Below the pieces are notes generated by a model. The model was given only the letters and a program-made list of their open reading frames with translations. It did no database searches and was not told the origin of the DNA. Source: a bacterium (GTDB lineage Bacteria; Planctomycetota; Planctomycetia; Planctomycetales; Planctomycetaceae). Taken from it: DNA of 64,000 bases. Location: positions 62,001-126,000 of the forward strand of contig WGME01000013.1 of assembly GCA_016125225.1 (NCBI GenBank), in the 5' to 3' direction. Made by a program: the position numbers and the translations under genes. Shown one piece after another: positions 1-64,000 of this stretch; position 1 is the stretch's first letter; the number at the start of each line of letters is the position of its first letter.

Positions 1-103
1 TGGACATGTGATCATCCTGGCGGCGGAATGAGCCGAAGGGCATCGGCTGGTCGAAGTTCAATGGCAGCAGAGGCCACGATCGGGCGGAAGGTTCACTCTG
101 CAA
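1..103 (-). CDS. possible 5' end of an unidentified gene running off the left edge
   Basis: On the minus strand an open frame runs from a possible TTG start at 101-103 to the window edge without a stop. The short peptide is rich in Pro, Phe and Arg and resembles no family I recognise. I see no ribosome binding site before the TTG. The frame could equally be chance, because only about 34 codons are visible. If real, the gene is divergent from the kinase that starts at 337. Confidence 0.22.
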   Translation of the reverse strand, partial: MQSEPSARSWPLLPLNFDQPMPFGSFRRQDDHMS

Positions 104-336
104 CCATCGTTGTCGCTTAAAGATGCGCGGGAATCAAGGGTGTTTCGCGAAAGGGCTCGGCGCGACTGACATGGCCCGGCTCGATTCCAACTTCAGAGAC
201 TTCAAGGACTTGTCAGCCGGTGTGTCGCGGAAAATCATCAAGGCCGAGTAAATTGTGAAGTCTTATCAATTTGCCTGACTTAAACTGTGTAGACGAGTCT
301 GGTGGGAGATATGGCGTGGGTCGGCAGTCGGCGAAA
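104..336. other. upstream region of the kinase gene, no gene seen
   Basis: This stretch lies between the left-edge frame and the ATG chosen for the kinase. All three plus-strand frames are interrupted. The kinase frame stays open back to a TTG at 271, but the 22 extra residues are not membrane-like or domain-like. I see no convincing promoter, hairpin or RNA gene. Confidence 0.4.
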
Positions 337-2505
<2,169 letters not shown>

Positions 2506-2552
2506 CGGATGAGTCGAGCGACTAGAGTCGAGAGCTCCTCGCCGCTTATCGT

Positions 2553-2825
2553 CTACTCTTTTCGTTCATAATCTTCGCGGACATGTTGTGCCACGTACGT
2601 TGATAGCCCCCTTCCTTGCTCAGCCGATTTTTTCATGTGCTCTATATGTGAGCTTCCAGCACTTGAATATGTGTAGGTGTAAATAGATGAGTCTTTGAAC
2701 CGAAGTTTGATGTAGTCATTTCCGTATTCATACGCTGAAACTCCGGAATTACCGCTGAGATTCTTGTAAGTCCTCAAGGTGTTGTTTCCTGCTGATATGG
2801 ACAGTGGTTCGGCGTGCACGATCAA
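2553..2825 (-). CDS. small KTSC-like hypothetical protein, AT-rich
   Basis: This is a 90-residue protein with a TTG start. The start is supported by a GAGGT ribosome binding site eight bases upstream; a GTG two codons downstream is an alternative. The core has an aromatic pattern (YIKLRF, then IYTYTY) followed by a small helix and a GRGLSTYV segment. This recalls the KTSC fold (lysyl-tRNA synthetase C-terminal-like small domain), but the match is by eye and weak. Base composition is clearly more AT-rich than neighbouring genes, and codon use is unlike them, which suggests recent acquisition. It stands alone between the kinase and the DUF1501 gene. Confidence 0.6.
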   Translation of the reverse strand: MIVHAEPLSISAGNNTLRTYKNLSGNSGVSAYEYGNDYIKLRFKDSSIYTYTYSSAGSSHIEHMKKSAEQGRGLSTYVAQHVREDYERKE

Positions 2826-2943
2826 TTTACTGTACCTCGATCGAAATAAGATAAGTACTAGACGCCTCTAATACGTTTGATGCCTTTTGGGTGTTTTGTG
2901 CCTCTTTGTGGCCACTCTGTATTTTCTCTCGCATGACAGGCCA

Positions 2944-4449
2944 CTATGCGAGCAGTTCCGGGCGCACGTGGCCTTCGCCGGCGATGGGGAGCGGGCGGTT
3001 CTGGCGGTCGGGCATGGTTTGCTCGGGGTCGATGCCCAGCAGATGGTAGGTCGTTGCGTGGATATCTTTCGGCGAGATCGGCGTCTCGGCGACGGTGCCC
3101 CCGATGGCATCGCTGCGACCGACGACGGCACCCCGATGGACACCGCCCCCGGCCATGGTCATTGAATAGACCTGCGACCAGTGATGCCGGGCCGCCCCTT
3201 TGGGTTTGGAATCGATCTGCGGAGTCCGGCCATGTTCGCTGAGGCAGAGGACCAGGGTTTCATCAAGCAGGCCGCGCTGTTCCAGATCGAGAATCAAACT
3301 CGCATAACCCGCATCGAAGCCCGGCAGCAGGTATTCCTTCAGCCGTGGATAGTGGTTCTGATGCGTGTCCCAACCGCCACTGAAATAGGTGCCGTAGGAA
3401 TCCCAGAAGACCGTGACGAACCGGCTGCCAGCTTCCACAAGCCTCCTCGCAGCCAGGCAGGACTGACCGAACAGCGTGTGCCCGTACTGTTCGCGTAACG
3501 TGACCGGTTCGCGTTCGACATCTAGGGCATTCCGCACTTGTGGCGAGGTGAGCAACGATAACGCCCGTGCCTGATGACCGGCATAGGCCTGTTCGGTCGC
3601 GGCCAACTCGGCGGTTCGGCGGGCGGTATCGATCTGCGATAGCAGGTTCTGCCGCAAATTGAACCGATCAAGGCTCACCTGTTCCGGGAAGCTGCTGGCC
3701 CCATCGAAGACAAACCGGCACTGAGGATCGATGGCGGCATACGGGTCGGTGTATTCCTTGGCTTGTTCGTGTCGGGCTTTGGGAGCGATGCGGGTCGCTT
3801 TGCCTTCGAATTTGGCCCACACGGGATCGTACTGCTGGCCGAGAAACGCGGCATAAGGACCGGCGAGCAGGCCGAGGTCATCTACCTGCGAATTGAAGAC
3901 CCACGGCAACCCGATGTGCCGGGGGATGCCGCCCGTTTCAGTGTGTTGCCGTTGACGTGACCAGCAGTAATCGGCGACGGAACCCACATACGGCCAGTGT
4001 TCCGGTGCCCGGGGCGCGGCTTCCAGATTGGTGGTGTAAGCCGGCATGCCGGACAGGCTGTAGGCGACGCAATGCAGCGGGAACGGGTGAGTCACCGAGC
4101 GGATCGTGGTTAAACGATCGGCGATCGCAGCGGTCCGGGGCAGCCCTTCCCCAAAGGCGACGCCGGGAATCGATGTGGCGATCTCTCGCAACTCACCCTG
4201 AATTTCGACCGCGGCTTCGGGTTTGGGATCGAACGTTTCGTGCTGCGGTGCCGCTCCGAACAGGAACAGCATGATGCACGACTTGGCTTTGCCGAAGCCG
4301 GGCAGCCCCGATTCGGAGGTCGCCGCGGTGGCGATTTGCTGAGCCTGACCTAACGTAAGCCCATACAGACCCAGTCCGCCGACATGCAACAAGTCCCGTC
4401 GCGACAGACCATCACAAAGTTGCCGTCGCGATCCGAGCAGTCGGAGCAT
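2944..4449 (-). CDS. DUF1501 family protein with twin-arginine leader
   Basis: This 501-residue protein belongs to the DUF1501 family, which has a sulfatase/alkaline phosphatase-like fold and is greatly expanded in planctomycetes. The N-terminus carries an SRRDLLHVGG twin-arginine motif (residues 16-25) followed by a hydrophobic stretch, so it is probably exported folded by Tat. Family landmarks visible are FLFGAAPQHETFDPKP, the DLGLLAGPYAAF segment, GGWDTHQNHYPRLKEYLLPGFD and LCLSEHGRTP near the C-terminus. Family members are usually paired with a DUF1549/DUF1553 cytochrome-type protein; no such partner adjoins this copy. The true substrate of the family is not established. Confidence 0.92.
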   Translation of the reverse strand: MLRLLGSRRQLCDGLSRRDLLHVGGLGLYGLTLGQAQQIATAATSESGLPGFGKAKSCIMLFLFGAAPQHETFDPKPEAAVEIQGELREIATSIPGVAFGEGLPRTAAIADRLTTIRSVTHPFPLHCVAYSLSGMPAYTTNLEAAPRAPEHWPYVGSVADYCWSRQRQHTETGGIPRHIGLPWVFNSQVDDLGLLAGPYAAFLGQQYDPVWAKFEGKATRIAPKARHEQAKEYTDPYAAIDPQCRFVFDGASSFPEQVSLDRFNLRQNLLSQIDTARRTAELAATEQAYAGHQARALSLLTSPQVRNALDVEREPVTLREQYGHTLFGQSCLAARRLVEAGSRFVTVFWDSYGTYFSGGWDTHQNHYPRLKEYLLPGFDAGYASLILDLEQRGLLDETLVLCLSEHGRTPQIDSKPKGAARHHWSQVYSMTMAGGGVHRGAVVGRSDAIGGTVAETPISPKDIHATTYHLLGIDPEQTMPDRQNRPLPIAGEGHVRPELLA

Positions 4450-4543
4450 GTGCCAATTCCCTTGCCAAATTCAACGCATCAAAAAGTGCGATTATGATCG
4501 TGCCGAGCGGAAGTGGCAAGGGCGATGCAGCGATTAAGACACG

Positions 4544-5812
4544 CTACTCAGCGAGTTTGAGCTTTAACGTAACGGTGCCGTTATTGTCAGCGAGGTTGTT
4601 CCATTCATCCTGACAGCGGACGAATAAGGCCCCCTCTTGCGGTGCGGTCCAGCGGCCTTCTCGGCCTAGCTCGAAAGGTTCGCTGAGTTTGTAGTCGTCA
4701 AAGATCACACCCACCAGTTTGCCCTGACCTTTTTCGTCGCCATCGGCGGTCAGCTTCTCGCCTTCTTTTCCGAGCTGCCATTCTCCGTCCGCGGTGTAGG
4801 CATAGGATTGATCGGCCTTGGTCAGCAAGCGTGTGGCCTGCCAGCCGCGACCGGCATTGATCCGCGATTGCACCTGGCTCTTGCCTCGAACGCCGATGGC
4901 TTTCGTCTTCCAGTCCCAACTGCACAGGTCGACCCGATATCCCTGATCGAGATGTTCCAGGAACTGCAGATATTCAAAAGAGATCTCCGGGGCCATGGAG
5001 CCATAGACCGATTCAAAGGTTTGATTTCCTTCGGCCAGAATGCTTAATCCCAACGGGCGGAAGCGGGCGGCATAGTTCGGATTGAACGCGAGCATGTGGC
5101 ACAAGGCCCACCGCCAGGCATAGTTCTGCCAGCTGTCTCCGGTGGTCTGGCGAAGGTCCACGATTTCCGTCAGTGGTACCGGTTCCGTATTCTGCAGATA
5201 TTCCATCACGCCGGGATGAATCTGCACGCTCACATCTTTATCACGCCAATAGTTGCCGAGTTCGGCGATGCCCTCGGCGAACCAGGTGGGGCCCGAGGTT
5301 CCAAAGGTCTGCACGCAGTAAGCATGCACGGCTTCATGCTGAGGCGTGCCGCGGTCGGCCACCGCATAGACGATAGACTTGGCATTCAATAGTGTTTTCG
5401 TCCCGGCAAAACGGTCGACAGACACGGTCGTCTGACTCATGGTCAGCCCGCCGCCGGAAAGGATGCTCTGCCAGGCCTCGGGGGGAAAAAATCCTTCCGG
5501 CCAGACATCGGGCTTTTTGACGACATACATCTCGATGATCTGTGCGTTGGGCTTTCCCCAATACCGTCCGACCTGGGTGATCATCGTTTCCAGGCGTTCC
5601 AGCAGATCCTTGGTTTCGTCCGGTGTCAGGTCCGTGCGAACCACGAAGTTCCGCGAGGTGTATTCTCGGACACCCGTTGGAACGGCGGCAGCATCGCGAG
5701 CTTTGCCCCCTTTTTCTTTGGCCTTTTTCGAGGTGTCTTGTGCCCGCAATGATGCACTCAATGACCCAATGATGGTCAGAGTTAAAACCGTGAGATAAAA
5801 CCCGTATCTCAT
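4544..5812 (-). CDS. secreted HExxH metallopeptidase-like protein
   Basis: This is a 422-residue exported protein. The N-terminal signal peptide MRYGFYLTVLTLTIIGSLSA ends in an Ala-rich cleavage region before a Lys-rich linker. A gluzincin-type motif HEAVH lies at residues 159-163, with a downstream WFAEGIAEL segment whose Glu (near 180) is placed like the third zinc ligand of DUF1570/peptidase MA-like proteins. Protease activity is therefore plausible but the substrate is unknown. The remaining C-terminal part shows no domain I can name. The start ATG at 5812 gives a proper signal peptide. It is followed on the same strand by the DUF1501 gene after about 95 bases. Confidence 0.75.
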   Translation of the reverse strand: MRYGFYLTVLTLTIIGSLSASLRAQDTSKKAKEKGGKARDAAAVPTGVREYTSRNFVVRTDLTPDETKDLLERLETMITQVGRYWGKPNAQIIEMYVVKKPDVWPEGFFPPEAWQSILSGGGLTMSQTTVSVDRFAGTKTLLNAKSIVYAVADRGTPQHEAVHAYCVQTFGTSGPTWFAEGIAELGNYWRDKDVSVQIHPGVMEYLQNTEPVPLTEIVDLRQTTGDSWQNYAWRWALCHMLAFNPNYAARFRPLGLSILAEGNQTFESVYGSMAPEISFEYLQFLEHLDQGYRVDLCSWDWKTKAIGVRGKSQVQSRINAGRGWQATRLLTKADQSYAYTADGEWQLGKEGEKLTADGDEKGQGKLVGVIFDDYKLSEPFELGREGRWTAPQEGALFVRCQDEWNNLADNNGTVTLKLKLAE

Positions 5813-5938
5813 ATAAAACTTTCATAGAGACCGCAGCGCGACAGCGCCGGGACTCAAAGGGAATGCGTGCGAGCATCCCTCATAGTTTATCAGCGACTGC
5901 GGTGAACCAGCGGGCAGAACTGACCATTCCCCCTCTTT

Positions 5939-6664
5939 TTATGGCAGTTCACCTTCACAGAAAATCAGTAGCCGCAGCTCGGCCAGTTCTTCTCGAATCA
6001 GCTCGGGCGTGGGATCGGCAAGCGTCATCCGAACCTGTTCGATCAGTTTCTGCGCGAAATGTTTGCGAGACCGTGAAAGCAGTTGTCGATAGTTGGCGGC
6101 GGAGATTTCGCGCTGAAGCCGTTGCGACAGGCTGACGGCTTTTTCGTCGGATGTGTGATCTTCAAATTCGATCTCGACTTGTAACACCTGGTGAGCCAGG
6201 GCGTCGCGACCTTCTTCCGCGCGAGCCAGGGCGGCCAAGGCCTCATTCAGAAGTTGCCGCCGCCAGACCATGAACGATCTGGCCGTAATTTCCTCGAGCA
6301 GATCATCATCGGTCGCGACAGGGTCTTCCAGCAGCAAACCCGGAGTGCGTTTGGCGCGGCGATAATAATCCGCAACGAGATTGGCGAGCACCTTCATCAG
6401 CAGATATCGGAACCGGCCGCGTTCCGGGGTCGCATGGGCAAAATCCCCCTTGAGGAATCGATGCCAGAATTCCTGATAGATGTCATCGAGCGCATGATCA
6501 TCACGCACGAGCGATCGCAGAAACTGCCACACCGGCCGATCGTATTGCAGAAAAATCTGGTTCCACACCGGCCGGGCTTCGCGAGCCATGGGAGCATGCG
6601 CGAGATACAGCAGACTCCAATCGGTCTCGGCATTCCGTAGCGTAGGATCGGGCGCGAAGGACAT
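5939..6664 (-). CDS. ECF-type RNA polymerase sigma factor
   Basis: This 241-residue sigma-70 family protein has a region 2 around residues 25-110 (QNPWQFLR-like core, DIYQEFWHRF, then RYLLMKVLANLVADYYR). The C-terminal part contains a region 4-like segment (SLSQRLQREISAANYRQLL SRSRKHF, split here for readability) that would bind the -35 element. The C-terminal tail of about 40 residues beyond region 4 is longer than in simple ECF factors. Planctomycete ECF factors of this length often operate with Ser/Thr kinases, and a receptor kinase lies about 3.4 kb away, although not in the same operon. No anti-sigma gene adjoins it. Confidence 0.82.
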   Translation of the reverse strand: MSFAPDPTLRNAETDWSLLYLAHAPMAREARPVWNQIFLQYDRPVWQFLRSLVRDDHALDDIYQEFWHRFLKGDFAHATPERGRFRYLLMKVLANLVADYYRRAKRTPGLLLEDPVATDDDLLEEITARSFMVWRRQLLNEALAALARAEEGRDALAHQVLQVEIEFEDHTSDEKAVSLSQRLQREISAANYRQLLSRSRKHFAQKLIEQVRMTLADPTPELIREELAELRLLIFCEGELP

Positions 6665-6699
6665 GCGGAATCAGGGCTCCCGTTTCGATTCCAGCGAAG

Positions 6700-7080
6700 C
6701 TAAGCGAAAGTCAGATAGTTTATGGGCGCAAACAAATTTCTCGCACGAAGCACCGCAGGACCCTCTTGCTCGCATTCATGCCGCAGCCGTGGCATCGACA
6801 GGGCGTGGCGTACCAGGAAAAAAGGTTCCTGACTGGGAGGGACCGATCGTGTCCAGCTCGGTGCGGCTTGACCGGTACGTTCAGCCAAGAGTTCGATCAG
6901 TCCAGCCGCAACGCACATTTCCATGGCATCCAATTCGGTCGGGCAGGCGAGTTCGGCAAGAATCTGTGCCCGCAAGTCCAGAGCCAATGCGCGGACCGTC
7001 AATGCCTCCCCCGCGATGGCAGCTTTGGCCATCAAGACCACATCATCTTCAAGTGTCTGGCCAGAGGTCGCTGAGCGCAT
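6700..7080 (-). CDS. partner protein of the DUF6036-type nucleotidyltransferase
   Basis: This is a 126-residue soluble protein. Its ATG at 7080 lies inside the 3' end of the nucleotidyltransferase gene, so the two genes overlap by 32 bases in different frames and are probably translationally coupled. The N-terminal part is Ala/Leu-rich and helical (AIAGEALTVRALALDLRAQIL), and the C-terminus ends RNLFAPINYLTFA. I know of similar small proteins next to DUF6036 nucleotidyltransferases but no established function. The layout resembles a two-gene toxin-antitoxin cassette; which partner would be toxic cannot be read from sequence. Confidence 0.68.
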   Translation of the reverse strand: MRSATSGQTLEDDVVLMAKAAIAGEALTVRALALDLRAQILAELACPTELDAMEMCVAAGLIELLAERTGQAAPSWTRSVPPSQEPFFLVRHALSMPRLRHECEQEGPAVLRARNLFAPINYLTFA

Positions 7081-7573
7081 ACCGTGCTTTCAGTTCTAAG
7101 CCTGGGAGAACAAATGGAGCGAGTTGCTTCCATGCTTCTTCTATGCTGTCGGCTGTTAGATGCTGAAGCAAGATCGCAGCATCAGAAATATCGACATCAT
7201 CGCGCCAAGCCGTCAATTTCATCGCCAATAGTTGCGGCGTTGAAGGCCGATACACTGAGATTCCTGGTGCATGAAACACGAGAACAAGCGACTCACGGCC
7301 TTGCAGGTACCCTTTCGCGGCGTCGTTAAACCAGTCCTCATCCCATGTGTTTTCAATCGCGATTCTACCCGCCAATTCACGTAAGAGCTGCAGGTCGGAC
7401 GTTGCAGTCGGGGCAATGTCAACATCCTTGGTTGAGAACCGTGCATTGAATCCCAAAACCATCGCTGTCCCACCCAAAACAATGAAGTCGACGCTGGTTC
7501 CACGTTCCTGTGCAAGCTCTCCCAATCGGAGAAATCCTTGTTCGATGTCAGACCGCTTGAGTAGTGGTACCAT
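7049..7573 (-). CDS. DUF6036/AbiEii-like nucleotidyltransferase-fold protein
   Basis: This is a protein of about 174 residues with the minimal nucleotidyltransferase pattern: GG at residues 34-35 (VLGGTAMVL), then a paired acidic motif KDVDIA with Asp50 and Asp52. A C-terminal LLAMKLTAWRDDVDISDAAIL segment is typical of DUF6036 and AbiEii-type proteins. The family may transfer a nucleotide to protein or RNA; related AbiEii proteins are toxins. I chose ATG at 7573 because an AGGTGG ribosome binding site lies five bases upstream, formed across the stop codon of the dehydrogenase gene. A GTG at 7582, directly after that stop, is the alternative. The gene is thus coupled to its upstream neighbour and overlaps its own partner. 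Confidence 0.75.
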   Translation of the reverse strand: MVPLLKRSDIEQGFLRLGELAQERGTSVDFIVLGGTAMVLGFNARFSTKDVDIAPTATSDLQLLRELAGRIAIENTWDEDWFNDAAKGYLQGRESLVLVFHAPGISVYRPSTPQLLAMKLTAWRDDVDISDAAILLQHLTADSIEEAWKQLAPFVLPGLELKARYALSDLWPDT

Positions 7574-7582
7574 CGAATCCAC

Positions 7583-10500
7583 CTATTCCACTTCCACGCG
7601 GACACTGCCCCAGTAGGCGAATTCGTAGGCCCAGTCGTTCGCCTGATTCATGAGGTCGATGCGGACGGTTTCGCCCGCGAACTTTTCGAGGCTGGCGGAG
7701 TATGTCACCCAACCATCGGTGCAGGTTTCTTTGCTGACCATCTCGTCAACGAGTCGGCCACTGGAGCCGACGCTGACGACCAGTCGCCAGTCGCCGCGAG
7801 GATCGTGGGAGACATCGATCACCAGTTTCGACTTTTTATCACGCGGCAAAGTGATTTCACGACTGATCTTGGCTGCGACTTCACGGCTGACTGGATGCGT
7901 GCGGACGACGCCGGGGCGACCAAAGTGTTCCGTCAGCAGTACCACGCCACCTTCGCCACTTCGCACCATGTCGAAGCCGGGGGCGACTTCCTGCATGATG
8001 CTCGCGAAGTCCGCCGGGTTGGTGCTCGACCGCGGCACCACATCATAGACGCCGGGCAAACGCCGGGCTGTGGGATCGGTCGGCGGCTTATCCAGTGAAA
8101 TGTAGGCGAACAGGTCGATAATCTCCTGCGAAGAGAGTTGCCGTTCAAGTTGCTCAGGCATTAAGGAGATTTCGTTGACTTTGAGGACGTCGATATCGTC
8201 CCGGGCAATCACCTCCTGTTTGCCCCCTTGAACCTTGAGGACGATGCGTTGCGGGCTATCTTCCGCGAGCAACCCATTCAATACGCGGCCATCGACCGTC
8301 GCCACGGTGTAGGCCCGGTAGCCAGAACCAATCACAAGGCTCGGGTCGAAGACGTTCGACAGCAGTTGCGTGTAATCATTGCGGCCGTTGAGCGTGATAT
8401 CGGGGCCAACCTCCGCCCCTTCGCCATAAATCTTATGACATTGAGCGCAGACTTTCTTGAAGGCTACTTCGCCTTTCACCGCATCTCCCGGCGACTTGCG
8501 GATGAGTGCCCGCATCTCGGCAATGACTTTATCCCGGTCGGGACTGCGGCCTTCACGCACGGCACCCCAATGTTTCGCCAGCAGTTCACGCACGGTTTCG
8601 TCTTTGGATTCGGAAAGTCGCCGGGCTTGATTGACGTTGATGACACTCGCGGGAATTTTCTTGTCGCCGATGGCGGCGAGAAGTTGTTTTGACCATTCAG
8701 GGCGTTGCGTCAGCAGTTCGATGGTGCGCGGTTGCAGATCGCCCTCCAGCTTGGGGTAGTAATGCAGACTAAATGTTGCGACTTCGGGATCGTCGAGTCG
8801 GGCCAGGCTCGCCAGCAACTGGCCTTTGAACTCGGCAGGGGCCGGCGGCATTTGTTCAAATACCTTGGATATGCCCCTTAGGACTTCATCTTGCCCAGCG
8901 GCGATCAACGCATCCGCCGCGGCCAGACGTTGATCGTTGGTGAACTGAGGCGATGCCAGAATGGAGTTCGCCGCCCGGATGCCTTCCGGATCGCGCCAAC
9001 TGACGGAGAGCAATGTGGCTTCCAACCGCAGCGGACTCATCGCATCGTCAGACAGCATGGGTTTGACGGTCTCTGCCAATTCCGTTTTCAGCTGATTCAG
9101 TTTCTCGCCTTTGAGTTCTCCCGACTGGACTCGTTGTGCCAATTGATTCAGCACATTCGCTGCCGAACTGTTCTGCCCCTTATCGATGAGAGTCCGCACA
9201 ATCGATATTAGAACATGCGGGTCCTGACTGGGACGGGCCAGCAACCACTCGACAATCCGGGGCGTTAATTCTTTTCCCAGTGGAGAACTTTGCGTTTCTG
9301 GATCAGTCAACAAGGTGGAAAGGAGTTTCGGATAGCGGCTGCAATAAGCTTTGATTGCCTGCCAGTAGATGCGTTGCAGGAGTGGATCGTCTCCGCAGAG
9401 GCGGCTGGCCTTCAACAGTGCTTCATCGTAGTTGATATAAACCTGCCCTGGTGGTTCCAAGGTGACACGGCGGGCCAGGAATGCGAGTGCCTGGAGACGG
9501 ACCGTTGGGGATGGATCTTCCAGGGCTGCTACCACCACTTCTTCGATCATGGTTTGCGTACCAGGGTCCCATTGTCCCTCGCGATTCATGGACCGAGGCA
9601 CGGCTTGCTCGACAAATGTCCGGAGCATCCAGGTTGCGATTGTTCGGTCTTTGGCATCGAGCAAGTCCCAGAGTTCCTGGCCTCGCCATCGAGGCCGGTC
9701 AAAAAATGTGGGAGTGACTGCAAAGAAGGCCAGTCGACGCAATTCGGCGGGTATGGATTCATCACGGACGAGTTCCATCAACCGGCTGGTGGTGTCGGGA
9801 TTTCCCCGTTCCTGCAGCATCCGAACCGCTGTCTCGCGCAGGTACCCATTCTCATGCGATAACAGCTTGATGAGATCAAGATCGGTCAGCGTGGCCAGGT
9901 CGCTGGGGCTGCGAGTCGGATAGGCATCCTCTTCTTTGCCGGCTCCCGTATAACGCACGCGATAGAGGCGGCCTTTCAGGCGGTCGATGCCTTGCGGGTC
10001 GCGGTTGGCGTCCTGGTAACAGTGATAGCGGTCATACCAATCGAGCACATACAGGCAACCATCCGGGCCGGTTTTCTGTACCACGGGCATGAACCAGGCA
10101 TCGTTCGCGGTGAGGAAATCGGGTTCGCCAAACCCGGCATAGGTGCTGCCGTTGCGTTCAATGCGGTCCACATTGATACAGCCGCCGTGGATGTTTCCCA
10201 TGTAAAGTTTCTTGCGGTACTGCTCGGGATAAGCATCGCTGTCGAACCAGGTGATGCCGCAGTAGGCCGCCTTCTGATGCTTGTGCTTGACGATCGATTC
10301 GATCTTCCAGGTATGCGGCGGATAGGGGCCGCCTTGCCGGTGGTAATAGCCGGTTTCGACAAGGTGCCACAGGTGATCGATCACGCAAGCGGAGACGAAC
10401 GCGTCCCCTTCGTCATTGAAGGCGATGCCCCACGGATTGCTGGTCCCCTCGCAGAAGACCTGGAATTCCCACGTGCGGGGATGAATGCGAAACATGGCAC

Positions 10501-11158
10501 AGGTGATCGGCCAACCGGGGTGCTGGTCGCCGCCGGCTTTTTCGTAGTTGGGGTTCTCCTGGGTGTACTTCACGTGGCTGTGGTTGAACACGCCATTGAG
10601 TCCGTACAGCCAACCGTCCGGACCCCAAGTCAGGGAGTTCGGCAACTCGTGCGTGTCGGTCCGGCCAAACCCGGTGACGACGACTTGAGCGGGCCCATCG
10701 GGGACTCCATCGCGGTTGGCATCGGGGACGAAGAGGATGTCCGGCGAGTTCGCTATCCAGACGCCGCCATGCCCGACCTGCACACCACTGGGAATGTTGA
10801 GGCCGTCGAGAAAGATCGTGAACTTGTCGCACTTTCCATCGCCATCGGTGTCTTCAAGAATCTTCACGCGATCCTGCCCCGGACCTGGCGACCTGCGGGG
10901 ATACTCCAGCGATTCCGTAATCCAGAAGCGTTGTTTTTCGTCGATCGCCATCGCAACCGGATTCACAATATCGGGCTCACTGGCCACGACTTCGACGACA
11001 AAGCCTTCAGGCACTGTCATCATTTTCGCGGCGGTGATGGCATCACGTGGTTCGTTGGGTGGTTTGTCCTGAGCATGGGGAATCGCAGCATCGGCAGCGA
11101 ACAGACGGGGACCAAGGGCGAGGAGCAGGACCATCGGGAAAAACGAGCGCAGCGACAT
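7583..11158 (-). CDS. PVC-type membrane-bound dehydrogenase with HEAT repeats and c-type haem site
   Basis: This is a 1191-residue exported protein of the planctomycete dehydrogenase family. The order is signal peptide (1-21), a beta-propeller of the soluble glucose dehydrogenase-like type (about 40-400, with FWITESLEYP and LYVLDWYDRYH), HEAT-like helical repeats (about 410-870), and a cytochrome c-like domain with CAQCH at residues 904-908 for covalent haem. The C-terminal segment (about 1040-1190) looks like a beta-rich carbohydrate-binding or discoidin-like module. The family is inferred to oxidise sugars or similar compounds at the membrane or in the periplasm; no substrate is established. 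A GAGGTG ribosome binding site precedes the ATG. Its stop is joined to the nucleotidyltransferase gene. Confidence 0.9.
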   Translation of the reverse strand: MSLRSFFPMVLLLALGPRLFAADAAIPHAQDKPPNEPRDAITAAKMMTVPEGFVVEVVASEPDIVNPVAMAIDEKQRFWITESLEYPRRSPGPGQDRVKILEDTDGDGKCDKFTIFLDGLNIPSGVQVGHGGVWIANSPDILFVPDANRDGVPDGPAQVVVTGFGRTDTHELPNSLTWGPDGWLYGLNGVFNHSHVKYTQENPNYEKAGGDQHPGWPITCAMFRIHPRTWEFQVFCEGTSNPWGIAFNDEGDAFVSACVIDHLWHLVETGYYHRQGGPYPPHTWKIESIVKHKHQKAAYCGITWFDSDAYPEQYRKKLYMGNIHGGCINVDRIERNGSTYAGFGEPDFLTANDAWFMPVVQKTGPDGCLYVLDWYDRYHCYQDANRDPQGIDRLKGRLYRVRYTGAGKEEDAYPTRSPSDLATLTDLDLIKLLSHENGYLRETAVRMLQERGNPDTTSRLMELVRDESIPAELRRLAFFAVTPTFFDRPRWRGQELWDLLDAKDRTIATWMLRTFVEQAVPRSMNREGQWDPGTQTMIEEVVVAALEDPSPTVRLQALAFLARRVTLEPPGQVYINYDEALLKASRLCGDDPLLQRIYWQAIKAYCSRYPKLLSTLLTDPETQSSPLGKELTPRIVEWLLARPSQDPHVLISIVRTLIDKGQNSSAANVLNQLAQRVQSGELKGEKLNQLKTELAETVKPMLSDDAMSPLRLEATLLSVSWRDPEGIRAANSILASPQFTNDQRLAAADALIAAGQDEVLRGISKVFEQMPPAPAEFKGQLLASLARLDDPEVATFSLHYYPKLEGDLQPRTIELLTQRPEWSKQLLAAIGDKKIPASVINVNQARRLSESKDETVRELLAKHWGAVREGRSPDRDKVIAEMRALIRKSPGDAVKGEVAFKKVCAQCHKIYGEGAEVGPDITLNGRNDYTQLLSNVFDPSLVIGSGYRAYTVATVDGRVLNGLLAEDSPQRIVLKVQGGKQEVIARDDIDVLKVNEISLMPEQLERQLSSQEIIDLFAYISLDKPPTDPTARRLPGVYDVVPRSSTNPADFASIMQEVAPGFDMVRSGEGGVVLLTEHFGRPGVVRTHPVSREVAAKISREITLPRDKKSKLVIDVSHDPRGDWRLVVSVGSSGRLVDEMVSKETCTDGWVTYSASLEKFAGETVRIDLMNQANDWAYEFAYWGSVRVEVE

Positions 11159-11242
11159 GGAGCACCTCTATCGCGGGAAGTCTCAGGACAGGTAAGCTGA
11201 TTCTGAAAGATGCCCGGACCAACTGCAAGGAATGACGCTCAC

Positions 11243-11824
11243 ATGGCCTACGATGATCGTGAGAAGTGGGACGCCAAATATGCTGCGATCGAGAGGTCAC
11301 CATTGCTGCCTCTGGAGCCGTGGCTGATGAATGCACTCGCGGATCGAATTCCTGGGACGGTCTTGGATGTGGCTTGCGGACTGGGCTCGACGGCGATTGG
11401 TTTGGCACAACGCGGATGGTCTGTAACCGCGGTCGATATTTCGCCGGTCGGTTTGCAACTGGCCCGGCAACTTGTCACTGCGGCGGCTGTGAATATCGAC
11501 TGGATCTGTGCGGATCTGGAAATGTACGTTCCGGAAAAGAGTCACTTTGACGTGATCACGGTCCTCCGCTATCTGCAGCGGGGCGAGTTGTGCCAGCGGC
11601 TGATGCGGGCGCTAAAACCGGGTGGCCTGCTCATTCATGCGACATTTCTCGCAAATGACGGAACCGCCATGCACCTGCCTGCCCGACCGCGAAATCCGAA
11701 TTATCTACTACAGCCGGGGGAACTTAGGGCCTTGTATCCTCAACTGGATGTCGTGGCCTATGAGGAATCTCCCGAAGACCTGCCCGGGTGCGCAAGATTT
11801 ATGGGACAGCGGTCGTTTTTATGA
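11243..11824 (+). CDS. class I SAM-dependent methyltransferase
   Basis: This protein of about 193 residues has a Rossmann methyltransferase core. Motif I is VLDVACGLGSTAIGLA, the acidic residue after strand 2 is in VTAVDIS, and later motifs are DVITVLRYL and LKPGGLLIHATF. Overall it resembles small TehB-like methyltransferases that act on small molecules or metalloid anions, but the substrate cannot be read from sequence. I chose the ATG at 11243, after an AAGGA sequence; an in-frame ATG at 11210 lies upstream. It is divergent from the dehydrogenase gene. Confidence 0.85.
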   Translation: MAYDDREKWDAKYAAIERSPLLPLEPWLMNALADRIPGTVLDVACGLGSTAIGLAQRGWSVTAVDISPVGLQLARQLVTAAAVNIDWICADLEMYVPEKSHFDVITVLRYLQRGELCQRLMRALKPGGLLIHATFLANDGTAMHLPARPRNPNYLLQPGELRALYPQLDVVAYEESPEDLPGCARFMGQRSFL

Positions 11825-11876
11825 TGCGGACGCGGCTTTGCCCTCCATGGATTAACGACAGTTTAGACATGGTTCA

Positions 11877-11905
11877 TTGTTTTTAATAAAGCCGTTGTTT
11901 ATAAT
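11877..11905 (+). promoter_or_regulatory. sigma-70-type promoter before the sufR-like gene
   Basis: A perfect -10 hexamer TATAAT (11900-11905) lies 17 bases after TTGTTT (11877-11882). The spacer contains the interrupted dyad ATAAA-N7-TTTAT, which touches the -10 box and could be an operator. The start codon of the downstream gene is at 11979. This is the clearest promoter in the window and probably serves the suf cluster. Confidence 0.55.
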
Positions 11906-11978
11906 AGGGTTGGTAGTGGCGCGTCGGCGCTTTACGATAGGAGATGGCTCGGCCGAGCTTTCCTGCGTGGGGTGTATT

Positions 11979-12644
11979 ATGCGTCCAGCTTTAGATGAGT
12001 TCGATTTGCAGTTTCTGCGGCTTGTGGACTCGTGCCCTGAGGCGACGATCCCCGAGCTTTGCAAAGCTGCAGGGGTCACCGCGACCGCTGTGCGTCAGCG
12101 TCTGGCACGACTTCAGGATCTGGAGTGTGTCGAGCGTCTGGTGGTCCGGGCGGGACGCGGTCGTCCTTACTATCGATACCACTTGACGAATACAGGGCGG
12201 AGCGCGTTCGGCGATAACTATGCCGAACTCTCCATTCTGCTGTGGGACGAAATTCAACGACTGGACGATACCCAACTCCGAAAACGCCTGACCGACCGGC
12301 TGCGTGAGCGCTTCGTAAAAACGTTCGGGGCGACGGTGACCGGCCACACTTTAGAGCAGAAGCTGGAACAGTTGCGGGGAGCATTGAAACTGCGTGGCTT
12401 CCAATTGGAGCATGGGGCAGAAGCCTGTCACGAACTCAGTTTGAAAGGGTCGCACTGTCCTTACCACGAACTGGCACAGGCCGATCCCACCATCTGCGAG
12501 TTTGAGCAACAAGTGTACGAGACCATCCTGGGTTCTCCTTTGCAGTTGGTGCAAAGTTGTCGCAATGGTGGTGCCTGCTGCGAATTTCGTGTCGCAGCGA
12601 CCGAGGAAAAAATCGAACAACCTGCGGAGGCCGGAGTGGGGTGA
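11979..12644 (+). CDS. sufR: SufR-like Fe-S-sensing transcriptional regulator
   Basis: This is a protein of about 221 residues with an N-terminal winged helix-turn-helix (residues 5-75; TIPELCKAAGVTATAVRQRL is the recognition region). The C-terminal half holds Cys150, 160, 173, 194, 200 and 201, in a pattern like the cluster ligands of SufR. SufR proteins bind a [4Fe-4S] cluster and repress suf genes when Fe-S supply is adequate. Position upstream of sufC-sufB-sufD supports this role. I chose the ATG at 11979 because GGGGTG lies just upstream and the longer frame from 11877 overlaps the promoter. Exact cluster ligands are inferred. Confidence 0.82.
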   Translation: MRPALDEFDLQFLRLVDSCPEATIPELCKAAGVTATAVRQRLARLQDLECVERLVVRAGRGRPYYRYHLTNTGRSAFGDNYAELSILLWDEIQRLDDTQLRKRLTDRLRERFVKTFGATVTGHTLEQKLEQLRGALKLRGFQLEHGAEACHELSLKGSHCPYHELAQADPTICEFEQQVYETILGSPLQLVQSCRNGGACCEFRVAATEEKIEQPAEAGVG

Positions 12645-12727
12645 TTTGCGGGTCCGCGTCCGGAGTCGTAAACTGAGCCCGTTGCCGTCGTAACCAGAAT
12701 CGCAGTAGTCACAAAACGGACAAGCCA

Positions 12728-13285
12728 ATGTCGACATGGATTGAGGGACGCTTCGAAGAGAACGTGATCATGACCTCGCTGGAGCAGGCCACCAACTGGG
12801 CTCGCCAGTCGAGCATCTGGCCGATGACCTTCGGCCTGGCCTGTTGTGCGATTGAGATGATGGCGGCCGGTGCCAGCCGGTACGACATGGACCGCTTTGG
12901 TGCCGGAGCTTTTCGCGCAACACCGCGTCAGGCGGACCTGATGATCGTCGCGGGCACGGTCACCTACAAAATGGCCAGCCGCGTCCGTCGGTTATACGAG
13001 CAGATGCCTGATCCCAAGTATGTGATCGCGATGGGGGCCTGCACCGTCGGCGGTGGTCCTTATTTCAAATATGGTTACCACGTCGTTAAGGGTGTCGATC
13101 TAGTTGTGCCGGTCGATGTCTATGTGCCGGGTTGCCCGCCGCGTCCTGAGGCATTGCTCGAAGGGCTCATGCGGATTCAGGACAAAATCAAGGCGAAGAA
13201 GATCACGCGGACCAGTCAGGAAGTGCTGCCGATTCCCCATCACACGGGGCGGGCGGCCATTCCGAGCGATCTGATTGAAGTGTAA
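12728..13285 (+). CDS. nuoB: NuoB-like [4Fe-4S] subunit, isolated from other nuo genes
   Basis: This 185-residue protein matches the NADH-quinone oxidoreductase subunit B family along its whole length. The four cysteines that ligate cluster N2 are present: Cys39 and Cys40 ([10 protein letters not shown]), Cys105 ([11 protein letters not shown]) and Cys136 ([14 protein letters not shown]). In complex I this cluster passes electrons to quinone. No nuoA, C, D or H gene adjoins it; instead it lies between sufR and sufC on the same strand. It may serve a complex I encoded elsewhere, or be a dedicated electron carrier or Fe-S client. The cluster-proximal residues look intact, so it is unlikely to be a relic. 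Confidence 0.9.
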
Positions 13286-13426
13286 AGCCTGTCGGGAACA
13301 TCAGCGAAGGCTGGCTGCTGTGTGTCGCTTCGATATTCAGCTCCAGCCAATGTTCCGTAACAGGTTCGAGACAGACCCGGATTCCATTCGGTGAGACGGG
13401 CAGAACCGAGTAAGGCAAAATCTGAG

Positions 13427-14248
13427 ATGGCAAGTGTGCTGACGATTCGTGATCTCCAGGTGGCGGTCGACGAAGTTCCGATTCTCCGTGGTGTCAATCT
13501 GACGATTCGCCAGGGAGAAATCCATGCCCTGATGGGGCCCAACGGCTCCGGCAAAAGCACGCTGGCTTATGCACTCGTCGGTCATCCCAGGTATGAAATC
13601 ACCGGCGGAAGCATCGAGATCGATGGTACCAACATCAACGAACTCGATCCTTGTGAGCGGGCACGGTTGGGCCTATTTCTGGCTTTTCAATACCCCGTAA
13701 CAATCCCCGGGGTCAAAGTTGCCGACTTTCTGCGGCATGCGGTCACCAACATCCGCAATCCCAATCGGAAAGAAGGCGAAGGCCTGATTCCGATGAAAGA
13801 TTTCCGCAAGGAATTGCGGTCGCGGATGGAAGAACTCGGCATGGATACAGAGTTCGCACGCCGTTACCTCAACGAAGGGTTCTCAGGCGGCGAAAAGAAG
13901 CGGATGGAGATTCTCCAACTCGCCATGTTGCAGCCGAAGTTTGCCATCCTCGATGAAACCGATAGCGGCTTGGATAGCGATGCCGTGCGGGTGGTCTCCG
14001 AGGGCTTGCAGAAACTGTCCGGGCCGCAGATGGGCTCGCTGATCATCACGCACCACGAACGGTTGCTGGAATACAACGTCCCGCAGTTTACCCATGTGAT
14101 GCTCGCGGGCAAGATTGTCGAAACGGGTGATGCTCAACTCGCTCATGAATTGCACAACCACGGCTATGCTCAGGTGCGAGAACGGCATCCGAACGAAGCC
14201 GCCGAAGAAGAACTTCGATTGCAGAAAGTCCCTGCCGCCGCTGAGTAA
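13427..14248 (+). CDS. sufC: SufC, Fe-S assembly ABC-type ATPase
   Basis: This protein of about 273 residues is the cytosolic ATPase of the SufBCD scaffold. Walker A is GPNGSGKS (residues 37-44), the signature is [15 protein letters not shown], and Walker B is [11 protein letters not shown], all typical of SufC rather than a transporter ATPase. SufC drives conformational change in SufB-SufD for cluster assembly. The start at 13427 ([10 protein letters not shown]) matches the family N-terminus; upstream in-frame sequence is not conserved-looking. It precedes sufB by about 110 bases. Confidence 0.96.
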
Positions 14249-14358
14249 ACCCCGCAAGGTACGTTTCTGCGGTCCATGCAGATCAGGAAAATAAAGCGAC
14301 CTTGGTCGCAACGGTGTTGGTCAAAATTTTGCCAACCAACAGACAGGACGGATCAGCC

Positions 14359-15774
14359 ATGTCCACCGAGACTCCCACCGCAGACACCATTGGTGTTGGT
14401 GACTATCAATACGGTTTCCACTACGGCACCGACGATTACGTCTTCCGCGGCAAAAAGGGAATCGATGCCCAGGTCGTGGCTCAGATTTCCGAAATGAAGC
14501 GCGAGCCGGCATGGATGCGTGACTACCGTCTGCAATCCCTTGAAACCTTCTTCCAGAAGCCGATGCCGAACTGGGGCGGCGATCTTTCGGAACTCGATTT
14601 CCAGGATATCTACTACTACGTTCGCGCCTCCGATCGTCAGGAGAAGAGCTGGGACGATCTGCCCGAGGACATTAAGAAAACCTACGATCGCCTGGGGATT
14701 CCCGAAGCCGAAAAGAAGTACCTCGCCGGTGTCAAAGCCCAGTACGAATCCGAAGTGGTCTATGGCAGCCTGCAGGAAGATCTGGCCAACAAGGGCGTGA
14801 TCTTTACCGATACCGATTCTGCGTTGCGAGATCATCCTGATCTGGTGCGGGAATACTTCGGCACCGTCATTCCCTCGCACGACAACAAATTTGCGGCCCT
14901 CAACTCGGCCGTATGGTCCGGCGGTTCGTTTATTTACATCCCGAAAGGGGTGCATATCGAGTTCCCGCTGCAAGCCTATTTCCGGATCAATTCGGAAAAC
15001 ATGGGGCAGTTCGAACGGACGCTGATCATCGTCGACGAAGGCGCGTCGGTTCACTATGTCGAGGGCTGCACCGCTCCGACCTACAGCACCGAAAGCCTGC
15101 ACTCCGCTGTGGTCGAAATCATCGTCAAGCGGAATGCCCGCTGTCGGTATACCACGATTCAGAACTGGTCGAGCAACGTCTACAACCTCGTTACCAAGCG
15201 GGCCATGGCCTATGGTGACGCGCTCATGGAATGGGTCGATGGCAACCTCGGCTCCAAGCTCACCATGAAATACCCGGCGATCTACCTGATGGAACCGGGC
15301 GCCCGTGGTGAGACATTGTCGATCGCCTTCGCCGGGAAGGGGCAGCATCAGGATGCCGGTGCCAAGATGGTGCACTGTGCGCCGCACACGTCCAGCCGCA
15401 TTATCTCGAAAAGCATCTCCAAGAACGGCGGTCGCAGCAGTTACCGTGGCTTGGTGAAAGTGCAGGGCGATGCCCATCACTGCAAATCGAATGTCGTCTG
15501 TGATGCCCTGATTCTCGACTCGGAAAGCCGCAGCGATACCTATCCGTACATCGAAGTCGATCAGGACAACGTGGCAATCGAACACGAAGCCTCGGTGTCC
15601 AAGATTGCCGAAGAGCAGTTGCTCTATCTCATGAGCCGCGGCCTGACCGAACCCGAAGCCTCGGCGATGATCGTGACGGGCTTCATCGAACCGCTCGTCA
15701 AAGAGCTGCCGATGGAATATGCCGTCGAAATGAATCGGCTGATCGAACTGCAGATGGAAGGCAGTGTGGGATAG
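14359..15774 (+). CDS. sufB: SufB, Fe-S cluster assembly scaffold
   Basis: This protein of about 471 residues is SufB, the scaffold on which nascent Fe-S clusters form with SufC and SufD. Diagnostic segments include [45 protein letters not shown] (with the conserved Cys), and the C-terminal [20 protein letters not shown]. The start ATG at 14359 gives the usual N-terminus ([10 protein letters not shown]) and follows a GGA-type ribosome binding site. Its stop lies five bases before the Uma2 gene. Confidence 0.97.
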
Positions 15775-15779
15775 CTGTT

Positions 15780-16376
15780 ATGTCTGCCATTCCCAAGCCG
15801 TTTGTGAGCCAGGCCGAGTACCTCGAACGGGAGCGGTCCGCCCCCGCAAAAAGCGAGTATTACCGCGGCGATGTGTTTCTGATGGCGGGTGGTAGCCCCA
15901 ACCACAACCTAATTGCGGGCAATCTGGTTACAGCATTCAACAACGCCTTGCAGGACCGGCCATGCCGGGTCTATCCCAGCGATCAGCGCTGTGCCTGTCC
16001 GACGGGGCTCATCACTTATCCCGATGTTTCCGTGGTCTGTGGCGAACGCGAATACCTGGATGACCGCCAGGATACGTTGCTTAACCCTCTGGTATTGGTC
16101 GAAGTTCTGTCGTCATCGACGGAGGGCTACGACCGCGGCAAAAAGTTTGAACACTACCGGACGATTCCGTCCCTGCAGGAATACATCCTGGTCGCACAGG
16201 ACTCGCCGACTGTAGAGCGATTTGTGCGTGACTCAGACACTGGAAAATGGGTTTTGTCGGAGCATCATGGTCTGCATGCGGGGCTGACGATCGAGGCCCT
16301 GAATTGCCAGATCTCGTTGCGTGATGTGTATCGTAAAGTCGAATTTCCACCCGAAATACCAGCGACCCATCCTTAG
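15780..16376 (+). CDS. Uma2 family PD-(D/E)XK endonuclease-fold protein
   Basis: This 198-residue protein belongs to the Uma2 (DUF820) family, which has a restriction-endonuclease-like fold. The catalytic pattern is visible as the Asp of YPDVSVVC, the Glu of LVLVEVLSS and the Lys of GKKFEHYR, so it is probably catalytically competent. Function of the family is largely unknown; it is expanded in cyanobacteria and planctomycetes. The ATG is five bases after the sufB stop and the gene sits between sufB and sufD, so it is presumably co-transcribed with suf. This may be a chance insertion of a mobile-prone family. Confidence 0.9.
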   Translation: MSAIPKPFVSQAEYLERERSAPAKSEYYRGDVFLMAGGSPNHNLIAGNLVTAFNNALQDRPCRVYPSDQRCACPTGLITYPDVSVVCGEREYLDDRQDTLLNPLVLVEVLSSSTEGYDRGKKFEHYRTIPSLQEYILVAQDSPTVERFVRDSDTGKWVLSEHHGLHAGLTIEALNCQISLRDVYRKVEFPPEIPATHP

Positions 16377-16410
16377 CTCATTCCTGCATGATTTTCGGAC
16401 TATTGATTTC

Positions 16411-17712
16411 ATGACCATGACCGCTGTTGCTCCGTGGACCGCTGCTGCCTTCGAGGAATTCCTGGCGAACCGTCAGGAACCGGTCTGGTTGACCGAACGC
16501 CGTCGCCAGGCGTTTGCCACGTATCAAAAATTGCTCAAACAACCGCTCGACCCCGAAGAATTCAAGCGGCTGGATTTGCGTGCCCTGCGTCCCGAAAAGT
16601 ATTCGCTGATTACCACCGAGCAGGCAGCGACTCTCTCGACTTTAATGGCGGATCGCGCTGAGTTCGGCGGTACAGTTTCGCATATTGATGGTCGGTCGGT
16701 TGTCAGCCAACTGCGTCCGGAATACGCCGCACTAGGGGTGGTCTTTGGTTCGTGGGAAACGGTGCTCGCCACGCGTCCCGAGATTCTGCAAGCCTTGGAA
16801 CGGGCTGTCCCGGCGGATAGCGACCGCTTTTCCGCTTGGCATGCCGCGTTTTGTACCGGAGGGACGGTGCTGTATGTGCCGCGGAATGTCGAACTCTCGG
16901 CTCCGTTGTACAGCCTGATTGGTCTTTCGGCGGAGAATGCTGCCGACCTCAGTCATACACTGGTCGTGCTCGAAGAAGGGGCCTCAGCGACACTGCTGGA
17001 AGAGACCTGTTCCGATTCTGCAACAGCCGCGGGTCTGCATGTCGGTGCGGTGGAACTGCTGCTGGCACCGGGATCGCAATTGCGGTATGTGCAGCTTCAG
17101 AATTGGAACGATAAAGTCTGGCATATCGCGCATCAATCGGGGCGCGTGGCCCGCGATGCATCACTGCAATGGACCGTGGCCGGGTTGGGTTCCAGGTTCG
17201 CACACATTCATCAAGCCATTCATCTCGATGGTCGTGGTGCTTCGGCGGAAGTCAATGGTGTTACATTTGCCACCGAGCGGCAGGTGATTTCGTACTATAC
17301 CCAGCAGGATCACCACGCCCCCGATACCCGTAGCGATCTGTTGTACAAAGATGTGCTGCGTGACCGTGCTCGTGTTGTCTGGCGGGGCATGATCAAGGTC
17401 GATAAGGATGCGCAGAAGACCGACGGCTATCAGCGGAACGATGCCCTGCTGATGAGTGCCGATGCTCGGTCTGACTTGATCCCGGGCTTGGAGATCGAGG
17501 CTGATGATGTGCGTTGCACGCACGGTGCGACAGCCGGCCGGGTTGATGAAGAGCAACTCTTTTATTGCATGTGCCGGGGCTTAAGCCGCTCCGAGGCCAT
17601 GCACATGATTGTGGAAGGCTTTTTCCAGCGGATCTATGACCGCATTCCCGTGGAACTGGTGCGGGAAACGCTCAGCCAGGCCGTACAGAAAAAACTCGGT
17701 CTCGGTGATTGA
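16411..17712 (+). CDS. sufD: SufD, Fe-S cluster assembly protein
   Basis: This protein of about 433 residues is a SufD-type member of the SufB/SufD family. Conserved features are TGGTVLYVPRNVELSAPL, LVVLEEGASATLLEE, YTQQDHHAPDTRSDLLYKDVLRDRARVVWRGM (given here only as a landmark; key residues are the His pair and the RxxWRG) and the C-terminal DEEQLFYCMCRGLSRSEA. It forms the scaffold with SufB and SufC and is linked to iron entry. The start at 16411 (MTMTAVAPW) was preferred to an upstream frame overlapping the Uma2 gene; a second ATG two codons on is possible. Confidence 0.93.
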   Translation: MTMTAVAPWTAAAFEEFLANRQEPVWLTERRRQAFATYQKLLKQPLDPEEFKRLDLRALRPEKYSLITTEQAATLSTLMADRAEFGGTVSHIDGRSVVSQLRPEYAALGVVFGSWETVLATRPEILQALERAVPADSDRFSAWHAAFCTGGTVLYVPRNVELSAPLYSLIGLSAENAADLSHTLVVLEEGASATLLEETCSDSATAAGLHVGAVELLLAPGSQLRYVQLQNWNDKVWHIAHQSGRVARDASLQWTVAGLGSRFAHIHQAIHLDGRGASAEVNGVTFATERQVISYYTQQDHHAPDTRSDLLYKDVLRDRARVVWRGMIKVDKDAQKTDGYQRNDALLMSADARSDLIPGLEIEADDVRCTHGATAGRVDEEQLFYCMCRGLSRSEAMHMIVEGFFQRIYDRIPVELVRETLSQAVQKKLGLGD

Positions 17713-17740
17713 GCCGATCTGCTTGTGAATAGAGAGATTC

Positions 17741-18490
17741 ATGACGAGCACTTGGGAACAGATTGCCGCTGTTGATGAGCTTCCAGTCGGAGGTCGTAAG
17801 TCGGTTTTTATCGACGACACGCCTGCGCTCCTCGTACGGATTGGCGATGACTACTTTGCGGTGGAAGATCTCTGCACGCACGATGGGCAACCTTTGACCG
17901 ATGGACCGGTTGATGGTCAGGCTATCATCTGCCCGCGTCATGGAGCCCGGTTCGACTTGGCCACGGGGAAACCCTTGTGCATGCCGGCGACGGAGGCGAT
18001 CGCGACATTTGCCGTCGAAGTCCGGGTTGATGGCATCTATGCCGCGCCGCAAGGAACGGTCTCGTCATCGACTCCGGCGGTCAGCTCTCCCGAAGTCAAA
18101 TTGGCTGAGCCCGCCGTGGTTGTGGCGACGGCAGAGACACCAGCCATGACTTCCACTACCACTATTGCCGCAAGTGAAGAAGACTCGGGCGAAGTCAGTG
18201 ATGCCGATCTCATTGATGCATTACGGCAAGTGATCGATCCCGAACTGATGGTGAATATCGTTGATTTGGGTTTGGTTTATTCGGTCAATCAGTCGGAACG
18301 GAAGGTGGCGGTCGAAATGACATTGACCAGCCCCGCCTGTCCTGCCGGGCCGCAGATCATCCAGCAGGCCAAGATGGTGCTCGAACGCTTGTCTGCGATC
18401 GACGAGGCCCAGATCAAATTGACCATGAGCCCGCCGTGGACACCCGATCGCATGACCGACGAAGCCCGAGACCAACTTGGCTTTTTCTAG
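17741..18490 (+). CDS. Rieske ferredoxin-SufT (MIP18-type) fusion protein
   Basis: This 249-residue protein has two domains. Residues about 5-105 form a Rieske-type [2Fe-2S] ferredoxin with ligands Cys45-x-His47 (CTHDG) and Cys64-x2-His67 (CPRHG). After a Ser/Thr/Ala-rich linker, residues about 155-236 match the MIP18/DUF59 (SufT) family, with DPELMVNIVDLGLVY, the conserved Cys200 in SPACPAG and PPWTPDRM. SufT-type proteins aid maturation of Fe-S proteins. The gene starts 28 bases after sufD, so it belongs to the suf unit. I infer an electron-supplying or cluster-carrying partner of the SufT domain. Rieske and SufT proteins are normally separate. Confidence 0.9.
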   Translation: MTSTWEQIAAVDELPVGGRKSVFIDDTPALLVRIGDDYFAVEDLCTHDGQPLTDGPVDGQAIICPRHGARFDLATGKPLCMPATEAIATFAVEVRVDGIYAAPQGTVSSSTPAVSSPEVKLAEPAVVVATAETPAMTSTTTIAASEEDSGEVSDADLIDALRQVIDPELMVNIVDLGLVYSVNQSERKVAVEMTLTSPACPAGPQIIQQAKMVLERLSAIDEAQIKLTMSPPWTPDRMTDEARDQLGFF

Positions 18491-18653
18491 CCGAGACGAA
18501 CGGGGTTCCATGTAATACAATCGCCAGATCGCGGTATCAGGAGGGGACCGCTCAGTATTGCCCGAGAGACGACCAGGCCAGCCGCGGAATGTCGCTTTGA
18601 ACACTTATGCTTCCGGCGAACAGACTGCGGACAAGAGGGCGCGTGGCCGGGTA

Positions 18654-20243
18654 ATGCGGCGGGTCTGGAAAGCTCCGCATTCACATGGCGGAGCGGTGAT
18701 TGATCCCCCGTGGGATGCCCTGCCGCAGGTCATCGAGGCGAATCAACAGCTCTGGAATCGTTCTGAGGTTTCGATAACCGAGATCGACTGGCTGTCCTGG
18801 CGACAGCGATGTCGCGACGCCTGTCTGGTTGCCGCTCGAGACTACACATCGGGGCACCTGAACTTCACGATTCCGGAACGGATGACGGGACCGCTGATTG
18901 TCGGAGGTCATCAGCCGGAGTTGTTTCACCCCGGTGTCTGGGCCAAAAACTTTGCCCTGTCTCGGCTGGCGGAACGTGTTCGCGGTGTCGGCCTCAACCT
19001 GATTATTGATAGTGATGCTTCCGCTGCGGCATCGATTGTTGTGCCGTCTGGAACTGTTGAGGAACCGCAGCGAAGCCTTGTTCCATACGATGCAGCACGC
19101 CCGATGCAGCCTTGGGAAACCGCTGCTATTGTTGACCGCGAGTTGTTTTCGACCTTCGGGGATCGTGTCGCGGAAGCCATGCGTGCCTGGAAGATTTCAC
19201 CGATCTTGCCCACCGCCTGGCCGGCGGCAGTTGATCAGGTGGACCGCACGGGAAAACTCTCCGATGCGCTAACCGCTGCTCGGGCTTTTCAGGAGCGTCA
19301 ATGGGGAATTGCCAATCTTGAACTCCCCATGTCACGAGTTTGTTCGCTCGCACCGTTCACCGAATTTGTGTCGTGGATTCTATTGCGACTTCCGGAGTTT
19401 GTCCGGCAACATAATGAGGTGCTGAATGAGTACCGGCAACTCAATCGGATTCGCAGCCATTCCCATCCCGTGGCTGATCTGGCACAGCAAGAGGACTGGT
19501 GGGAAGCACCCTTCTGGATCTGGCGAGATGCAGCAGTGCTCCGTGATCGGCTCTTTGTGAAACGCCAGGGCGAAGAATTGATTCTGCGGGACCGGATCGG
19601 TGAATTCCTGCGGGCGCCTGCCGAGCCGGCAGCCTTGGCCGCTGCATTATCCGAACTGCCCAGTCAGCAGATTCAGTTGCGGACCCGCGCGTTGACGACG
19701 ACCTTATTTGCTCGTCTGGGGTTGGCCGATCTCTTTGTGCATGGATTGGGTGGGGCGAAGTACGATGAAATGACCGATGCCTTGATGGTGCGTTTCTTTC
19801 ATGTAGATGCTCCTCGGTTTCTTACCGTTTCAGCCACGCTCCATCTGCCGGTGCCTATCCCCGTCGTTATGACGGCCGAACAACGCGGCCAACTGCGTCA
19901 TCAGCTCAATGACATGGCTTATAATCCGCAGCGATATCTGCCATTGTCAGATGGTTCCGTACAACGGCTCATAGATGATCGCGTACAACTGCTGAATCAG
20001 TTGCATGGTGCTTCGTCTCCCTCGGGAACACGGCGTGAGCGACGCTCGTGGTATTTGCGGTTGCTGGAGATTCGGCGACTCTTACAAGCACAACTATCCC
20101 CAGCGATGCTGGCACTCGAACAGCGTTGGCAGGCGAGAGAACAGTCGGCCCAAGCGGCTGCCATTCTGGGCAGCCGCGAATACTCCTGGGGTTTGTTTCC
20201 AGCCAAAACCCTACGGGAGGTTTATACCAATCTGTTTGCCTGA
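18654..20243 (+). CDS. hypothetical protein remotely like BshC
   Basis: This protein of about 529 residues has no clear signal peptide or membrane segment. Residues 83-100 contain VGGHQPELFHPGVWAKNF, which resembles the GQQ-GLF-GP-YK motif of BshC, the putative cysteine ligase of bacillithiol synthesis. A later HGLGGAKYDEMTDALM region parallels the GGPGEIAY region of BshC. The similarity is by eye and only remote, and the rest is not recognisably BshC. The start is uncertain: ATG at 18654 is chosen, and a TTG at 18558 would add 32 residues. It follows the suf genes by 163 bases on the same strand. Confidence 0.6.
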   Translation: MRRVWKAPHSHGGAVIDPPWDALPQVIEANQQLWNRSEVSITEIDWLSWRQRCRDACLVAARDYTSGHLNFTIPERMTGPLIVGGHQPELFHPGVWAKNFALSRLAERVRGVGLNLIIDSDASAAASIVVPSGTVEEPQRSLVPYDAARPMQPWETAAIVDRELFSTFGDRVAEAMRAWKISPILPTAWPAAVDQVDRTGKLSDALTAARAFQERQWGIANLELPMSRVCSLAPFTEFVSWILLRLPEFVRQHNEVLNEYRQLNRIRSHSHPVADLAQQEDWWEAPFWIWRDAAVLRDRLFVKRQGEELILRDRIGEFLRAPAEPAALAAALSELPSQQIQLRTRALTTTLFARLGLADLFVHGLGGAKYDEMTDALMVRFFHVDAPRFLTVSATLHLPVPIPVVMTAEQRGQLRHQLNDMAYNPQRYLPLSDGSVQRLIDDRVQLLNQLHGASSPSGTRRERRSWYLRLLEIRRLLQAQLSPAMLALEQRWQAREQSAQAAAILGSREYSWGLFPAKTLREVYTNLFA

Positions 20244-20357
20244 GCAAAGACTCCAAAGGCGAACGAATTTTGAATTTGTCAGCCGGTGGGAACTCGCCTC
20301 TGGTCAATTTGATATCGCCCGATAAAATGCAGGAATCGCCTGTTTGTTTGGGGATTA

Positions 20358-20879
20358 ATGCCTGCGAATGAGACGGTAACCATGACGATCGGTGAAGAAC
20401 GATCTTTCCTCGATCAACTAATGGATTTGTATCGCGCCGCTGATCGTCAGGCGACGGACGATTCTCTCGGCACGCAGATGGTACGAGTTGTCCAGCAGGT
20501 GTATTTGGCGATCGCGATGCAGGATTATGCGACCTGCATGCAATCGATGACCGAAGATTTCGAAATGGAAATATTGGGTCCGCCGGAGATCCCATTTTCC
20601 GGTTGCTGGCGAGGACGTGCCGAGGCCCAACAGGCCATCGCAAGAAATTTTGCACAATTAGAAGATCAACTGCCGCAACTGATTGGCGTGACGGTGCATC
20701 GCGATGCGGTGCTGGTCATGGGCAGGGAAACCGGCCGCGTGGTGGCTACCAAAAAGCCTTACAGCGTGCATTGGGTGCAGTGGTTTACGTTTCGCGGTCC
20801 GTTGATTTGTCGTTTTCTGGAGATCTACGATAGCGGCGAGATATCCACTGCTTTTCAAGGAGATGCGACGCCTGCCTGA
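20358..20879 (+). CDS. SnoaL/NTF2-like fold protein
   Basis: This 173-residue protein has the cone-shaped NTF2-like pattern. It has an N-terminal helix pair (VVQQVYLAIAMQDYATCMQSM), a polar turn with EMEILGPPEIPFSG, then strands ending VQWFTFRGPLICRFLEIYD. SnoaL-like proteins include isomerases, hydrolases and simple ligand binders, so no reaction can be assigned. The start ATG at 20358 follows a GGGGAT ribosome binding site. Its stop codon directly abuts the stop of the convergent gene, with no intergenic base. Confidence 0.72.
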   Translation: MPANETVTMTIGEERSFLDQLMDLYRAADRQATDDSLGTQMVRVVQQVYLAIAMQDYATCMQSMTEDFEMEILGPPEIPFSGCWRGRAEAQQAIARNFAQLEDQLPQLIGVTVHRDAVLVMGRETGRVVATKKPYSVHWVQWFTFRGPLICRFLEIYDSGEISTAFQGDATPA

Positions 20880-22124
20880 TCATTTCTCTTCGCAGGGCAG
20901 GTACGGTCGGTCGAGGTGCTGCACATAGCGATCGCGGAAGCGAAAGAATGCGGCATTGGAAGCGGTTAACGCCGATTGCGTCGCGACACCGGTTTGCAGC
21001 GCCGTTTGCAATTGAGTCTGAGCATCGGGCGAGATCGCCGTGACAACCTTCAGAATCGCCTGCACTTGTGGATCGTTTGCGAGTTGGGCTTCCTGGTCGG
21101 GCTGGCGAATATCACTGCGGGCCGATTGGATATCAGACCAGACTTTCTGCCACTGGTTTTGCGGCATGCGTGCGACGAAGTGCGAATGGACCTGGACGAC
21201 CTTCGGATCTCGGGTCACCAGACGGGTCACGCGAAAGCCTATGACCTTGTGCTCTTCCGCCAGGCGAATGGCCGAGGGCAACCAGTCATCTTCTGCGGTT
21301 GGAGCCTTGGGGAGTTCCAGCAAATCGGAGGTCATACGGCTGACCTCCTGATCGAGGATCGACGGGAGAAGTTCCTTCCAATCCACCGGCTCATCGGGCT
21401 TCACTGGCAGCAATGTGGACCCCATCCCCTGCAAGTCCAAAGGGATGGTCAAGGTGTAAGAGACGATGGATTTTCGCGCTGCCCACTCCGCGTCACTTTG
21501 AAGCCGTGCGGGTAATCGGTCTGCCAAGTCTGGTGGAGAGCCATTCAGCTTCACCTTTCTGGCTTCCAGCTCTTTTTTCAAAGAGGCCACGCTGCGTGTC
21601 TCAACCTGTGGCAAGCCTTCGAACCATGCCCAAAGAGCCAGGCTTTGTCGATCGGCTGATGCGGGGCGGACTCTGGTGACTTCATTGGCCGGAAGAGTGA
21701 ACCAGAAGAATTCCGGTGGAGGAAACTCGTTCTGTTGAGTGACGGCCGTCAGTCTGGTTTGTTCCTGTTCCAGGAAAAACCGCAGTCGGCTACCAGGGGA
21801 CGTCTGAGGCAGCCAGTCCGCGATGCGGTCCAGAACATCTTGAGTCGATTCTGACTGAGTGGCCTGGTAAGCCTGGAGTTGCTGATCGTAGGTCTGACCG
21901 GGTTGCTCTTTGAGCCACGACGAACCCACAACAACCGTGAGCGTTCCTTGATAATCCGTCGCGACAACGGCCCCGCGCAAGGGCGGCCCGCTTTTCCGGC
22001 TGATCACATCCACCGCGAGCTGGGAAAGTGGGGCGGGAGCACTCGGTGGAGCAGCAGGCAACCAGAACCCGGTGATCAGGCACCAGGCCACGGCGGCGGT
22101 TCCTAAGCGGATTTTGATCGACAT
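20880..22124 (-). CDS. secreted protein of unknown function
   Basis: This is a 414-residue protein with an N-terminal signal peptide (MSIKIRLGTAAVAWCLITGF, then a Pro/Ala-rich region). Residues 30-60 have a strand-rich segment (AVVATDYQGTLTVVVGSSW), and later parts are predominantly helical and polar with frequent Gln. I recognise no family. The gene ends with no gap against the SnoaL-like gene, and a terminator for either is not visible. It is divergent from the beta-propeller gene, with about 138 bases between the starts. Confidence 0.7.
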   Translation of the reverse strand: MSIKIRLGTAAVAWCLITGFWLPAAPPSAPAPLSQLAVDVISRKSGPPLRGAVVATDYQGTLTVVVGSSWLKEQPGQTYDQQLQAYQATQSESTQDVLDRIADWLPQTSPGSRLRFFLEQEQTRLTAVTQQNEFPPPEFFWFTLPANEVTRVRPASADRQSLALWAWFEGLPQVETRSVASLKKELEARKVKLNGSPPDLADRLPARLQSDAEWAARKSIVSYTLTIPLDLQGMGSTLLPVKPDEPVDWKELLPSILDQEVSRMTSDLLELPKAPTAEDDWLPSAIRLAEEHKVIGFRVTRLVTRDPKVVQVHSHFVARMPQNQWQKVWSDIQSARSDIRQPDQEAQLANDPQVQAILKVVTAISPDAQTQLQTALQTGVATQSALTASNAAFFRFRDRYVQHLDRPYLPCEEK

Positions 22125-22262
22125 GCCGACATCCCAGATTCAACGGTATACTGCTCTCTTCAGGGATAAACGCCGAAATCAAAGAGATCTCAACATCCTC
22201 CGAAACTCCTGGTCAATTTCGGGGTTGATCTGGCAGCATTTTCCCCGGTTTGGAGGCAACTG

Positions 22263-23555
22263 ATGGCCATGATACTGCGGACTTGTGGCGGTGTGACAGC
22301 GTTCTGCCTACTGATGCTGGCCAGTGATGCGGCGGAATTAACCTGGCCCCAATTTCGCGGGCCGCAGGGGGCCGGTCTGCTGGCGGGAAGTCAGCCGCCA
22401 GTGACGTGGTCGGACAAGGAAAACGTACGCTGGAAAGTCGAACTTCCTGGGGCCGGTTCATCGAGTCCGATTGTGGCAAACGGTCGCATCTTCGTGACCT
22501 GCTTCACAGGTAAGAATCAGACACTCAGCGAAGTCGCGGAACGCTCGCTGGTCTGTGTCGATCTGGCAGAAGGGCGGATCGTCTGGCAGAAAGCCAGTAG
22601 CGTCACTGGTAAAGAAGACCGGTATGAAGGATTCCTGCGGGAACATGGTTTTGCCAGCAATTCCCCGGTGACCGATGGGGAGCGAGTCTATGCGTTTTAT
22701 GGGAAGGGCGGGGTGCTGGCTTATGACTGGCAGGGCGAACCGCTCTGGCAGGTTGATGTGGGGCAAGACTCAAGCAACCGTCGTTGGGGGTCTGCCGCGA
22801 GTCTGCTTTTGTCCGGTAATGCCGTGATTGTGAATGCCTCCGAAGAGAGCCGTTCCATCCGATCGCTCGATAAGTTAACGGGCAAAGAGTTTTGGAAGTC
22901 GGAAGCCGAATCGCTTGAACTGTCTTACAGCACACCCACGCTGGTGATGACAGCCGACGGGCGGGAAGACCTGGTGGTGGCCATTGCCGGGGAAGTCTGG
23001 GGACTGAATCCGGAGACCGGCAAGCTGCGTTGGTATGTGCAGACGGAAATCTCTGGTAATGTCAGCCCCACGCCGGTGGTTTCCAGGGATATCATTTATG
23101 TCACGGGAGGCCGCCCTGCCGCGACCCATGCCATTCGCGTGGGAGGCAAAGGGGATATGACGGCGACCAACAAACTGTGGACCAGTCGAACTGGTTCGTA
23201 TGTTGCCACGCCCGTGCTGCACGACGGCCATTTGTACTTCATCGATGACCGGGGTCAGGCATTCTGCATGCAAGCCGCCGATGGGACCGTGGTTTATCGC
23301 GAGCGAGTGGAAGGCCTGGGCGGCGGTGGCGGGCGACCGGTGTATGCGTCACCCGTTCTAGCGGATGGCAAACTCTACATTCCCAGCCGATACGATGGTA
23401 CGTTTGTGATCGCCGCCAGTCCCGAGTTCAAAATTCTGGCTCGGAATACTCTCGGCGATGACAGCGAATTCAACGCGACTCCAGCGATCGTCGGCAATGA
23501 GTTGCTGTTGCGCTCGGACAAAGCGTTGTACTGCATCGGCAAGTCGAGTCCGTAG
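22263..23555 (+). CDS. exported PQQ-like beta-propeller protein
   Basis: This 430-residue protein has an N-terminal signal (MAMILRTCGGVTAFCLLMLA) and then repeated blades of a PQQ/BamB-like beta-propeller. The opening WPQFRGPQGAGLLAGSQPPVTW is the usual start of the planctomycete outer-membrane-biogenesis BamB-like group. Later blades show VCVDLAEGRIVWQK and LNPETGKLRWYV. Such proteins bind other proteins or small ligands in the periplasm; enzymatic PQQ residues are not obvious, so I call it a propeller only. It stands alone and converges on the HEAT/TPR gene. Confidence 0.85.
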   Translation: MAMILRTCGGVTAFCLLMLASDAAELTWPQFRGPQGAGLLAGSQPPVTWSDKENVRWKVELPGAGSSSPIVANGRIFVTCFTGKNQTLSEVAERSLVCVDLAEGRIVWQKASSVTGKEDRYEGFLREHGFASNSPVTDGERVYAFYGKGGVLAYDWQGEPLWQVDVGQDSSNRRWGSAASLLLSGNAVIVNASEESRSIRSLDKLTGKEFWKSEAESLELSYSTPTLVMTADGREDLVVAIAGEVWGLNPETGKLRWYVQTEISGNVSPTPVVSRDIIYVTGGRPAATHAIRVGGKGDMTATNKLWTSRTGSYVATPVLHDGHLYFIDDRGQAFCMQAADGTVVYRERVEGLGGGGGRPVYASPVLADGKLYIPSRYDGTFVIAASPEFKILARNTLGDDSEFNATPAIVGNELLLRSDKALYCIGKSSP

Positions 23556-23585
23556 TTGCCGATAGCCAGCAGAAAGTCACATGGC

Positions 23586-26414
23586 CTATTCATCGTCGGC
23601 GTCGTCGGAGCCCGGCTTCTTCTGAGCCGAAGTTACAATCGTCTTGAATTCTGGCAGCGATTGAATGGTCTTCAGATCGGGATCCTGCTGCATCCAGCGG
23701 AACTGGTTGAAGCCGTGGTCGATTGATCCCTGAAGTTCGACCAGGGCCAGTTGACGGAACTCCGTAATTCGGGCATCCCGGGCGGGCGTTTCAGGCTGTT
23801 TCTGCAAGACTTCAATGCCGCGGCCATACACACAGGCGGTGTTGTAGCGGTAGATCGGATCTTTTTCGAACTGTTTGTGGAATGTCTGAATGAGCTTCAA
23901 TGCGTCATCCAGGCGTTCCAGCATCACCCAGGCGATGGCCTGGCCCGTGATCACATTCGAGTTTTCCGGGTCCAGCTCGCGAGCCTTGGCATAATACTTT
24001 TCAGCGGGCTTCCATTTTTCCTGCTTCAGATACGCATCACCGAGGGCCATGTAGGCGTCGGAAAACAGCGGATCGAGTTCGATGGCGACCTTCAACAGTT
24101 CAATCGCCGCCGCCCAGTGTTGCTGCTGAGCATGGGCCAATCCCTGACCAAAGTAATTGTAGGCCGGCGAATTGGCTCGCAAGTTATCCAAGCCATTCCG
24201 CGCCGCCTGTTGACGAGCCTCGAGTTCCGATTTCTGGCCTGCCAGTAACGTGGCCCGAGCTTGGGGGGTTCCAAGACCCGCCAGGGCATTCGAAAGAGAC
24301 ATCATCAGGCCCGGTTCCTCGCTGTGCAGGAACGCCTCGCACAGGAGTTGTTCGGCTTCGGCCGTGCCGTCCAACTGCAGTTCCTGGATCGCCCGCTGGC
24401 GGAGTGACAATTCTCCGGTCGTTAGCGAGGTTTTGGCCAATGTCAGAAATTCGGGGTGCTGCAAACTCCGCAAGGCTGCCAGCGTCGCTCCCTGTTCTTC
24501 CTCATTGAACCCGGAAAACGATTTCAGCAGACGGTCGCCGACCTTATGGTCTCCCGTTTGACCCAGAAGCTGAATCACGGCGGCTCGATCGGTACTGGTA
24601 TCGAGCCGTCGCAGCAAGGCCTGAAACAACTTTGGCGAACGGGAACGTGAGACGAACTCCAGAACGATGCCGTTGATGTTGCCCTGTTCGATGCGTTCCA
24701 GAGCCACGGGGAAAACGAGTTGATAGCTGCGTTCATCACTCCGTCGGGCGAGAATCGAAAAGCAGAGATCGCGAAGACCCTGGTTATCGGACTTTAGTCC
24801 TTCACCGAGCAGATCTACAGACTGGGCATGGTCGAGTTGCACCAGGGCTCGCAAAACATGCGGACGGAGTTGACCAGCGGGGGTGTGCACCAGTTGAAAC
24901 AGAGTCTCGGACCAGGCCGGTCGCGGTCGGGCAGCTAGGCTGTTGACGATCAGATCGACAATCTTGGGATCGGCATCTTTCGTCAGTTGTTCCAGTCGCT
25001 CGCGTCCATTGGTAAACCGAGAGTCTGCCAAAGCCAGGACGGCGACCTCTGCATCGGCCGGGGAACCCTGACGAATCAATTGTTCCAACCGGTCGATGGC
25101 GGCCGGTTCATTGAACTCCCGCAATGCCCGGATCGCTGCCTGACGAATGACCGGGTCGGCCTCGTTCGAATACTTGAGAATCACCGGAAGATCTTCCGCG
25201 GCCAGCCGTTGACTGCCATAAATCAAGGCCGCGGCTCGTGCCAACGGATGCCCGGTTTGAATCTGCTGCCGGAGTTCTTCGCGAGTAGCGGCAAAAAAGG
25301 TGGTCTTGAGAGCTGCGGCGACGGCATCCCCATCGGTGGCATGCAGACGGGAACTGGCACTGGGCATCAGCATCCCTTGCGGGTTGGCCAAGCCTTTGCG
25401 GGCCGACTGCACCAGATGCAACTCCCGGATTTGGCCGGTAATCGACGGCAACTGCTCACTGGCCGGGCGATCGGTGCCCGCATTCGCCATCGAGGCAAAC
25501 AGCCAGGTCTCCATTTGATCGTCGGGATCGGGTGCCTCGGGGGCAAAGCGAATCACCGCACGGGCGACCTGTTGTGCTGCCTGAGAATCCAGTTCGTCCA
25601 CAATCGCCTGGATGTTGAATGTGTTCATCGGACCATGAATCGTCAACAGCACCAGACCGTCGTGTGGCCCCAGCTTTTCCACTTCCAGGCCGAGTACGCC
25701 ACGCTGATGCTCCAGCACATCGATGGTCACTGTCGTCTGTCGTAGTCGGAAGCTCAATTTTGTCCGGGGGACGGTGGTTCCGTTATCCAACTGGGGGAAC
25801 AGCAACCAGGCTGTCGCTATGCCTTGCGGCGGGACTTCAATGGCCCCCGGTGGCACACAGGCCTCCAACCGATGCATCGTGTTGTCGTAAGTGAAGCCGT
25901 GATACTTCAGCTGATCCGGCAAGGGTTTCAGCTTGTGCGTTTCTCCATCGATTTCGGCGGTGATCAAAGACAACGGCAACTTCTCGACCGACTTTGTACG
26001 GTTTCCAATCGCCAGGCGGAGCGCAAGGATGCGGGTGGGCCCTGCCGCTTCGTAATAAAAGACCACGGCTGCCCGGTCGATCATCCAGGCGAGTTGCCCT
26101 CCATCGACATCCCGAGTCGCTGGCGGTTGTTGACGAACTGCCAGACTTTTCGAGACCCGTCCATGGAGTTTCCAGAAGGCATTCACGGCTTCAGGATCGA
26201 CGGTTCCCTTGGGGGTCGACAACCGGGCCGCTTCTTCGGGAGTGGGGGCACCGAACCCGAATCCAAACCCGCGTCGCGAACCGTCCGGGAATTGCGACCA
26301 AGTCAACTCTGTCAGCACGCGAGTCAGTCCCGGAGCTTCCGCTGCGGATGTCACCAGCGGAGCAACCCCACCCGTGACCAGACTCAGAACGATTCCAACT
26401 TTCAAAGTCTGCAT
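23586..26414 (-). CDS. large exported HEAT/TPR repeat protein
   Basis: This protein of about 942 residues begins with a signal peptide (MQTLKVGIVLSLVTGGVA). The N-terminal third is beta-rich and has AVRQQPPATRDVDGGQLAWM and a VLGLEVEKLGPHDGLVLLT segment. The middle has HEAT-like repeats (VIRQAAIRALREFNEPAAID, then RDLCFSILARRSDERSY). The C-terminal 200 residues contain tetratricopeptide-like repeats (AIELLKVAIELDPLFSDAYM, YYAKARELDPENSNVI). It is probably a periplasmic scaffold. The chosen start at 26414 gives a good signal; an upstream in-frame ATG at 26507 would add a non-signal-like segment. Confidence 0.78.
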   Translation of the reverse strand: MQTLKVGIVLSLVTGGVAPLVTSAAEAPGLTRVLTELTWSQFPDGSRRGFGFGFGAPTPEEAARLSTPKGTVDPEAVNAFWKLHGRVSKSLAVRQQPPATRDVDGGQLAWMIDRAAVVFYYEAAGPTRILALRLAIGNRTKSVEKLPLSLITAEIDGETHKLKPLPDQLKYHGFTYDNTMHRLEACVPPGAIEVPPQGIATAWLLFPQLDNGTTVPRTKLSFRLRQTTVTIDVLEHQRGVLGLEVEKLGPHDGLVLLTIHGPMNTFNIQAIVDELDSQAAQQVARAVIRFAPEAPDPDDQMETWLFASMANAGTDRPASEQLPSITGQIRELHLVQSARKGLANPQGMLMPSASSRLHATDGDAVAAALKTTFFAATREELRQQIQTGHPLARAAALIYGSQRLAAEDLPVILKYSNEADPVIRQAAIRALREFNEPAAIDRLEQLIRQGSPADAEVAVLALADSRFTNGRERLEQLTKDADPKIVDLIVNSLAARPRPAWSETLFQLVHTPAGQLRPHVLRALVQLDHAQSVDLLGEGLKSDNQGLRDLCFSILARRSDERSYQLVFPVALERIEQGNINGIVLEFVSRSRSPKLFQALLRRLDTSTDRAAVIQLLGQTGDHKVGDRLLKSFSGFNEEEQGATLAALRSLQHPEFLTLAKTSLTTGELSLRQRAIQELQLDGTAEAEQLLCEAFLHSEEPGLMMSLSNALAGLGTPQARATLLAGQKSELEARQQAARNGLDNLRANSPAYNYFGQGLAHAQQQHWAAAIELLKVAIELDPLFSDAYMALGDAYLKQEKWKPAEKYYAKARELDPENSNVITGQAIAWVMLERLDDALKLIQTFHKQFEKDPIYRYNTACVYGRGIEVLQKQPETPARDARITEFRQLALVELQGSIDHGFNQFRWMQQDPDLKTIQSLPEFKTIVTSAQKKPGSDDADDE

Positions 26415-26650
26415 GCGACCGTCACAATAAAGAAGATGCCTACGGGCTTGCCGCCAGCTACTGAGTGTAACGCAGAGAAATCGTGCGGGTCCATGACGCC
26501 TCGTCATACGGACACCAGAATTTTGGGGAATCTCTCGGCGTATTACCGCCGCACTTCGTGCCGATCTCTACTGATTTTGTTGACGTCATTGCTTAAGATT
26601 GTGGGGAATCTGCCCTGAATCCCTGCTGCTACTTCTGTTGAAATGCACCT

Positions 26651-27760
26651 ATGTCAGACCGTTGGATCGCCGACCGCATGCGGAAAATTGATGCCTCGGG
26701 CATTCGAAAAGTTTTCGATCTCGCCGCGACGCTCAAAAACCCGATCAACCTGAGTATCGGACAACCACACTTCGACACGCCGGAGTCGATCAAAACGGCC
26801 TTGTGCGACGCCGTCCATGCCGGCAAAAACGTCTACAGCCAGACGCAGGGCATCAAGCCGTTACTGGAAACGTTGCAGCAGTCCGTGACGGCGCAATATG
26901 GCCATGCCGATCGTCAGGCGTTCATCACCAGCGGCACCAGCGGCGGACTGATGTTGGCCCTCTCTGCATTGGTCAACCCGGGCGATGAGGTGATCTGTTT
27001 TGACCCGTGGTTTGTGATGTACAAACATTTGACCACGCTGGCGGGCGGCACGACCGTGCTGATCGATACCTATCCCGATTTCCGCATTGATCTCAACAAG
27101 GTACGCGATGCGATCACGCCACGGACGAAAGTGATCCTCGTCAACAGCCCATGCAATCCGACCGGCTATGTGGCGACCGAAGAAGAGTTGCGTGGGCTGG
27201 CGGAACTCGCGAAAGAAAAGGACGTGGTCCTGATCAGTGACGAAATCTATCGCGTCTTCAGTTACGACCGACCATTCGTCAGCCCCGCGAAGTGGAACGA
27301 GCAGACGCTGGTCATCGATGGGTTCAGCAAATCGCACTCAATGACCGGGTTGCGACTCGGCTGGGCGCATGGTCCGCGCGAGATCATTCAGGAAATGATC
27401 AAGCTGCAGCAGTTCACGTTTGTTTGTGCACCACAACCGGTGCAGTGGGCCGGTGTCGAAGCCTGGACCTGCGATGTCTCCGATCGCGTGGCCGACTATC
27501 ACCGCAAACGCGATCTGATTGTCGGCGAACTCAAGGATCTGTACGACATCCGCGGTGCGAATGGAGCGTTCTATCTCTTCATCAAAGCACCCTGGGGAAC
27601 GGCATCCGAATTTGTCGCCGAAGCGATTCGCAACGAATTGCTGATTATTCCTGGCAACGTCTTCAGTCAGCACGACACCCACTTCCGCGTCTCCTTCGCC
27701 GCCGAAGACGCCACGATCCATCGCGGTATTGAAGTGCTCAGACGGATTGCCAAACGCTGA
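26651..27760 (+). CDS. class I/II pyridoxal-phosphate aminotransferase
   Basis: This 369-residue enzyme has the fold-type I aminotransferase motifs. They are SIGQPHFDTPESIK near the N-terminus, the SGTSGGLMLALSAL cofactor-binding loop, NSPCNPTGYVATEEEL, SDEIYRVFSYD, and the Schiff-base lysine region DGFSKSHSMTGLRLGWAHG. The family transfers amino groups between amino acids and 2-oxo acids; aspartate- or aromatic-type substrates are possible but not distinguishable. The ATG at 26651 gives the usual N-terminus. It lies 33 bases before the polysaccharide export genes but is probably unrelated to them. Confidence 0.93.
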   Translation: MSDRWIADRMRKIDASGIRKVFDLAATLKNPINLSIGQPHFDTPESIKTALCDAVHAGKNVYSQTQGIKPLLETLQQSVTAQYGHADRQAFITSGTSGGLMLALSALVNPGDEVICFDPWFVMYKHLTTLAGGTTVLIDTYPDFRIDLNKVRDAITPRTKVILVNSPCNPTGYVATEEELRGLAELAKEKDVVLISDEIYRVFSYDRPFVSPAKWNEQTLVIDGFSKSHSMTGLRLGWAHGPREIIQEMIKLQQFTFVCAPQPVQWAGVEAWTCDVSDRVADYHRKRDLIVGELKDLYDIRGANGAFYLFIKAPWGTASEFVAEAIRNELLIIPGNVFSQHDTHFRVSFAAEDATIHRGIEVLRRIAKR

Positions 27761-27793
27761 TTCCGTTGCCGACTTTCATTAGGTTAAGAGGGG

Positions 27794-28699
27794 TTGAAGT
27801 CCTTGTCATCGGAATCCCGATCATCATCTGACAGCCGTTTCAGTGGCACGTCGCTGCCTGATGAAGCCGGGATGAACTCCATCGATGCAGCCGATTTGAA
27901 CTATGCCTTTCTGGCACAGGAACTCTGGCAGTATCGTGAGTTGGCACTGGTCTTCGCCACGCGAGACCTGAAAGTTCGTTATCGGCAAGCAGTCATTGGC
28001 ATTGCCTGGGCCGTGTTGCAGCCGCTGGTGATGATGAGTTTGTTCATGGTATTCACTCGCTGGTCGGGTAAGACACCGAGCGCTCACGCAGAAACCTATG
28101 CCGTCTCCAGCTACATCGGTTTGTTGATCTGGCAACTCTTCAGCTACACCGTGCGAGAGTCGACGACGTCGCTGGTGGGCCATCGTGATCTCGTGACCAA
28201 GGTCTATTTCCCGCGATTGCTTTTGCCGTTGTCGACCGCGTTGTGTGCGCTGGTCGATTTTGGCTTCGCGTTCCTGGTGCTGGTGCCCCTGATGTGGTGG
28301 ACGGGCATAGTACCGGGCATGGCGGTCCTGCTGTTTCCCATCTGGTTGCTACTGGCCTTGCTGACATCGATTGCTGTGGGCATCTGGCTATCAGCCTTGA
28401 ATGCGTTGTATCGCGATATCGGCTATGTGGTGCCGTTTCTGTTGCAGATCGGCTTGTTTGTCACGCCGGTGTTGTATGAGACCAGATCTGTTGTCCCCGC
28501 CCAGTGGCAAGGGTTGTGGGCATTAAATCCTTTAGTCGGCATGATCGAAGGGTGTCGCTGGTCTCTGATGCCGGCGGGCAGTACGGATGGCCCATCTGTC
28601 GTGATAGTCGTCCTGTCCTTGTGCTCTCTTGTGGCACTGCTGGTGAGTGGGTTGTGGTACTTTCGCCGTGCCGAGCAATGGATTGCGGATCGGATCTGA
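27794..28699 (+). CDS. wzm: ABC-2 type polysaccharide export permease (Wzm-like)
   Basis: This protein of about 301 residues is an ABC-2 type permease with about six membrane segments. It has the family signature DLKVRYRQAVIGIAWAVLQP followed by LMMSLFMVF, a YFPRLLLPLS segment, and a C-terminal membrane helix. With the next gene it forms the Wzm/Wzt exporter that moves undecaprenyl-linked O-antigen-type polysaccharide across the inner membrane. The start is uncertain: a TTG at 27794 follows GAGGGG very closely, and a second TTG or an ATG at 27872 are possible. Confidence 0.9.
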   Translation: MKSLSSESRSSSDSRFSGTSLPDEAGMNSIDAADLNYAFLAQELWQYRELALVFATRDLKVRYRQAVIGIAWAVLQPLVMMSLFMVFTRWSGKTPSAHAETYAVSSYIGLLIWQLFSYTVRESTTSLVGHRDLVTKVYFPRLLLPLSTALCALVDFGFAFLVLVPLMWWTGIVPGMAVLLFPIWLLLALLTSIAVGIWLSALNALYRDIGYVVPFLLQIGLFVTPVLYETRSVVPAQWQGLWALNPLVGMIEGCRWSLMPAGSTDGPSVVIVVLSLCSLVALLVSGLWYFRRAEQWIADRI

Positions 28700-28701
28700 T
28701 C

Positions 28702-29937
28702 ATGAGCCGAGTGGCCATACGCGTCGAACATGTTTCCAAACGCTATCAGCGGGGGACGGCATCGTCGTATCTGCGGTTATCAGAACGACTGTGGAGTTCG
28801 ATCTCAAAACCGTTTCAACGATCGACACAAGTCGCTAAAAAAGCAGATGATTTCTGGGCACTCAATGACCTTTCTTTTGAAGTCCGAGAAGGCGAAGTGC
28901 TGGGGGTGATCGGGCGGAATGGTGCGGGCAAAAGTACGCTTCTCAAGATTCTGTCACGCATCACGCGGCCCACGCAGGGACGCATCTCCTGGCGCGGACG
29001 TGTGGGCAGCCTCCTGGAAGTCGGCACGGGATTTCATCCAGAATTGACGGGCCGCGAAAATATCTTTTTGAACGGTGCCGTGCTGGGCATGACACGGCGA
29101 GAAATCGCTGCAAAACTCGATGAAATTGTGGCTTTTGCTGAAATCGAGTCGTTTATCGATACCCCTGTCAAACGCTACTCCAGCGGCATGTATGTGCGAT
29201 TGGCTTTCGCTGTGGCGGCTCATCTGGAACCGGAAATCATGCTGGTCGATGAAGTGCTCGCCGTCGGAGATTATGCCTTTCAACGCAAATGCTTGGGCAA
29301 GATGCAGGACGTGGCGACGGCAGGCCGAACCATTCTGTTTGTGAGCCATAATCTTACCGCGGTGACCAGTTTGTGCAGCCGGGCAATTTTGATCGAGCGG
29401 GGGCAGATCGTGCAGGATGATGATCCCAAAGCGGTCGTTGCACGATTTCTGACCGACGGCATCAATACTAATTGGGAACGGCATTGGGCGAGTGACGATG
29501 CACCCGGAACAGAACGTGTGCGTCTGCGACACATTGCTTTGCGTCCGCAAGAGATCGCTCCTGGAATGCCCATTGATGTTGGTACCCCCCTGGATCTGGT
29601 GATCGACTACGAAAAGCAAATTGACGAAGGAGCGACGAACGTCAGCGTCTTTGTCACCAACATTCAGGGGGTGGTGCTATTTAATACGGTCTCGCCATTG
29701 AGGGAAGGACCGCGTGGGAACTATCAGGGCGTGGTCCGAATCCCCGGGCATCTGCTCAACAATGGTCTGCATCGTGTGCGTGTCATGGTCACGCATGACC
29801 TGTCGCCGCAGGCAGATGTGGATGGCGCGTTGATCTTCGAAGTGCATGAAGTGCAACGCACCATTGCGGCCCAGGGAGTCTGGCAAGGGGCCGTCCGTCC
29901 TCAATTGGACTGGAGTCTGGAGAGGGTCGTCTCATGA
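28702..29937 (+). CDS. wzt: polysaccharide export ATPase with Wzt-type C-terminal domain
   Basis: This protein of about 411 residues has an ABC ATPase domain in residues 1-250. Walker A is GRNGAGKSTLL, the signature is KRYSSGMYVRLAFA and Walker B is EIMLVDEVLAVGD. Beyond it a beta-rich domain (about 275-405) resembles the Wzt C-terminal domain, which binds the polysaccharide end and couples chain termination to export. It begins two bases after the permease stop. The downstream methyltransferase overlaps its stop as ATGA, so the genes are coupled. Confidence 0.93.
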   Translation: MSRVAIRVEHVSKRYQRGTASSYLRLSERLWSSISKPFQRSTQVAKKADDFWALNDLSFEVREGEVLGVIGRNGAGKSTLLKILSRITRPTQGRISWRGRVGSLLEVGTGFHPELTGRENIFLNGAVLGMTRREIAAKLDEIVAFAEIESFIDTPVKRYSSGMYVRLAFAVAAHLEPEIMLVDEVLAVGDYAFQRKCLGKMQDVATAGRTILFVSHNLTAVTSLCSRAILIERGQIVQDDDPKAVVARFLTDGINTNWERHWASDDAPGTERVRLRHIALRPQEIAPGMPIDVGTPLDLVIDYEKQIDEGATNVSVFVTNIQGVVLFNTVSPLREGPRGNYQGVVRIPGHLLNNGLHRVRVMVTHDLSPQADVDGALIFEVHEVQRTIAAQGVWQGAVRPQLDWSLERVVS

Positions 29938-30743
29938 CGGATGCCTCGACAGAATCATCCAATCGATTGACGACTCCTGAGTTCTGGGACGCACCGTTCT
30001 GGTCCCCCGGCGAGGATGCAGCCCAACTGGTGCAGTTTGATCCCGAGAACTTGGAATTTCGTGATATCCATCGGTTCTGGCAAAAGTATTTGCCCTGTCG
30101 ATCCGATTGGCGTTTTCTCGAGATCGGCTGTCATCCCGGACGATATCTCTGGTACTTTCATCAGACGTTCGGTTATCAGGTGTCAGGTATCGAATATGCG
30201 CCGACTTCCTGTGAACGCACGCGACATCTGATGGCAGAAATCGGCCTTAGAGCGGAGATCGAGCAGGCCGATGTATTCACTTATACGCCACCGCAGGGAC
30301 GACTATTTGATGTGGTGTGCAGTGTGGGGTTGATTGAGCATTTTGTCGATGTGGGGCCGATCATTGAAAGGCATGTCGATCTGCTGGCACCTGGTGGATA
30401 CCTCGTTGTGCTGGTGCCGAATCATCGTGGCATCAATGGCCCGATTCTGCGGTGGTTGCAGCCTGAAGTCTATGCCGCCCATAACCGCATGAGCTACCGT
30501 ATGTTATTGGACGGAGTGCTGTCGCATGCTGAGATGCGGTTGGTGGCTGGTGGTTACTTGGGGCGATTTCATCTGGCCCCTTCAAATTTTTGCCCGGCAA
30601 TGCAGACGCGGGTGAGCAAGGCCGCCTATCGCTGGGTTGATCGAGGTCATCGCTATGCCATGCGGTTCGGGCAATGGCTGCCGAACACACGCTGGTTCAG
30701 CCCCTACTGTGGCCTGATTGCACAAAAGCAGGAACGGAGTTAA
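29934..30743 (+). CDS. class I SAM-dependent methyltransferase in the polysaccharide operon
   Basis: This 269-residue protein has motif I as FLEIGCHPGRYLWYF, followed by YQVSGIEYAPTSCERTR and a LLAPGGYLVVLVPNH segment, all typical of class I methyltransferases. Its ATG overlaps the ATPase stop as ATGA. In Wzm/Wzt systems a methyltransferase can cap the polysaccharide end as the signal that the ATPase C-terminal domain recognises, and that is a reasonable inference here. A sugar-biosynthesis role is the alternative. Confidence 0.88.
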   Translation: MTDASTESSNRLTTPEFWDAPFWSPGEDAAQLVQFDPENLEFRDIHRFWQKYLPCRSDWRFLEIGCHPGRYLWYFHQTFGYQVSGIEYAPTSCERTRHLMAEIGLRAEIEQADVFTYTPPQGRLFDVVCSVGLIEHFVDVGPIIERHVDLLAPGGYLVVLVPNHRGINGPILRWLQPEVYAAHNRMSYRMLLDGVLSHAEMRLVAGGYLGRFHLAPSNFCPAMQTRVSKAAYRWVDRGHRYAMRFGQWLPNTRWFSPYCGLIAQKQERS

Positions 30744-31958
30744 GTGGCAATGGATCCATCCGCTGCCAGGGAACGCCCTCTGCGCGTTCTGTTTTCTGTG
30801 GGATCATTGGGAGCCGGTGGGGCCGAGCGTCGCTTAGTGGAACTGTTGCAGCACATTGATCGTCAGCGGCTGTCACCGGCGCTGTATCTGATGGAACGTC
30901 GTGGTGAGTTACTGAACGAGGTGCCGCAGGATGTTCCCATCGATCAGTGGAGCAGACCGGGAATCAAGCCGTCCTGGCCTTGGCGTGCGTTGGGATTCCT
31001 GGCACCTGAAACGGCACGTGCGTGGCACTTAACGGCTCATTTGCAGAAGCACCCGGCCGATATCGTCGTGGGATGGATGTTGCAGTCGGCCTATGAAGCC
31101 GTGAGCCCAACGCTGCAGTGTGATTGCCCTCTGGTGGCATCGTCCGTCGTCAGTCCGCAGGCTGACTTGATGACCGCATTTGGAACAAATCATACCGCCA
31201 GTCGCGCGCTGGCGGAGTCAACTTACCGGCAAGCCGACTTGATCCTGACCAATTCCGTGCAGTTGCGGAATGAGTTAATCGACTTCTATCAGCTTCTGCC
31301 AGAAAAAGTGCAGGCGATTCCCAACCTCCGGGACTTCCAGCGTATCGATCAGTTGGCGAACGAAGAGGTCCAATGGCCGCAGTCGCATCCGATTCAGATT
31401 GTCTCCGCGGGGCGATTGCATCCTCAGAAAGGATATCTTCGGCTTTTCGATTCGATGGCGATATTACGCGAGAAGCATAGGTGTCAGATTGGGCTGACAG
31501 TTCTGGGTGAAGGCCCACAACGCAGCGAACTGGAACAAGCGATTCACTCGCAAAATCTGACCGACTGCGTGCACCTGCTGGGATATGTGGCGAATCCTTA
31601 TCCATATTTGCGGGCTGCGGATGTGTTCGTTCTGGCATCGAACTATGAAGGCTTACCTAACGTCTTGCTGGAAGCACTGGCGCTCGGTACTCCGGTCATT
31701 GCCACCGATTGCCCCACCGGTCCACGCGAGATCCTGGAGGATGGTCGCTGGGGGTGGTTGGTTCCTCTCGGCGATACACCCGCGATCACAGAGGCGATCA
31801 CTGCAACCCTCGACGATCTGCCTGCGGCTTGTGCTCAGGCCAGGGAAGGGGCCATCGCCATCCGTGCTCGGCATGATATCCGGACCGGTGTCCGCCGTTT
31901 TGAAGATGTGCTGATCCATACCGTGCGGCAATACCGTCAACAGCGAGGTCAGAAATGA
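30744..31958 (+). CDS. GT4 family glycosyltransferase, first of a tandem pair
   Basis: This 404-residue enzyme has the GT-B fold of family 4. The N-terminal nucleotide-sugar region begins FSVGSLGAGGAERRLVELLQ, and the C-terminal half has VSAGRLHPQKGYLRL and the E-x7-E motif in YEGLPNVLLEALALG. The start codon is GTG at 30744 directly after the previous stop, with ATG two codons later as the alternative. It should add a sugar to the lipid-linked polysaccharide from an activated donor. Donor, acceptor and linkage cannot be read. It is clearly paralogous to the next gene. Confidence 0.92.
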   Translation: MAMDPSAARERPLRVLFSVGSLGAGGAERRLVELLQHIDRQRLSPALYLMERRGELLNEVPQDVPIDQWSRPGIKPSWPWRALGFLAPETARAWHLTAHLQKHPADIVVGWMLQSAYEAVSPTLQCDCPLVASSVVSPQADLMTAFGTNHTASRALAESTYRQADLILTNSVQLRNELIDFYQLLPEKVQAIPNLRDFQRIDQLANEEVQWPQSHPIQIVSAGRLHPQKGYLRLFDSMAILREKHRCQIGLTVLGEGPQRSELEQAIHSQNLTDCVHLLGYVANPYPYLRAADVFVLASNYEGLPNVLLEALALGTPVIATDCPTGPREILEDGRWGWLVPLGDTPAITEAITATLDDLPAACAQAREGAIAIRARHDIRTGVRRFEDVLIHTVRQYRQQRGQK

Positions 31959-33097
31959 CCCAGCGGATTCGGTTGCTGTGTTATATCGGTTCACTCGATC
32001 CTGGTGGGGCCGAGCGGCAGGTGGTGACGTTGCTGCAGCATCTTGATCGCCAAGTATTCGAACCGCGATTGCTACTGGCGCATCGGCAAGGGGCACTGCT
32101 GTCGGAAGTCCCGGACGATATCCCCGTCTTGTGTGCCACTCCGGACGGCAAGGTATGGCCGGGGATGTTGCGCTGGCGGCGTGTGCGGCAGTTCGCCCGC
32201 ATCCTCGAAGAGCACCACATCGACGTGGTCTATGACCGGACGTATCTGGCGACGCTGGATGCCGCTGTGGCCTGCTGGCTTCGTCCAACGCCACGAGTGT
32301 CGGCGGCGGTGGCCGATCCGGCCGTGCAGTTTGAGATGTATGCCAAGCGACCGCGATGGTTATGGCGACGGTTCAGCCGGCGGGCCTATCAATCTGCAAC
32401 GCGCGTGCTGGCGAACTCCGAGGGACTGCGGCAACAACTCTTGCAGTTCTGGCAGTTGCCACCCGATCGCGTTCTCGTTCAGCCCAATGCTTACGACTTT
32501 GACGAGATGACCCGCCGAGCCGGTCAGACTTCGGTTCGCTCCGAGTCACGGATTACCTTGTTGACAGTCGGACGGATTGATGCCGATAAAGGGCATGCTG
32601 ATTTGCTGGCTGCACTAGCTATGATCGTCGCGGAAGCCGTAGTGCCACAGTTGGTCTGGCGGATTGTCGGTACGGGGCCAGGATTGGTGGCACTCCAAGA
32701 GCAGGTCCTTCAACTGGGTCTGTCAGGCCGAGTGGAATTCGCGGGTCAGGTGACCAATCCTTATGCCGAGTATCGGAACGCGGACTTGTTCTGTTTGCCT
32801 TCGCGGACAGAAGGTTTGCCGAATGTGTTGATTGAAGCTCTCGGGTGTGGGGTGCCGGTGATCTCCACCGACTGCCCCAGCGGCCCGCGAGAAATTCTGC
32901 AGGATGGCGCCTATGGTCGGCTGGTCCCGGTGCGTGACCCAGCGGCAATGGCCGAGGCGATTCGCGACTTTCTGCGTGAGCGTGCGGCGTGGCAAGAACA
33001 GGCGAGGCGTGGTCAATTGGCAATGCGGGACCAGTACACGGCCTCGGTTGTTGTCCCTCAATTGGCGGCCATTTTGCAGGACGCCGCAGGACTTTGA
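31955..33097 (+). CDS. GT4 family glycosyltransferase, second of a tandem pair
   Basis: This 380-residue protein is a second GT-B family 4 transferase. It opens CYIGSLDPGGAERQVVTLLQ, very close in pattern to its neighbour, and has RTEGLPNVLIEALGCGVPVI as its E-x7-E region. Its ATG overlaps the preceding stop as ATGA, so the two are translated together. The pair most likely arose by duplication and now adds different sugars or linkages. It is the last gene of the operon; the next gene is convergent after 26 bases. Confidence 0.92.
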   Translation: MTQRIRLLCYIGSLDPGGAERQVVTLLQHLDRQVFEPRLLLAHRQGALLSEVPDDIPVLCATPDGKVWPGMLRWRRVRQFARILEEHHIDVVYDRTYLATLDAAVACWLRPTPRVSAAVADPAVQFEMYAKRPRWLWRRFSRRAYQSATRVLANSEGLRQQLLQFWQLPPDRVLVQPNAYDFDEMTRRAGQTSVRSESRITLLTVGRIDADKGHADLLAALAMIVAEAVVPQLVWRIVGTGPGLVALQEQVLQLGLSGRVEFAGQVTNPYAEYRNADLFCLPSRTEGLPNVLIEALGCGVPVISTDCPSGPREILQDGAYGRLVPVRDPAAMAEAIRDFLRERAAWQEQARRGQLAMRDQYTASVVVPQLAAILQDAAGL

Positions 33098-33123
33098 GCC
33101 GAGTCGATCTGTTCCAGATCTGG

Positions 33124-34638
33124 CTACGCCTCGATTTGCACAGCCTTTTGGAACGCGGAATCGGGGAGTTCCTGACCTGTCACCGCTTTGAATTGCACCG
33201 ACAGATGTTCGCCCAGCAGGTATTTGGGACGAACCACCCGACAACCACGATCGCGGGCTTCCACGAGCAGGTCGGTTTCTTCGAACAGCGTTGTCAGGTC
33301 GACGACAACCAGTGGATGCTGCAGGAACATGGGATTCAGTGATTGGGGCGTGAAACCCAGTTCGACATTGCGATCGACCACAAACAGGACATCGGGACGG
33401 GTACTTAATAGTTCCGGGAAGGGGACATAGCGGGCGTCGCATGACTTGGCGAGTTCTTCTGTGGAATCGTGGGCTACCAGGGTTTCGCCACAATGCGGGC
33501 AGAACGCGACCTCACCTGTGGATGCCGGGGCCGTCACCATTCCCGATCCCTTAAGCTGACGTAACCCATACAGCAGAGTTCGTGCAATCCGCCCGCCACC
33601 CACAATCAGATTATTTGAGGTTTCCAGGCTCAGGGCTTCCGCCACGTACCTGCGGAGCGTTCGTTCGACCACTTTCAGCACGCTGCGCCAAATGACGTTG
33701 TACCCATGCCAGCCATCCTTCTTCAGCAGCAGCAGATCGACATGTTGTCCCAAAGCGGCGGCCGGTTCGGGGTGTTGGACCATGGCAAACAGATACTCGC
33801 CCATGCCGGGGGTCACCACGAGGACGGTTACCTGCAGTTTTTCCAGGAGCGCAGGAAGTGTGTCGACCGGACCGACTTCGATGGGGACGCACCGGCAGTT
33901 GAGTCCTACTTCTTGAAAGGCGGCGTTGAAGGCTTTCACAGTGCGGTCACGGACCACGCCAAAGCCGACCACGCCAATCAACCGCGTTTGCGGATTCACC
34001 GTCGGGAGTCCATAGTCTTCCATCAATTCCCGATGGGTCGGCATCCCCTCGTAGATTTCCATGCCCTGTTCCAGGGCGGCATAAACCCACGGGGAATTCA
34101 ACCGTCGGGCGAAGACACCGAAGCACCGGGCTCCATGACCGATCGGTAATCCGACAATCGGTGGTCCCACGGGCTTGGCCAGGCCAGAGAGAACTGGCTC
34201 CAGGGAATCGATCAGCACGCCGGGCCAGAGGTACTTAACAACATCGGCTCCGACATTCGCCGCTTGCTGTTGCAAGTCAGCCAAGTCAGTAATCGCGCGA
34301 AACGGTCGATTGATGGCGATCAATCGTTTCGTGTGCGGATGCCGTGGGATGCGATGTGCGATCTCCAGTTCCAGTTCGATATACGCCGGTCCGGCCGTGA
34401 GGGCTTCCTGCAATAATGCGATCCGGTCGTCTTCGGAACCCTCAAACGCTCCGCCATCTTTTTTGCGACGGCAGGAGACAATGACAGGTTTATCGAGTCC
34501 GGAAATGAGTTCGGCGATATCGGGCTTATTCACAAACCGGTCGAGGCAAAGTTCCACTAGATCGGCTTGCCGCGAGGCATTCAGCAGATCCGCCCGGGCC
34601 AAAGTGCGCGATTCCGGAGCCACGGGAAGGCAAATCAT
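33124..34638 (-). CDS. AroD-AroE-like fusion, probably degenerate
   Basis: This 504-residue protein has an N-terminal type I 3-dehydroquinate dehydratase-like domain (1-215) and a C-terminal shikimate dehydrogenase-like domain (about 230-500). Glu29 and the Schiff-base Lys135 (DVVKYLWPG) are kept. The segment where AroD has its catalytic His reads LIAINRPF, with Arg111 at that place. The NVTIPHK-type motif of AroE is not visible, although GYNVIW and an NAD(P)-binding-like GGGRIARTL are. An inserted CPHC pair suggests a metal ribbon. Activity in the shikimate pathway is therefore uncertain; a pathway enzyme could be elsewhere. It starts downstream of the rpoD terminator. Confidence 0.72.
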   Translation of the reverse strand: MICLPVAPESRTLARADLLNASRQADLVELCLDRFVNKPDIAELISGLDKPVIVSCRRKKDGGAFEGSEDDRIALLQEALTAGPAYIELELEIAHRIPRHPHTKRLIAINRPFRAITDLADLQQQAANVGADVVKYLWPGVLIDSLEPVLSGLAKPVGPPIVGLPIGHGARCFGVFARRLNSPWVYAALEQGMEIYEGMPTHRELMEDYGLPTVNPQTRLIGVVGFGVVRDRTVKAFNAAFQEVGLNCRCVPIEVGPVDTLPALLEKLQVTVLVVTPGMGEYLFAMVQHPEPAAALGQHVDLLLLKKDGWHGYNVIWRSVLKVVERTLRRYVAEALSLETSNNLIVGGGRIARTLLYGLRQLKGSGMVTAPASTGEVAFCPHCGETLVAHDSTEELAKSCDARYVPFPELLSTRPDVLFVVDRNVELGFTPQSLNPMFLQHPLVVVDLTTLFEETDLLVEARDRGCRVVRPKYLLGEHLSVQFKAVTGQELPDSAFQKAVQIEA

Positions 34639-34792
34639 ACATCAACTTTCATTAACATTTACTTGCCGAGCGGTGACGATAGTATCACGACATCCGTTCG
34701 ATAGCGGAAGTCTGTCGGAATCCTTCGTTGACGAGTCGATGGTGCGTCTTCGTTGATTCATGGCATGATTTTGACAGAAAAATCAACGAAAA

Positions 34793-34821
34793 CACCCGGA
34801 TGCCAGCCCTGCATCCGGGTG
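34793..34821 (-). terminator. intrinsic terminator of the housekeeping sigma gene
   Basis: A perfect 11-base-pair stem CACCCGGATGC/GCATCCGGGTG with a seven-base loop lies about 30 bases after the sigma gene's stop. On the minus strand it is followed by TTTTCGTTGATTTTT. This is a classical Rho-independent terminator and the strongest in the window. Confidence 0.9.
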
Positions 34822-34851
34822 CGTGGAAATCGGTTCCCCCCTCAGGCAACG

Positions 34852-36555
34852 TTATGCCGCCGCCTGCAGTTCGATTTCCTCGTCTTCCAGCATCGGTGCT
34901 TCGTTCGACTCGACAGCATTCTCCTGCGAATACGGCCACAAGTCTTCCACGAAGCCCTTCAGATGATCGGCCCGCGTGGAGTGCTGCAGCTTGCGAAGGG
35001 CCTTCGATTCAATCTGCCGAATCCGCTCGCGCGTCACCTTGAAGATACGACCGGTTTCTTCCAGCGTGTAGCTGTATCCGTCGCCGAGTCCATATCGCAG
35101 CTTGATGATTTCCCGTTCGCGATAGGTCAGGCTGCGGAGCACGTGATCGATTTTCTTGCGCAACATTTCCCGCATCGCCGAATCAGCGGGATCGTGCTCG
35201 TGGTTGTCTTCCAGGAAGTCACCGAAGCTGCTGTCTTCACTTTCACCGACGGGGGTATCCAGACTGACCGGATGCCGCCAGGTCTTCATGATCCGTTCGG
35301 TTTCCTCGACCGACATGCCGACGGCTTCCGCCAGTTCTTCCATGCTGGGTTCGCGACCCGTTTCCTGCCGGATTTGTTCCGACTTGTTCTTGAGCTGCGA
35401 AATGCACTGGAACATATGGACGGGAATGCGAATGGTACGGGCATGATCGGCAACAGCCCGGGTGATGGCCTGTCGAATCCACCATGTGGCATAAGTCGAG
35501 AACTTATAACCGCGGCGGAATTCATACTTCTCCACGCCTCGCATCAACCCGGCATTGCCTTCCTGAATCAGGTCAAGGAAGCTCAGGCCGCGGTTGCGAT
35601 ACTTCTTGGCGATGGAGACGACCAGCCGCAGGTTACTGCCCGAGAGAATCTGCTTGGCTTTGGTCCACAGTGTGAATTTTTCGGTGATCCCTTCCACGCG
35701 GCGGATGAAATCTTCCGGGGTTTCTAGAGTTTCGCTGACTAAGGCCGCCAACTCTTCTTTCGCCAGCACGACTTCCTTGAGTGCCGCGGGGGTTCCCCGT
35801 GATTCCAGATCACGGATGCTGGCCTGCAGGGAACGCAGTCGCAACGCAATCTGTTGCATGCGCTTCATGACGGGCTGTAGCCGTTGGGTCCGCACACTCA
35901 GTTCTTCGCAGAGGATGCCCAGCTTGCGGCGACGACGTGCCAGCCGTTGCTTGGCAGCCGCGACGTCTTCCACCGTGGCGGCTGCGTCAGTGGTGATCGC
36001 AAAGTCGACCTTGTTCTCTTCCAGCAGTCGCAGAATCGTGGGCACATTGTGCGGAATGCGGGCGAGAATCTGATCTTTTTGCAGATTCTCTGTTTCACTC
36101 GTCCGCAGGGTTCGTTCAAAGGGCAGTTCGCCGCGGTGCACTTTCTGCACGATATCAATGGCGATCCGCAGCACGAAATCGGATTCGACCATCTTGCGGC
36201 GGAACCACTTCCGGGTGACTTCGATTTCCTTGGCGAGATGGATTTCCCGCTCACGCGACAGCAGCGGAATGTGTCCCATCTGGCTAAGGTACATGCGGAT
36301 CGGATCACGCGAGGACGATGACGATTCCGGCTCGACCATCGTCATCGGGATGGCTGCTTCTTCGGGTGTCGGCTCGTCTTGAGGTTCCTCGATGGCCTGT
36401 GCCCCGAGGTCTTCCAATGCGAGGATCAAGTCCTCGACCATGGCGGGGTCGCCGCCTTCGTCGGGCAGATATTCATTGATCTGCCGAAAGGTCACGAAGC
36501 CACGTTCACGAGCCGATTGCATCAACGGCTCTAATTCTTCGAAGAAGCGAAACAT
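34852..36555 (-). CDS. rpoD: housekeeping RNA polymerase sigma factor RpoD/SigA
   Basis: This primary sigma factor is about 567 residues. Region 1.2 is [18 protein letters not shown], region 2 has [19 protein letters not shown] for -10 recognition, region 3 contains [11 protein letters not shown], and region 4 ends [14 protein letters not shown] and [18 protein letters not shown]. It also has a long acidic stretch and a Glu/Arg-rich insertion between regions 1.2 and 2. The start at 36555 ([12 protein letters not shown]) follows a near-perfect GGGAGGT ribosome binding site. A terminator follows 30 bases after the stop. Confidence 0.97.
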
Positions 36556-37029
36556 GCCAAACCTCCCTGTTTGGTCGCACGCCGGCGAGAAAAACGGTGT
36601 GAGACAACACTCGCGCAACGGCCTCTACCGTTGGAAAGCGTGTCCGCTGAACTGCAGGAAAACGGAACGTTCGAGACTCACGCGTGCCACAAGCCCGACA
36701 TCAGGCCCACGGCTGACTGCTGGTGATCTCCGGCCCGACAAAGACTGTCGGACCACCACGAACGGTGGTTAGAGATCGCATCGATAGCATCCTTTCTCTC
36801 GCTGCGAATCACAATCATCGGCACATCCCGGCCGATGAGGACGTGAATGCTAACACGAACTCGCGCGTCGCGCTCCACGAACTTTGCCTGTTGCCCAAAA
36901 AATCTTCAGAATTTTTCCGGAGGCCAAATTCCGCCCGACTCGAAACAGGTGAGGGAAGGTCCCGTCATTCAGGCATCGGCACGTTGGTTCTGCTACACTA
37001 ACGTCTGGTTGCTGGTAAGGAGGCCACGC
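36556..37029. other. intergenic region between sigma gene and phosphatase gene
   Basis: This divergent region holds no convincing gene. It has two adjacent hairpin-forming sequences, CCGACA-AAGAC-TGTCGG (36735-36751) and ACCACC-ACGAAC-GGTGGT (36752-36769). They touch each other and may be a regulatory or RNA structure of the sigma-gene leader. A TACACT hexamer at 36994-36999 could be a -10 element for the phosphatase gene, but no good -35 is seen. Confidence 0.45.
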
Positions 37030-38736
37030 ATGCAAGTCAACGCGCCGAATGTCTTAATCCCAGGGAAATCAGGAACGCCATCGATGACAATTGTCTGGAT
37101 GCTGGCCACATTGGTCGGTTGTGCAGTTGAGCCGGAACCCACCGGCGATGTGGTTCACGATCTGCAGTCGCAAGCGATTTATGCCGGGCAGTCCGACTTC
37201 GGACATTGGGGTCTCGATCCCGAGAACTATAAGGACTGGGCCTCGCATTCGAATCGTCTGATTCCGGTTTACACATTTGGCACGTTAGGGGCCGGGCCGG
37301 GAGTCGACCTGACTTCCTACACCAACGAGCACAGCCCGTATCGCAGTGAAGCCGAACTCAAGCGGATGTATGGGCGCGTGCCGACCTATACTCTCAATCC
37401 GCAGGCTGTGTATTGCGATCAGACCAATCTGTTTGATTTGCAGAAGGCGGCCTTAGCCGGAAAGAAGCACATCTTTCTGGTGGTCTTTGACGGCATGGAT
37501 TGGCAGACCACACAAGCCGCCGCGATTGCGGTCAACGGTAAAAACGCTTACTCCTCAGGCCGGGGTAGCGGTCTGCACTTTCAGGACTACACGGCCAATG
37601 GAACGACACAGTTCGGCTGGATGGTGACCTCGCCGCACAATGCCGGGACCGAAGTGAATGTTGATACGCAAACCGTGAAAAACCCTGGTGGGGAGATGCC
37701 CGGCGGGTTTGATCCGGAATCGGCGGGAGAGACGCCTTGGGCTGTGGCACCGGACTTTGGCTATCCCATTTCCAAGCCCAAGAACAAAGAGCGGTTGCAT
37801 GCCTATACCGATTCGTCCTGTTCGGCGAGCAACATGACGACGGGAGTAAAGTCGTACAACAACGCGGTGAATGTGGATGCTACAGGCATGCCCCTCGTCA
37901 CCATTGCCTATCTGGCACAAGAGCAGGGCTGGGGTGCCGGGGCTGTCTCCAGTGTTCCTATCAGTCATGCTACTCCGGCCGCGGCCTATGCTCATAATGT
38001 GCATCGCGACGACTATCAGGACATCACGCGCGACATGCTCGGGTTGCCCTCGATCAGCCATCCCGAAATGCCCATGCCAGGTTTGGATGTGGTGATTGGT
38101 GGTGGATACGGCGACGAACGTGACAAAGACAAAGGAGGCGGCAAGAACTTCGCCCCGGGCAATGTCTATCTGACTGCGGCTGATTTGAAAACGGTCGACG
38201 TGAAAAATGGTGGGAAGTATGTCACCTCGGTTCGGACAGCGGGTGTCAACGGGCACGAAGCGCTGCAGAAGGCCGCGAATCAGGCCGCGAAAGAGCATCA
38301 ACGACTGCTTGGCTTCTATGGTGTCGGCGAATACAAGGGCCACTTGCCATTTCAAACAGCCAATGGTGATTACCGCCCCTCACCCGGACGGTCGGGCAAA
38401 GCGGAAACGTACACCGCAGCCGATCTCGAAGAGAACCCGACCTTGGCCGAAATGACCCGGGCTGCCCTCACCGTGCTGGAAACACATGACAAGTTCTGGT
38501 TGCTGATGGAACCGGGCGATGTCGACTGGGCCAATCACGATAACAACATCGATAACTCGATTGGTGCGGTGAAAAGTGGTGACGCCGCGGTCAAGGTGAT
38601 TACCGACTGGGTCGAACAGCACAGCAACTGGAACGATTCGCTGTTGATTGTGACGGCCGACCACGGGCATTACTTGAACATCGCTCGCCCCGAGTTGTTA
38701 TTCACACCTGCGAAGCCCGCGGCTGCGGGAAAGTAA
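37030..38736 (+). CDS. alkaline phosphatase family lipoprotein
   Basis: This protein of about 568 residues has a lipobox LVGC with Cys31, so it is probably anchored to a membrane. The alkaline phosphatase core is clear. VVFDGMD carries the metal-binding Asp, TDSSCSASNMTTGVKSYN aligns in length with the nucleophile region of PhoA (Ser after Asp), and MEPGDVDWANHDNN and VTADHGHYLNIARPE carry further metal ligands. It ends about 20 residues after ADHGH, whereas PhoA continues for about 60 residues including a zinc-binding His. The ATG at 37030 follows AAGGAGG. The corA gene begins 31 bases after its stop. Confidence 0.85.
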   Translation: MQVNAPNVLIPGKSGTPSMTIVWMLATLVGCAVEPEPTGDVVHDLQSQAIYAGQSDFGHWGLDPENYKDWASHSNRLIPVYTFGTLGAGPGVDLTSYTNEHSPYRSEAELKRMYGRVPTYTLNPQAVYCDQTNLFDLQKAALAGKKHIFLVVFDGMDWQTTQAAAIAVNGKNAYSSGRGSGLHFQDYTANGTTQFGWMVTSPHNAGTEVNVDTQTVKNPGGEMPGGFDPESAGETPWAVAPDFGYPISKPKNKERLHAYTDSSCSASNMTTGVKSYNNAVNVDATGMPLVTIAYLAQEQGWGAGAVSSVPISHATPAAAYAHNVHRDDYQDITRDMLGLPSISHPEMPMPGLDVVIGGGYGDERDKDKGGGKNFAPGNVYLTAADLKTVDVKNGGKYVTSVRTAGVNGHEALQKAANQAAKEHQRLLGFYGVGEYKGHLPFQTANGDYRPSPGRSGKAETYTAADLEENPTLAEMTRAALTVLETHDKFWLLMEPGDVDWANHDNNIDNSIGAVKSGDAAVKVITDWVEQHSNWNDSLLIVTADHGHYLNIARPELLFTPAKPAAAGK

Positions 38737-38767
38737 CGGGCGCGACCGCGAAAGCAGGGGGAACCGC

Positions 38768-39901
38768 ATGTCGCGGAAGTCGAAACGCTGGTCGCATCGG
38801 AAGCGGTCGTTTCGCCGACCTGCCAGCCTGCATGCCGATCCGGGAACGATTCATGTCGATCCCGGTGCGGCACCCCCGCGGATGACTGTCGTGGCTTATG
38901 GGCCCCAGGAACTGGTTGAACAGCCGATTCAAGCCGTCTCTGAGTTGAAGCAATGGTGGGGCAAATTTCCCGTCACCTGGATCAATGTGGATGGATTGGG
39001 AAATGCCGAGGTCATTACCGAACTTGGCAAACTGTTTCATCTGCATCCCCTGGCCCTTGAAGATGTGGTCAACACTCATCAGCGGGCCAAGTGCGACGAC
39101 TATGGGGACATTCTGTTCTGCGTGGCTCGCATGGTGCAGGGGCCGCCATTAGTCAGCGAGCAGATCAGTTTTTTTGTCGGCAGCAATTTCGTGCTCACCT
39201 TTCAGGAAGATCGCGAAGGGGATTCCCTGGAACCAGTGCGGCAACGGCTTCGGCACAGTCGGGGACGGATTCGCAACGTCGGAACCGATTATCTGTTGTA
39301 CGAGTTGATTGACGCCTGCATCGAAGGCTACTTTCCGGTTGTGCAAAGCTATGGAGACCAGTTCGACGAACTGGACCAGGAAAGCTCATACCGGGAAACA
39401 GGCCGCAAGATTGCCGCGATTCATCAACTGCGGAGCGACCTGTTATACCTGCGGCGTGTGATCTGGCCGCATCGCGATGCCTTGCAGTCTTTACTGCGAG
39501 GTGGCCACAGCCAGATCCAGAACGACACGCTGCCATATCTGCGAGACTGCTACGACCACGTCACGCAGCTCATTGATATCCTCGAGATCTACCGCGAAAG
39601 CTGCTCCGATCTGCGGGACTTCTTTTACTCCAAGCTCAGTAACCGCACGAATGAAATCATGCGTGTGCTGACCATCATTTCCACGTTGTTCCTGCCGGTG
39701 ACCTTTGTCGTCGGCGTGTATGGCATGAACTTTCGTTACATGCCGGAACTGAACTGGAAATGGGGCTACCCGCTGGCGTGGATGGCCATGGGGGCGATCA
39801 GTATCGGCTTTCTGATCTTCTTCTGGCGACGTGGTTGGCTGCAGAGTTCCGAAATGGTCGCCGAATCCGCCGCTGACGACGAACTGCCGATTGAGCATTA
39901 A
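38768..39901 (+). CDS. corA: CorA-type magnesium/divalent cation channel
   Basis: This 377-residue protein has the CorA layout: an N-terminal cytoplasmic domain, a long helix, and two C-terminal membrane segments separated by the YGMNF signature (GVYGMNFRYMPELNW). Segment one is VLTIISTLFLPVTFVVGV and segment two is PLAWMAMGAISIGFLIFFWRR. The family forms pentamers that admit Mg2+ and sometimes Co2+ or Ni2+. The first 30 residues are basic and of low complexity. It is on the same strand as the phosphatase gene and 31 bases after it, so co-transcription is likely. Confidence 0.96.
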   Translation: MSRKSKRWSHRKRSFRRPASLHADPGTIHVDPGAAPPRMTVVAYGPQELVEQPIQAVSELKQWWGKFPVTWINVDGLGNAEVITELGKLFHLHPLALEDVVNTHQRAKCDDYGDILFCVARMVQGPPLVSEQISFFVGSNFVLTFQEDREGDSLEPVRQRLRHSRGRIRNVGTDYLLYELIDACIEGYFPVVQSYGDQFDELDQESSYRETGRKIAAIHQLRSDLLYLRRVIWPHRDALQSLLRGGHSQIQNDTLPYLRDCYDHVTQLIDILEIYRESCSDLRDFFYSKLSNRTNEIMRVLTIISTLFLPVTFVVGVYGMNFRYMPELNWKWGYPLAWMAMGAISIGFLIFFWRRGWLQSSEMVAESAADDELPIEH

Positions 39902-39928
39902 CCATTTGCGGTCACGGTAGAAGCCTTA

Positions 39929-41389
39929 TCAGACGGCCACGCCAACCAGTTGTTCCAGCAACCCGATGGCTTCTTCGCTGGCGGTTTCGTCTCCGGCAAA
40001 GGTCACGGTGCCCGCTGCGATGGCGGCCGGCCATGTGGTTTCACTGCGAGCAATGCTGCCGAAGGTCGTGGCATCAGTCTGGCAGACGATCCGACAATCG
40101 GGATGCTGGCCCTGTTCGATCCCCATGAGCTGGTGTTGATTGGCGAGCAGTTGCCACTGTCCGCCGCCAGCACCACGGACATCGAGCAGCACGGCCCGTG
40201 TCGCCACGCTCAGGGGTTGATCATCGGCCCAGCTTTCAATGGCCGCAGCGACATCAAAATCCCACGTGAGCGGCTTTTTGGGCGGGGTGGGAAAGTCGGC
40301 GGCGATGGCCTGACGGGACAATCGTAACAGCAAGTCGTGGTCGACATCAGGGCAGGGAAGATCAGGCAAGGCTGTGCGGATGTTGTGATCGTCGAACTGA
40401 GGATCGTTCCGCCAGTAAGAGTTGTAAACGCGAATATGTTCGTGGAACAACGCTTCGGCTTCGTTGCCTTTTTCAGCAGCGTGATCGGCACCACACAACT
40501 GGGTGCCATACATGCCGATCGATTCTTCCAGCACATCACGAATCACCCGTGTCGTGACCGGAACCCGCGGTGTTAAATGATAAGTCTGGCCATGCAATTG
40601 AGGTTCTTGAATGATGCGAACCATTGCCGCCGCGACCCAGTCAACTGGCACCAGATGCTTGGTCTCGTCGCCATTCAGATTCAGGCGGACATCGCTGGCA
40701 CAAACCAGACCCCGTTCGTCCCGCTCATGCGTGGAAGCGAGCGTATGAGTCAGTTGCAAGGCCGCATAAAAGCCGTGATAGGTGGTCGTGAAGCCGGTCT
40801 GGGTATCACCGATAATAATCCCCGGACGATAAACCGTGGGAGGATTGATGAAATCGGCAGACCGCACCATTTTCTCGGCGGTCAGTTTGCTGGTCTCGTA
40901 ATCGTTGCCAAGTTTCTGACCGACATCGACCTCAGATTCCAGCACTTTGCCGCTGCGGAGTCCCGCGATGTAAGCAGTCGAGACGTGGTGGAACTCACGA
41001 ATGTCAGCCTGGCGGGCAAACTCCAGAACGTTTTGCGTCCCGGTGACATTCGAGCGATATGGTTCGCCTTCGGAACTGGTGGCTTCGAAAGAGAGACTAG
41101 CGGCATTGTTAACGATGGCCGTGCAGTATTCCGTGGCCCAGCGCAGATCGCAGGCATTCAGTCCCAGGTCGGGTTGCGTAATGTCCCCTTCCAGCACCAC
41201 GGGGCGTGGCAAGGGGCGACCCAATTCCCGATCCCAATGCAGCAACAGATTTTCCATCCGTTGGCGGGCACTCATGCGGCGATTGGATCGCACGAGAACG
41301 GCAACGGGCTGGTCCGCCAGCAGCAAGTCCCGCAGGAGGTAGTTCCCGAGTAAACCCGTGGCACCCGTGAGAAAGAAGTAACGCGTCAT
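39929..41389 (-). CDS. SDR thioester-reductase-like protein fused to SCP2-like domain
   Basis: This protein is about 486 residues. Residues 1-350 form an extended SDR of the thioester reductase/fatty acyl reductase type. TGATGLLGNYLLRDLL binds the dinucleotide and YETSK (in GNDYETSKLTAEK) is the catalytic Tyr-x3-Lys. The last about 110 residues (VRGAGGGQWQLL through TWPAAIAAGTVTFAGDETA) resemble an SCP2 sterol carrier domain that binds lipids. A reductase on lipid-bound acyl or sterol substrates fits, but is inference. The start at 41389 (MTRYFFLTGATG) was chosen; in-frame GTG and TTG lie upstream. Confidence 0.78.
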   Translation of the reverse strand: MTRYFFLTGATGLLGNYLLRDLLLADQPVAVLVRSNRRMSARQRMENLLLHWDRELGRPLPRPVVLEGDITQPDLGLNACDLRWATEYCTAIVNNAASLSFEATSSEGEPYRSNVTGTQNVLEFARQADIREFHHVSTAYIAGLRSGKVLESEVDVGQKLGNDYETSKLTAEKMVRSADFINPPTVYRPGIIIGDTQTGFTTTYHGFYAALQLTHTLASTHERDERGLVCASDVRLNLNGDETKHLVPVDWVAAAMVRIIQEPQLHGQTYHLTPRVPVTTRVIRDVLEESIGMYGTQLCGADHAAEKGNEAEALFHEHIRVYNSYWRNDPQFDDHNIRTALPDLPCPDVDHDLLLRLSRQAIAADFPTPPKKPLTWDFDVAAAIESWADDQPLSVATRAVLLDVRGAGGGQWQLLANQHQLMGIEQGQHPDCRIVCQTDATTFGSIARSETTWPAAIAAGTVTFAGDETASEEAIGLLEQLVGVAV

Positions 41390-41969
41390 TCCCTGCTGTT
41401 GTTCCACTCGGTCGCGCCCCAGCGTCAAAGTGATCTGTAAACCAGTAGTCTACCGACTGGTTCGGTGACGATTCAAATGATGGGCCGAAGTCTCGATCCC
41501 GACCAGAGAACTGATGGACAGTGCCCAGGCAACTGCCCCGTCACGCCACATGAGTGTATTCCATTTCGAGGAGTCTCGGGAGGATTCCTAACGACATCCG
41601 ACAGAAAAATCCTGTCAACTTTGACAGGCGCGTCCTGTTCATGCCGACTGGAAAATCACTCCCGATCAGGCAAATTTTTCGGCGTCAGGGCGGTTGGCGT
41701 TCCTAATCAGGCTTTCAGTCATCTGTTTCTAAGCGTAGATCTTCCAGCGTTTGACCCTTGCTAGACCGTAATGGTGGACTCAGTGGCACCCTTGTGATTT
41801 CGTCTCGAGAATCGTGCAGGACACTTGCTTAGGCTGGCGTATCCCGTTCCGGTGGCGATGTGGTACACTTTCACCGGCGTCCAACAGGGTCGGTTGGGCC
41901 GATTCTAACGCGCAGTCTCGGCTGGGAGGCTGTTGTGCCGTACTTGTTCTGCATTCAAGAGGACTCGCC
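41390..41969. other. divergent intergenic region with half-site array
   Basis: No credible gene occupies these 580 bases; a short plus-strand frame at 41465-41764 has no signal or domain. The region separates two divergent genes. Its most notable content is the CTGTC/GACAG array at 41600-41640, described separately. Confidence 0.45.
41600..41640. promoter_or_regulatory. array of CTGTC/GACAG half-sites, candidate operator
   Basis: The perfect dyad CCTGTCAA-CT-TTGACAGG lies at 41611-41628. It is flanked on the left by GACAG (41600-41604), pairing with CTGTC across six bases, and on the right by CCTGT (41634-41638), pairing with ACAGG. Four alternating half-sites in about 40 bases suggest cooperative binding by a dimeric regulator. 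Which of the divergent genes it controls cannot be told. Confidence 0.5.
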
Positions 41970-42572
41970 ATGTATTGCCAGCGTTTCGCGCTCACTGTTA
42001 TTGGTTCGTATGTCGCTCTCGTGATGGCCGCAAGTGATTCAGCCGCGGCCGATGCTACCCCGCGCGTGCTGCAGGTGGCCCTTGCAGAAACCGCTGCTCC
42101 GAATAAGAAAGACAAAGTCACTGCGGAGGCCCATCTTTCGGTCGACAAGCTGCCCCCGGGATCGGAGTGCAAGATTCTGATCCGGTTGTCGATTCAGGAA
42201 GGCTGGCACATCAATGCCAATCCCGCGGCACCAGAAGGTTTCATTGCCACGGAAGTCGCTTTCAAAGGAAAGCATGGGACGCAATTAGGGCAGCTTCAGT
42301 ATCCCAAAGGGAAGCCGATTCGCATGCAGGATTTCGATGAACCCGTCTCGGTCTATGATGGGAAAGTCAATATCTTCGGCGTGCTGAAAGTTCCCGAGTC
42401 GGCGGCAGGGCAAGCCGAAGAAATGGAAATCGTGGTGAAGTATCAGGCGTGTGACGATCAGAAATGCCTGATTCCCACCAGTGTCAAACTCTCCGGAAAA
42501 CTGCCGGTTGCCAAGACCGGTGAGACGGTCCGGTCGATCAATGAAAAACTGTTCAAGCCACAGGACAAATAG
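41970..42572 (+). CDS. exported DsbD N-terminal-domain-like protein
   Basis: This protein of about 200 residues has a signal-like N-terminus (MYCQRFALTVIGSYVALVMA). The body matches the N-terminal immunoglobulin-like domain of DsbD: EGWHINANPAAPEGFIATEV, LGQLQYPKGKPI, and a C-terminal KYQACDDQKCLIP holding a Cys pair. In DsbD this domain passes electrons to periplasmic disulfide-handling proteins. Here it is a free-standing domain with no DsbD membrane part in the gene. Start at 41970 follows AGAGGA. The neighbour pyruvate kinase is unrelated. Confidence 0.83.
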   Translation: MYCQRFALTVIGSYVALVMAASDSAAADATPRVLQVALAETAAPNKKDKVTAEAHLSVDKLPPGSECKILIRLSIQEGWHINANPAAPEGFIATEVAFKGKHGTQLGQLQYPKGKPIRMQDFDEPVSVYDGKVNIFGVLKVPESAAGQAEEMEIVVKYQACDDQKCLIPTSVKLSGKLPVAKTGETVRSINEKLFKPQDK

Positions 42573-42687
42573 GGTTCCAGCCTCTCCGTCAGACGCTCAG
42601 AGATTAGCCGGTGTGGGACGCAGGGACTTGAGTTCCGTGGCAATGGGTTTGTCTCGCTAGTTGCTATCCCAGCAAAGGATGCTCGGA

Positions 42688-44187
42688 ATGAGTGTCGCGG
42701 AGAATGTCGAGCCGTCTGTTCCATCGCAAACAGCGAACTATGTCGAAAGCCCACGGATCAAAACCAAAATTGTCGCCACGCTCGGACCGGCGAGCGTCTC
42801 GCCCGAAGTGCTGGAACGGTTGCTGGTTGCCGGGGCCGATATCTTTCGTTTGAACTTTGCTCACGGCGAGTACGACTGGTATCGCCAAGCCATGAGCAAC
42901 ATTCGCGAAGTGGCTCGCAAGTTAAAACGAGTCGTCGGCATCCTGGCCGATTTGTCCGGCCCGAAGATTCGATTGGGGGAACTACCCGCCGAGGGTTTAC
43001 GCTGCCGGTTTGGTGCTCAATTTGAGTTCGTTCGCAAAGCCGACCCACAGCGTTTGGATCAACTGACCTGCACCTACGAACCATTGATTGACGACTTGGC
43101 CGTCGGTGATCGTATTCTGCTGGCGGACGGTATCGTTTCGATGCGGGTAGTCGCTGTCGATGCGGCCGCAGGGTACGCCCGGTGTGAAGTGGTGCAACCC
43201 GGCACCATTCGCAGTCGCCAGGGTGTGAACCTCCCCGGTGTGGCACTCAGTACTCCGGCTATCACGGAAAAAGACGCCGCCGATCTGCAGTTCGCTTTGG
43301 ACAACGGCATTGATTTCATCAGTTTGAGTTTCGTGCGCAAAGCGGCGGACATTGTCGATCTGCGACAACGCATTGTGGCGCATGGCACAAAAACACCGCC
43401 GTGGATTGTCGCCAAAATCGAGAAGACTGAAGCCATTGATGATCTGGAAGCGATTCTGGATGAGACCGATGCGGTGATGGTGGCTCGGGGTGACCTGGGG
43501 GTTGAAGCTGATATCGCCCATGTGCCCGGGCTACAAAAGCGCATCATTCAATTGTGCGGCGAGCACCGTATCCCGGTTATTACCGCCACGCAAATGCTTG
43601 ACAGTATGCAGCGGAGTGAACTTCCCACACGGGCCGAAGTGAGTGATGTTGCCAATGCCATTCTGGATGGCACAGATGCCGTCATGCTTTCGGGAGAAAC
43701 GGCGATCGGTCAGTATCCGGTTGAAGCCGTCGCGATGATGAGTCGCATCGCCCAGGATATCGAACGGTTGGTCATTCCCCGTCCGATGAGCGATCGGCGG
43801 TCGTCGACACGCAGCCGTGCATCGGCCATTACAGAAGCCGTGGTGCATGGCGCAGGAACTGCCGCGGAGCATCTGAAAGCGGATGTGATCGCCGTGGCGA
43901 CGCGCGGTGGCAAAACGGCGTTAGCCTTATCGAAGCAGCGCTATCCGATGCCGATTCTCGCGATGACCGAACGCCACGAGATTGCGCGACGCATGACACT
44001 CATGTGGGGAGTGCTGCCCGTCAAAACTCCCGCGGTGGAAATGAGTCCGCACGATCTTTTGGGCTTCGTGCTCGAACTGGCCCGCGAACTCAAATTGTTG
44101 CAATCGGGGACGAAGCTGGTTTTGGTGGGCAGCAGTGACTGGTCGACCGAGTGGCACGATATGCTGCTCGCACACGTTGCTTCCTGA
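42688..44187 (+). CDS. pyk: pyruvate kinase
   Basis: This enzyme of about 499 residues transfers phosphate from phosphoenolpyruvate to ADP in glycolysis. Motifs include KTKIVATLGPAS at the N-terminus, LADLSGPKIRLG, IVAKIEKTEAIDDLEAILD, VMVARGDLGVEADIAHVP, and VITATQMLDSMQ with TRAEVSDVANAILDGTDAVM, all diagnostic. The C-terminal part carries the extra domain. The start at 42688 is chosen because AAAGG lies nine bases upstream; ATG at 42679 is an alternative. Confidence 0.97.
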   Translation: MSVAENVEPSVPSQTANYVESPRIKTKIVATLGPASVSPEVLERLLVAGADIFRLNFAHGEYDWYRQAMSNIREVARKLKRVVGILADLSGPKIRLGELPAEGLRCRFGAQFEFVRKADPQRLDQLTCTYEPLIDDLAVGDRILLADGIVSMRVVAVDAAAGYARCEVVQPGTIRSRQGVNLPGVALSTPAITEKDAADLQFALDNGIDFISLSFVRKAADIVDLRQRIVAHGTKTPPWIVAKIEKTEAIDDLEAILDETDAVMVARGDLGVEADIAHVPGLQKRIIQLCGEHRIPVITATQMLDSMQRSELPTRAEVSDVANAILDGTDAVMLSGETAIGQYPVEAVAMMSRIAQDIERLVIPRPMSDRRSSTRSRASAITEAVVHGAGTAAEHLKADVIAVATRGGKTALALSKQRYPMPILAMTERHEIARRMTLMWGVLPVKTPAVEMSPHDLLGFVLELARELKLLQSGTKLVLVGSSDWSTEWHDMLLAHVAS

Positions 44188-44223
44188 ACCGGTATCTCCG
44201 TCTTAAGAGATCGATCAGCAAGA

Positions 44224-44242
44224 AGTCGGTAAGACACCGACT
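44224..44242. repeat. perfect hairpin between pyk and the dehydrogenase gene
   Basis: AGTCGGT-AAGAC-ACCGACT forms a 7-base-pair stem with a five-base loop. It has no T-run, so it is not an obvious intrinsic terminator. The loop AAGAC is the same as that of the hairpin at 36735-36751. Confidence 0.5.
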
Positions 44243-44283
44243 CCGTAAAGATTCTGTCGGTGTTGCTGTCAGGATTTGCAGGA

Positions 44284-45399
44284 ATGACCACCACGAGTTC
44301 ACCGTACCAGATCGCTGTGCTGGCAGGAGATGGCATCGGCCCCGAAGTCACGAATGCGACATTGAGTGTGCTGCAGCACCTTTGTGAAATCACTCCGGGA
44401 TTGGAACTGCAATTCACCAGCTATCCCGCCGGAGCCACCCACTATCGAGAAACCGGCGTGGCCTTGCCACGTGAAACGCTCGATGCCTGTCTAGCCGCCG
44501 ACGCGGTTCTGTTGTGTGCGGTGGGCTTACCCGATGTCCGCAAGCCCGATGGAACAGAGGTTCAACCCGATATCATGATGGTCTTGCGGCGGGAGTTGGG
44601 GCTCTATGCCGCCGTGCGTCCTTGCAAGTTGTACCCCGGCGTTTCCTCGCCTCTGGCCAGGACGGAACCGGGCATCGACTTTGTAATTCTCCGGGAAAAC
44701 CTCGAAGGCCTGTTCGCCTCATATGGCGGAGGTTGCCTGGTTGGCGACGACGTGGCCACCGATACGATCGTAATGACGCGCAAGGGGGTTGAACGCATTG
44801 TGGACTATGCTTTCCAGCTGTCGCGGCGTCGTACTGGCCGCCCTAGCGATGGAAAGCGTGTCGTCACCTGCGTTGATAAGGCCAACATCTTTCGCAGCTT
44901 TGCCTTTTTCCGGAAGGTTTTTCAGGACGTCGCGGCACAATACCCTGATATCACCGCCGAGGCGGCCTATGTCGATGCCATGAGCCTGTATCTGGTGCAG
45001 AACCCCTCCGCGTACGATGTGCTGGTGATGGAAAACCAGTTCGGCGACATTCTTTCCGATCTGGGGGCGGGGCTGGTCGGTGGACTCGGCATGGCCCCCT
45101 CGGCCGAAATTGGTGATCACCACGCCCTATTTCAGCCCTCGCATGGAACTGCACCGACGATTGCCGGCCAGAATCTGGCAAATCCTTTGGCCACAATTCT
45201 TTCCGCGGCCATGATGCTCGACTGGCTCGGCTCGCGGTATGACGACAGTCTTGCGAAACAGGCTGGCGTGCGGCTGGAACAGGCCGTCGTCAATTCGCTC
45301 GGAGAGGGAACGTCGTTGACGCGAGATCTGGGGGGAATGGCCGGAACGACGCTGGCTGCCGAAGCGGTCATCACAGCGCTGAACTATCTTTGTTCATAG
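44284..45399 (+). CDS. isopropylmalate/isocitrate dehydrogenase family enzyme (LeuB-like)
   Basis: This protein of about 371 residues belongs to the decarboxylating beta-hydroxyacid dehydrogenase family. It begins YQIAVLAGDGIGPEV and has RENLEGLF, CVDKANIFRS, VDAMSLYLVQNPSAYDVLVMENQFGDILSD (key residues: the Asp-x4-Asp metal site) and PSHGTAPTIAGQNLANPLATI. 3-Isopropylmalate dehydrogenase of leucine synthesis is the best guess; tartrate and isocitrate enzymes are close relatives. The ATG at 44284 follows AGGA at eight bases. No leuC or leuD adjoins it. Confidence 0.88.
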   Translation: MTTTSSPYQIAVLAGDGIGPEVTNATLSVLQHLCEITPGLELQFTSYPAGATHYRETGVALPRETLDACLAADAVLLCAVGLPDVRKPDGTEVQPDIMMVLRRELGLYAAVRPCKLYPGVSSPLARTEPGIDFVILRENLEGLFASYGGGCLVGDDVATDTIVMTRKGVERIVDYAFQLSRRRTGRPSDGKRVVTCVDKANIFRSFAFFRKVFQDVAAQYPDITAEAAYVDAMSLYLVQNPSAYDVLVMENQFGDILSDLGAGLVGGLGMAPSAEIGDHHALFQPSHGTAPTIAGQNLANPLATILSAAMMLDWLGSRYDDSLAKQAGVRLEQAVVNSLGEGTSLTRDLGGMAGTTLAAEAVITALNYLCS

Positions 45400-45532
45400 C
45401 TGTTGCGGCCAGAATCTGTGGGCGAGTGTTCAAAAATGCCCCTTTTTCTCTTGAAATTGGGAATAGGTCGACGATACTGCACGCTGGTCCTTTCCAGAGT
45501 CATCATCTCTGCACGTCCGACAACAACTTCCC

Positions 45533-45949
45533 ATGACCCCGCGAACAGAGCAGATCGGCTGCCGTTTGTCCTTGCCAATGTGGTGCATTGGTTTGGTCGT
45601 GTGGTCGTTTTGTAGCGATGCCTGGGCAGGTTGTGGCAGCTATCTGTTACCCCCGGTCTCCATGGCTCAGCACGAGCAGTTGCCACAAGAACTCCGTGTC
45701 GGCCGGCTGTATGGGCGGCACAATGAAGCACCGTGCCGGGGACCACAGTGTCATGCTCGGCCACGTGGCGACATTCCCATGCCTTCAGTGCCCAGTTTGC
45801 CCGTGACATCGGCAACAGATTGGGCCACTTGTCCGCCGATTGCCTCATGGCAACTCGCGCCACGAGAACTCCTGTTCGCGATGATTCCGACGGATGACTC
45901 GGTCGAGACGGCCGGGAATCTGCGCCTCGAACGTCCTCCCCGTTTGTAA
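45533..45949 (+). CDS. small exported cysteine-containing protein
   Basis: This 138-residue protein has a hydrophobic N-terminal signal (PMWCIGLVVWSFCSDAWAGC) with plausible Ala-x-Ala cleavage, or a less likely lipobox. The mature part begins GCGSYLLPPVSM and has CRGPQCHARP and a Pro-rich run, then a C-terminal basic end. The GCGSYL and C-x3-Q-C pattern recurs in small planctomycete secreted proteins in my recollection, but no function is known. It could still be a chance frame; the good signal argues against that. Confidence 0.55.
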   Translation: MTPRTEQIGCRLSLPMWCIGLVVWSFCSDAWAGCGSYLLPPVSMAQHEQLPQELRVGRLYGRHNEAPCRGPQCHARPRGDIPMPSVPSLPVTSATDWATCPPIASWQLAPRELLFAMIPTDDSVETAGNLRLERPPRL

Positions 45950-46228
45950 TCTCTTAAGGGTTGGTCGCGCAATCATTGGGATGAGCGCGCGACATCTCCT
46001 GTCAGACGTCATGGCAGCACCAAGTTGCTGGACCTTGGACGTTTCTCTGCTTGTAACCGTTTGTGCTCGTTGTGCGTCATGACGAACGCGCAGAGTTCCA
46101 ACGGGTAGCGAGCACAGGCTCGCGGCTTCCTCCGTTTTCTCTCGTGGTTCGTGACACCTGTCGATCAGGTGAACCGACTGCTTTCATTCGTATTGATTTC
46201 TCCGTCTTTGATTCGGAAAGGTTTCATC

Positions 46229-47179
46229 ATGCCGTCTCGTCCATCTCGCCGTGGTTTCACACTGATTGAACTGCTGGTGGTGATCGCGATTATTGCCATT
46301 CTGATTGCTTTGCTGTTGCCCGCGGTTCAGCAGGCCCGTGAAGCAGCCCGCCGGACGCAATGCCGTAACAACCTCAAGCAACTGGGGCTGGCGATTCACA
46401 ACTATCACGACAACTTCAACAGCTTTCCCATTGCCGACGTCAATGGTTCTTCGACGCCTGTATCGGCTCATGCCCGGTTGTTGCCCGCGATTGACCAATC
46501 GCCGCTGTTCAATCGTGTCGATTTCAATGTGGCCTACAATCACGCCAACAATGACTTTGCCCGGATGACGGAAGTGCCGGCCTTCCGCTGCCCCTCGGAT
46601 ACCGAGCAGCTGCCCTCCACACTCGGTGGTCGCAACAACTACTATTGGAACGCTGGCAATGGGATCGTCATGTACGACACGGGCCTGACCGGTCAACCCG
46701 CCGCGAATGGCGTGATCTATCACACCCGGAAAATTCGCTTCAGCGATGTGATCGACGGCCTCAGCAATACGGCGGCGATGGCTGAAAAGATGACCGGCGA
46801 TGGTTCCAATGGGATTTCCACGCCGCGGACAGATACGCTCCAGCCGGGGACCTACCCGAACACGGCCGATGAAGCACAGCAGCAGTGCAATGCGGTAGTG
46901 GCCAGCGACCTGACCAAGCAGGGGTACTCAAATGTTGGTGCCCCGTGGTTGCAACAGTACCACTCCACCAATCAGTACAACCACGTGTTGCCCCCCAACG
47001 GCCGCTCCTGCATGTATCCGCCGGGGCGGATCGCCACGACGGCGAACAGCCAGCACACAGGGGGCGTGCATACGCTGCTGTGCGATGGCTCGGTGAAGTT
47101 CGTCTCCGAAAACATCAGCATCGTGACGTGGCGGGCCGTCGGTAGCGTGAACGGCACCGAAACGAACGGCGAGTTCTAA
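46229..47179 (+). CDS. DUF1559 pseudopilin-like protein
   Basis: This protein of about 316 residues starts with a type IV prepilin leader. RRGFTLIELLVVIAIIAILI gives the Gly9 cleavage site followed by the N-methylated Phe and a hydrophobic helix. The DUF1559 domain follows (VQQAREAARRTQCRNNLKQLGLAIHNYHDNF split here) and ends with THTGGVHTLLCDGSVKFVS. The family is highly expanded in planctomycetes and is thought to be pseudopilin-like surface material. The ATG at 46229 follows GGAAAGG. It is followed by a lipoprotein gene, a common pairing. Confidence 0.95.
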   Translation: MPSRPSRRGFTLIELLVVIAIIAILIALLLPAVQQAREAARRTQCRNNLKQLGLAIHNYHDNFNSFPIADVNGSSTPVSAHARLLPAIDQSPLFNRVDFNVAYNHANNDFARMTEVPAFRCPSDTEQLPSTLGGRNNYYWNAGNGIVMYDTGLTGQPAANGVIYHTRKIRFSDVIDGLSNTAAMAEKMTGDGSNGISTPRTDTLQPGTYPNTADEAQQQCNAVVASDLTKQGYSNVGAPWLQQYHSTNQYNHVLPPNGRSCMYPPGRIATTANSQHTGGVHTLLCDGSVKFVSENISIVTWRAVGSVNGTETNGEF

Positions 47180-47307
47180 ATCGGTTCTGACTGCGACGAG
47201 TCCTGGCGATCAACGCATCGCCATGACTTTGTCACATCAAACAAACCGTGTGAGGATCAGGCGGCATGGCTCGCCCAGGTCACAAGTTCGTGAATGATGC
47301 TATCGGA

Positions 47308-47691
47308 ATGGTTTCTATGCGGTCTCTCACTTCATTGATCTGTGTCAGTCTGATCTTAATGGCGTCGATGTCGGGTTGTGCTCGAACCGCGCGTGACCTG
47401 TCGCTGGATAAAGATGTGGCTCGTGATTCACTCACGACCGCGCTGACCGCCTGGGTGGCAGGCCAGCAGCCCAGTGACCTGCTGCCCAAGATTACCGTGG
47501 GAGACGCCTCGTGGACGGCTGGTAAGAAGCTGGTGTCCTTCGAGTTGAAAACCGCCGAGGAAACTTCCGACGGAACGAATTTGTATGTGCCGGTGGTGTG
47601 CCGGTTCGAATCCTCCGGTGGCAAGGTGGCCACCACAGAAACGATTTACATCGTGGGGACCTCCCCGGTGATCACGATCTTTCCGCAATAA
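47308..47691 (+). CDS. small lipoprotein next to DUF1559
   Basis: This protein of about 127 residues has a lipobox SMSGC after a hydrophobic signal (LTSLICVSLILMASMSGC). The mature domain is about 100 residues with alternating strands (SFELKTAEETSDGTNLYVPVVC region). I recognise no family. The start is uncertain between ATG at 47308 and 47317. Its place directly after the DUF1559 gene suggests surface or pilus-like association, but this is inferred from position only. Confidence 0.65.
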   Translation: MVSMRSLTSLICVSLILMASMSGCARTARDLSLDKDVARDSLTTALTAWVAGQQPSDLLPKITVGDASWTAGKKLVSFELKTAEETSDGTNLYVPVVCRFESSGGKVATTETIYIVGTSPVITIFPQ

Positions 47692-47768
47692 AATTTTCCA
47701 GAGAAACAATGCCTGTTGGAGTGGTGACCCACCGCCAGAACAGGCCAGATCTGCAAAGGGATATTCAC

Positions 47769-49118
47769 ATGACGACTCGTACTCTCCCTTGTTTGGTGAC
47801 GGGATTGATGGGCTGTTTCCTCTGTGCCCTCTCGGTCAATGCGGCTGACCCCGCGGTACCGGTAACAGCGAAAACTCGGCCCGAGATGAAGCAGCAGTTG
47901 GAAGATCTGAAGCAACGGACCGCACGGCTGGAATTGCCGCCGTTATCGGCCGAGGAATTGGCTGCGGGTCGGTCATCGGTTAACAACGGACGCTTGCGTG
48001 CGATGTACCTGCCGCCGTCGTGGCAGGGCTTCGTGATCTCCGGCTGGGGGGGCAGTTCGAATCGTCAACGGCCTGCCAGCACAACCAGCGTCCTCAACTC
48101 GTTGCAGTCTCGGCCCGACTACGGGTTCAAGACCCGATTGTTCTGGATTGTGTCACGCGGCAACGACTGCCAGTACTGTCTGGGTCATCAGGAATTGAAA
48201 CTGCGTCGCGCGGGGATGACTGAGGACCAGATCGCCGCGCTCGATAGCCGCTGGGATCTGTTTCCAGCTGCCGAGCAGGCGGCCATCGAACTGGCTTATC
48301 AGATGACGATGGCACCCCACAAAGTCACAGCGGCTGACGCGGCGAAATTGAAAGAGTTTTATTCCGATCGCGAAGTGATTGACATCGTTTATACGGTCGC
48401 CCGTTACAACTCGGTAAATCGTTGGACCGATTCGACAGGGATTCCGCAGGATCGATCGTTCGGCGGGGAAGAGCACACGGAACTGACGACACCGACGTCG
48501 GCGGAGTTTGCCAATGCCCCCTCGAAAGTGGCACCACTAAATGTCGAACCCCGACCAGAATGGGAAAGCCTCGAGCATGTGCTGGACCAGTTAGCGGCCA
48601 TTCGGCAACGAACACCTGCCGTCGAACTGCCGACGCCGCAAGCTGCAGAAGCCGTCTTGTTTGCGGATACGCCGGGTGTGATTCCCCCGAAATGGTTCCA
48701 GGCGATGGCGGATCTGTCGGTGGCGTTGGATGCCTGGCGTCAACGTCAGGCGATGGTCCGTGATGGTCGGACCGATCCGCTGTTGCGGGCTCAAATTGCC
48801 TGGATCTCGGCTCGGGAAAACCGTGCCTGGTACAGCATGGGTCATGCCCGGGTGCGACTCCTCGCGGTGGGGGGGGAACCCGCCACACTCACCAGCTTCG
48901 CGGCCTTGGAGCAGGCAGCGACTCAACCGGGACATGCAGAGGCGTTACGGTTCGCCCGCAAGTTGACCGCAACTCCACATCTGATGGCCGACGCTGATGT
49001 CGCCCGGCTGAAAGAGAATTTCTCCGACTACGAAATTGCGGAGATCATTCAACTGGTGTGCGATGCAAATGCCTTTGACCGCTTTACGGAAGTCTTGCAG
49101 TTGCCTTTGGAATTCTGA
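47769..49118 (+). CDS. exported carboxymuconolactone decarboxylase/AhpD-like protein
   Basis: This protein of about 449 residues has a signal peptide (MTTRTLPCLVTGLMGCFLCA, cleaved near SVNAA). It contains two AhpD-like helical domains. The first has the CxxC peroxidatic pair Cys134 and Cys137 (NDCQYCLGHQE) with the downstream His. The second domain (from about residue 260) aligns with the fold (WISARENRAWYSMGHARVRLL) but has no Cys pair, so only one half looks redox-active. AhpD-type proteins reduce peroxiredoxins or act as lyases. Exported location would be unusual for a cytosolic thiol system. Confidence 0.83.
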   Translation: MTTRTLPCLVTGLMGCFLCALSVNAADPAVPVTAKTRPEMKQQLEDLKQRTARLELPPLSAEELAAGRSSVNNGRLRAMYLPPSWQGFVISGWGGSSNRQRPASTTSVLNSLQSRPDYGFKTRLFWIVSRGNDCQYCLGHQELKLRRAGMTEDQIAALDSRWDLFPAAEQAAIELAYQMTMAPHKVTAADAAKLKEFYSDREVIDIVYTVARYNSVNRWTDSTGIPQDRSFGGEEHTELTTPTSAEFANAPSKVAPLNVEPRPEWESLEHVLDQLAAIRQRTPAVELPTPQAAEAVLFADTPGVIPPKWFQAMADLSVALDAWRQRQAMVRDGRTDPLLRAQIAWISARENRAWYSMGHARVRLLAVGGEPATLTSFAALEQAATQPGHAEALRFARKLTATPHLMADADVARLKENFSDYEIAEIIQLVCDANAFDRFTEVLQLPLEF

Positions 49119-49171
49119 TTCCTCGAAACATTTGTCATGGCATGGAGCAGGTTCGCTTGCCGTAGAAAGAC

Positions 49172-50317
49172 ATGATGGCCGTGCCGCCGTTGGATCGGGA
49201 AGCCACCAGCGAAGTCTCGTCTTCTGATACGTTTGGGATGGCCTTACGGCATGTTCCCATTGAGGAACTGGAGCAAGCCTTTGCTGGTCGCCCATATCCC
49301 GAATGGTTGCAGATGTATCTGGCCATCGCGAAGGAGTTGCCCCTGGGGCCGGAGACGGGTTGGTTCGGTCCCGGGCAGTCCTCATTCGGCTGGGATTGGC
49401 TCGCTGATTTCTGCCAGGCGGACCCGACAGCCGGGATCACCAGGGGAAATTTTCCCGGTCCTGTACTATGGTTCGACCTCTTAGACCGGAATCGTGATGG
49501 TCGAATCACCGCGGAAGATCTCGATTGGTCGCCGGGAGCCTGGTGGGTGCAGACTGCGGCGGTCATCCAGCGGTTGTTCCGACGCATGGACCAGAATAGT
49601 GATGGGCGGTTGACTCGTGAAGAATGGATCGGTTTCTTTGATACGGCAACTCAGGGAGCGGGCCACGCGCTGGCCTGCGATCTGCGCGATCAGTGGCTTT
49701 CGGGGTTCTCAGGGGGATACTTAGCCGGGGATGCCCCCAGCCGTGACATGTTGGTGCAGAGCTTATTTACAGGGGAGTTGGGGTCGCGATTTGAAGGCCC
49801 CCGGGTTGGTGATCCCGCGCCGGACTTTGTGCTCAGAACACCCGATGGGGGTCGCGAGATTGCCCTTGTAGAGGTGCTTGGTCCGCAGCCGGTGGTTTTG
49901 GTTTTTGGCAACATGACCTGCGGGCCTTTTCGATCGATGTACCCGGAAATTGACCGGATGGCTTCGCGCTTTTCCGACCGGGCTCGTTTTCTGGGAGTCT
50001 ATGTGCGTGAAGCCCATCCGACTGATGGATGGTGCATGCTCTCGAATGAATGCGTGGGTGTCAGCACGCGGCAGCCCAAGACTGATGAGGAGCGCCGGGC
50101 GACAGCCAGCCGGTTTTGCGATCTGTTACAGCCGACATTGCCTTGGCTGGTGGATGATCTTCAGGACAGCACCGGTCATGCTTACAGCGCCATGCCCGCC
50201 CGGTTGTATGTGATTGATGCGGCTGGCCAGATCACTTACAAAAGCGGTCGCGGTCCGTTCGGGTTCAAGCCGGGTGAACTGGAGCAGTCCTTGATCATGA
50301 CGCTGCTGGCAGAGTGA
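49172..50317 (+). CDS. EF-hand protein with deiodinase-like thioredoxin fold
   Basis: This 381-residue protein has two EF-hand loops: Asp105-RNRDGRITAE-Asp116 and Asp140-QNSDGRLTRE-Glu151, both with the canonical Ca2+-binding spacing. Residues about 220-380 look like the iodothyronine deiodinase/thioredoxin-like family: LVFGNMTCGPFRSMYPEI with Cys250 where vertebrate deiodinases have Sec, then VYVREAHPTDGWCM. Deiodination in bacteria is unproven, so a thiol peroxidase or reductase role is as likely. The pairing suggests Ca2+-controlled redox activity. The N-terminus has no signal peptide. Confidence 0.82.
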   Translation: MMAVPPLDREATSEVSSSDTFGMALRHVPIEELEQAFAGRPYPEWLQMYLAIAKELPLGPETGWFGPGQSSFGWDWLADFCQADPTAGITRGNFPGPVLWFDLLDRNRDGRITAEDLDWSPGAWWVQTAAVIQRLFRRMDQNSDGRLTREEWIGFFDTATQGAGHALACDLRDQWLSGFSGGYLAGDAPSRDMLVQSLFTGELGSRFEGPRVGDPAPDFVLRTPDGGREIALVEVLGPQPVVLVFGNMTCGPFRSMYPEIDRMASRFSDRARFLGVYVREAHPTDGWCMLSNECVGVSTRQPKTDEERRATASRFCDLLQPTLPWLVDDLQDSTGHAYSAMPARLYVIDAAGQITYKSGRGPFGFKPGELEQSLIMTLLAE

Positions 50318-50337
50318 GTCTCGGGTTCCAGGTCTGC

Positions 50338-50880
50338 CTACATGCCGAGTTCTTTACGCAAGGCGGCGAGTTCATCATCGATTTGTGTCAGGCGGTCCTC
50401 CGGCAGGGTGGAAGAACCCGTGGTTGACACAGAGGCCGAAGGTTCGGCCGTACTTCCAGCCACCATGGCCGCCTGTTTCCGCAAGGCTTCCGCGTGCCTG
50501 GCTTCCAGGGCCCGCTGCATGGTCGAGAGATGTTCGCGGGTGGCGACCGCTGCCTGATGCTGCTGCCTTAAACCGGCGATCAGATCTTCGAGTTCACGTT
50601 TCCGCAGCAGGCATTGCCTGGCATCGACTTCGTTTCGGCTGAGAACGGACTGCTTGGCCTTCTCCGACCACTGCTGTGATTGCTGTTGCTGTTCGGCGAT
50701 TTCGTTCGACAACCGGCTTTCATTGTTCAAGGCCGTCGTCACGCTGCGCTTGGCACCGGCGAGTCCCTCTTCCATTTCGGAAATGATTTGTGCCACAGCG
50801 GCCTGGGGATCGTCGGCCTGCTTGAGCAGTTCCGTCAAGTTGCAGGTCACGATATCGGTCAGTCGGCTGAAATAGGTCAT
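50338..50880 (-). CDS. PspA/IM30 family protein, short
   Basis: This 180-residue protein is a PspA-like coiled coil: SRLTDIVTCNLTELLKQADD at the N-terminus, EMEEGLAGAKRSVTTAL, and RKRELEDLIAGLRQQHQ. PspA/IM30 proteins form ESCRT-III-like scaffolds that protect the inner membrane. It is shorter than typical members (about 220 residues) and its C-terminal part is a Ser/Thr-rich linker and a short final helix (QIDDELAALRKELGM). It converges on the deiodinase-like gene after 20 bases, with ECF sigma factor gene 157 bases upstream. Confidence 0.82.
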   Translation of the reverse strand: MTYFSRLTDIVTCNLTELLKQADDPQAAVAQIISEMEEGLAGAKRSVTTALNNESRLSNEIAEQQQQSQQWSEKAKQSVLSRNEVDARQCLLRKRELEDLIAGLRQQHQAAVATREHLSTMQRALEARHAEALRKQAAMVAGSTAEPSASVSTTGSSTLPEDRLTQIDDELAALRKELGM

Positions 50881-51037
50881 GGTGTCATACCGCCGCGGCG
50901 TCCGTCAGGGCGGTCCTTCGTTTCGAGTGCATAGAACAGGCAACGGAAGTCTCCAGCGAATGGATCACTCCGGTCTGAACCCATGGGCAAGTTTGTACGG
51001 TAGTGAGGCATTTTCCTTAGCATAGGCGGCGCGATGT

Positions 51038-51682
51038 TCATTTTCGCCGCACTGTTTGGGTGTTGTCGTCTTCGTTTGACGCATCCAGTCCGGGATCGTG
51101 GAAGCCCTTTTGTTGCAGAAAGTCGCGTAGTTTTTCTCTCGCCAGTCGCAGGCGACTCTTGGTGGTTGGCAAATTCGATTCCATCGCATCAGCAATTTCT
51201 GGCAGACTCAAACCGTCATAATGATACATTTGAAACGTCATACGTTGTTCCTGCGGTAGCAGAGGCAAAACCTCAGTCACCGCTCGAACAACCTCGGCTT
51301 GAAATGCCTGATTGGCCGGAGCGGACGATTCCCCGGCGATGCGGTCCAGGCCGTCTTCCCCTTCGCTGTTGCGGGTTTTGACGGCACGCACCAGCGCATC
51401 ATGCGACCGTTTGCGTGTGTTATCGATCAGCAGGTTTCGTGCGATGCGATACATCCACCCGCGAAACGCACCGCGGGGCAGGTAATCCCACGCCGTATTA
51501 TAGACCCGCAGCAATGTCTCCTGCGATAAATCTTCCGCCAGTTGGGCATCCCGCAAATGGCGGATGAAGAAACCAATCAGAGACGATTGGTGCCGCTCGA
51601 CCAACTGACGAAACGCGTCCGGATCGCCCCCCTGCAGGGCGAGCATCAGGGCATCATCTTCGTTGGGGACGGCGTCCAGCAC
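51038..51682 (-). CDS. ECF RNA polymerase sigma factor
   Basis: This 214-residue sigma-70 family factor has region 2 (DAFRQLVERHQSSLIGF, then AEDLSQETLLRVYNTAWDYL, GWMYRIARNLLIDNTRKR) and region 4 (LLPQEQRMTFQMYHYDGLSL, then AMESNLPTTKSRLRLAREKL). The initiation codon is GTG at 51682, with no good ribosome binding site seen; an ATG 36 bases downstream is an alternative. No anti-sigma gene follows; the downstream gene is the PspA-like protein, which suggests a possible envelope-stress link. Confidence 0.93.
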   Translation of the reverse strand: MLDAVPNEDDALMLALQGGDPDAFRQLVERHQSSLIGFFIRHLRDAQLAEDLSQETLLRVYNTAWDYLPRGAFRGWMYRIARNLLIDNTRKRSHDALVRAVKTRNSEGEDGLDRIAGESSAPANQAFQAEVVRAVTEVLPLLPQEQRMTFQMYHYDGLSLPEIADAMESNLPTTKSRLRLAREKLRDFLQQKGFHDPGLDASNEDDNTQTVRRK

Positions 51683-51950
51683 AGGCAGCTACCGACAGTT
51701 TCGACGAAGGTCGCAGAGAAATTCAAAACGGTTCTGAATGCGTCAGTCTCTCGACTCAGGGAACCAAGATCAATGGTAAGCCGGTCGATTGATTTGCGGT
51801 GGGCCAAGTTCTTTATCTGGAATTGCAGCATAGGCTTGGCATCAGGCAACCAATTTGCCAATTTGTGCAGAGTATGCGACGCTCAATCGGAAGAACGCGT
51901 GATGCTGGTGTGAGGGATGAGAGATTCATCGAAACGGAAAGAGTAGTGCG

Positions 51951-52859
51951 ATGGCGGGGAAATGGTGGCTGTGTCTGATTTTCACGGGAATTTGCGCGAC
52001 CCCGGTCTGGTCACAGGCGCCGCAACGAACCGCGAAAAAGAAGCTCGTCGAAGCCCTGATGCAGAGCGTCAACATCGAGCGCGATGTGCCTTATGTGGTC
52101 AACGCTCACGAGCGGCAGAAACTCGATCTTTATCTGCCGAAGAGCGGGGGCGAGAAGCGGCCGATTGTCGTCTGGGTGCATGGAGGGGGTTGGCGAGCGG
52201 GCAGCAAGGACCGCACTCCTGCGTTGCCTGTGTTGACTCAGGGCGTGGTTGTCGCTTCGATCAACTATCGGTTAAGTCAGCACGCCGTGTTCCCGGCACA
52301 AATTCAGGACTGTCAGGCAGCCATTCGCTGGCTGAAAGGCCATGCAGAGAAATATCGTATCGATCCGGATCGCATGGCCGTTTGGGGATCATCGGCAGGG
52401 GGGCATCTGGTCTCGCTGCTGGGAACGGCGAGCGATACGGACGCCTGGGAACCGATCGGGCAATTTCGTGACCTTTCGCCGCGCGTCACCTGCGTCATCG
52501 ACTGGTTTGGGCCGACAGATTTCACGTTGCTGTCGAATGCTGGGCTTCCGGCGGATTCCCCTCTCACGCAACTGATTGGCCCGACGGACGGCAAGGCCCG
52601 CGAGAAATATGCGGCAGCCAGCCCGGTGACCTATGTGAGTGCGGATGATGCTCCGTTTCTCATCATGCAGGGCACGAAAGATCCACTGGTTCCACAAACT
52701 CAAAGCGAGCGATTAGCGGAGAAACTGAAGGCGGCCAAAGTCCCTGTGAAGCTGGAGATCATCGAAGGGGCAGGGCATGGTGGGCCCGAGTTTGTCGATG
52801 AAGCCCGCCGCAACATGATTCGTGACTTTCTCATCCAGCATCTGAAAGTGGGGCGGTAA
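51951..52859 (+). CDS. exported alpha/beta hydrolase (carboxylesterase-like)
   Basis: This 302-residue protein has a short signal peptide (LCLIFTGICATPVWSQA) and the alpha/beta hydrolase fold. The oxyanion-loop motif is VWVHGGGWRAGS, the nucleophile elbow is AVWGSSAGGHLVSL, and the catalytic acid and His are in FLIMQGTKDPLVPQ and IEGAGHGGPEF. It is closest to the BD-FAE/esterase group that hydrolyses short esters, including feruloyl and acetyl esters. The start at 51951 gives the signal peptide. A two-way terminator-like hairpin follows the stop. Confidence 0.9.
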   Translation: MAGKWWLCLIFTGICATPVWSQAPQRTAKKKLVEALMQSVNIERDVPYVVNAHERQKLDLYLPKSGGEKRPIVVWVHGGGWRAGSKDRTPALPVLTQGVVVASINYRLSQHAVFPAQIQDCQAAIRWLKGHAEKYRIDPDRMAVWGSSAGGHLVSLLGTASDTDAWEPIGQFRDLSPRVTCVIDWFGPTDFTLLSNAGLPADSPLTQLIGPTDGKAREKYAAASPVTYVSADDAPFLIMQGTKDPLVPQTQSERLAEKLKAAKVPVKLEIIEGAGHGGPEFVDEARRNMIRDFLIQHLKVGR

Positions 52860-52860
52860 C

Positions 52861-52896
52861 CCCATCCCCGCCACACGGCGGTGGCGGCTTTATGGG
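52861..52896. terminator. bidirectional terminator between convergent hydrolase genes
   Basis: CCGCCAC-ACGGCG-GTGGCGG (52868-52887) forms a perfect 7-base-pair stem, within outer pairing CCCAT/ATGGG. It lies just past the stop of the plus-strand hydrolase, with CTTTAT following, and 20 bases before the stop of the minus-strand hydrolase. The T-run is short, so efficiency is uncertain. Confidence 0.6.
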
Positions 52897-52917
52897 ATGA
52901 CATGTCAGCCCGGCCTG

Positions 52918-53994
52918 CTATTTCCGCAGATAGACCGTCAGCCAGTCGGCCAGTTTGTCGAAGGACTCCGGCGACAGGCGATGGCCTTCGTGGTGATTGA
53001 GCAATCCCAATCGCGCCCGGGAACCATACATCTGATAGGCGGGCAGAGCGGCTGCGATGTATGGCCACGAACGGTCACCATCGGCGGCACCGGGGCCGGT
53101 TTCGCCGCCCATTACCAGGAACGCGCGGGGGGCCATGAGTGCCATCAATTCGTGATGGCGATGCGGAAACGTCGGCTCATGAATGATCGGCCCCAGATAC
53201 CACGAGGCATCCCAGTTGGTGGAGTCGAAGGCGACCCCGCCTTCACTGGCCACCGCGGCTTTGATGCGGTCATCAAAGGCCGCCAGATACAGCGTTTCTT
53301 TCGCGCCGAGCGAATGTCCATAGGCACCCAACCGTTGTGGATCAACTTCCGGAACATTTTCGAGCAAGTCGACCGCACGCTGGGCATCGAACAACATTTT
53401 GTGCATGCCCAGGGTTTGCGGGTGTCGCATGCGGTGTTGAGAAACCGCCGCAGGTAACGATGCGGCATCTTGCCACAGAAAGCAGCGTGGGCACATCACC
53501 ACAAAGCCGCGTTCAGCCAACTGTAATCCGGTCTGCTTTTCAACAGAGCCTTCCAGGCCGGCGATGATCTCGATCGTTCGGTCGGTTGTGGGATGCAGTG
53601 CGACGACACCGGGGAGTGAACGCGGAGCCGGATTTCCCCGGGGACGCAGCAAGTAGCCTTGCACCTTCAGGCCCGGTTCGCATTCATATTCAATCAGTAA
53701 CCGCGTGACCGTCGGCAGCGTGTCCGTCCGCAGCACTTCATATGTCGAAGTCTGCGGACGCGCCGGCATGGGGCCGAGCACTGTCAGCCATTGTTCCCGC
53801 AGCTGTTTTCGCCGGGTTTCCCAATTCTCCTGTGTCCAGGACTGATTCGCAGGCAACAGATCCGGTAGAACAACTGCCGGGGCCTGGGCCGGTGGTTGCT
53901 GGACCGTTGCCAGCCATGCGACATCGTCCTCTGCTGAGAGAGAGGCCCAACCGCAAGCTGCGATCAGTAGCTGTCTTACAACCATCCGACTCAT
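52918..53994 (-). CDS. exported alpha/beta hydrolase (acetyl xylan esterase-like)
   Basis: This 358-residue protein has an N-terminal signal (MVVRQLLIAACGWASLSA). The alpha/beta hydrolase fold is shown by LPGVVALHPTTDRTIEI, nucleophile elbow AYGHSLGAKETLYLAAF and the C-terminal NHHEGHRLSPESFDKL. It belongs with planctomycete dienelactone-hydrolase and acetyl-xylan-esterase-like enzymes, which are likely to remove acetyl groups from polysaccharides, although the substrate is unproven. Start at 53994 or the Met three codons later; both give a signal. It shares no operon with the convergent hydrolase. Confidence 0.87.
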   Translation of the reverse strand: MSRMVVRQLLIAACGWASLSAEDDVAWLATVQQPPAQAPAVVLPDLLPANQSWTQENWETRRKQLREQWLTVLGPMPARPQTSTYEVLRTDTLPTVTRLLIEYECEPGLKVQGYLLRPRGNPAPRSLPGVVALHPTTDRTIEIIAGLEGSVEKQTGLQLAERGFVVMCPRCFLWQDAASLPAAVSQHRMRHPQTLGMHKMLFDAQRAVDLLENVPEVDPQRLGAYGHSLGAKETLYLAAFDDRIKAAVASEGGVAFDSTNWDASWYLGPIIHEPTFPHRHHELMALMAPRAFLVMGGETGPGAADGDRSWPYIAAALPAYQMYGSRARLGLLNHHEGHRLSPESFDKLADWLTVYLRK

Positions 53995-54015
53995 GACTTC
54001 ATCGCTCCGCAGGGT

Positions 54016-56166
54016 CTACATGCCGGGGACCCAGAGTCCGCTGCCGCCCCCCGTGGCCGGTGCCGGATCACCCGGGGAATCCGGGGTCCATAGTCCGCCC
54101 GATGGATTGGGCATCGAATCGGGGGTAATGATGCTGGAAGTCGACCACGGCGATGGTGCCCCGGCCAAGGAGAACATCTGTTCGACGTACGGCCGCATCT
54201 GAGGCAACTTCGGACCGTAGTAATTGACGAACTTTTGTGCGAGTGACGCTAAGCCCGGATCGTTGGGTTCTTCCAATCGCATCAGCAATTCGCGCAAATC
54301 CCATGACCAGACCTGCTCGAAATTGTGATTGTTCTGCGAGCCATATTGGCGTCCCTCGGCAAACCAGTGGAACGCTTCTTCCCGGCGTTCATGCACCCGG
54401 CACAAATCGGCGAGTGTCTGGTAGATCCGCATGACGTCGAGTTCTGACAGGCACGCGGGGCGTTGCACCACTGCTTTCAATGCCTCGTACAGGAAGCGAT
54501 CATGATGGATCAACTGAGCACGATTCACGACGGCCGTCAGTTGCTCATCGGTCAGCGAGGCCAACGGCAATCGTAGCCATTGCAACGGGCTCAACGCGTT
54601 CAGATGGGTTTCCGGTGTCACTTCCGCCGGAGGCAACCCTTCTACATTCAGCGACTGCAGGACTTCACCCAGGTTCAACTCGTAACCGCTGCGCAGGCAC
54701 ACGGCATCCAGAACATAGATCGCCGCCAGCAACCGCACGCGCTGTTCGGGTTGAGTGGCCGCTGAGGCTGGAGATTGACCATTCAGAGTCGGCAAGGGGG
54801 CATTCATCCAGATCTGATGAACGGCATTGTGCCAACGCTGATGTTCTAGCTGCCGTCGACGGGCCACCGGTGTTTTGGTGGGGAACCACCAGTTCATCGT
54901 CAGGTTGGCAATGTCGCGCGGCACAAATTCGCCGGTGGGTTCCTTATCTTTCCAGCTCACCAGCTCACCGGAAGCCTCGCGTACCAGTCGGCAGGCTTCA
55001 TCAAACTGGCTGTCATCAAAACCGGTGACATCAATCTCAGCGGGGTCATTCACCTGCGGGTCGGCATCGAACACGACCACTTCGGCGAAGCTGCGGGGAA
55101 CGTTATCGATCGACAGTTGATCTGCCGCCGGAAATTCTTCTGCGGTCAGGTTCAGGACCTGATAAACCGCCGTGGGCAACGGGGGACCATTCGGGTCCTG
55201 TGGCGGCAGTTCGACCCGCTGCAGACGTGGGGCCGCATCGAGCGCGGTCAGCAAGCGGCCAACCGAACTGATCTCACCGGCCATTTCCATGCGAATGGCA
55301 CGTTCAGTCGCGGCGCTCCAATCGAGAATCTGGGCGATGGCTTCGCATTCAACGGCGATGGGCAGGTCGGCGTAGAGTTCGGCGGCTTTGTGCAAAGCTT
55401 TAGACGCTACCGCATCGCTGCCATCCCAGGCATGACAGAGGCCGATGGCGTGCCAGACTTCAGGAGATTGTGGCAACTGCTCGGCCAGCTTTTCGAAGGT
55501 TTCGGCCGATGTCCGCCAGCATCCTACGGTCGCGTATTTGTGAGCCTTGCGAACTTCGGCGGTTACGGCATCGTCACCCACCACTGCGGGGAGTGGGTGA
55601 GCACTACGCAAGAGGTAAGGGAGCGTGGCGTCGTTGTCGAAATCGAGCAGACGGACGAAGATTTCCTGCCGCTGATTTTCCGGAGCAAACCGCAAAGACA
55701 ACGCGAGATGTTCCCGCGCAGCGAGCAACAGACCACGGGCACGGAACACGGTCGCCATGGCGGCGGCCAGGCCCGATACCATCGACGGGTGTTTACGGGC
55801 TCCCTTCTGGAAGGCACGGGCAATGGCCGCTCGAGACGCATCCAGCCCTTCGGTCTGAAAGACCGACGTGGCGTACAGCACTGTTGCGAATTCGTTCTCC
55901 GGGTGCTGTTCGAGAAACTGTTTGAGCAGATCACGAGCGGCGAGGGTGTCGCCAATTTCCAGCAGAACCAAAGCCCGCGTGGTGACGACCCAGTGATGTC
56001 CGGGAGACTTCTTTTCGAGGACTTCCAGTTGCTGCAGCGCCTGCCGCGGTTGGTTATTTTCAATTAACCGTGAGATGCGATCCATGTCCTCTGCCAGGTT
56101 CTGGCAGCAAAACTTCAACTTTTTGCCACTGCCGCACGGACACGGGGCATAAACGTCCAACGCCAT
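54016..56166 (-). CDS. SEC-C motif protein with TPR-like helices
   Basis: This protein of about 716 residues has an N-terminal SEC-C zinc-binding motif, CPCGSGKKLKFCCQ (Cys9, Cys11, Cys20, Cys21), as at the C-terminus of SecA. It is followed by helical repeats of tetratricopeptide type: ALQQLEVLEKKSPGHHWVVT, EQLPQSPEVWHAIGLCHAWD, and a central beta-containing part. SEC-C proteins bind other proteins or nucleic acids; the role here is unknown. The start at 56166 follows AAGGAT nine bases upstream. The C-terminus is Pro/Gly-rich (GLWTPDSPGDPAPATGGGSG). Confidence 0.83.
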   Translation of the reverse strand: MALDVYAPCPCGSGKKLKFCCQNLAEDMDRISRLIENNQPRQALQQLEVLEKKSPGHHWVVTTRALVLLEIGDTLAARDLLKQFLEQHPENEFATVLYATSVFQTEGLDASRAAIARAFQKGARKHPSMVSGLAAAMATVFRARGLLLAAREHLALSLRFAPENQRQEIFVRLLDFDNDATLPYLLRSAHPLPAVVGDDAVTAEVRKAHKYATVGCWRTSAETFEKLAEQLPQSPEVWHAIGLCHAWDGSDAVASKALHKAAELYADLPIAVECEAIAQILDWSAATERAIRMEMAGEISSVGRLLTALDAAPRLQRVELPPQDPNGPPLPTAVYQVLNLTAEEFPAADQLSIDNVPRSFAEVVVFDADPQVNDPAEIDVTGFDDSQFDEACRLVREASGELVSWKDKEPTGEFVPRDIANLTMNWWFPTKTPVARRRQLEHQRWHNAVHQIWMNAPLPTLNGQSPASAATQPEQRVRLLAAIYVLDAVCLRSGYELNLGEVLQSLNVEGLPPAEVTPETHLNALSPLQWLRLPLASLTDEQLTAVVNRAQLIHHDRFLYEALKAVVQRPACLSELDVMRIYQTLADLCRVHERREEAFHWFAEGRQYGSQNNHNFEQVWSWDLRELLMRLEEPNDPGLASLAQKFVNYYGPKLPQMRPYVEQMFSLAGAPSPWSTSSIITPDSMPNPSGGLWTPDSPGDPAPATGGGSGLWVPGM

Positions 56167-56436
56167 AACTGCGATCCTTCCACCGTTGTAATACTTCCAG
56201 CCCGTCACTGGGTGGAATCCCGGATTCTAACCGACTGGCCGACATTTCGCAGCCGAAGCCAAGAACCGTGCGCGTGTTCAGAGACTGAACATGCCGCCGC
56301 CGCGATCTGTTGTCATTTGTCTAAATCGTCAGTGGTACAGCTTGATCATTTTTTGCAAAGTGGAACAATCTGCTACACACTTCTGCACTTCGAAGATCAT
56401 TTCGATCCGACAGATTTCCGTCGTTCCCCATCGGCC

Positions 56437-56895
56437 ATGAAGGTAGCCACTATGCTGGTGTCTCGCACTGTGTTTGCTTGTGTTGGATTGTGTCTGGGAC
56501 TGCAACTGCTGGGGCCTGCAACGACAGCGGCTGCTGAGCCTGTGGCCTTATCAGTTGGCCGGACGCAATTTCTGTTTCTCCGCAAAGGGGCCACAGAAGC
56601 CGCGAACTTTCGCAGCCTCAACCTGGGCCAGATTGACCACTATGTCGTGTTGCTTGTCGGCACGGGGCAGGCCCGGCTCACCGTCAGTGATGCCGACGAA
56701 ACGGGCGATACCATCCGCGTGAACGGGACGATTCAGACCGCGTTAACCACCACGTTCGATCAAACCGCGACATCACCGGATAAGGTGCAGCAACCGGTCC
56801 TCATCACCAGTCTGGGGGTATTGATGTTCGACGTGCAGTACACTTCGATCAGCAATACCACTCCGGCACGTTACTTCTACAATCTGAAGTTTTGA
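56437..56895 (+). CDS. small exported protein of unknown function
   Basis: This protein of about 152 residues starts at the ATG 56437, giving a signal peptide (MLVSRTVFACVGLCLGLQLL, with cleavage near TTAAAEP). The mature 110 residues are all-beta in appearance (VALSVGRTQFLFLRKGATE, VVLLVGTGQARLTVSD, and VLMFDVQYTSISNTTPARY). I recognise no family. The frame extends upstream to 56212, but that part has no signal-like start and overlaps the divergent promoter region. It is convergent with the aldehyde dehydrogenase gene. Confidence 0.65.
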   Translation: MKVATMLVSRTVFACVGLCLGLQLLGPATTAAAEPVALSVGRTQFLFLRKGATEAANFRSLNLGQIDHYVVLLVGTGQARLTVSDADETGDTIRVNGTIQTALTTTFDQTATSPDKVQQPVLITSLGVLMFDVQYTSISNTTPARYFYNLKF

Positions 56896-56933
56896 AGCAG
56901 ACCACCAAGAACTTGCATGGAAAGCCTGGACCG

Positions 56934-58418
56934 CTATGTGGCCTTATTGCGACGGGAATTCCAGGCCGTGGTGATCAGTTGCCGCAGACCCTGCAGTCGC
57001 TGCAACCATGTGCAGCCATGCGACCAATTCAAGAGACCCTGAAGTAAGCTGAGCGGCGGATGACCGTGGGGATCGAGGTGTGGCCGCCATTTGCCGCGCT
57101 GCTCGACCACGACATTCACGCGCGTCATTTGCAGCAGCCCTTCCGGTCCGCGCGTCGGGCCATAGCCACTCTGGTTCCACGCGGTGAAGGAAACGCGGGG
57201 ATCAGCCGTCGGGGCGATCAGATCATTGACCACCACACAGCCGGCAGAGACTTGTCGCGCAAAGGCGGCCGCTTCTTTGGCCTCCCCGAAGACCGAGGCT
57301 CCTAACGCATACGGACAGGTCTGGGCGGCTTCCAAGGCGGCGGTTAGACTCGTGCAGGTCAGCAAACTGGTGACCGGGGCAAAAAGATCTTCCCGTGCAA
57401 TCGCCATGTCGGGTGTGACATCGGCCAATACCACTGGTGACCAGAGATCGTCTTCGGGCAACTCACCCAGAACGAGTTGTGCTCCCGCAGCCAGAGACTT
57501 TTCGATCACCTGGCGAGCCCTGGCCGCTGCCCCAGCTTCGACCGGTTTGGGTTGCCACTCCGCCGCTGCTCGCAGCAAGGCCTGCTGTAAGTCCCCTTGG
57601 CGAGCCGCATCGACATAGACGCGTCGCGGGGCGATGCAGGTCGCGGAACCGTTAAATGTTAACCCGAAACTGATTGCCCGTGCTGTGAGCTCAATGTCCG
57701 CCGAAGGTAACACAAAGACCGCATCGCAACCGGAAAGTTCCAGCGTCGCGGGCGTCAGTCTCTCTTCCGCCAGTTGCATTACCGCATGACCACTGGCCGT
57801 GGAACCCGTCAGCACCACATGGTCCACACCGGCGGCCATGGCATCCCGCACGCTGTCGACCGCTTCCGGCAGAATCTGAACCAGTGACGACGATCCCCCG
57901 GCTTCCACCCACAACATGCGGAGGGCATGGGCCGCTGCGGTGGAATCTCGACCGGGTTTCAGCACGACGGTGTTGCCCGCGATGAGAGCTTGCAGCATTT
58001 GCACGCCGGGCAGAAAGAGGGGGTAATTGCTCGGGCCAATGATCAGCACGACACCCCAGGGCAGGCGACGTGTTTCAACCGCGACATGCCAAGCCCACAA
58101 CGGTCGGCCACGACGGCTTTCCCACCGTGGGGATAACCAATAGGCTGCCCGCTTCGCGAGATACCCGGCGGCATCGGCTAACGGGACCAATTCGCTGGTA
58201 TAGGTTTCAATCGATTGCCGCTGCGACAGGGCAATGCTCTGGCATAATTCTTCCGATCGATGAGCCACGAGAGCGGCAAACCGTCGTGCGATGTTTTGAC
58301 GGTCTTTCAGCGGTGTTTCACGCCAGGTCCGTTGAGCGGTACGAGCCAATTCGACGGCGGCGACGATTTCTGCATCGGGACTTCTGATGACTTCTACGGT
58401 TTCGGTCGTATCCAACAT
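56934..58418 (-). CDS. aldehyde dehydrogenase family protein
   Basis: This 494-residue enzyme has the ALDH fold. NAD(P)-binding region VVLIIGPSNYPLFLPG and GNTVVLKPGRDSTAAAHAL precede the GSTASGHAVMQ loop, the Glu of TLELSGCDAVFV and the catalytic Cys in FNGSATCIAPRRVYV. Later come the ALGASVFGEAKEAAAF region and a long C-terminal segment after NQSGYGPTRGPEGLLQMTRV. The family oxidises aldehydes to acids with NAD(P)+; some members are phosphorylating. It may serve an aldehyde degradation or polyol pathway; substrate is unknown. It stands alone on its strand. Confidence 0.9.
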   Translation of the reverse strand: MLDTTETVEVIRSPDAEIVAAVELARTAQRTWRETPLKDRQNIARRFAALVAHRSEELCQSIALSQRQSIETYTSELVPLADAAGYLAKRAAYWLSPRWESRRGRPLWAWHVAVETRRLPWGVVLIIGPSNYPLFLPGVQMLQALIAGNTVVLKPGRDSTAAAHALRMLWVEAGGSSSLVQILPEAVDSVRDAMAAGVDHVVLTGSTASGHAVMQLAEERLTPATLELSGCDAVFVLPSADIELTARAISFGLTFNGSATCIAPRRVYVDAARQGDLQQALLRAAAEWQPKPVEAGAAARARQVIEKSLAAGAQLVLGELPEDDLWSPVVLADVTPDMAIAREDLFAPVTSLLTCTSLTAALEAAQTCPYALGASVFGEAKEAAAFARQVSAGCVVVNDLIAPTADPRVSFTAWNQSGYGPTRGPEGLLQMTRVNVVVEQRGKWRPHLDPHGHPPLSLLQGLLNWSHGCTWLQRLQGLRQLITTAWNSRRNKAT

Positions 58419-58670
58419 CGCAACGGCCTTTCGGCGGCATGTTTTTCATCGACAATGACCGCGCAACCCGGCGTCAAGGTTCCCTCATGGAATACAGGTG
58501 GCCCACGCCAGGCAGACACATATGCCGTATCATGCCGAATTGCCGCCAGATTCAACAGCCGGAAAGACCTCGCGGGATTTCCCGGTGCAGGACTGTTCGC
58601 CAAATCTGGAATGGCGTTATAGAGCCGTGGCACCCCGGCAACCAATCGTCAATCACCAGCGTCGATTGAT

Positions 58671-60260
58671 CTACGACTTGAAGAAGCCGCCGATCATTTC
58701 GACTAAGGGGCCTTTGTAGGCCGCCCCGCCGGTGGCCGCGACGGTGTTCAACAGATCGGCTGCGACCCAGGCACCACACATCAGGAAGATCAGCGAAAAG
58801 GTCAGCAGCATGACGGTGCTACCCGTCCATTCGCTCTCGATCGGACCCACCATCGGACGGGCGGTCGAGAAATCAGCGGCACTCATTCCCTCGGAGAAGC
58901 TGTCTTCGAACTCGTCGCCATCCCCCTCGAAGACTTCTTCCATATCTTCGTCTGCGAAGGAGTCGTCATCGGCGTCGAAGACTTCATCGATGATGTCATC
59001 AGAATCGGCGTCAAAGGCTTCCGTCGCCAGTTCTTTGCTGCTGAGGCTGCCCCCTTTGCGCCGGGTTTGCGTCGGAAGTTCGTCTTCGGAGTCGTCATCA
59101 TCATCAAACATGATGACATTGGTTTCGGCCTGCGTCTGATCGGCCTGGAAGGGCGACTTGGGCATCAAGTCGTCATCATCTTCCATCAGCAGCGGAACTT
59201 CCGGATCGGTCCGATCCAGATCGTTATCGTCCTCGAGCAGCATGGGGGCTGTCATGTCGAGGTCGTCATCGCTGAGTGACGCTGCGGGCTGCTGACGCAG
59301 TTTCGAAGTGGACCGCGGCGGCTCGTCTCCGACTTTGATGCCACTGTCTTCCGCGAGCTTGAACGCGGTATCTTCATCGTCGGCGAGACGGAAGCCGCTG
59401 TCGCCGGGACGTTCCAGAAGAATGCCACTGTCGGCAGGACGACGGAGTTGAATGCCGCTTTCGTTGGACAATCGCAGGCTGCTATCGCCGGTAAGTCGAA
59501 TGCCGCTGTCGGCTTGCAAAGCGATGCCCGAATCATCGTCGAGCAGAACCGAGTCACTCAGGTCGAGATCGAGGGCATCCATGTCGGGCAACGCCGACAT
59601 GCCGCTTCCCTTCTGAATGCCGCTGGGATCGACAAGTTTCACATCGCTATCGCTGCCGGGCATGGGAGCCAGGCGAACGTCGCTATCGGAATCGGTCAAC
59701 CGGGACCCCGGGGCTGCCAAACGCACATCGCTGTCGGAATCGTGCAGCGGCAGCTTATTGGGAGCGGCAAGCCGGACATCGCTATCGGAATCGGACAGTG
59801 TGATTTTCTCATCGCCCGCTTTAGGCTTGATGAGCTTCACATCGCTGTCGCTATCGGTGCCTTTGGCCACATCACCGCCCGAGGTGACCAGGCGGACATC
59901 ACTATCGCTGCCCTTTTTAGCGGGGAAGACCGGAATGTCGCCACTGCTGCCCGTGAGTTGGGCTTTCAAGTCGTCCCGGCCGATTAAACGGACATCGCTA
60001 TCGGACATCGAGGGCGAGAATTTGACATCGCTGTCGCTGTCTTCGAGTGCCGAATCATCGTCGATCAACGGCACTTCCGGATTGGAATCGGGCTGGCGAC
60101 GACGCTTGGCTTCTTCGACGTCATCAGATTTGAATTTCCAGGTTCCGCGATCGGCGAAGCCTCGCAATTCCCCCCGCTCACGCAACCGCATCACTTCGTC
60201 GTTGCGGACGCCCAGGAGTTGTGCGGCTTCTTCCAGGCTCAGATATTTTTTTGCAGCCAT
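58671..60260 (-). CDS. HTH-TM protein with two sets of eight acidic repeats
   Basis: This 529-residue protein has an N-terminal helix-turn-helix of excisionase/MerR type (residues 5-55; LSLEEAAQLLGVRNDEVMRL) and a C-terminal membrane segment (about 482-505; VMLLTFSLIFLMCGAWVAAD). Between them are two repeat sets: eight copies ending DSDV[RK][LF] in residues 75-210 and eight [DE]-S-G/S-[ILF]-x-[LV] copies in residues 243-310. A highly acidic stretch follows (about 340-460). The order suggests a membrane-tethered DNA-binding or scaffold protein with phospho-acceptor-like repeats. No function is established, and the DSD repeats are strikingly regular. No known partner adjoins it. Confidence 0.8.
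   Translation of the reverse strand: MAAKKYLSLEEAAQLLGVRNDEVMRLRERGELRGFADRGTWKFKSDDVEEAKRRRQPDSNPEVPLIDDDSALEDSDSDVKFSPSMSDSDVRLIGRDDLKAQLTGSSGDIPVFPAKKGSDSDVRLVTSGGDVAKGTDSDSDVKLIKPKAGDEKITLSDSDSDVRLAAPNKLPLHDSDSDVRLAAPGSRLTDSDSDVRLAPMPGSDSDVKLVDPSGIQKGSGMSALPDMDALDLDLSDSVLLDDDSGIALQADSGIRLTGDSSLRLSNESGIQLRRPADSGILLERPGDSGFRLADDEDTAFKLAEDSGIKVGDEPPRSTSKLRQQPAASLSDDDLDMTAPMLLEDDNDLDRTDPEVPLLMEDDDDLMPKSPFQADQTQAETNVIMFDDDDDSEDELPTQTRRKGGSLSSKELATEAFDADSDDIIDEVFDADDDSFADEDMEEVFEGDGDEFEDSFSEGMSAADFSTARPMVGPIESEWTGSTVMLLTFSLIFLMCGAWVAADLLNTVAATGGAAYKGPLVEMIGGFFKS
59331..59534 (-). repeat. eight D/E-S-G/S-x-x-L repeats in the HTH-TM protein
   Basis: This segment codes for residues 243-310. Copies are DSGIAL, DSGIRL, DSSLRL, ESGIQL, DSGILL, DSGFRL, DTAFKL and DSGIKV, spaced about 8-10 residues apart. 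The pattern is acidic-Ser/Thr-small-hydrophobic-x-Leu/Val. Confidence 0.9.
59631..60038 (-). repeat. eight SDSDV[RK]L repeats in the HTH-TM protein
   Basis: This segment codes for residues 75-210. Each copy contains (D)SDSDV[RK] followed by Leu, Phe or Val, separated by 5-25 variable residues. The DNA for the repeats is itself recurrent (CATCGCTATCGGAATC-like on the plus strand). Confidence 0.9.
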
Positions 60261-60585
60261 GCTCGCCAGCTTCTCGCTTCACCCGTTGTGATGGCAACGG
60301 ATTCATGAACATTGTGAAACCACGCTGGCCAGTTCGACCAACGGGGTATTGAGGGGAAATCGGCACCGCGACCGGTTCTGCCTGTGAAGAACTTCCACGT
60401 GACGCAGGATCGTCAGCTTCGCGTCCGTCGTTGCAACAGGTAGTCCGGCAGGGGACCGTCTTGATCCCGAAAACAATGTACCTTACCACAAGAAATTGTA
60501 GGGGTTACGAAAGACTGATCGCAAGAGGCAAACCTGCGGAGACCGAGGGTTTTCCGCGAGTCCTGACCACCCAATTTCGCTGAAA
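60261..60585. other. intergenic region, nothing recognised
   Basis: These 325 bases separate the HTH-TM gene from the DUF1080 gene on the same strand. I see no open frame with a signal or domain, no strong terminator and no clear promoter. A short dyad CGCTGAAATCAGCG straddles the end of the DUF1080 gene at 60578-60591. Confidence 0.4.
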
Positions 60586-61653
60586 TCAGCGGCATTTCCG
60601 CAGCACGGAACGACGGACGGAGCAGCAGGACGTGGTGGCCGTGGCACACGTTGTTCCGGCGGTCGGGGTTGTATCGACAATCCAGATATTGCGGAATTCG
60701 ACGGGATTGCCGTGATTCTGTAACAGGATCGGCAAGGGTTCCGGCCCTTCCGGTCGACCACCGCCGGTTTTGTTTTCCAGTTCCACCTGGTTCTGCACCA
60801 CCACGCCGTTATGCCAGACCGTGATGCGGGCCTTTGCTGTCCGTTCCCCCTGGTCATTAAATCGCGCGGCGGTGAAGTGAATGTCGTAGGTCTGCCACAC
60901 CAAGGGGGGGAAGCTCATGTTCATGTCGGGGGCTTTGAACTTGTAGAGCGAAGCGACTTCGTTGACGGCCGGTTCCATGCCGAAGGAATCGAGCACCTGC
61001 ACTTCATAGCGGCGTTGCACATAGAAGCCACTGTTGCCCCGCGCCTGACCCCGGGCGTAGGGCATGTAAGGCGTTTTGAATTCGCCATGCAACTGAAAAT
61101 CCTGAACCGGGTGAATGGTCTCTGCACCAATCTGCAGAAAACCTTCCGGAGAGATTTTGACATCTTTCAGCAGGCCAGTGTCGGTGCCATCGAACAAGAC
61201 CTGTGCATTTGCCGGTGGCCGTGCTCCTTCCGTGAGACTGTAACGACGGATGGGTTGCAGATAACCCAGCACAGCGCCGTTAGAAGAAGAGACCGTCGCA
61301 GCCAACCCCGTTTGCAGACGCACCCGCCAACCATCGGCGGTGAGGTGTACGCCTTGATCATCACGTTGACCGGTGAGTGTGGTCTTGCTGGCTCCATAGT
61401 ATCCATTGCCGGGGAGTCCACCCGGATAGAGCAAGGCTTGGAACTCTCCGTTGCCTCCGGCGACGACTTGCAGGCCCACGGTCTGACAGCCGTAGCAGCC
61501 ATTGATTCGTCCGGTATATTCCCCTTGAAGGGCGTAGTCGGCATCCACGTCTTCGAGACGTGTGACGGCAGCTTTCTGCGGATCGGTGGTCTCTGCAGCC
61601 AGCAGGCCCGCGGTCAACGCGAATCCCCAAGTCAAAACGGCGGTCGTCAGCAT
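60586..61653 (-). CDS. DUF1080 (3-keto-disaccharide hydrolase-like) exported protein
   Basis: This 355-residue protein has a signal peptide (MLTTAVLTWGFALTAGLLAA). The C-terminal 200 residues form the concanavalin-like DUF1080 domain: VLFDGTDTGLLKDVKI, LHGEFKTPYMPYARGQARGN (then GFYVQRRYEVQVLDS), and GPEPLPILLQNHGNPVEFRNIWI. Members of this family include 3-keto-disaccharide hydrolases and are expanded in planctomycetes, so a sugar substrate is a reasonable inference. The preceding 150 residues (DGTDT upstream) are a less defined beta-rich region. The very C-terminus holds several Cys (TTCATATTSCCSV). Confidence 0.88.
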   Translation of the reverse strand: MLTTAVLTWGFALTAGLLAAETTDPQKAAVTRLEDVDADYALQGEYTGRINGCYGCQTVGLQVVAGGNGEFQALLYPGGLPGNGYYGASKTTLTGQRDDQGVHLTADGWRVRLQTGLAATVSSSNGAVLGYLQPIRRYSLTEGARPPANAQVLFDGTDTGLLKDVKISPEGFLQIGAETIHPVQDFQLHGEFKTPYMPYARGQARGNSGFYVQRRYEVQVLDSFGMEPAVNEVASLYKFKAPDMNMSFPPLVWQTYDIHFTAARFNDQGERTAKARITVWHNGVVVQNQVELENKTGGGRPEGPEPLPILLQNHGNPVEFRNIWIVDTTPTAGTTCATATTSCCSVRRSVLRKCR

Positions 61654-61749
61654 AGGTCGAGAACCCGTCGGAGAGGAACATCAATAGCCGGCAAAGCACT
61701 GTAGTGCCGCTTAGTGTCCCCTCCGACCCGACCTGACGCAACTGTTCAC

Positions 61750-63858
61750 TTAGGGATTCTGGCTGGGTGCCCGATGTGGTTCGAACATTTCTACCGGTTG
61801 AGTCTGGGCGTTCTGAAACCGCAACATCGCCCGCCGGTACAATTCTTCCTGACTGCGATACGGGGGCTCATGGGCTGCCGATTCTAACGGCAGATATTGG
61901 CCATCGGCGTGTAACTCGCGGGCTTTCACATTGTCTTTGAAATGGACCCGTAAAATCTGCAGCAAACGCAGCTTTGACGACGGGTCTTCCACGGGGACCA
62001 GCAGTTCCACCCGGCGATCGAGATTGCGGGGCATCCAGTCGGCACTGGAGATAAATAGCCGTTCGTCGCCGCCATGCAGGAAATAGAGAAGCCGGCTGTG
62101 CTCGAGGAAGCGGTCAACCACGCTGGTGACGGTGATGTTCTCGCTCAGTTCCGGGACACCGGGCCGCAGGCTGCAGACGCCTCGGATGTTGAGCCGGACC
62201 CGAACCCCCGCTTGCGACGCCCGGTACAACGCCTCAATCATTGTCTCGTCGAGGAGGGCATTCAGTTTGATGAGAATGCTGGCCCGCTTGCCGGCTTTCT
62301 TGAAGTTGATTTCGGCTTCAATCATTTCGAGCAGCCGTTCGCGTAAACCAATCGGGGCGGCTTCGATTTTGTGGAACCGCTGCGGTTGGGAGTACCCGGT
62401 GATGGCGTGAAAGAACGCGGTGGCATCGCCGCCGTACTCATCATCGCAGGTCATCAGGCTGGCATCGCTGTACAGCCGTGATGTCTGTTCGTTGTAGTTG
62501 CCAGTGCCAAAGTGGACATACCGCATGAGGCCCTGCGGTTCACGGCGGACCACCAGGCAGATTTTGGCATGCGTCTTGAGGCCTTTCACACCATAGATGA
62601 CCTGCACGCCATTGCGTTCGAGTTCGCGGGCCCATTCGATGTTGCGGGCTTCATCGAAACGGGCTTTCAACTCGACCAAAGCCGTCACATACTTGCCCCG
62701 TTGAGCCGCCTTGCGGAGTGCAGCAATGATCGGGCTGCGGGCACTGGTTCGGTACAACGTCTGCTTGATCGACAAGACATCCGGATCTTCGGCGGATTCT
62801 TCGATGAACCGGACCACCGGCTCGAAACTCTCGTAGGGGTGGTACAGCAGAATATCCCCCTGAGCGATGTTTTCGAACATGGTTTTCGTGGTGTCGATGC
62901 GCGGGTTGGCGATCGGCGGCCATGGCTCATACCGTAACTGATCGAAGCCCTGCGAATCGGTCAGCCGCATCAATCCGGCCAGATCGAGCGGTCCGGGAAT
63001 TTCGAACACAAATTCATCGCGCACCTGCAGGTGAGTTTGCAGGAACGAACGCAATTCAGGACTGGCTTCGCTGGAGATTTCCAGCCGCACGGCGGAGCTT
63101 TCCTTTCGGGCTTCAAGGACTTCCTGAATTCCCGAAAGGAGGTCGGACGCGAGGTCTTCCCGCAATTCCAGGTCGGCATTCCGTGTGATCCTGAACAGCG
63201 CGGCATCCAGAATTTTCTCGCCCGGAAAGAAGCGGTTCAGATGTAACAGCACAGCGTCTTCAAGGAACAAAAAACCCTGGCCATCGTCACGCGGCAACGT
63301 AATGAACCGCTGCAATTGCCGACCGAAAGGGATGACGGCGAACCGTGGCAGCCCCCCCGCAGTCGAAGGAGTTAAGCGCACGGCGACATGCAATGTCAGG
63401 CTACCCAACAGCGGGAAGGGCTGCTCTTCGTCGATCGACATCGCCGAGAGGACCGGGTAGACCTCGTTCTGAATGACCGACTCAACCACGCGTGCCTGCC
63501 GCTCATTCAATTCCGTCGCCTTGACGGGGTGAATGCCGGCAGCCGCTAATGCCGGCAGCAATTCCTGCATCAGGCAGGCATACTGATCGGCGACAAATTG
63601 CCGGGTCCGTTGCAGCACGGTGACCAGCATTTCCGGAGTGGCTGCGGTCAGGGCTGAGTCATCGTCATCGGGGTTCCGACTCGCAAGCTGGAGGCTGCCG
63701 ATCCGCACGCTCACGAATTCATCGAGGTTGCTGCCGGTGATGGCCAAAAATTTCAGCCGTTCCAGCAAAGGCAATGCGGGCTGATGCGCTTCGTCAAGGA
63801 CGCGCTGGTTGAATTCGAGCCAACTGAGTTCACGGTTGAAAAAACGAGGTTCGGTCAC
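61750..63858 (-). CDS. ppk1: polyphosphate kinase 1
   Basis: This 702-residue enzyme polymerises the terminal phosphate of ATP into polyphosphate. It has the N-terminal FFNRELSWLEFNQRVLDEA, GSNLDEFVSVRIGSLQ, the PHDIL-like VLLHLNRFFPGEKI, YHPYESFEPVVRFIEESA, the active-site histidine region KTHAKICLVVR, and MRYVHFGTGNYNEQTSRLYSD. All four PPK1 domains are present and length is normal. The start is GTG at 63858, which overlaps the stop of the preceding gene as GTGA, so translation is coupled to the exopolyphosphatase-like gene. Confidence 0.97.
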   Translation of the reverse strand: MTEPRFFNRELSWLEFNQRVLDEAHQPALPLLERLKFLAITGSNLDEFVSVRIGSLQLASRNPDDDDSALTAATPEMLVTVLQRTRQFVADQYACLMQELLPALAAAGIHPVKATELNERQARVVESVIQNEVYPVLSAMSIDEEQPFPLLGSLTLHVAVRLTPSTAGGLPRFAVIPFGRQLQRFITLPRDDGQGFLFLEDAVLLHLNRFFPGEKILDAALFRITRNADLELREDLASDLLSGIQEVLEARKESSAVRLEISSEASPELRSFLQTHLQVRDEFVFEIPGPLDLAGLMRLTDSQGFDQLRYEPWPPIANPRIDTTKTMFENIAQGDILLYHPYESFEPVVRFIEESAEDPDVLSIKQTLYRTSARSPIIAALRKAAQRGKYVTALVELKARFDEARNIEWARELERNGVQVIYGVKGLKTHAKICLVVRREPQGLMRYVHFGTGNYNEQTSRLYSDASLMTCDDEYGGDATAFFHAITGYSQPQRFHKIEAAPIGLRERLLEMIEAEINFKKAGKRASILIKLNALLDETMIEALYRASQAGVRVRLNIRGVCSLRPGVPELSENITVTSVVDRFLEHSRLLYFLHGGDERLFISSADWMPRNLDRRVELLVPVEDPSSKLRLLQILRVHFKDNVKARELHADGQYLPLESAAHEPPYRSQEELYRRAMLRFQNAQTQPVEMFEPHRAPSQNP

Positions 63859-64000
63859 GGTCTCAACTTCCGCAGCGTGACCGGCAAGCCGAAGGTTTCT
63901 TCAAACAGCGAGCCGGTTTGTCGTAACGCCAGGTTTTCCAGGGAAAGGTCATCAATGTGAGGCACGGAAATCACCAGCCGGCCTCCTTCGCGTGAAAAGC
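63855..64000 (-). CDS. 3' end of exopolyphosphatase (Ppx/GppA-like), truncated by the window
   Basis: The last about 48 codons of a minus-strand gene lie here. The peptide reads GGRLVISVPHIDDLSLENLA, then LRQTGSLFEETFGLPVTLRK, and ends in LRP. This matches the C-terminal domain pattern of Ppx/GppA exopolyphosphatases, including the LE-L-QT-LFEE-FG run. Its stop overlaps the ppk1 start as GTGA, so it is the upstream gene of a polyphosphate pair. The identification rests on a short tail and is moderate. Confidence 0.65.
   Translation of the reverse strand, partial: FSREGGRLVISVPHIDDLSLENLALRQTGSLFEETFGLPVTLRKLRP

Follow-up and report, generated by a model that had tools for sequence, protein, structure and literature searches.

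Gene and protein layout

The window, by which we mean the whole 64,000-nucleotide stretch of DNA that was analysed, carries on its minus strand a gene for a 529-residue protein. The reading frame starts with an ATG at 60260 and its stop codon ends at 58671. An earlier annotation made from the DNA letters alone (the sequence-only reading) had given frame, strand and coordinates exactly, and the excisionase-type helix-turn-helix (HTH) joined to a membrane helix that it described is real: the former is matched by HTH_17, TIGR01764 and PHROG 66, the latter is seen in AlphaFold (aa 480-509) and in Kyte-Doolittle hydropathy. The features are:

58671..60260 (-): whole gene, 529 aa; winged HTH, acidic linker rich in motifs, membrane helix and a short tail at the C-terminus (open reading frame and AlphaFold)
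60099..60245 (-): MerR/excisionase-type winged HTH, aa 6-54 (HTH_17, TIGR01764, AlphaFold, Foldseek)
59634..60038 (-): first block, aa 75-209, with SDSDV[RK][LF] eight times, spaced 11-32 from start to start (motif count and selection in orthologues)
59331..59534 (-): second block, DSGxxL-type motifs, aa 243-310, 4 by strict and 7-8 by loose counting (motif count)
within the second block (-): best conserved motif pair, ESGIQLRRPADSGILLE, aa 267-283 (class-wide alignment A3)
58851..59300 (-): aa 321-470, disordered and strongly acidic, 51 D/E vs 8 K/R (composition; block pLDDT mostly about 37-53)
58734..58823 (-): membrane helix, aa 480-509 (AlphaFold and Kyte-Doolittle)
58674..58733 (-): C-terminal tail, aa 510-529, probably periplasmic from the inferred topology (AlphaFold helix 518-527)

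In the full-length AlphaFold model the membrane helix has pLDDT values of 91-92 in blocks 481-500 and 75 in 501-510, and the hydropathy peaks at 2.24 at aa 483 (19-residue window). A single helix behind an N-terminal HTH would place the protein in the inner membrane with its N-terminus inside and its C-terminus outside. The pLDDT is <50 for 365 of the 529 residues, nearly all of them at aa 72-474, and the middle of the protein is therefore predicted to be disordered.

The winged HTH domain

The N-terminal domain matched Pfam HTH_17 at aa 6-55 (E=1e-8; 35.8 bits vs a curated cut-off of 27), the NCBIfam family TIGR01764 'excise' (E=7.4e-8; 32.6 bits vs 28.8) and the PHROG 66 excisionase (1.8e-6). 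HTH_17 was the sole significant Pfam family, with no such match to the OmpR-type Trans_reg_C winged HTH. Judged by its domain, the protein belongs to the excisionase-type HTH family.

The HTH is modelled with pLDDT 89-95 in blocks 11-50 (92-95 in the full-length model), and a model of the domain alone has a mean pLDDT of 83. For the domain model, Foldseek returned as closest folds the Xis of mycobacteriophage Pukovnik, BldC-DNA (Streptomyces), RacA-DNA (Bacillus), TraN and SoxR, with CbpM (3ucs) and Rv2175c lower in the ranking. The top matches had a probability of 1.00 and a best E of 7.2e-3, none being <=0.001. The model and the matches to Xis, BldC and RacA give the domain a MerR/Xis-type winged HTH fold. 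BldC and phage Xis are its nearest relatives in fold (6ama, 6amk, 4j2n) and share its Pfam/NCBIfam family, but are short soluble DNA-binding proteins without a linker or membrane helix. When the HTH profile was compared with PDB sequences, designed proteins left out, all matches were weak: DafA (E 0.033), a sigma factor (0.15) and BldC (0.28).

The putative DNA-binding face, from alpha2 to the wing, is mildly basic (mean charge +1.8, range -1 to +4, in 29 sequences). The wing positions K42 and K44 are each basic in 28 of the 29 sequences, R25 in nine and R38 in 13.

Two motif blocks in the linker

The sequence-only reading had counted eight SDSDV[RK]L copies followed by eight DSG-x-x-L copies. 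For the first block the number holds if the motif is written SDSDV[RK][LF], since only seven copies end in L. For the second it holds by loose counting only: there are four strict DSGxxL copies, five with DSGxx[LV] and seven with [DE]S[GS]xx[LV], and a count of eight requires DSSLRL, ESGIQL, DTAFKL and DSGIKV to be included. In 20,000 composition shuffles of aa 67-320, SDSDV[RK][LF] occurred 0.00005 times on average (maximum 1) and DSGxxL 0.07 times (maximum 3). Both motif types are versions of one frame, [DE][ST][GSDVA][ILVF]x[LVF], which has 16 matches in the protein.

The copies differ in their synonymous codons and so look old. TRF found no DNA tandem repeat in the gene, and a tandem duplication at the DNA level was accordingly rejected. 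Elsewhere in the genome the motif does not appear to be in use: the DNA pattern for DSDV[RK]L had 13 matches, eight in the gene and five outside it vs seven for a reversed control, which led us to reject its use by other proteins. When the proteins of the same genome were searched with E up to 10, nothing came up beyond a single weak HTH match and a full-length paralogue encoded on contig C12. Rfam matched no RNA element in 58000-61000 at the gathering score.

Conservation, order and selection of the motifs

We collected 101 distinct homologous open reading frames (ORFs) that had both the wing pattern and a hydrophobic C-terminus, homologues with another wing pattern being dropped; later counts use 100, as two of the 101 shared a locus identifier. 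Close relatives were thinned only in the 64 representatives used for the Ser/Thr background below. Across the 101 ORFs the number of SDSD[VI] copies ranged from 0 to 12 and that of the DSG motif from 0 to 15; a 392-residue ORF without either motif (L067) may not be an orthologue. Both motifs were present in equal numbers in 21 ORFs, vs 13 expected by independence, and under the same regular expressions the window protein itself has eight of one and six of the other. The equal copy number that had been found striking is thus a counting coincidence, and we reject an 8+8 symmetry as a meaningful feature.

What is conserved is the order, the first block lying ahead of the second in 93 of the 93 ORFs with at least two of each motif. 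Among 11 orthologues of a genus-level group (g9), none of the 35 SDSDVxL positions varied in amino acid and 28 varied silently, while 11 of 48 positions in the DSG motifs and 51 of 111 in the linkers between motifs were variable or gapped. On this codon-level evidence the SDSDV motifs are under strong selection. Class-wide, conservation within the linker is highest at a DSGIxLxxPxDSGISLE-like pair in the second block (alignment A3, 29 sequences): G269, L272, D277, G279 and L282 do not vary there, and conservation is at least 90% at S268 and S278. Clear selection on short motifs in a disordered region predicts that they have a binding partner found throughout the class.

Distribution across the Planctomycetota

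Relatives were found in 160 of 170 genomes of the family. A profile built from 21 orthologues matched 146 of 150 genomes in a sample of the order and 269 of 297 in a sample of the class, and a class-wide profile matched 335 of 393 genomes of the phylum. The nine matches listed outside the class for the latter cover the N-terminal part only, and when these nine frames are read on they also encode an HTH, an acidic linker and a membrane helix. An HTH-only profile built from these nine loci matched 339 of the 393 phylum genomes. In a search of contigs, the 80 named loci listed carried planctomycete labels (Planctomycetaceae, Schlesneria, Gimesia, Planctomicrobium, Thalassoglobus, Planctomyces, Planctomycetota and others), two labels among them being Kuenenia on metagenome bins.

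Outside the class we examined 43 loci: one for each of 34 families, chosen by the HTH match alone from families with a listed match, and the nine earlier loci, drawn from seven families of which two contributed two loci each. Family f36 was omitted, its match lying at a contig end, and some of the 43 loci end near contig ends. A membrane helix follows the HTH in all 43 (34 of 34 in the 34-family sample). SDSD[VI] was present in none of the 43 and at least two DSG motifs likewise in none, and the median linker length is 125 residues (n=43) vs 406.5 within the class (n=100). The sequence-only reading had named the occurrence of the repeats in orthologues as a test of itself beforehand; within the class, where they are present, the reading passes that test, whereas the repeats were not seen at these 43 loci. 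The motif arrays look like an addition made in the Planctomycetia to an older HTH-linker-membrane plan.

Among open-licence papers, no title or abstract opening that we retrieved describes these motifs or the gene cluster, and the main text of an essential-gene paper on Planctopirus limnophila (PMC10632474) never mentions helix-turn-helix or excisionase. For an envelope-type protein encoded in most of the sampled genomes of a phylum, and often in an operon-like setting, the literature searched describes no function.

Gene neighbourhood in relatives

A search for conserved neighbours that started from the window's own neighbours gave nearly nothing; the neighbourhood became visible on inspecting other orders. 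Of 26 class loci outside family f1, the window's own family, 20 have a gene for a small exported protein upstream. Coordinates of both genes were among the matches listed for 51 class genomes outside f1. The small gene is on the same strand as the HTH match in 49 of them, with its end 11-269 bp (median 99) ahead of that match; in the other two the genes are unlinked. The small gene was found at none of the 85 f1 loci (some of which are duplicates), and the small exported protein has no match in Pfam.

An OmpA-type profile match lies directly downstream at 11 of the 26 class loci outside f1 and at 11 distinct f1 loci, at least 3.2 kb on that side being covered in 69 of all 85. At another three f1 loci an OmpA-type match lies about 7.4 kb upstream. 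All three class OmpA-type proteins that were scanned contain the OmpA domain PF00691 (6e-18 to 4.5e-20), while the profile matches of two class loci (L217 and L247) cover only the part ahead of that domain. A lipobox-like cysteine stands at the start of many class OmpA-type proteins and, by a loose pattern, 22 of 33 from outside the class have a lipobox; many of these products look like lipoproteins. At 14 of the 26 class loci outside f1, genes for cytochrome c assembly of the CcsA-like type are found 4.7-7.2 kb downstream.

The arrangement recurs beyond the class, where 'OmpA-type' denotes a match to a profile that we built, not a Pfam match. Directly upstream of the gene, 28 of the 43 loci have the small gene; directly downstream, 29 have the OmpA-type gene; and 24 have both. 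The 34-family sample alone gives 23 and 22, with neither neighbour in eight of the 34 families. As a control, all 28 small-gene and all 33 OmpA-type matches at the 43 loci lie within 900 bp of the gene and on its strand, and neither profile matched elsewhere in those loci. Since every one of the 43 proteins has the membrane helix and the neighbours recur, the module reaches across the phylum, and the linkage in relatives implies that the protein would work with exported and cell-wall-binding proteins. Neither the recurring neighbours nor the occurrence of the plan throughout the phylum was visible to the sequence-only reading.

The situation in this genome and its paralogue

The gene in the window is flanked by genes for an aldehyde dehydrogenase, a 3-keto-disaccharide hydrolase and a polyphosphate kinase, which are not conserved beside it, and it has no adjacent small exported partner. 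A search with the small protein matched 87 of 198 genomes, none of them in f1, and this genome had no match. An OmpA-type orthologue, 53% identical to the Schlesneria protein, is encoded on the same contig 29 kb away, from which we conclude that the module has been broken up here. At six f1 loci (L072, L078, L086, L094, L108 and L215; two are labelled Gimesia), ECF sigma and PspA/IM30 genes lie directly upstream. The window has genes of these two types at 50341-50880 (PspA/IM30) and 51041-51682 (ECF sigma), perhaps a trace of an older arrangement.

The paralogue on contig C12 (L002) has the same plan. Its relatives in nine other genomes keep the DSG motifs and a membrane segment, and eight of them keep SDSD too. 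The strict wing pattern has been lost in seven of these ten paralogues, in one of them by a change of W to F only.

A putative tether between DNA and the envelope

On the strength of its fold, membrane anchor and long leash we favour, tentatively and at somewhat less than an even chance, the view that the protein forms the cytoplasmic arm of an envelope module found throughout the Planctomycetota and keeps the chromosome, or a complex bound to DNA, at the envelope. The winged HTH would grip the DNA or the complex, the linker would act as a long flexible leash to the inner membrane, and the neighbouring proteins would couple the tether to the periplasm and cell wall. In the Planctomycetia the linker has about three times the length seen elsewhere and bears two ordered Ser-centred blocks, SDSDV[RK]L and then DSGIxL, which may serve as multivalent docking sites for partner proteins, possibly under phosphorylation control. 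If this reading is true, the protein offers a handle on the connection between chromosome and envelope in planctomycetes.

Among the fold neighbours, RacA bound to DNA (a chromosome anchor) and DNA-bound BldC favour the tether by analogy. The recurrence of the plan and its neighbours across the phylum, the OmpA domain in the downstream neighbour, the selection on SDSDVxL and the fixed order of the two blocks also speak for this reading. Several points argue against it: the alpha2-wing face is only mildly basic, with R25 and R38 basic in a minority of sequences; all ten paralogues keep the DSG motifs and membrane segment, seven without the strict wing pattern; the MerR fold can also bind protein, as CbpM and DafA show; and the model gave no Foldseek match with E<=0.001. 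Further points against it are the lack of the small gene in f1, the OmpA-type orthologue lying 29 kb from the gene in this genome, and the non-class families with neither neighbour.

By analogy of layout, the protein would work most like RocS. RocS of Streptococcus pneumoniae is described as having a MerR-type winged HTH and a C-terminal membrane-binding helix that are used in chromosome segregation, and as being linked to a Ser/Thr kinase (PMC11500499). The common plan is thus an N-terminal MerR-type winged HTH with DNA on one side and a C-terminal anchor with the membrane on the other (PMC11500499). The anchor in RocS is an amphipathic helix preceded by a coiled coil with DUF536, whereas here it is a transmembrane helix behind a disordered acidic linker; unlike RocS, many relatives of the window protein have envelope-protein neighbours. 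We do not file the protein as a RocS because DUF536 was not found (no Pfam match up to E=10) and the linker is predicted to be disordered.

RacA of Bacillus subtilis, which is not known to have a membrane helix, is a chromosome anchor with a similar winged HTH (Foldseek of 5i44_A against aa 1-62: TM-score 0.67, 22% identity). Its description includes a coiled coil, a C-terminus that is disordered, and DivIVA as its route to the pole (PMC11500499). With the RacA-DNA fold match and RocS as a published analogue, the scaffold or nucleoid link that the sequence-only reading had thought possible is still the best class of explanation.

A regulator or a protein-binding scaffold

The small partner gene is what favours another reading, which we rate as unlikely if worth keeping in sight: a membrane-tethered one-component regulator, in which exported partners monitor the state of the envelope and thereby control whether the winged HTH binds DNA. 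Its targets would be envelope genes, including its own operon, and the OmpA-type protein could be a co-sensor. ToxR/ToxS and VtrA/VtrC are described as co-component systems with a winged HTH, a single membrane helix and an adjacent small exported partner (PMC9214523). The tethered winged HTH here and, in relatives, the small exported protein whose gene lies 11-269 bp upstream in nearly all of the 51 genomes fit that plan, and the ECF sigma and PspA/IM30 genes upstream at six f1 loci would suit a regulator of the envelope. In ToxR and VtrA the winged HTH is of OmpR type and the periplasmic domains are larger. The window protein differs in its MerR/Xis-type winged HTH and in its tail, which at about 20-30 residues is small for a sensor domain; about 20 residues follow its membrane helix, with no folded periplasmic domain. 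On winged HTH type and on periplasmic domain alike, it would not count as a ToxR. Nor are ToxR-like proteins expected to carry conserved motif arrays on an acidic linker about 400 residues long, and f1 has retained the tethered protein without the small gene.

Somewhat more doubtful still is a membrane scaffold in which the winged HTH binds a protein instead of DNA and the motif arrays recruit further partners. The MerR-fold protein CbpM, which is among the Foldseek matches (3ucs), is described as a soluble protein that binds the J-domain of the chaperone CbpA (PMC4063869). The best natural PDB sequence match of our domain, DafA, points weakly the same way; the sigma factor and BldC, also weak matches, rank below it. 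DafA has a MerR-like fold and is likewise a soluble partner of a J-domain chaperone. The modest charge of the DNA face and the paralogues that keep the motifs, most having lost the strict wing pattern, would agree with a scaffold. Basic residues at K42 and K44 in almost every sequence would not, nor would the nearest Foldseek folds, which are mostly DNA binders (Xis, BldC, RacA, TraN and SoxR).

The tether can also be drawn in a bolder form, which we regard as improbable: an undescribed trans-envelope connection, in which the winged HTH grips the nucleoid from a long disordered leash, the small exported and OmpA/Pal-type partners fix the protein to peptidoglycan or outer membrane, and in the Planctomycetia arrays of a new Ser-centred short linear motif assemble a multivalent hub. 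If true, there would be a direct connection from DNA to the cell wall, and the Ser-motif hub would perhaps be part of nucleoid placement or division in bacteria without FtsZ. Planctomycetes are described as dividing without FtsZ. Their DNA is described as highly condensed (PMC10632474).

The motif serines and the kinase in the window

The window also encodes a kinase (337-2502) with a Pkinase match of 7.4e-46 and a dCache domain, about 56 kb from the HTH gene. The sequence-only reading had thought control by phosphorylation possible, with this kinase as the candidate.

In the 100 ORFs, 602 of 616 copies of the first motif have Ser as the central residue and none has Thr. At the Ser position of the second motif we found Ser in 587 of 629 copies, Thr in one, Glu in 19 and Asp in eight, so that 27 of the 42 non-Ser cases are acidic. 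The linkers as a whole contain 4022 Ser vs 992 Thr (64 representatives), Thr being about a fifth of the two. Sites that can be phosphorylated equally on Ser or Thr would not be expected to show such a pattern; it agrees better with a modification specific to Ser, or with a structural function of the Ser within a bound turn or strand.

With the domain of the window kinase as query, a kinase was found at seven of 111 family loci (1.71 Mb), 3.0-9.5 kb away and on mixed strands. This is not above the kinase density of the genome, which has 51 Pkinase matches in 6.35 Mb, the latter count coming from a more sensitive search, and also 21 FHA matches. At one of the seven loci (L074) the kinase is 60% identical to the window kinase domain and lies 3 kb upstream on the opposite strand, which we take as the only hint of a kinase link among them. 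The distance, the 51 Pkinase matches, the exclusion of Thr and the seven of 111 loci led us to reject the kinase at 337-2502 as a dedicated partner; its phosphorylation of the motif serines is weakly supported at best, by the L074 kinase.

A phospho-controlled scaffold, in which a Hanks kinase, perhaps the one in the window, modifies the motif serines and FHA-like domains read them, is very improbable: the acidic surroundings of the serines, their mostly acidic replacements in the second block, the stock of kinases and FHA domains and the L074 kinase speak for it, and the near-exclusion of Thr, which Hanks kinases and FHA readers prefer, and the few scattered kinase loci speak against it. Two winged HTH proteins, RocS and Rv2175c, are described as phosphorylated by such kinases, which would favour it; the literature search retrieved no planctomycete phosphoproteome by title. 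Among the clusters of recurrent neighbours, one contains a kinase (L062).

Paralogues of the tethered HTH protein

A paralogue with the same HTH-linker-membrane plan is encoded on another contig (C12) of the window's own genome:

L002:1480-3057 (C12:53503-55056), (-) strand, paralogue of the tethered HTH gene

Together with loci L223-L231 it forms a paralogous family of ten members with this plan. The strict wing pattern is departed from in most of the ten, while the motif arrays and membrane segment are kept; this is a hint that the shared function may lie in the arrays.

Neighbouring genes

Three genes of the window have homologues near the tethered HTH gene at other loci:

337-2502, (+) strand, receptor-type kinase with dCache sensor and Pkinase domains
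50341-50880, (-) strand, PspA/IM30
51041-51682, (-) strand, adjoining ECF sigma factor

The PspA/IM30 and ECF sigma pair is about 7-8 kb from the tethered HTH gene; at six loci of the window's own family (f1), homologues of both lie directly upstream of it. At L074, a kinase is encoded about 3 kb upstream of that locus's tethered HTH gene, on the opposite strand; across 270 aa it shares 60% identity with the kinase domain of 337-2502.

A further neighbour was aligned with its relatives (alignment A5):

L220:7334-7756, small exported protein

Proteins of this type are about 110 aa long, share the core VYHVDxxTGxIxLKSVRNxxWDL and had no match in Pfam. They occur in 87 of 198 Planctomycetia genomes, none of them in f1; in 23 of the 34 families sampled from other classes, the gene adjoins that for the tethered HTH protein.

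At L258, a tandem pair of OmpA-type ORFs (3655-5083) lies directly 3' of the tethered HTH gene. CcsA-like cytochrome c assembly genes share the strand of the tethered HTH gene and lie 4.7-7.2 kb downstream of its start at L218-L221, L232, L237-L240, L245 and L247-L250, four of which also carry ResB-like genes.
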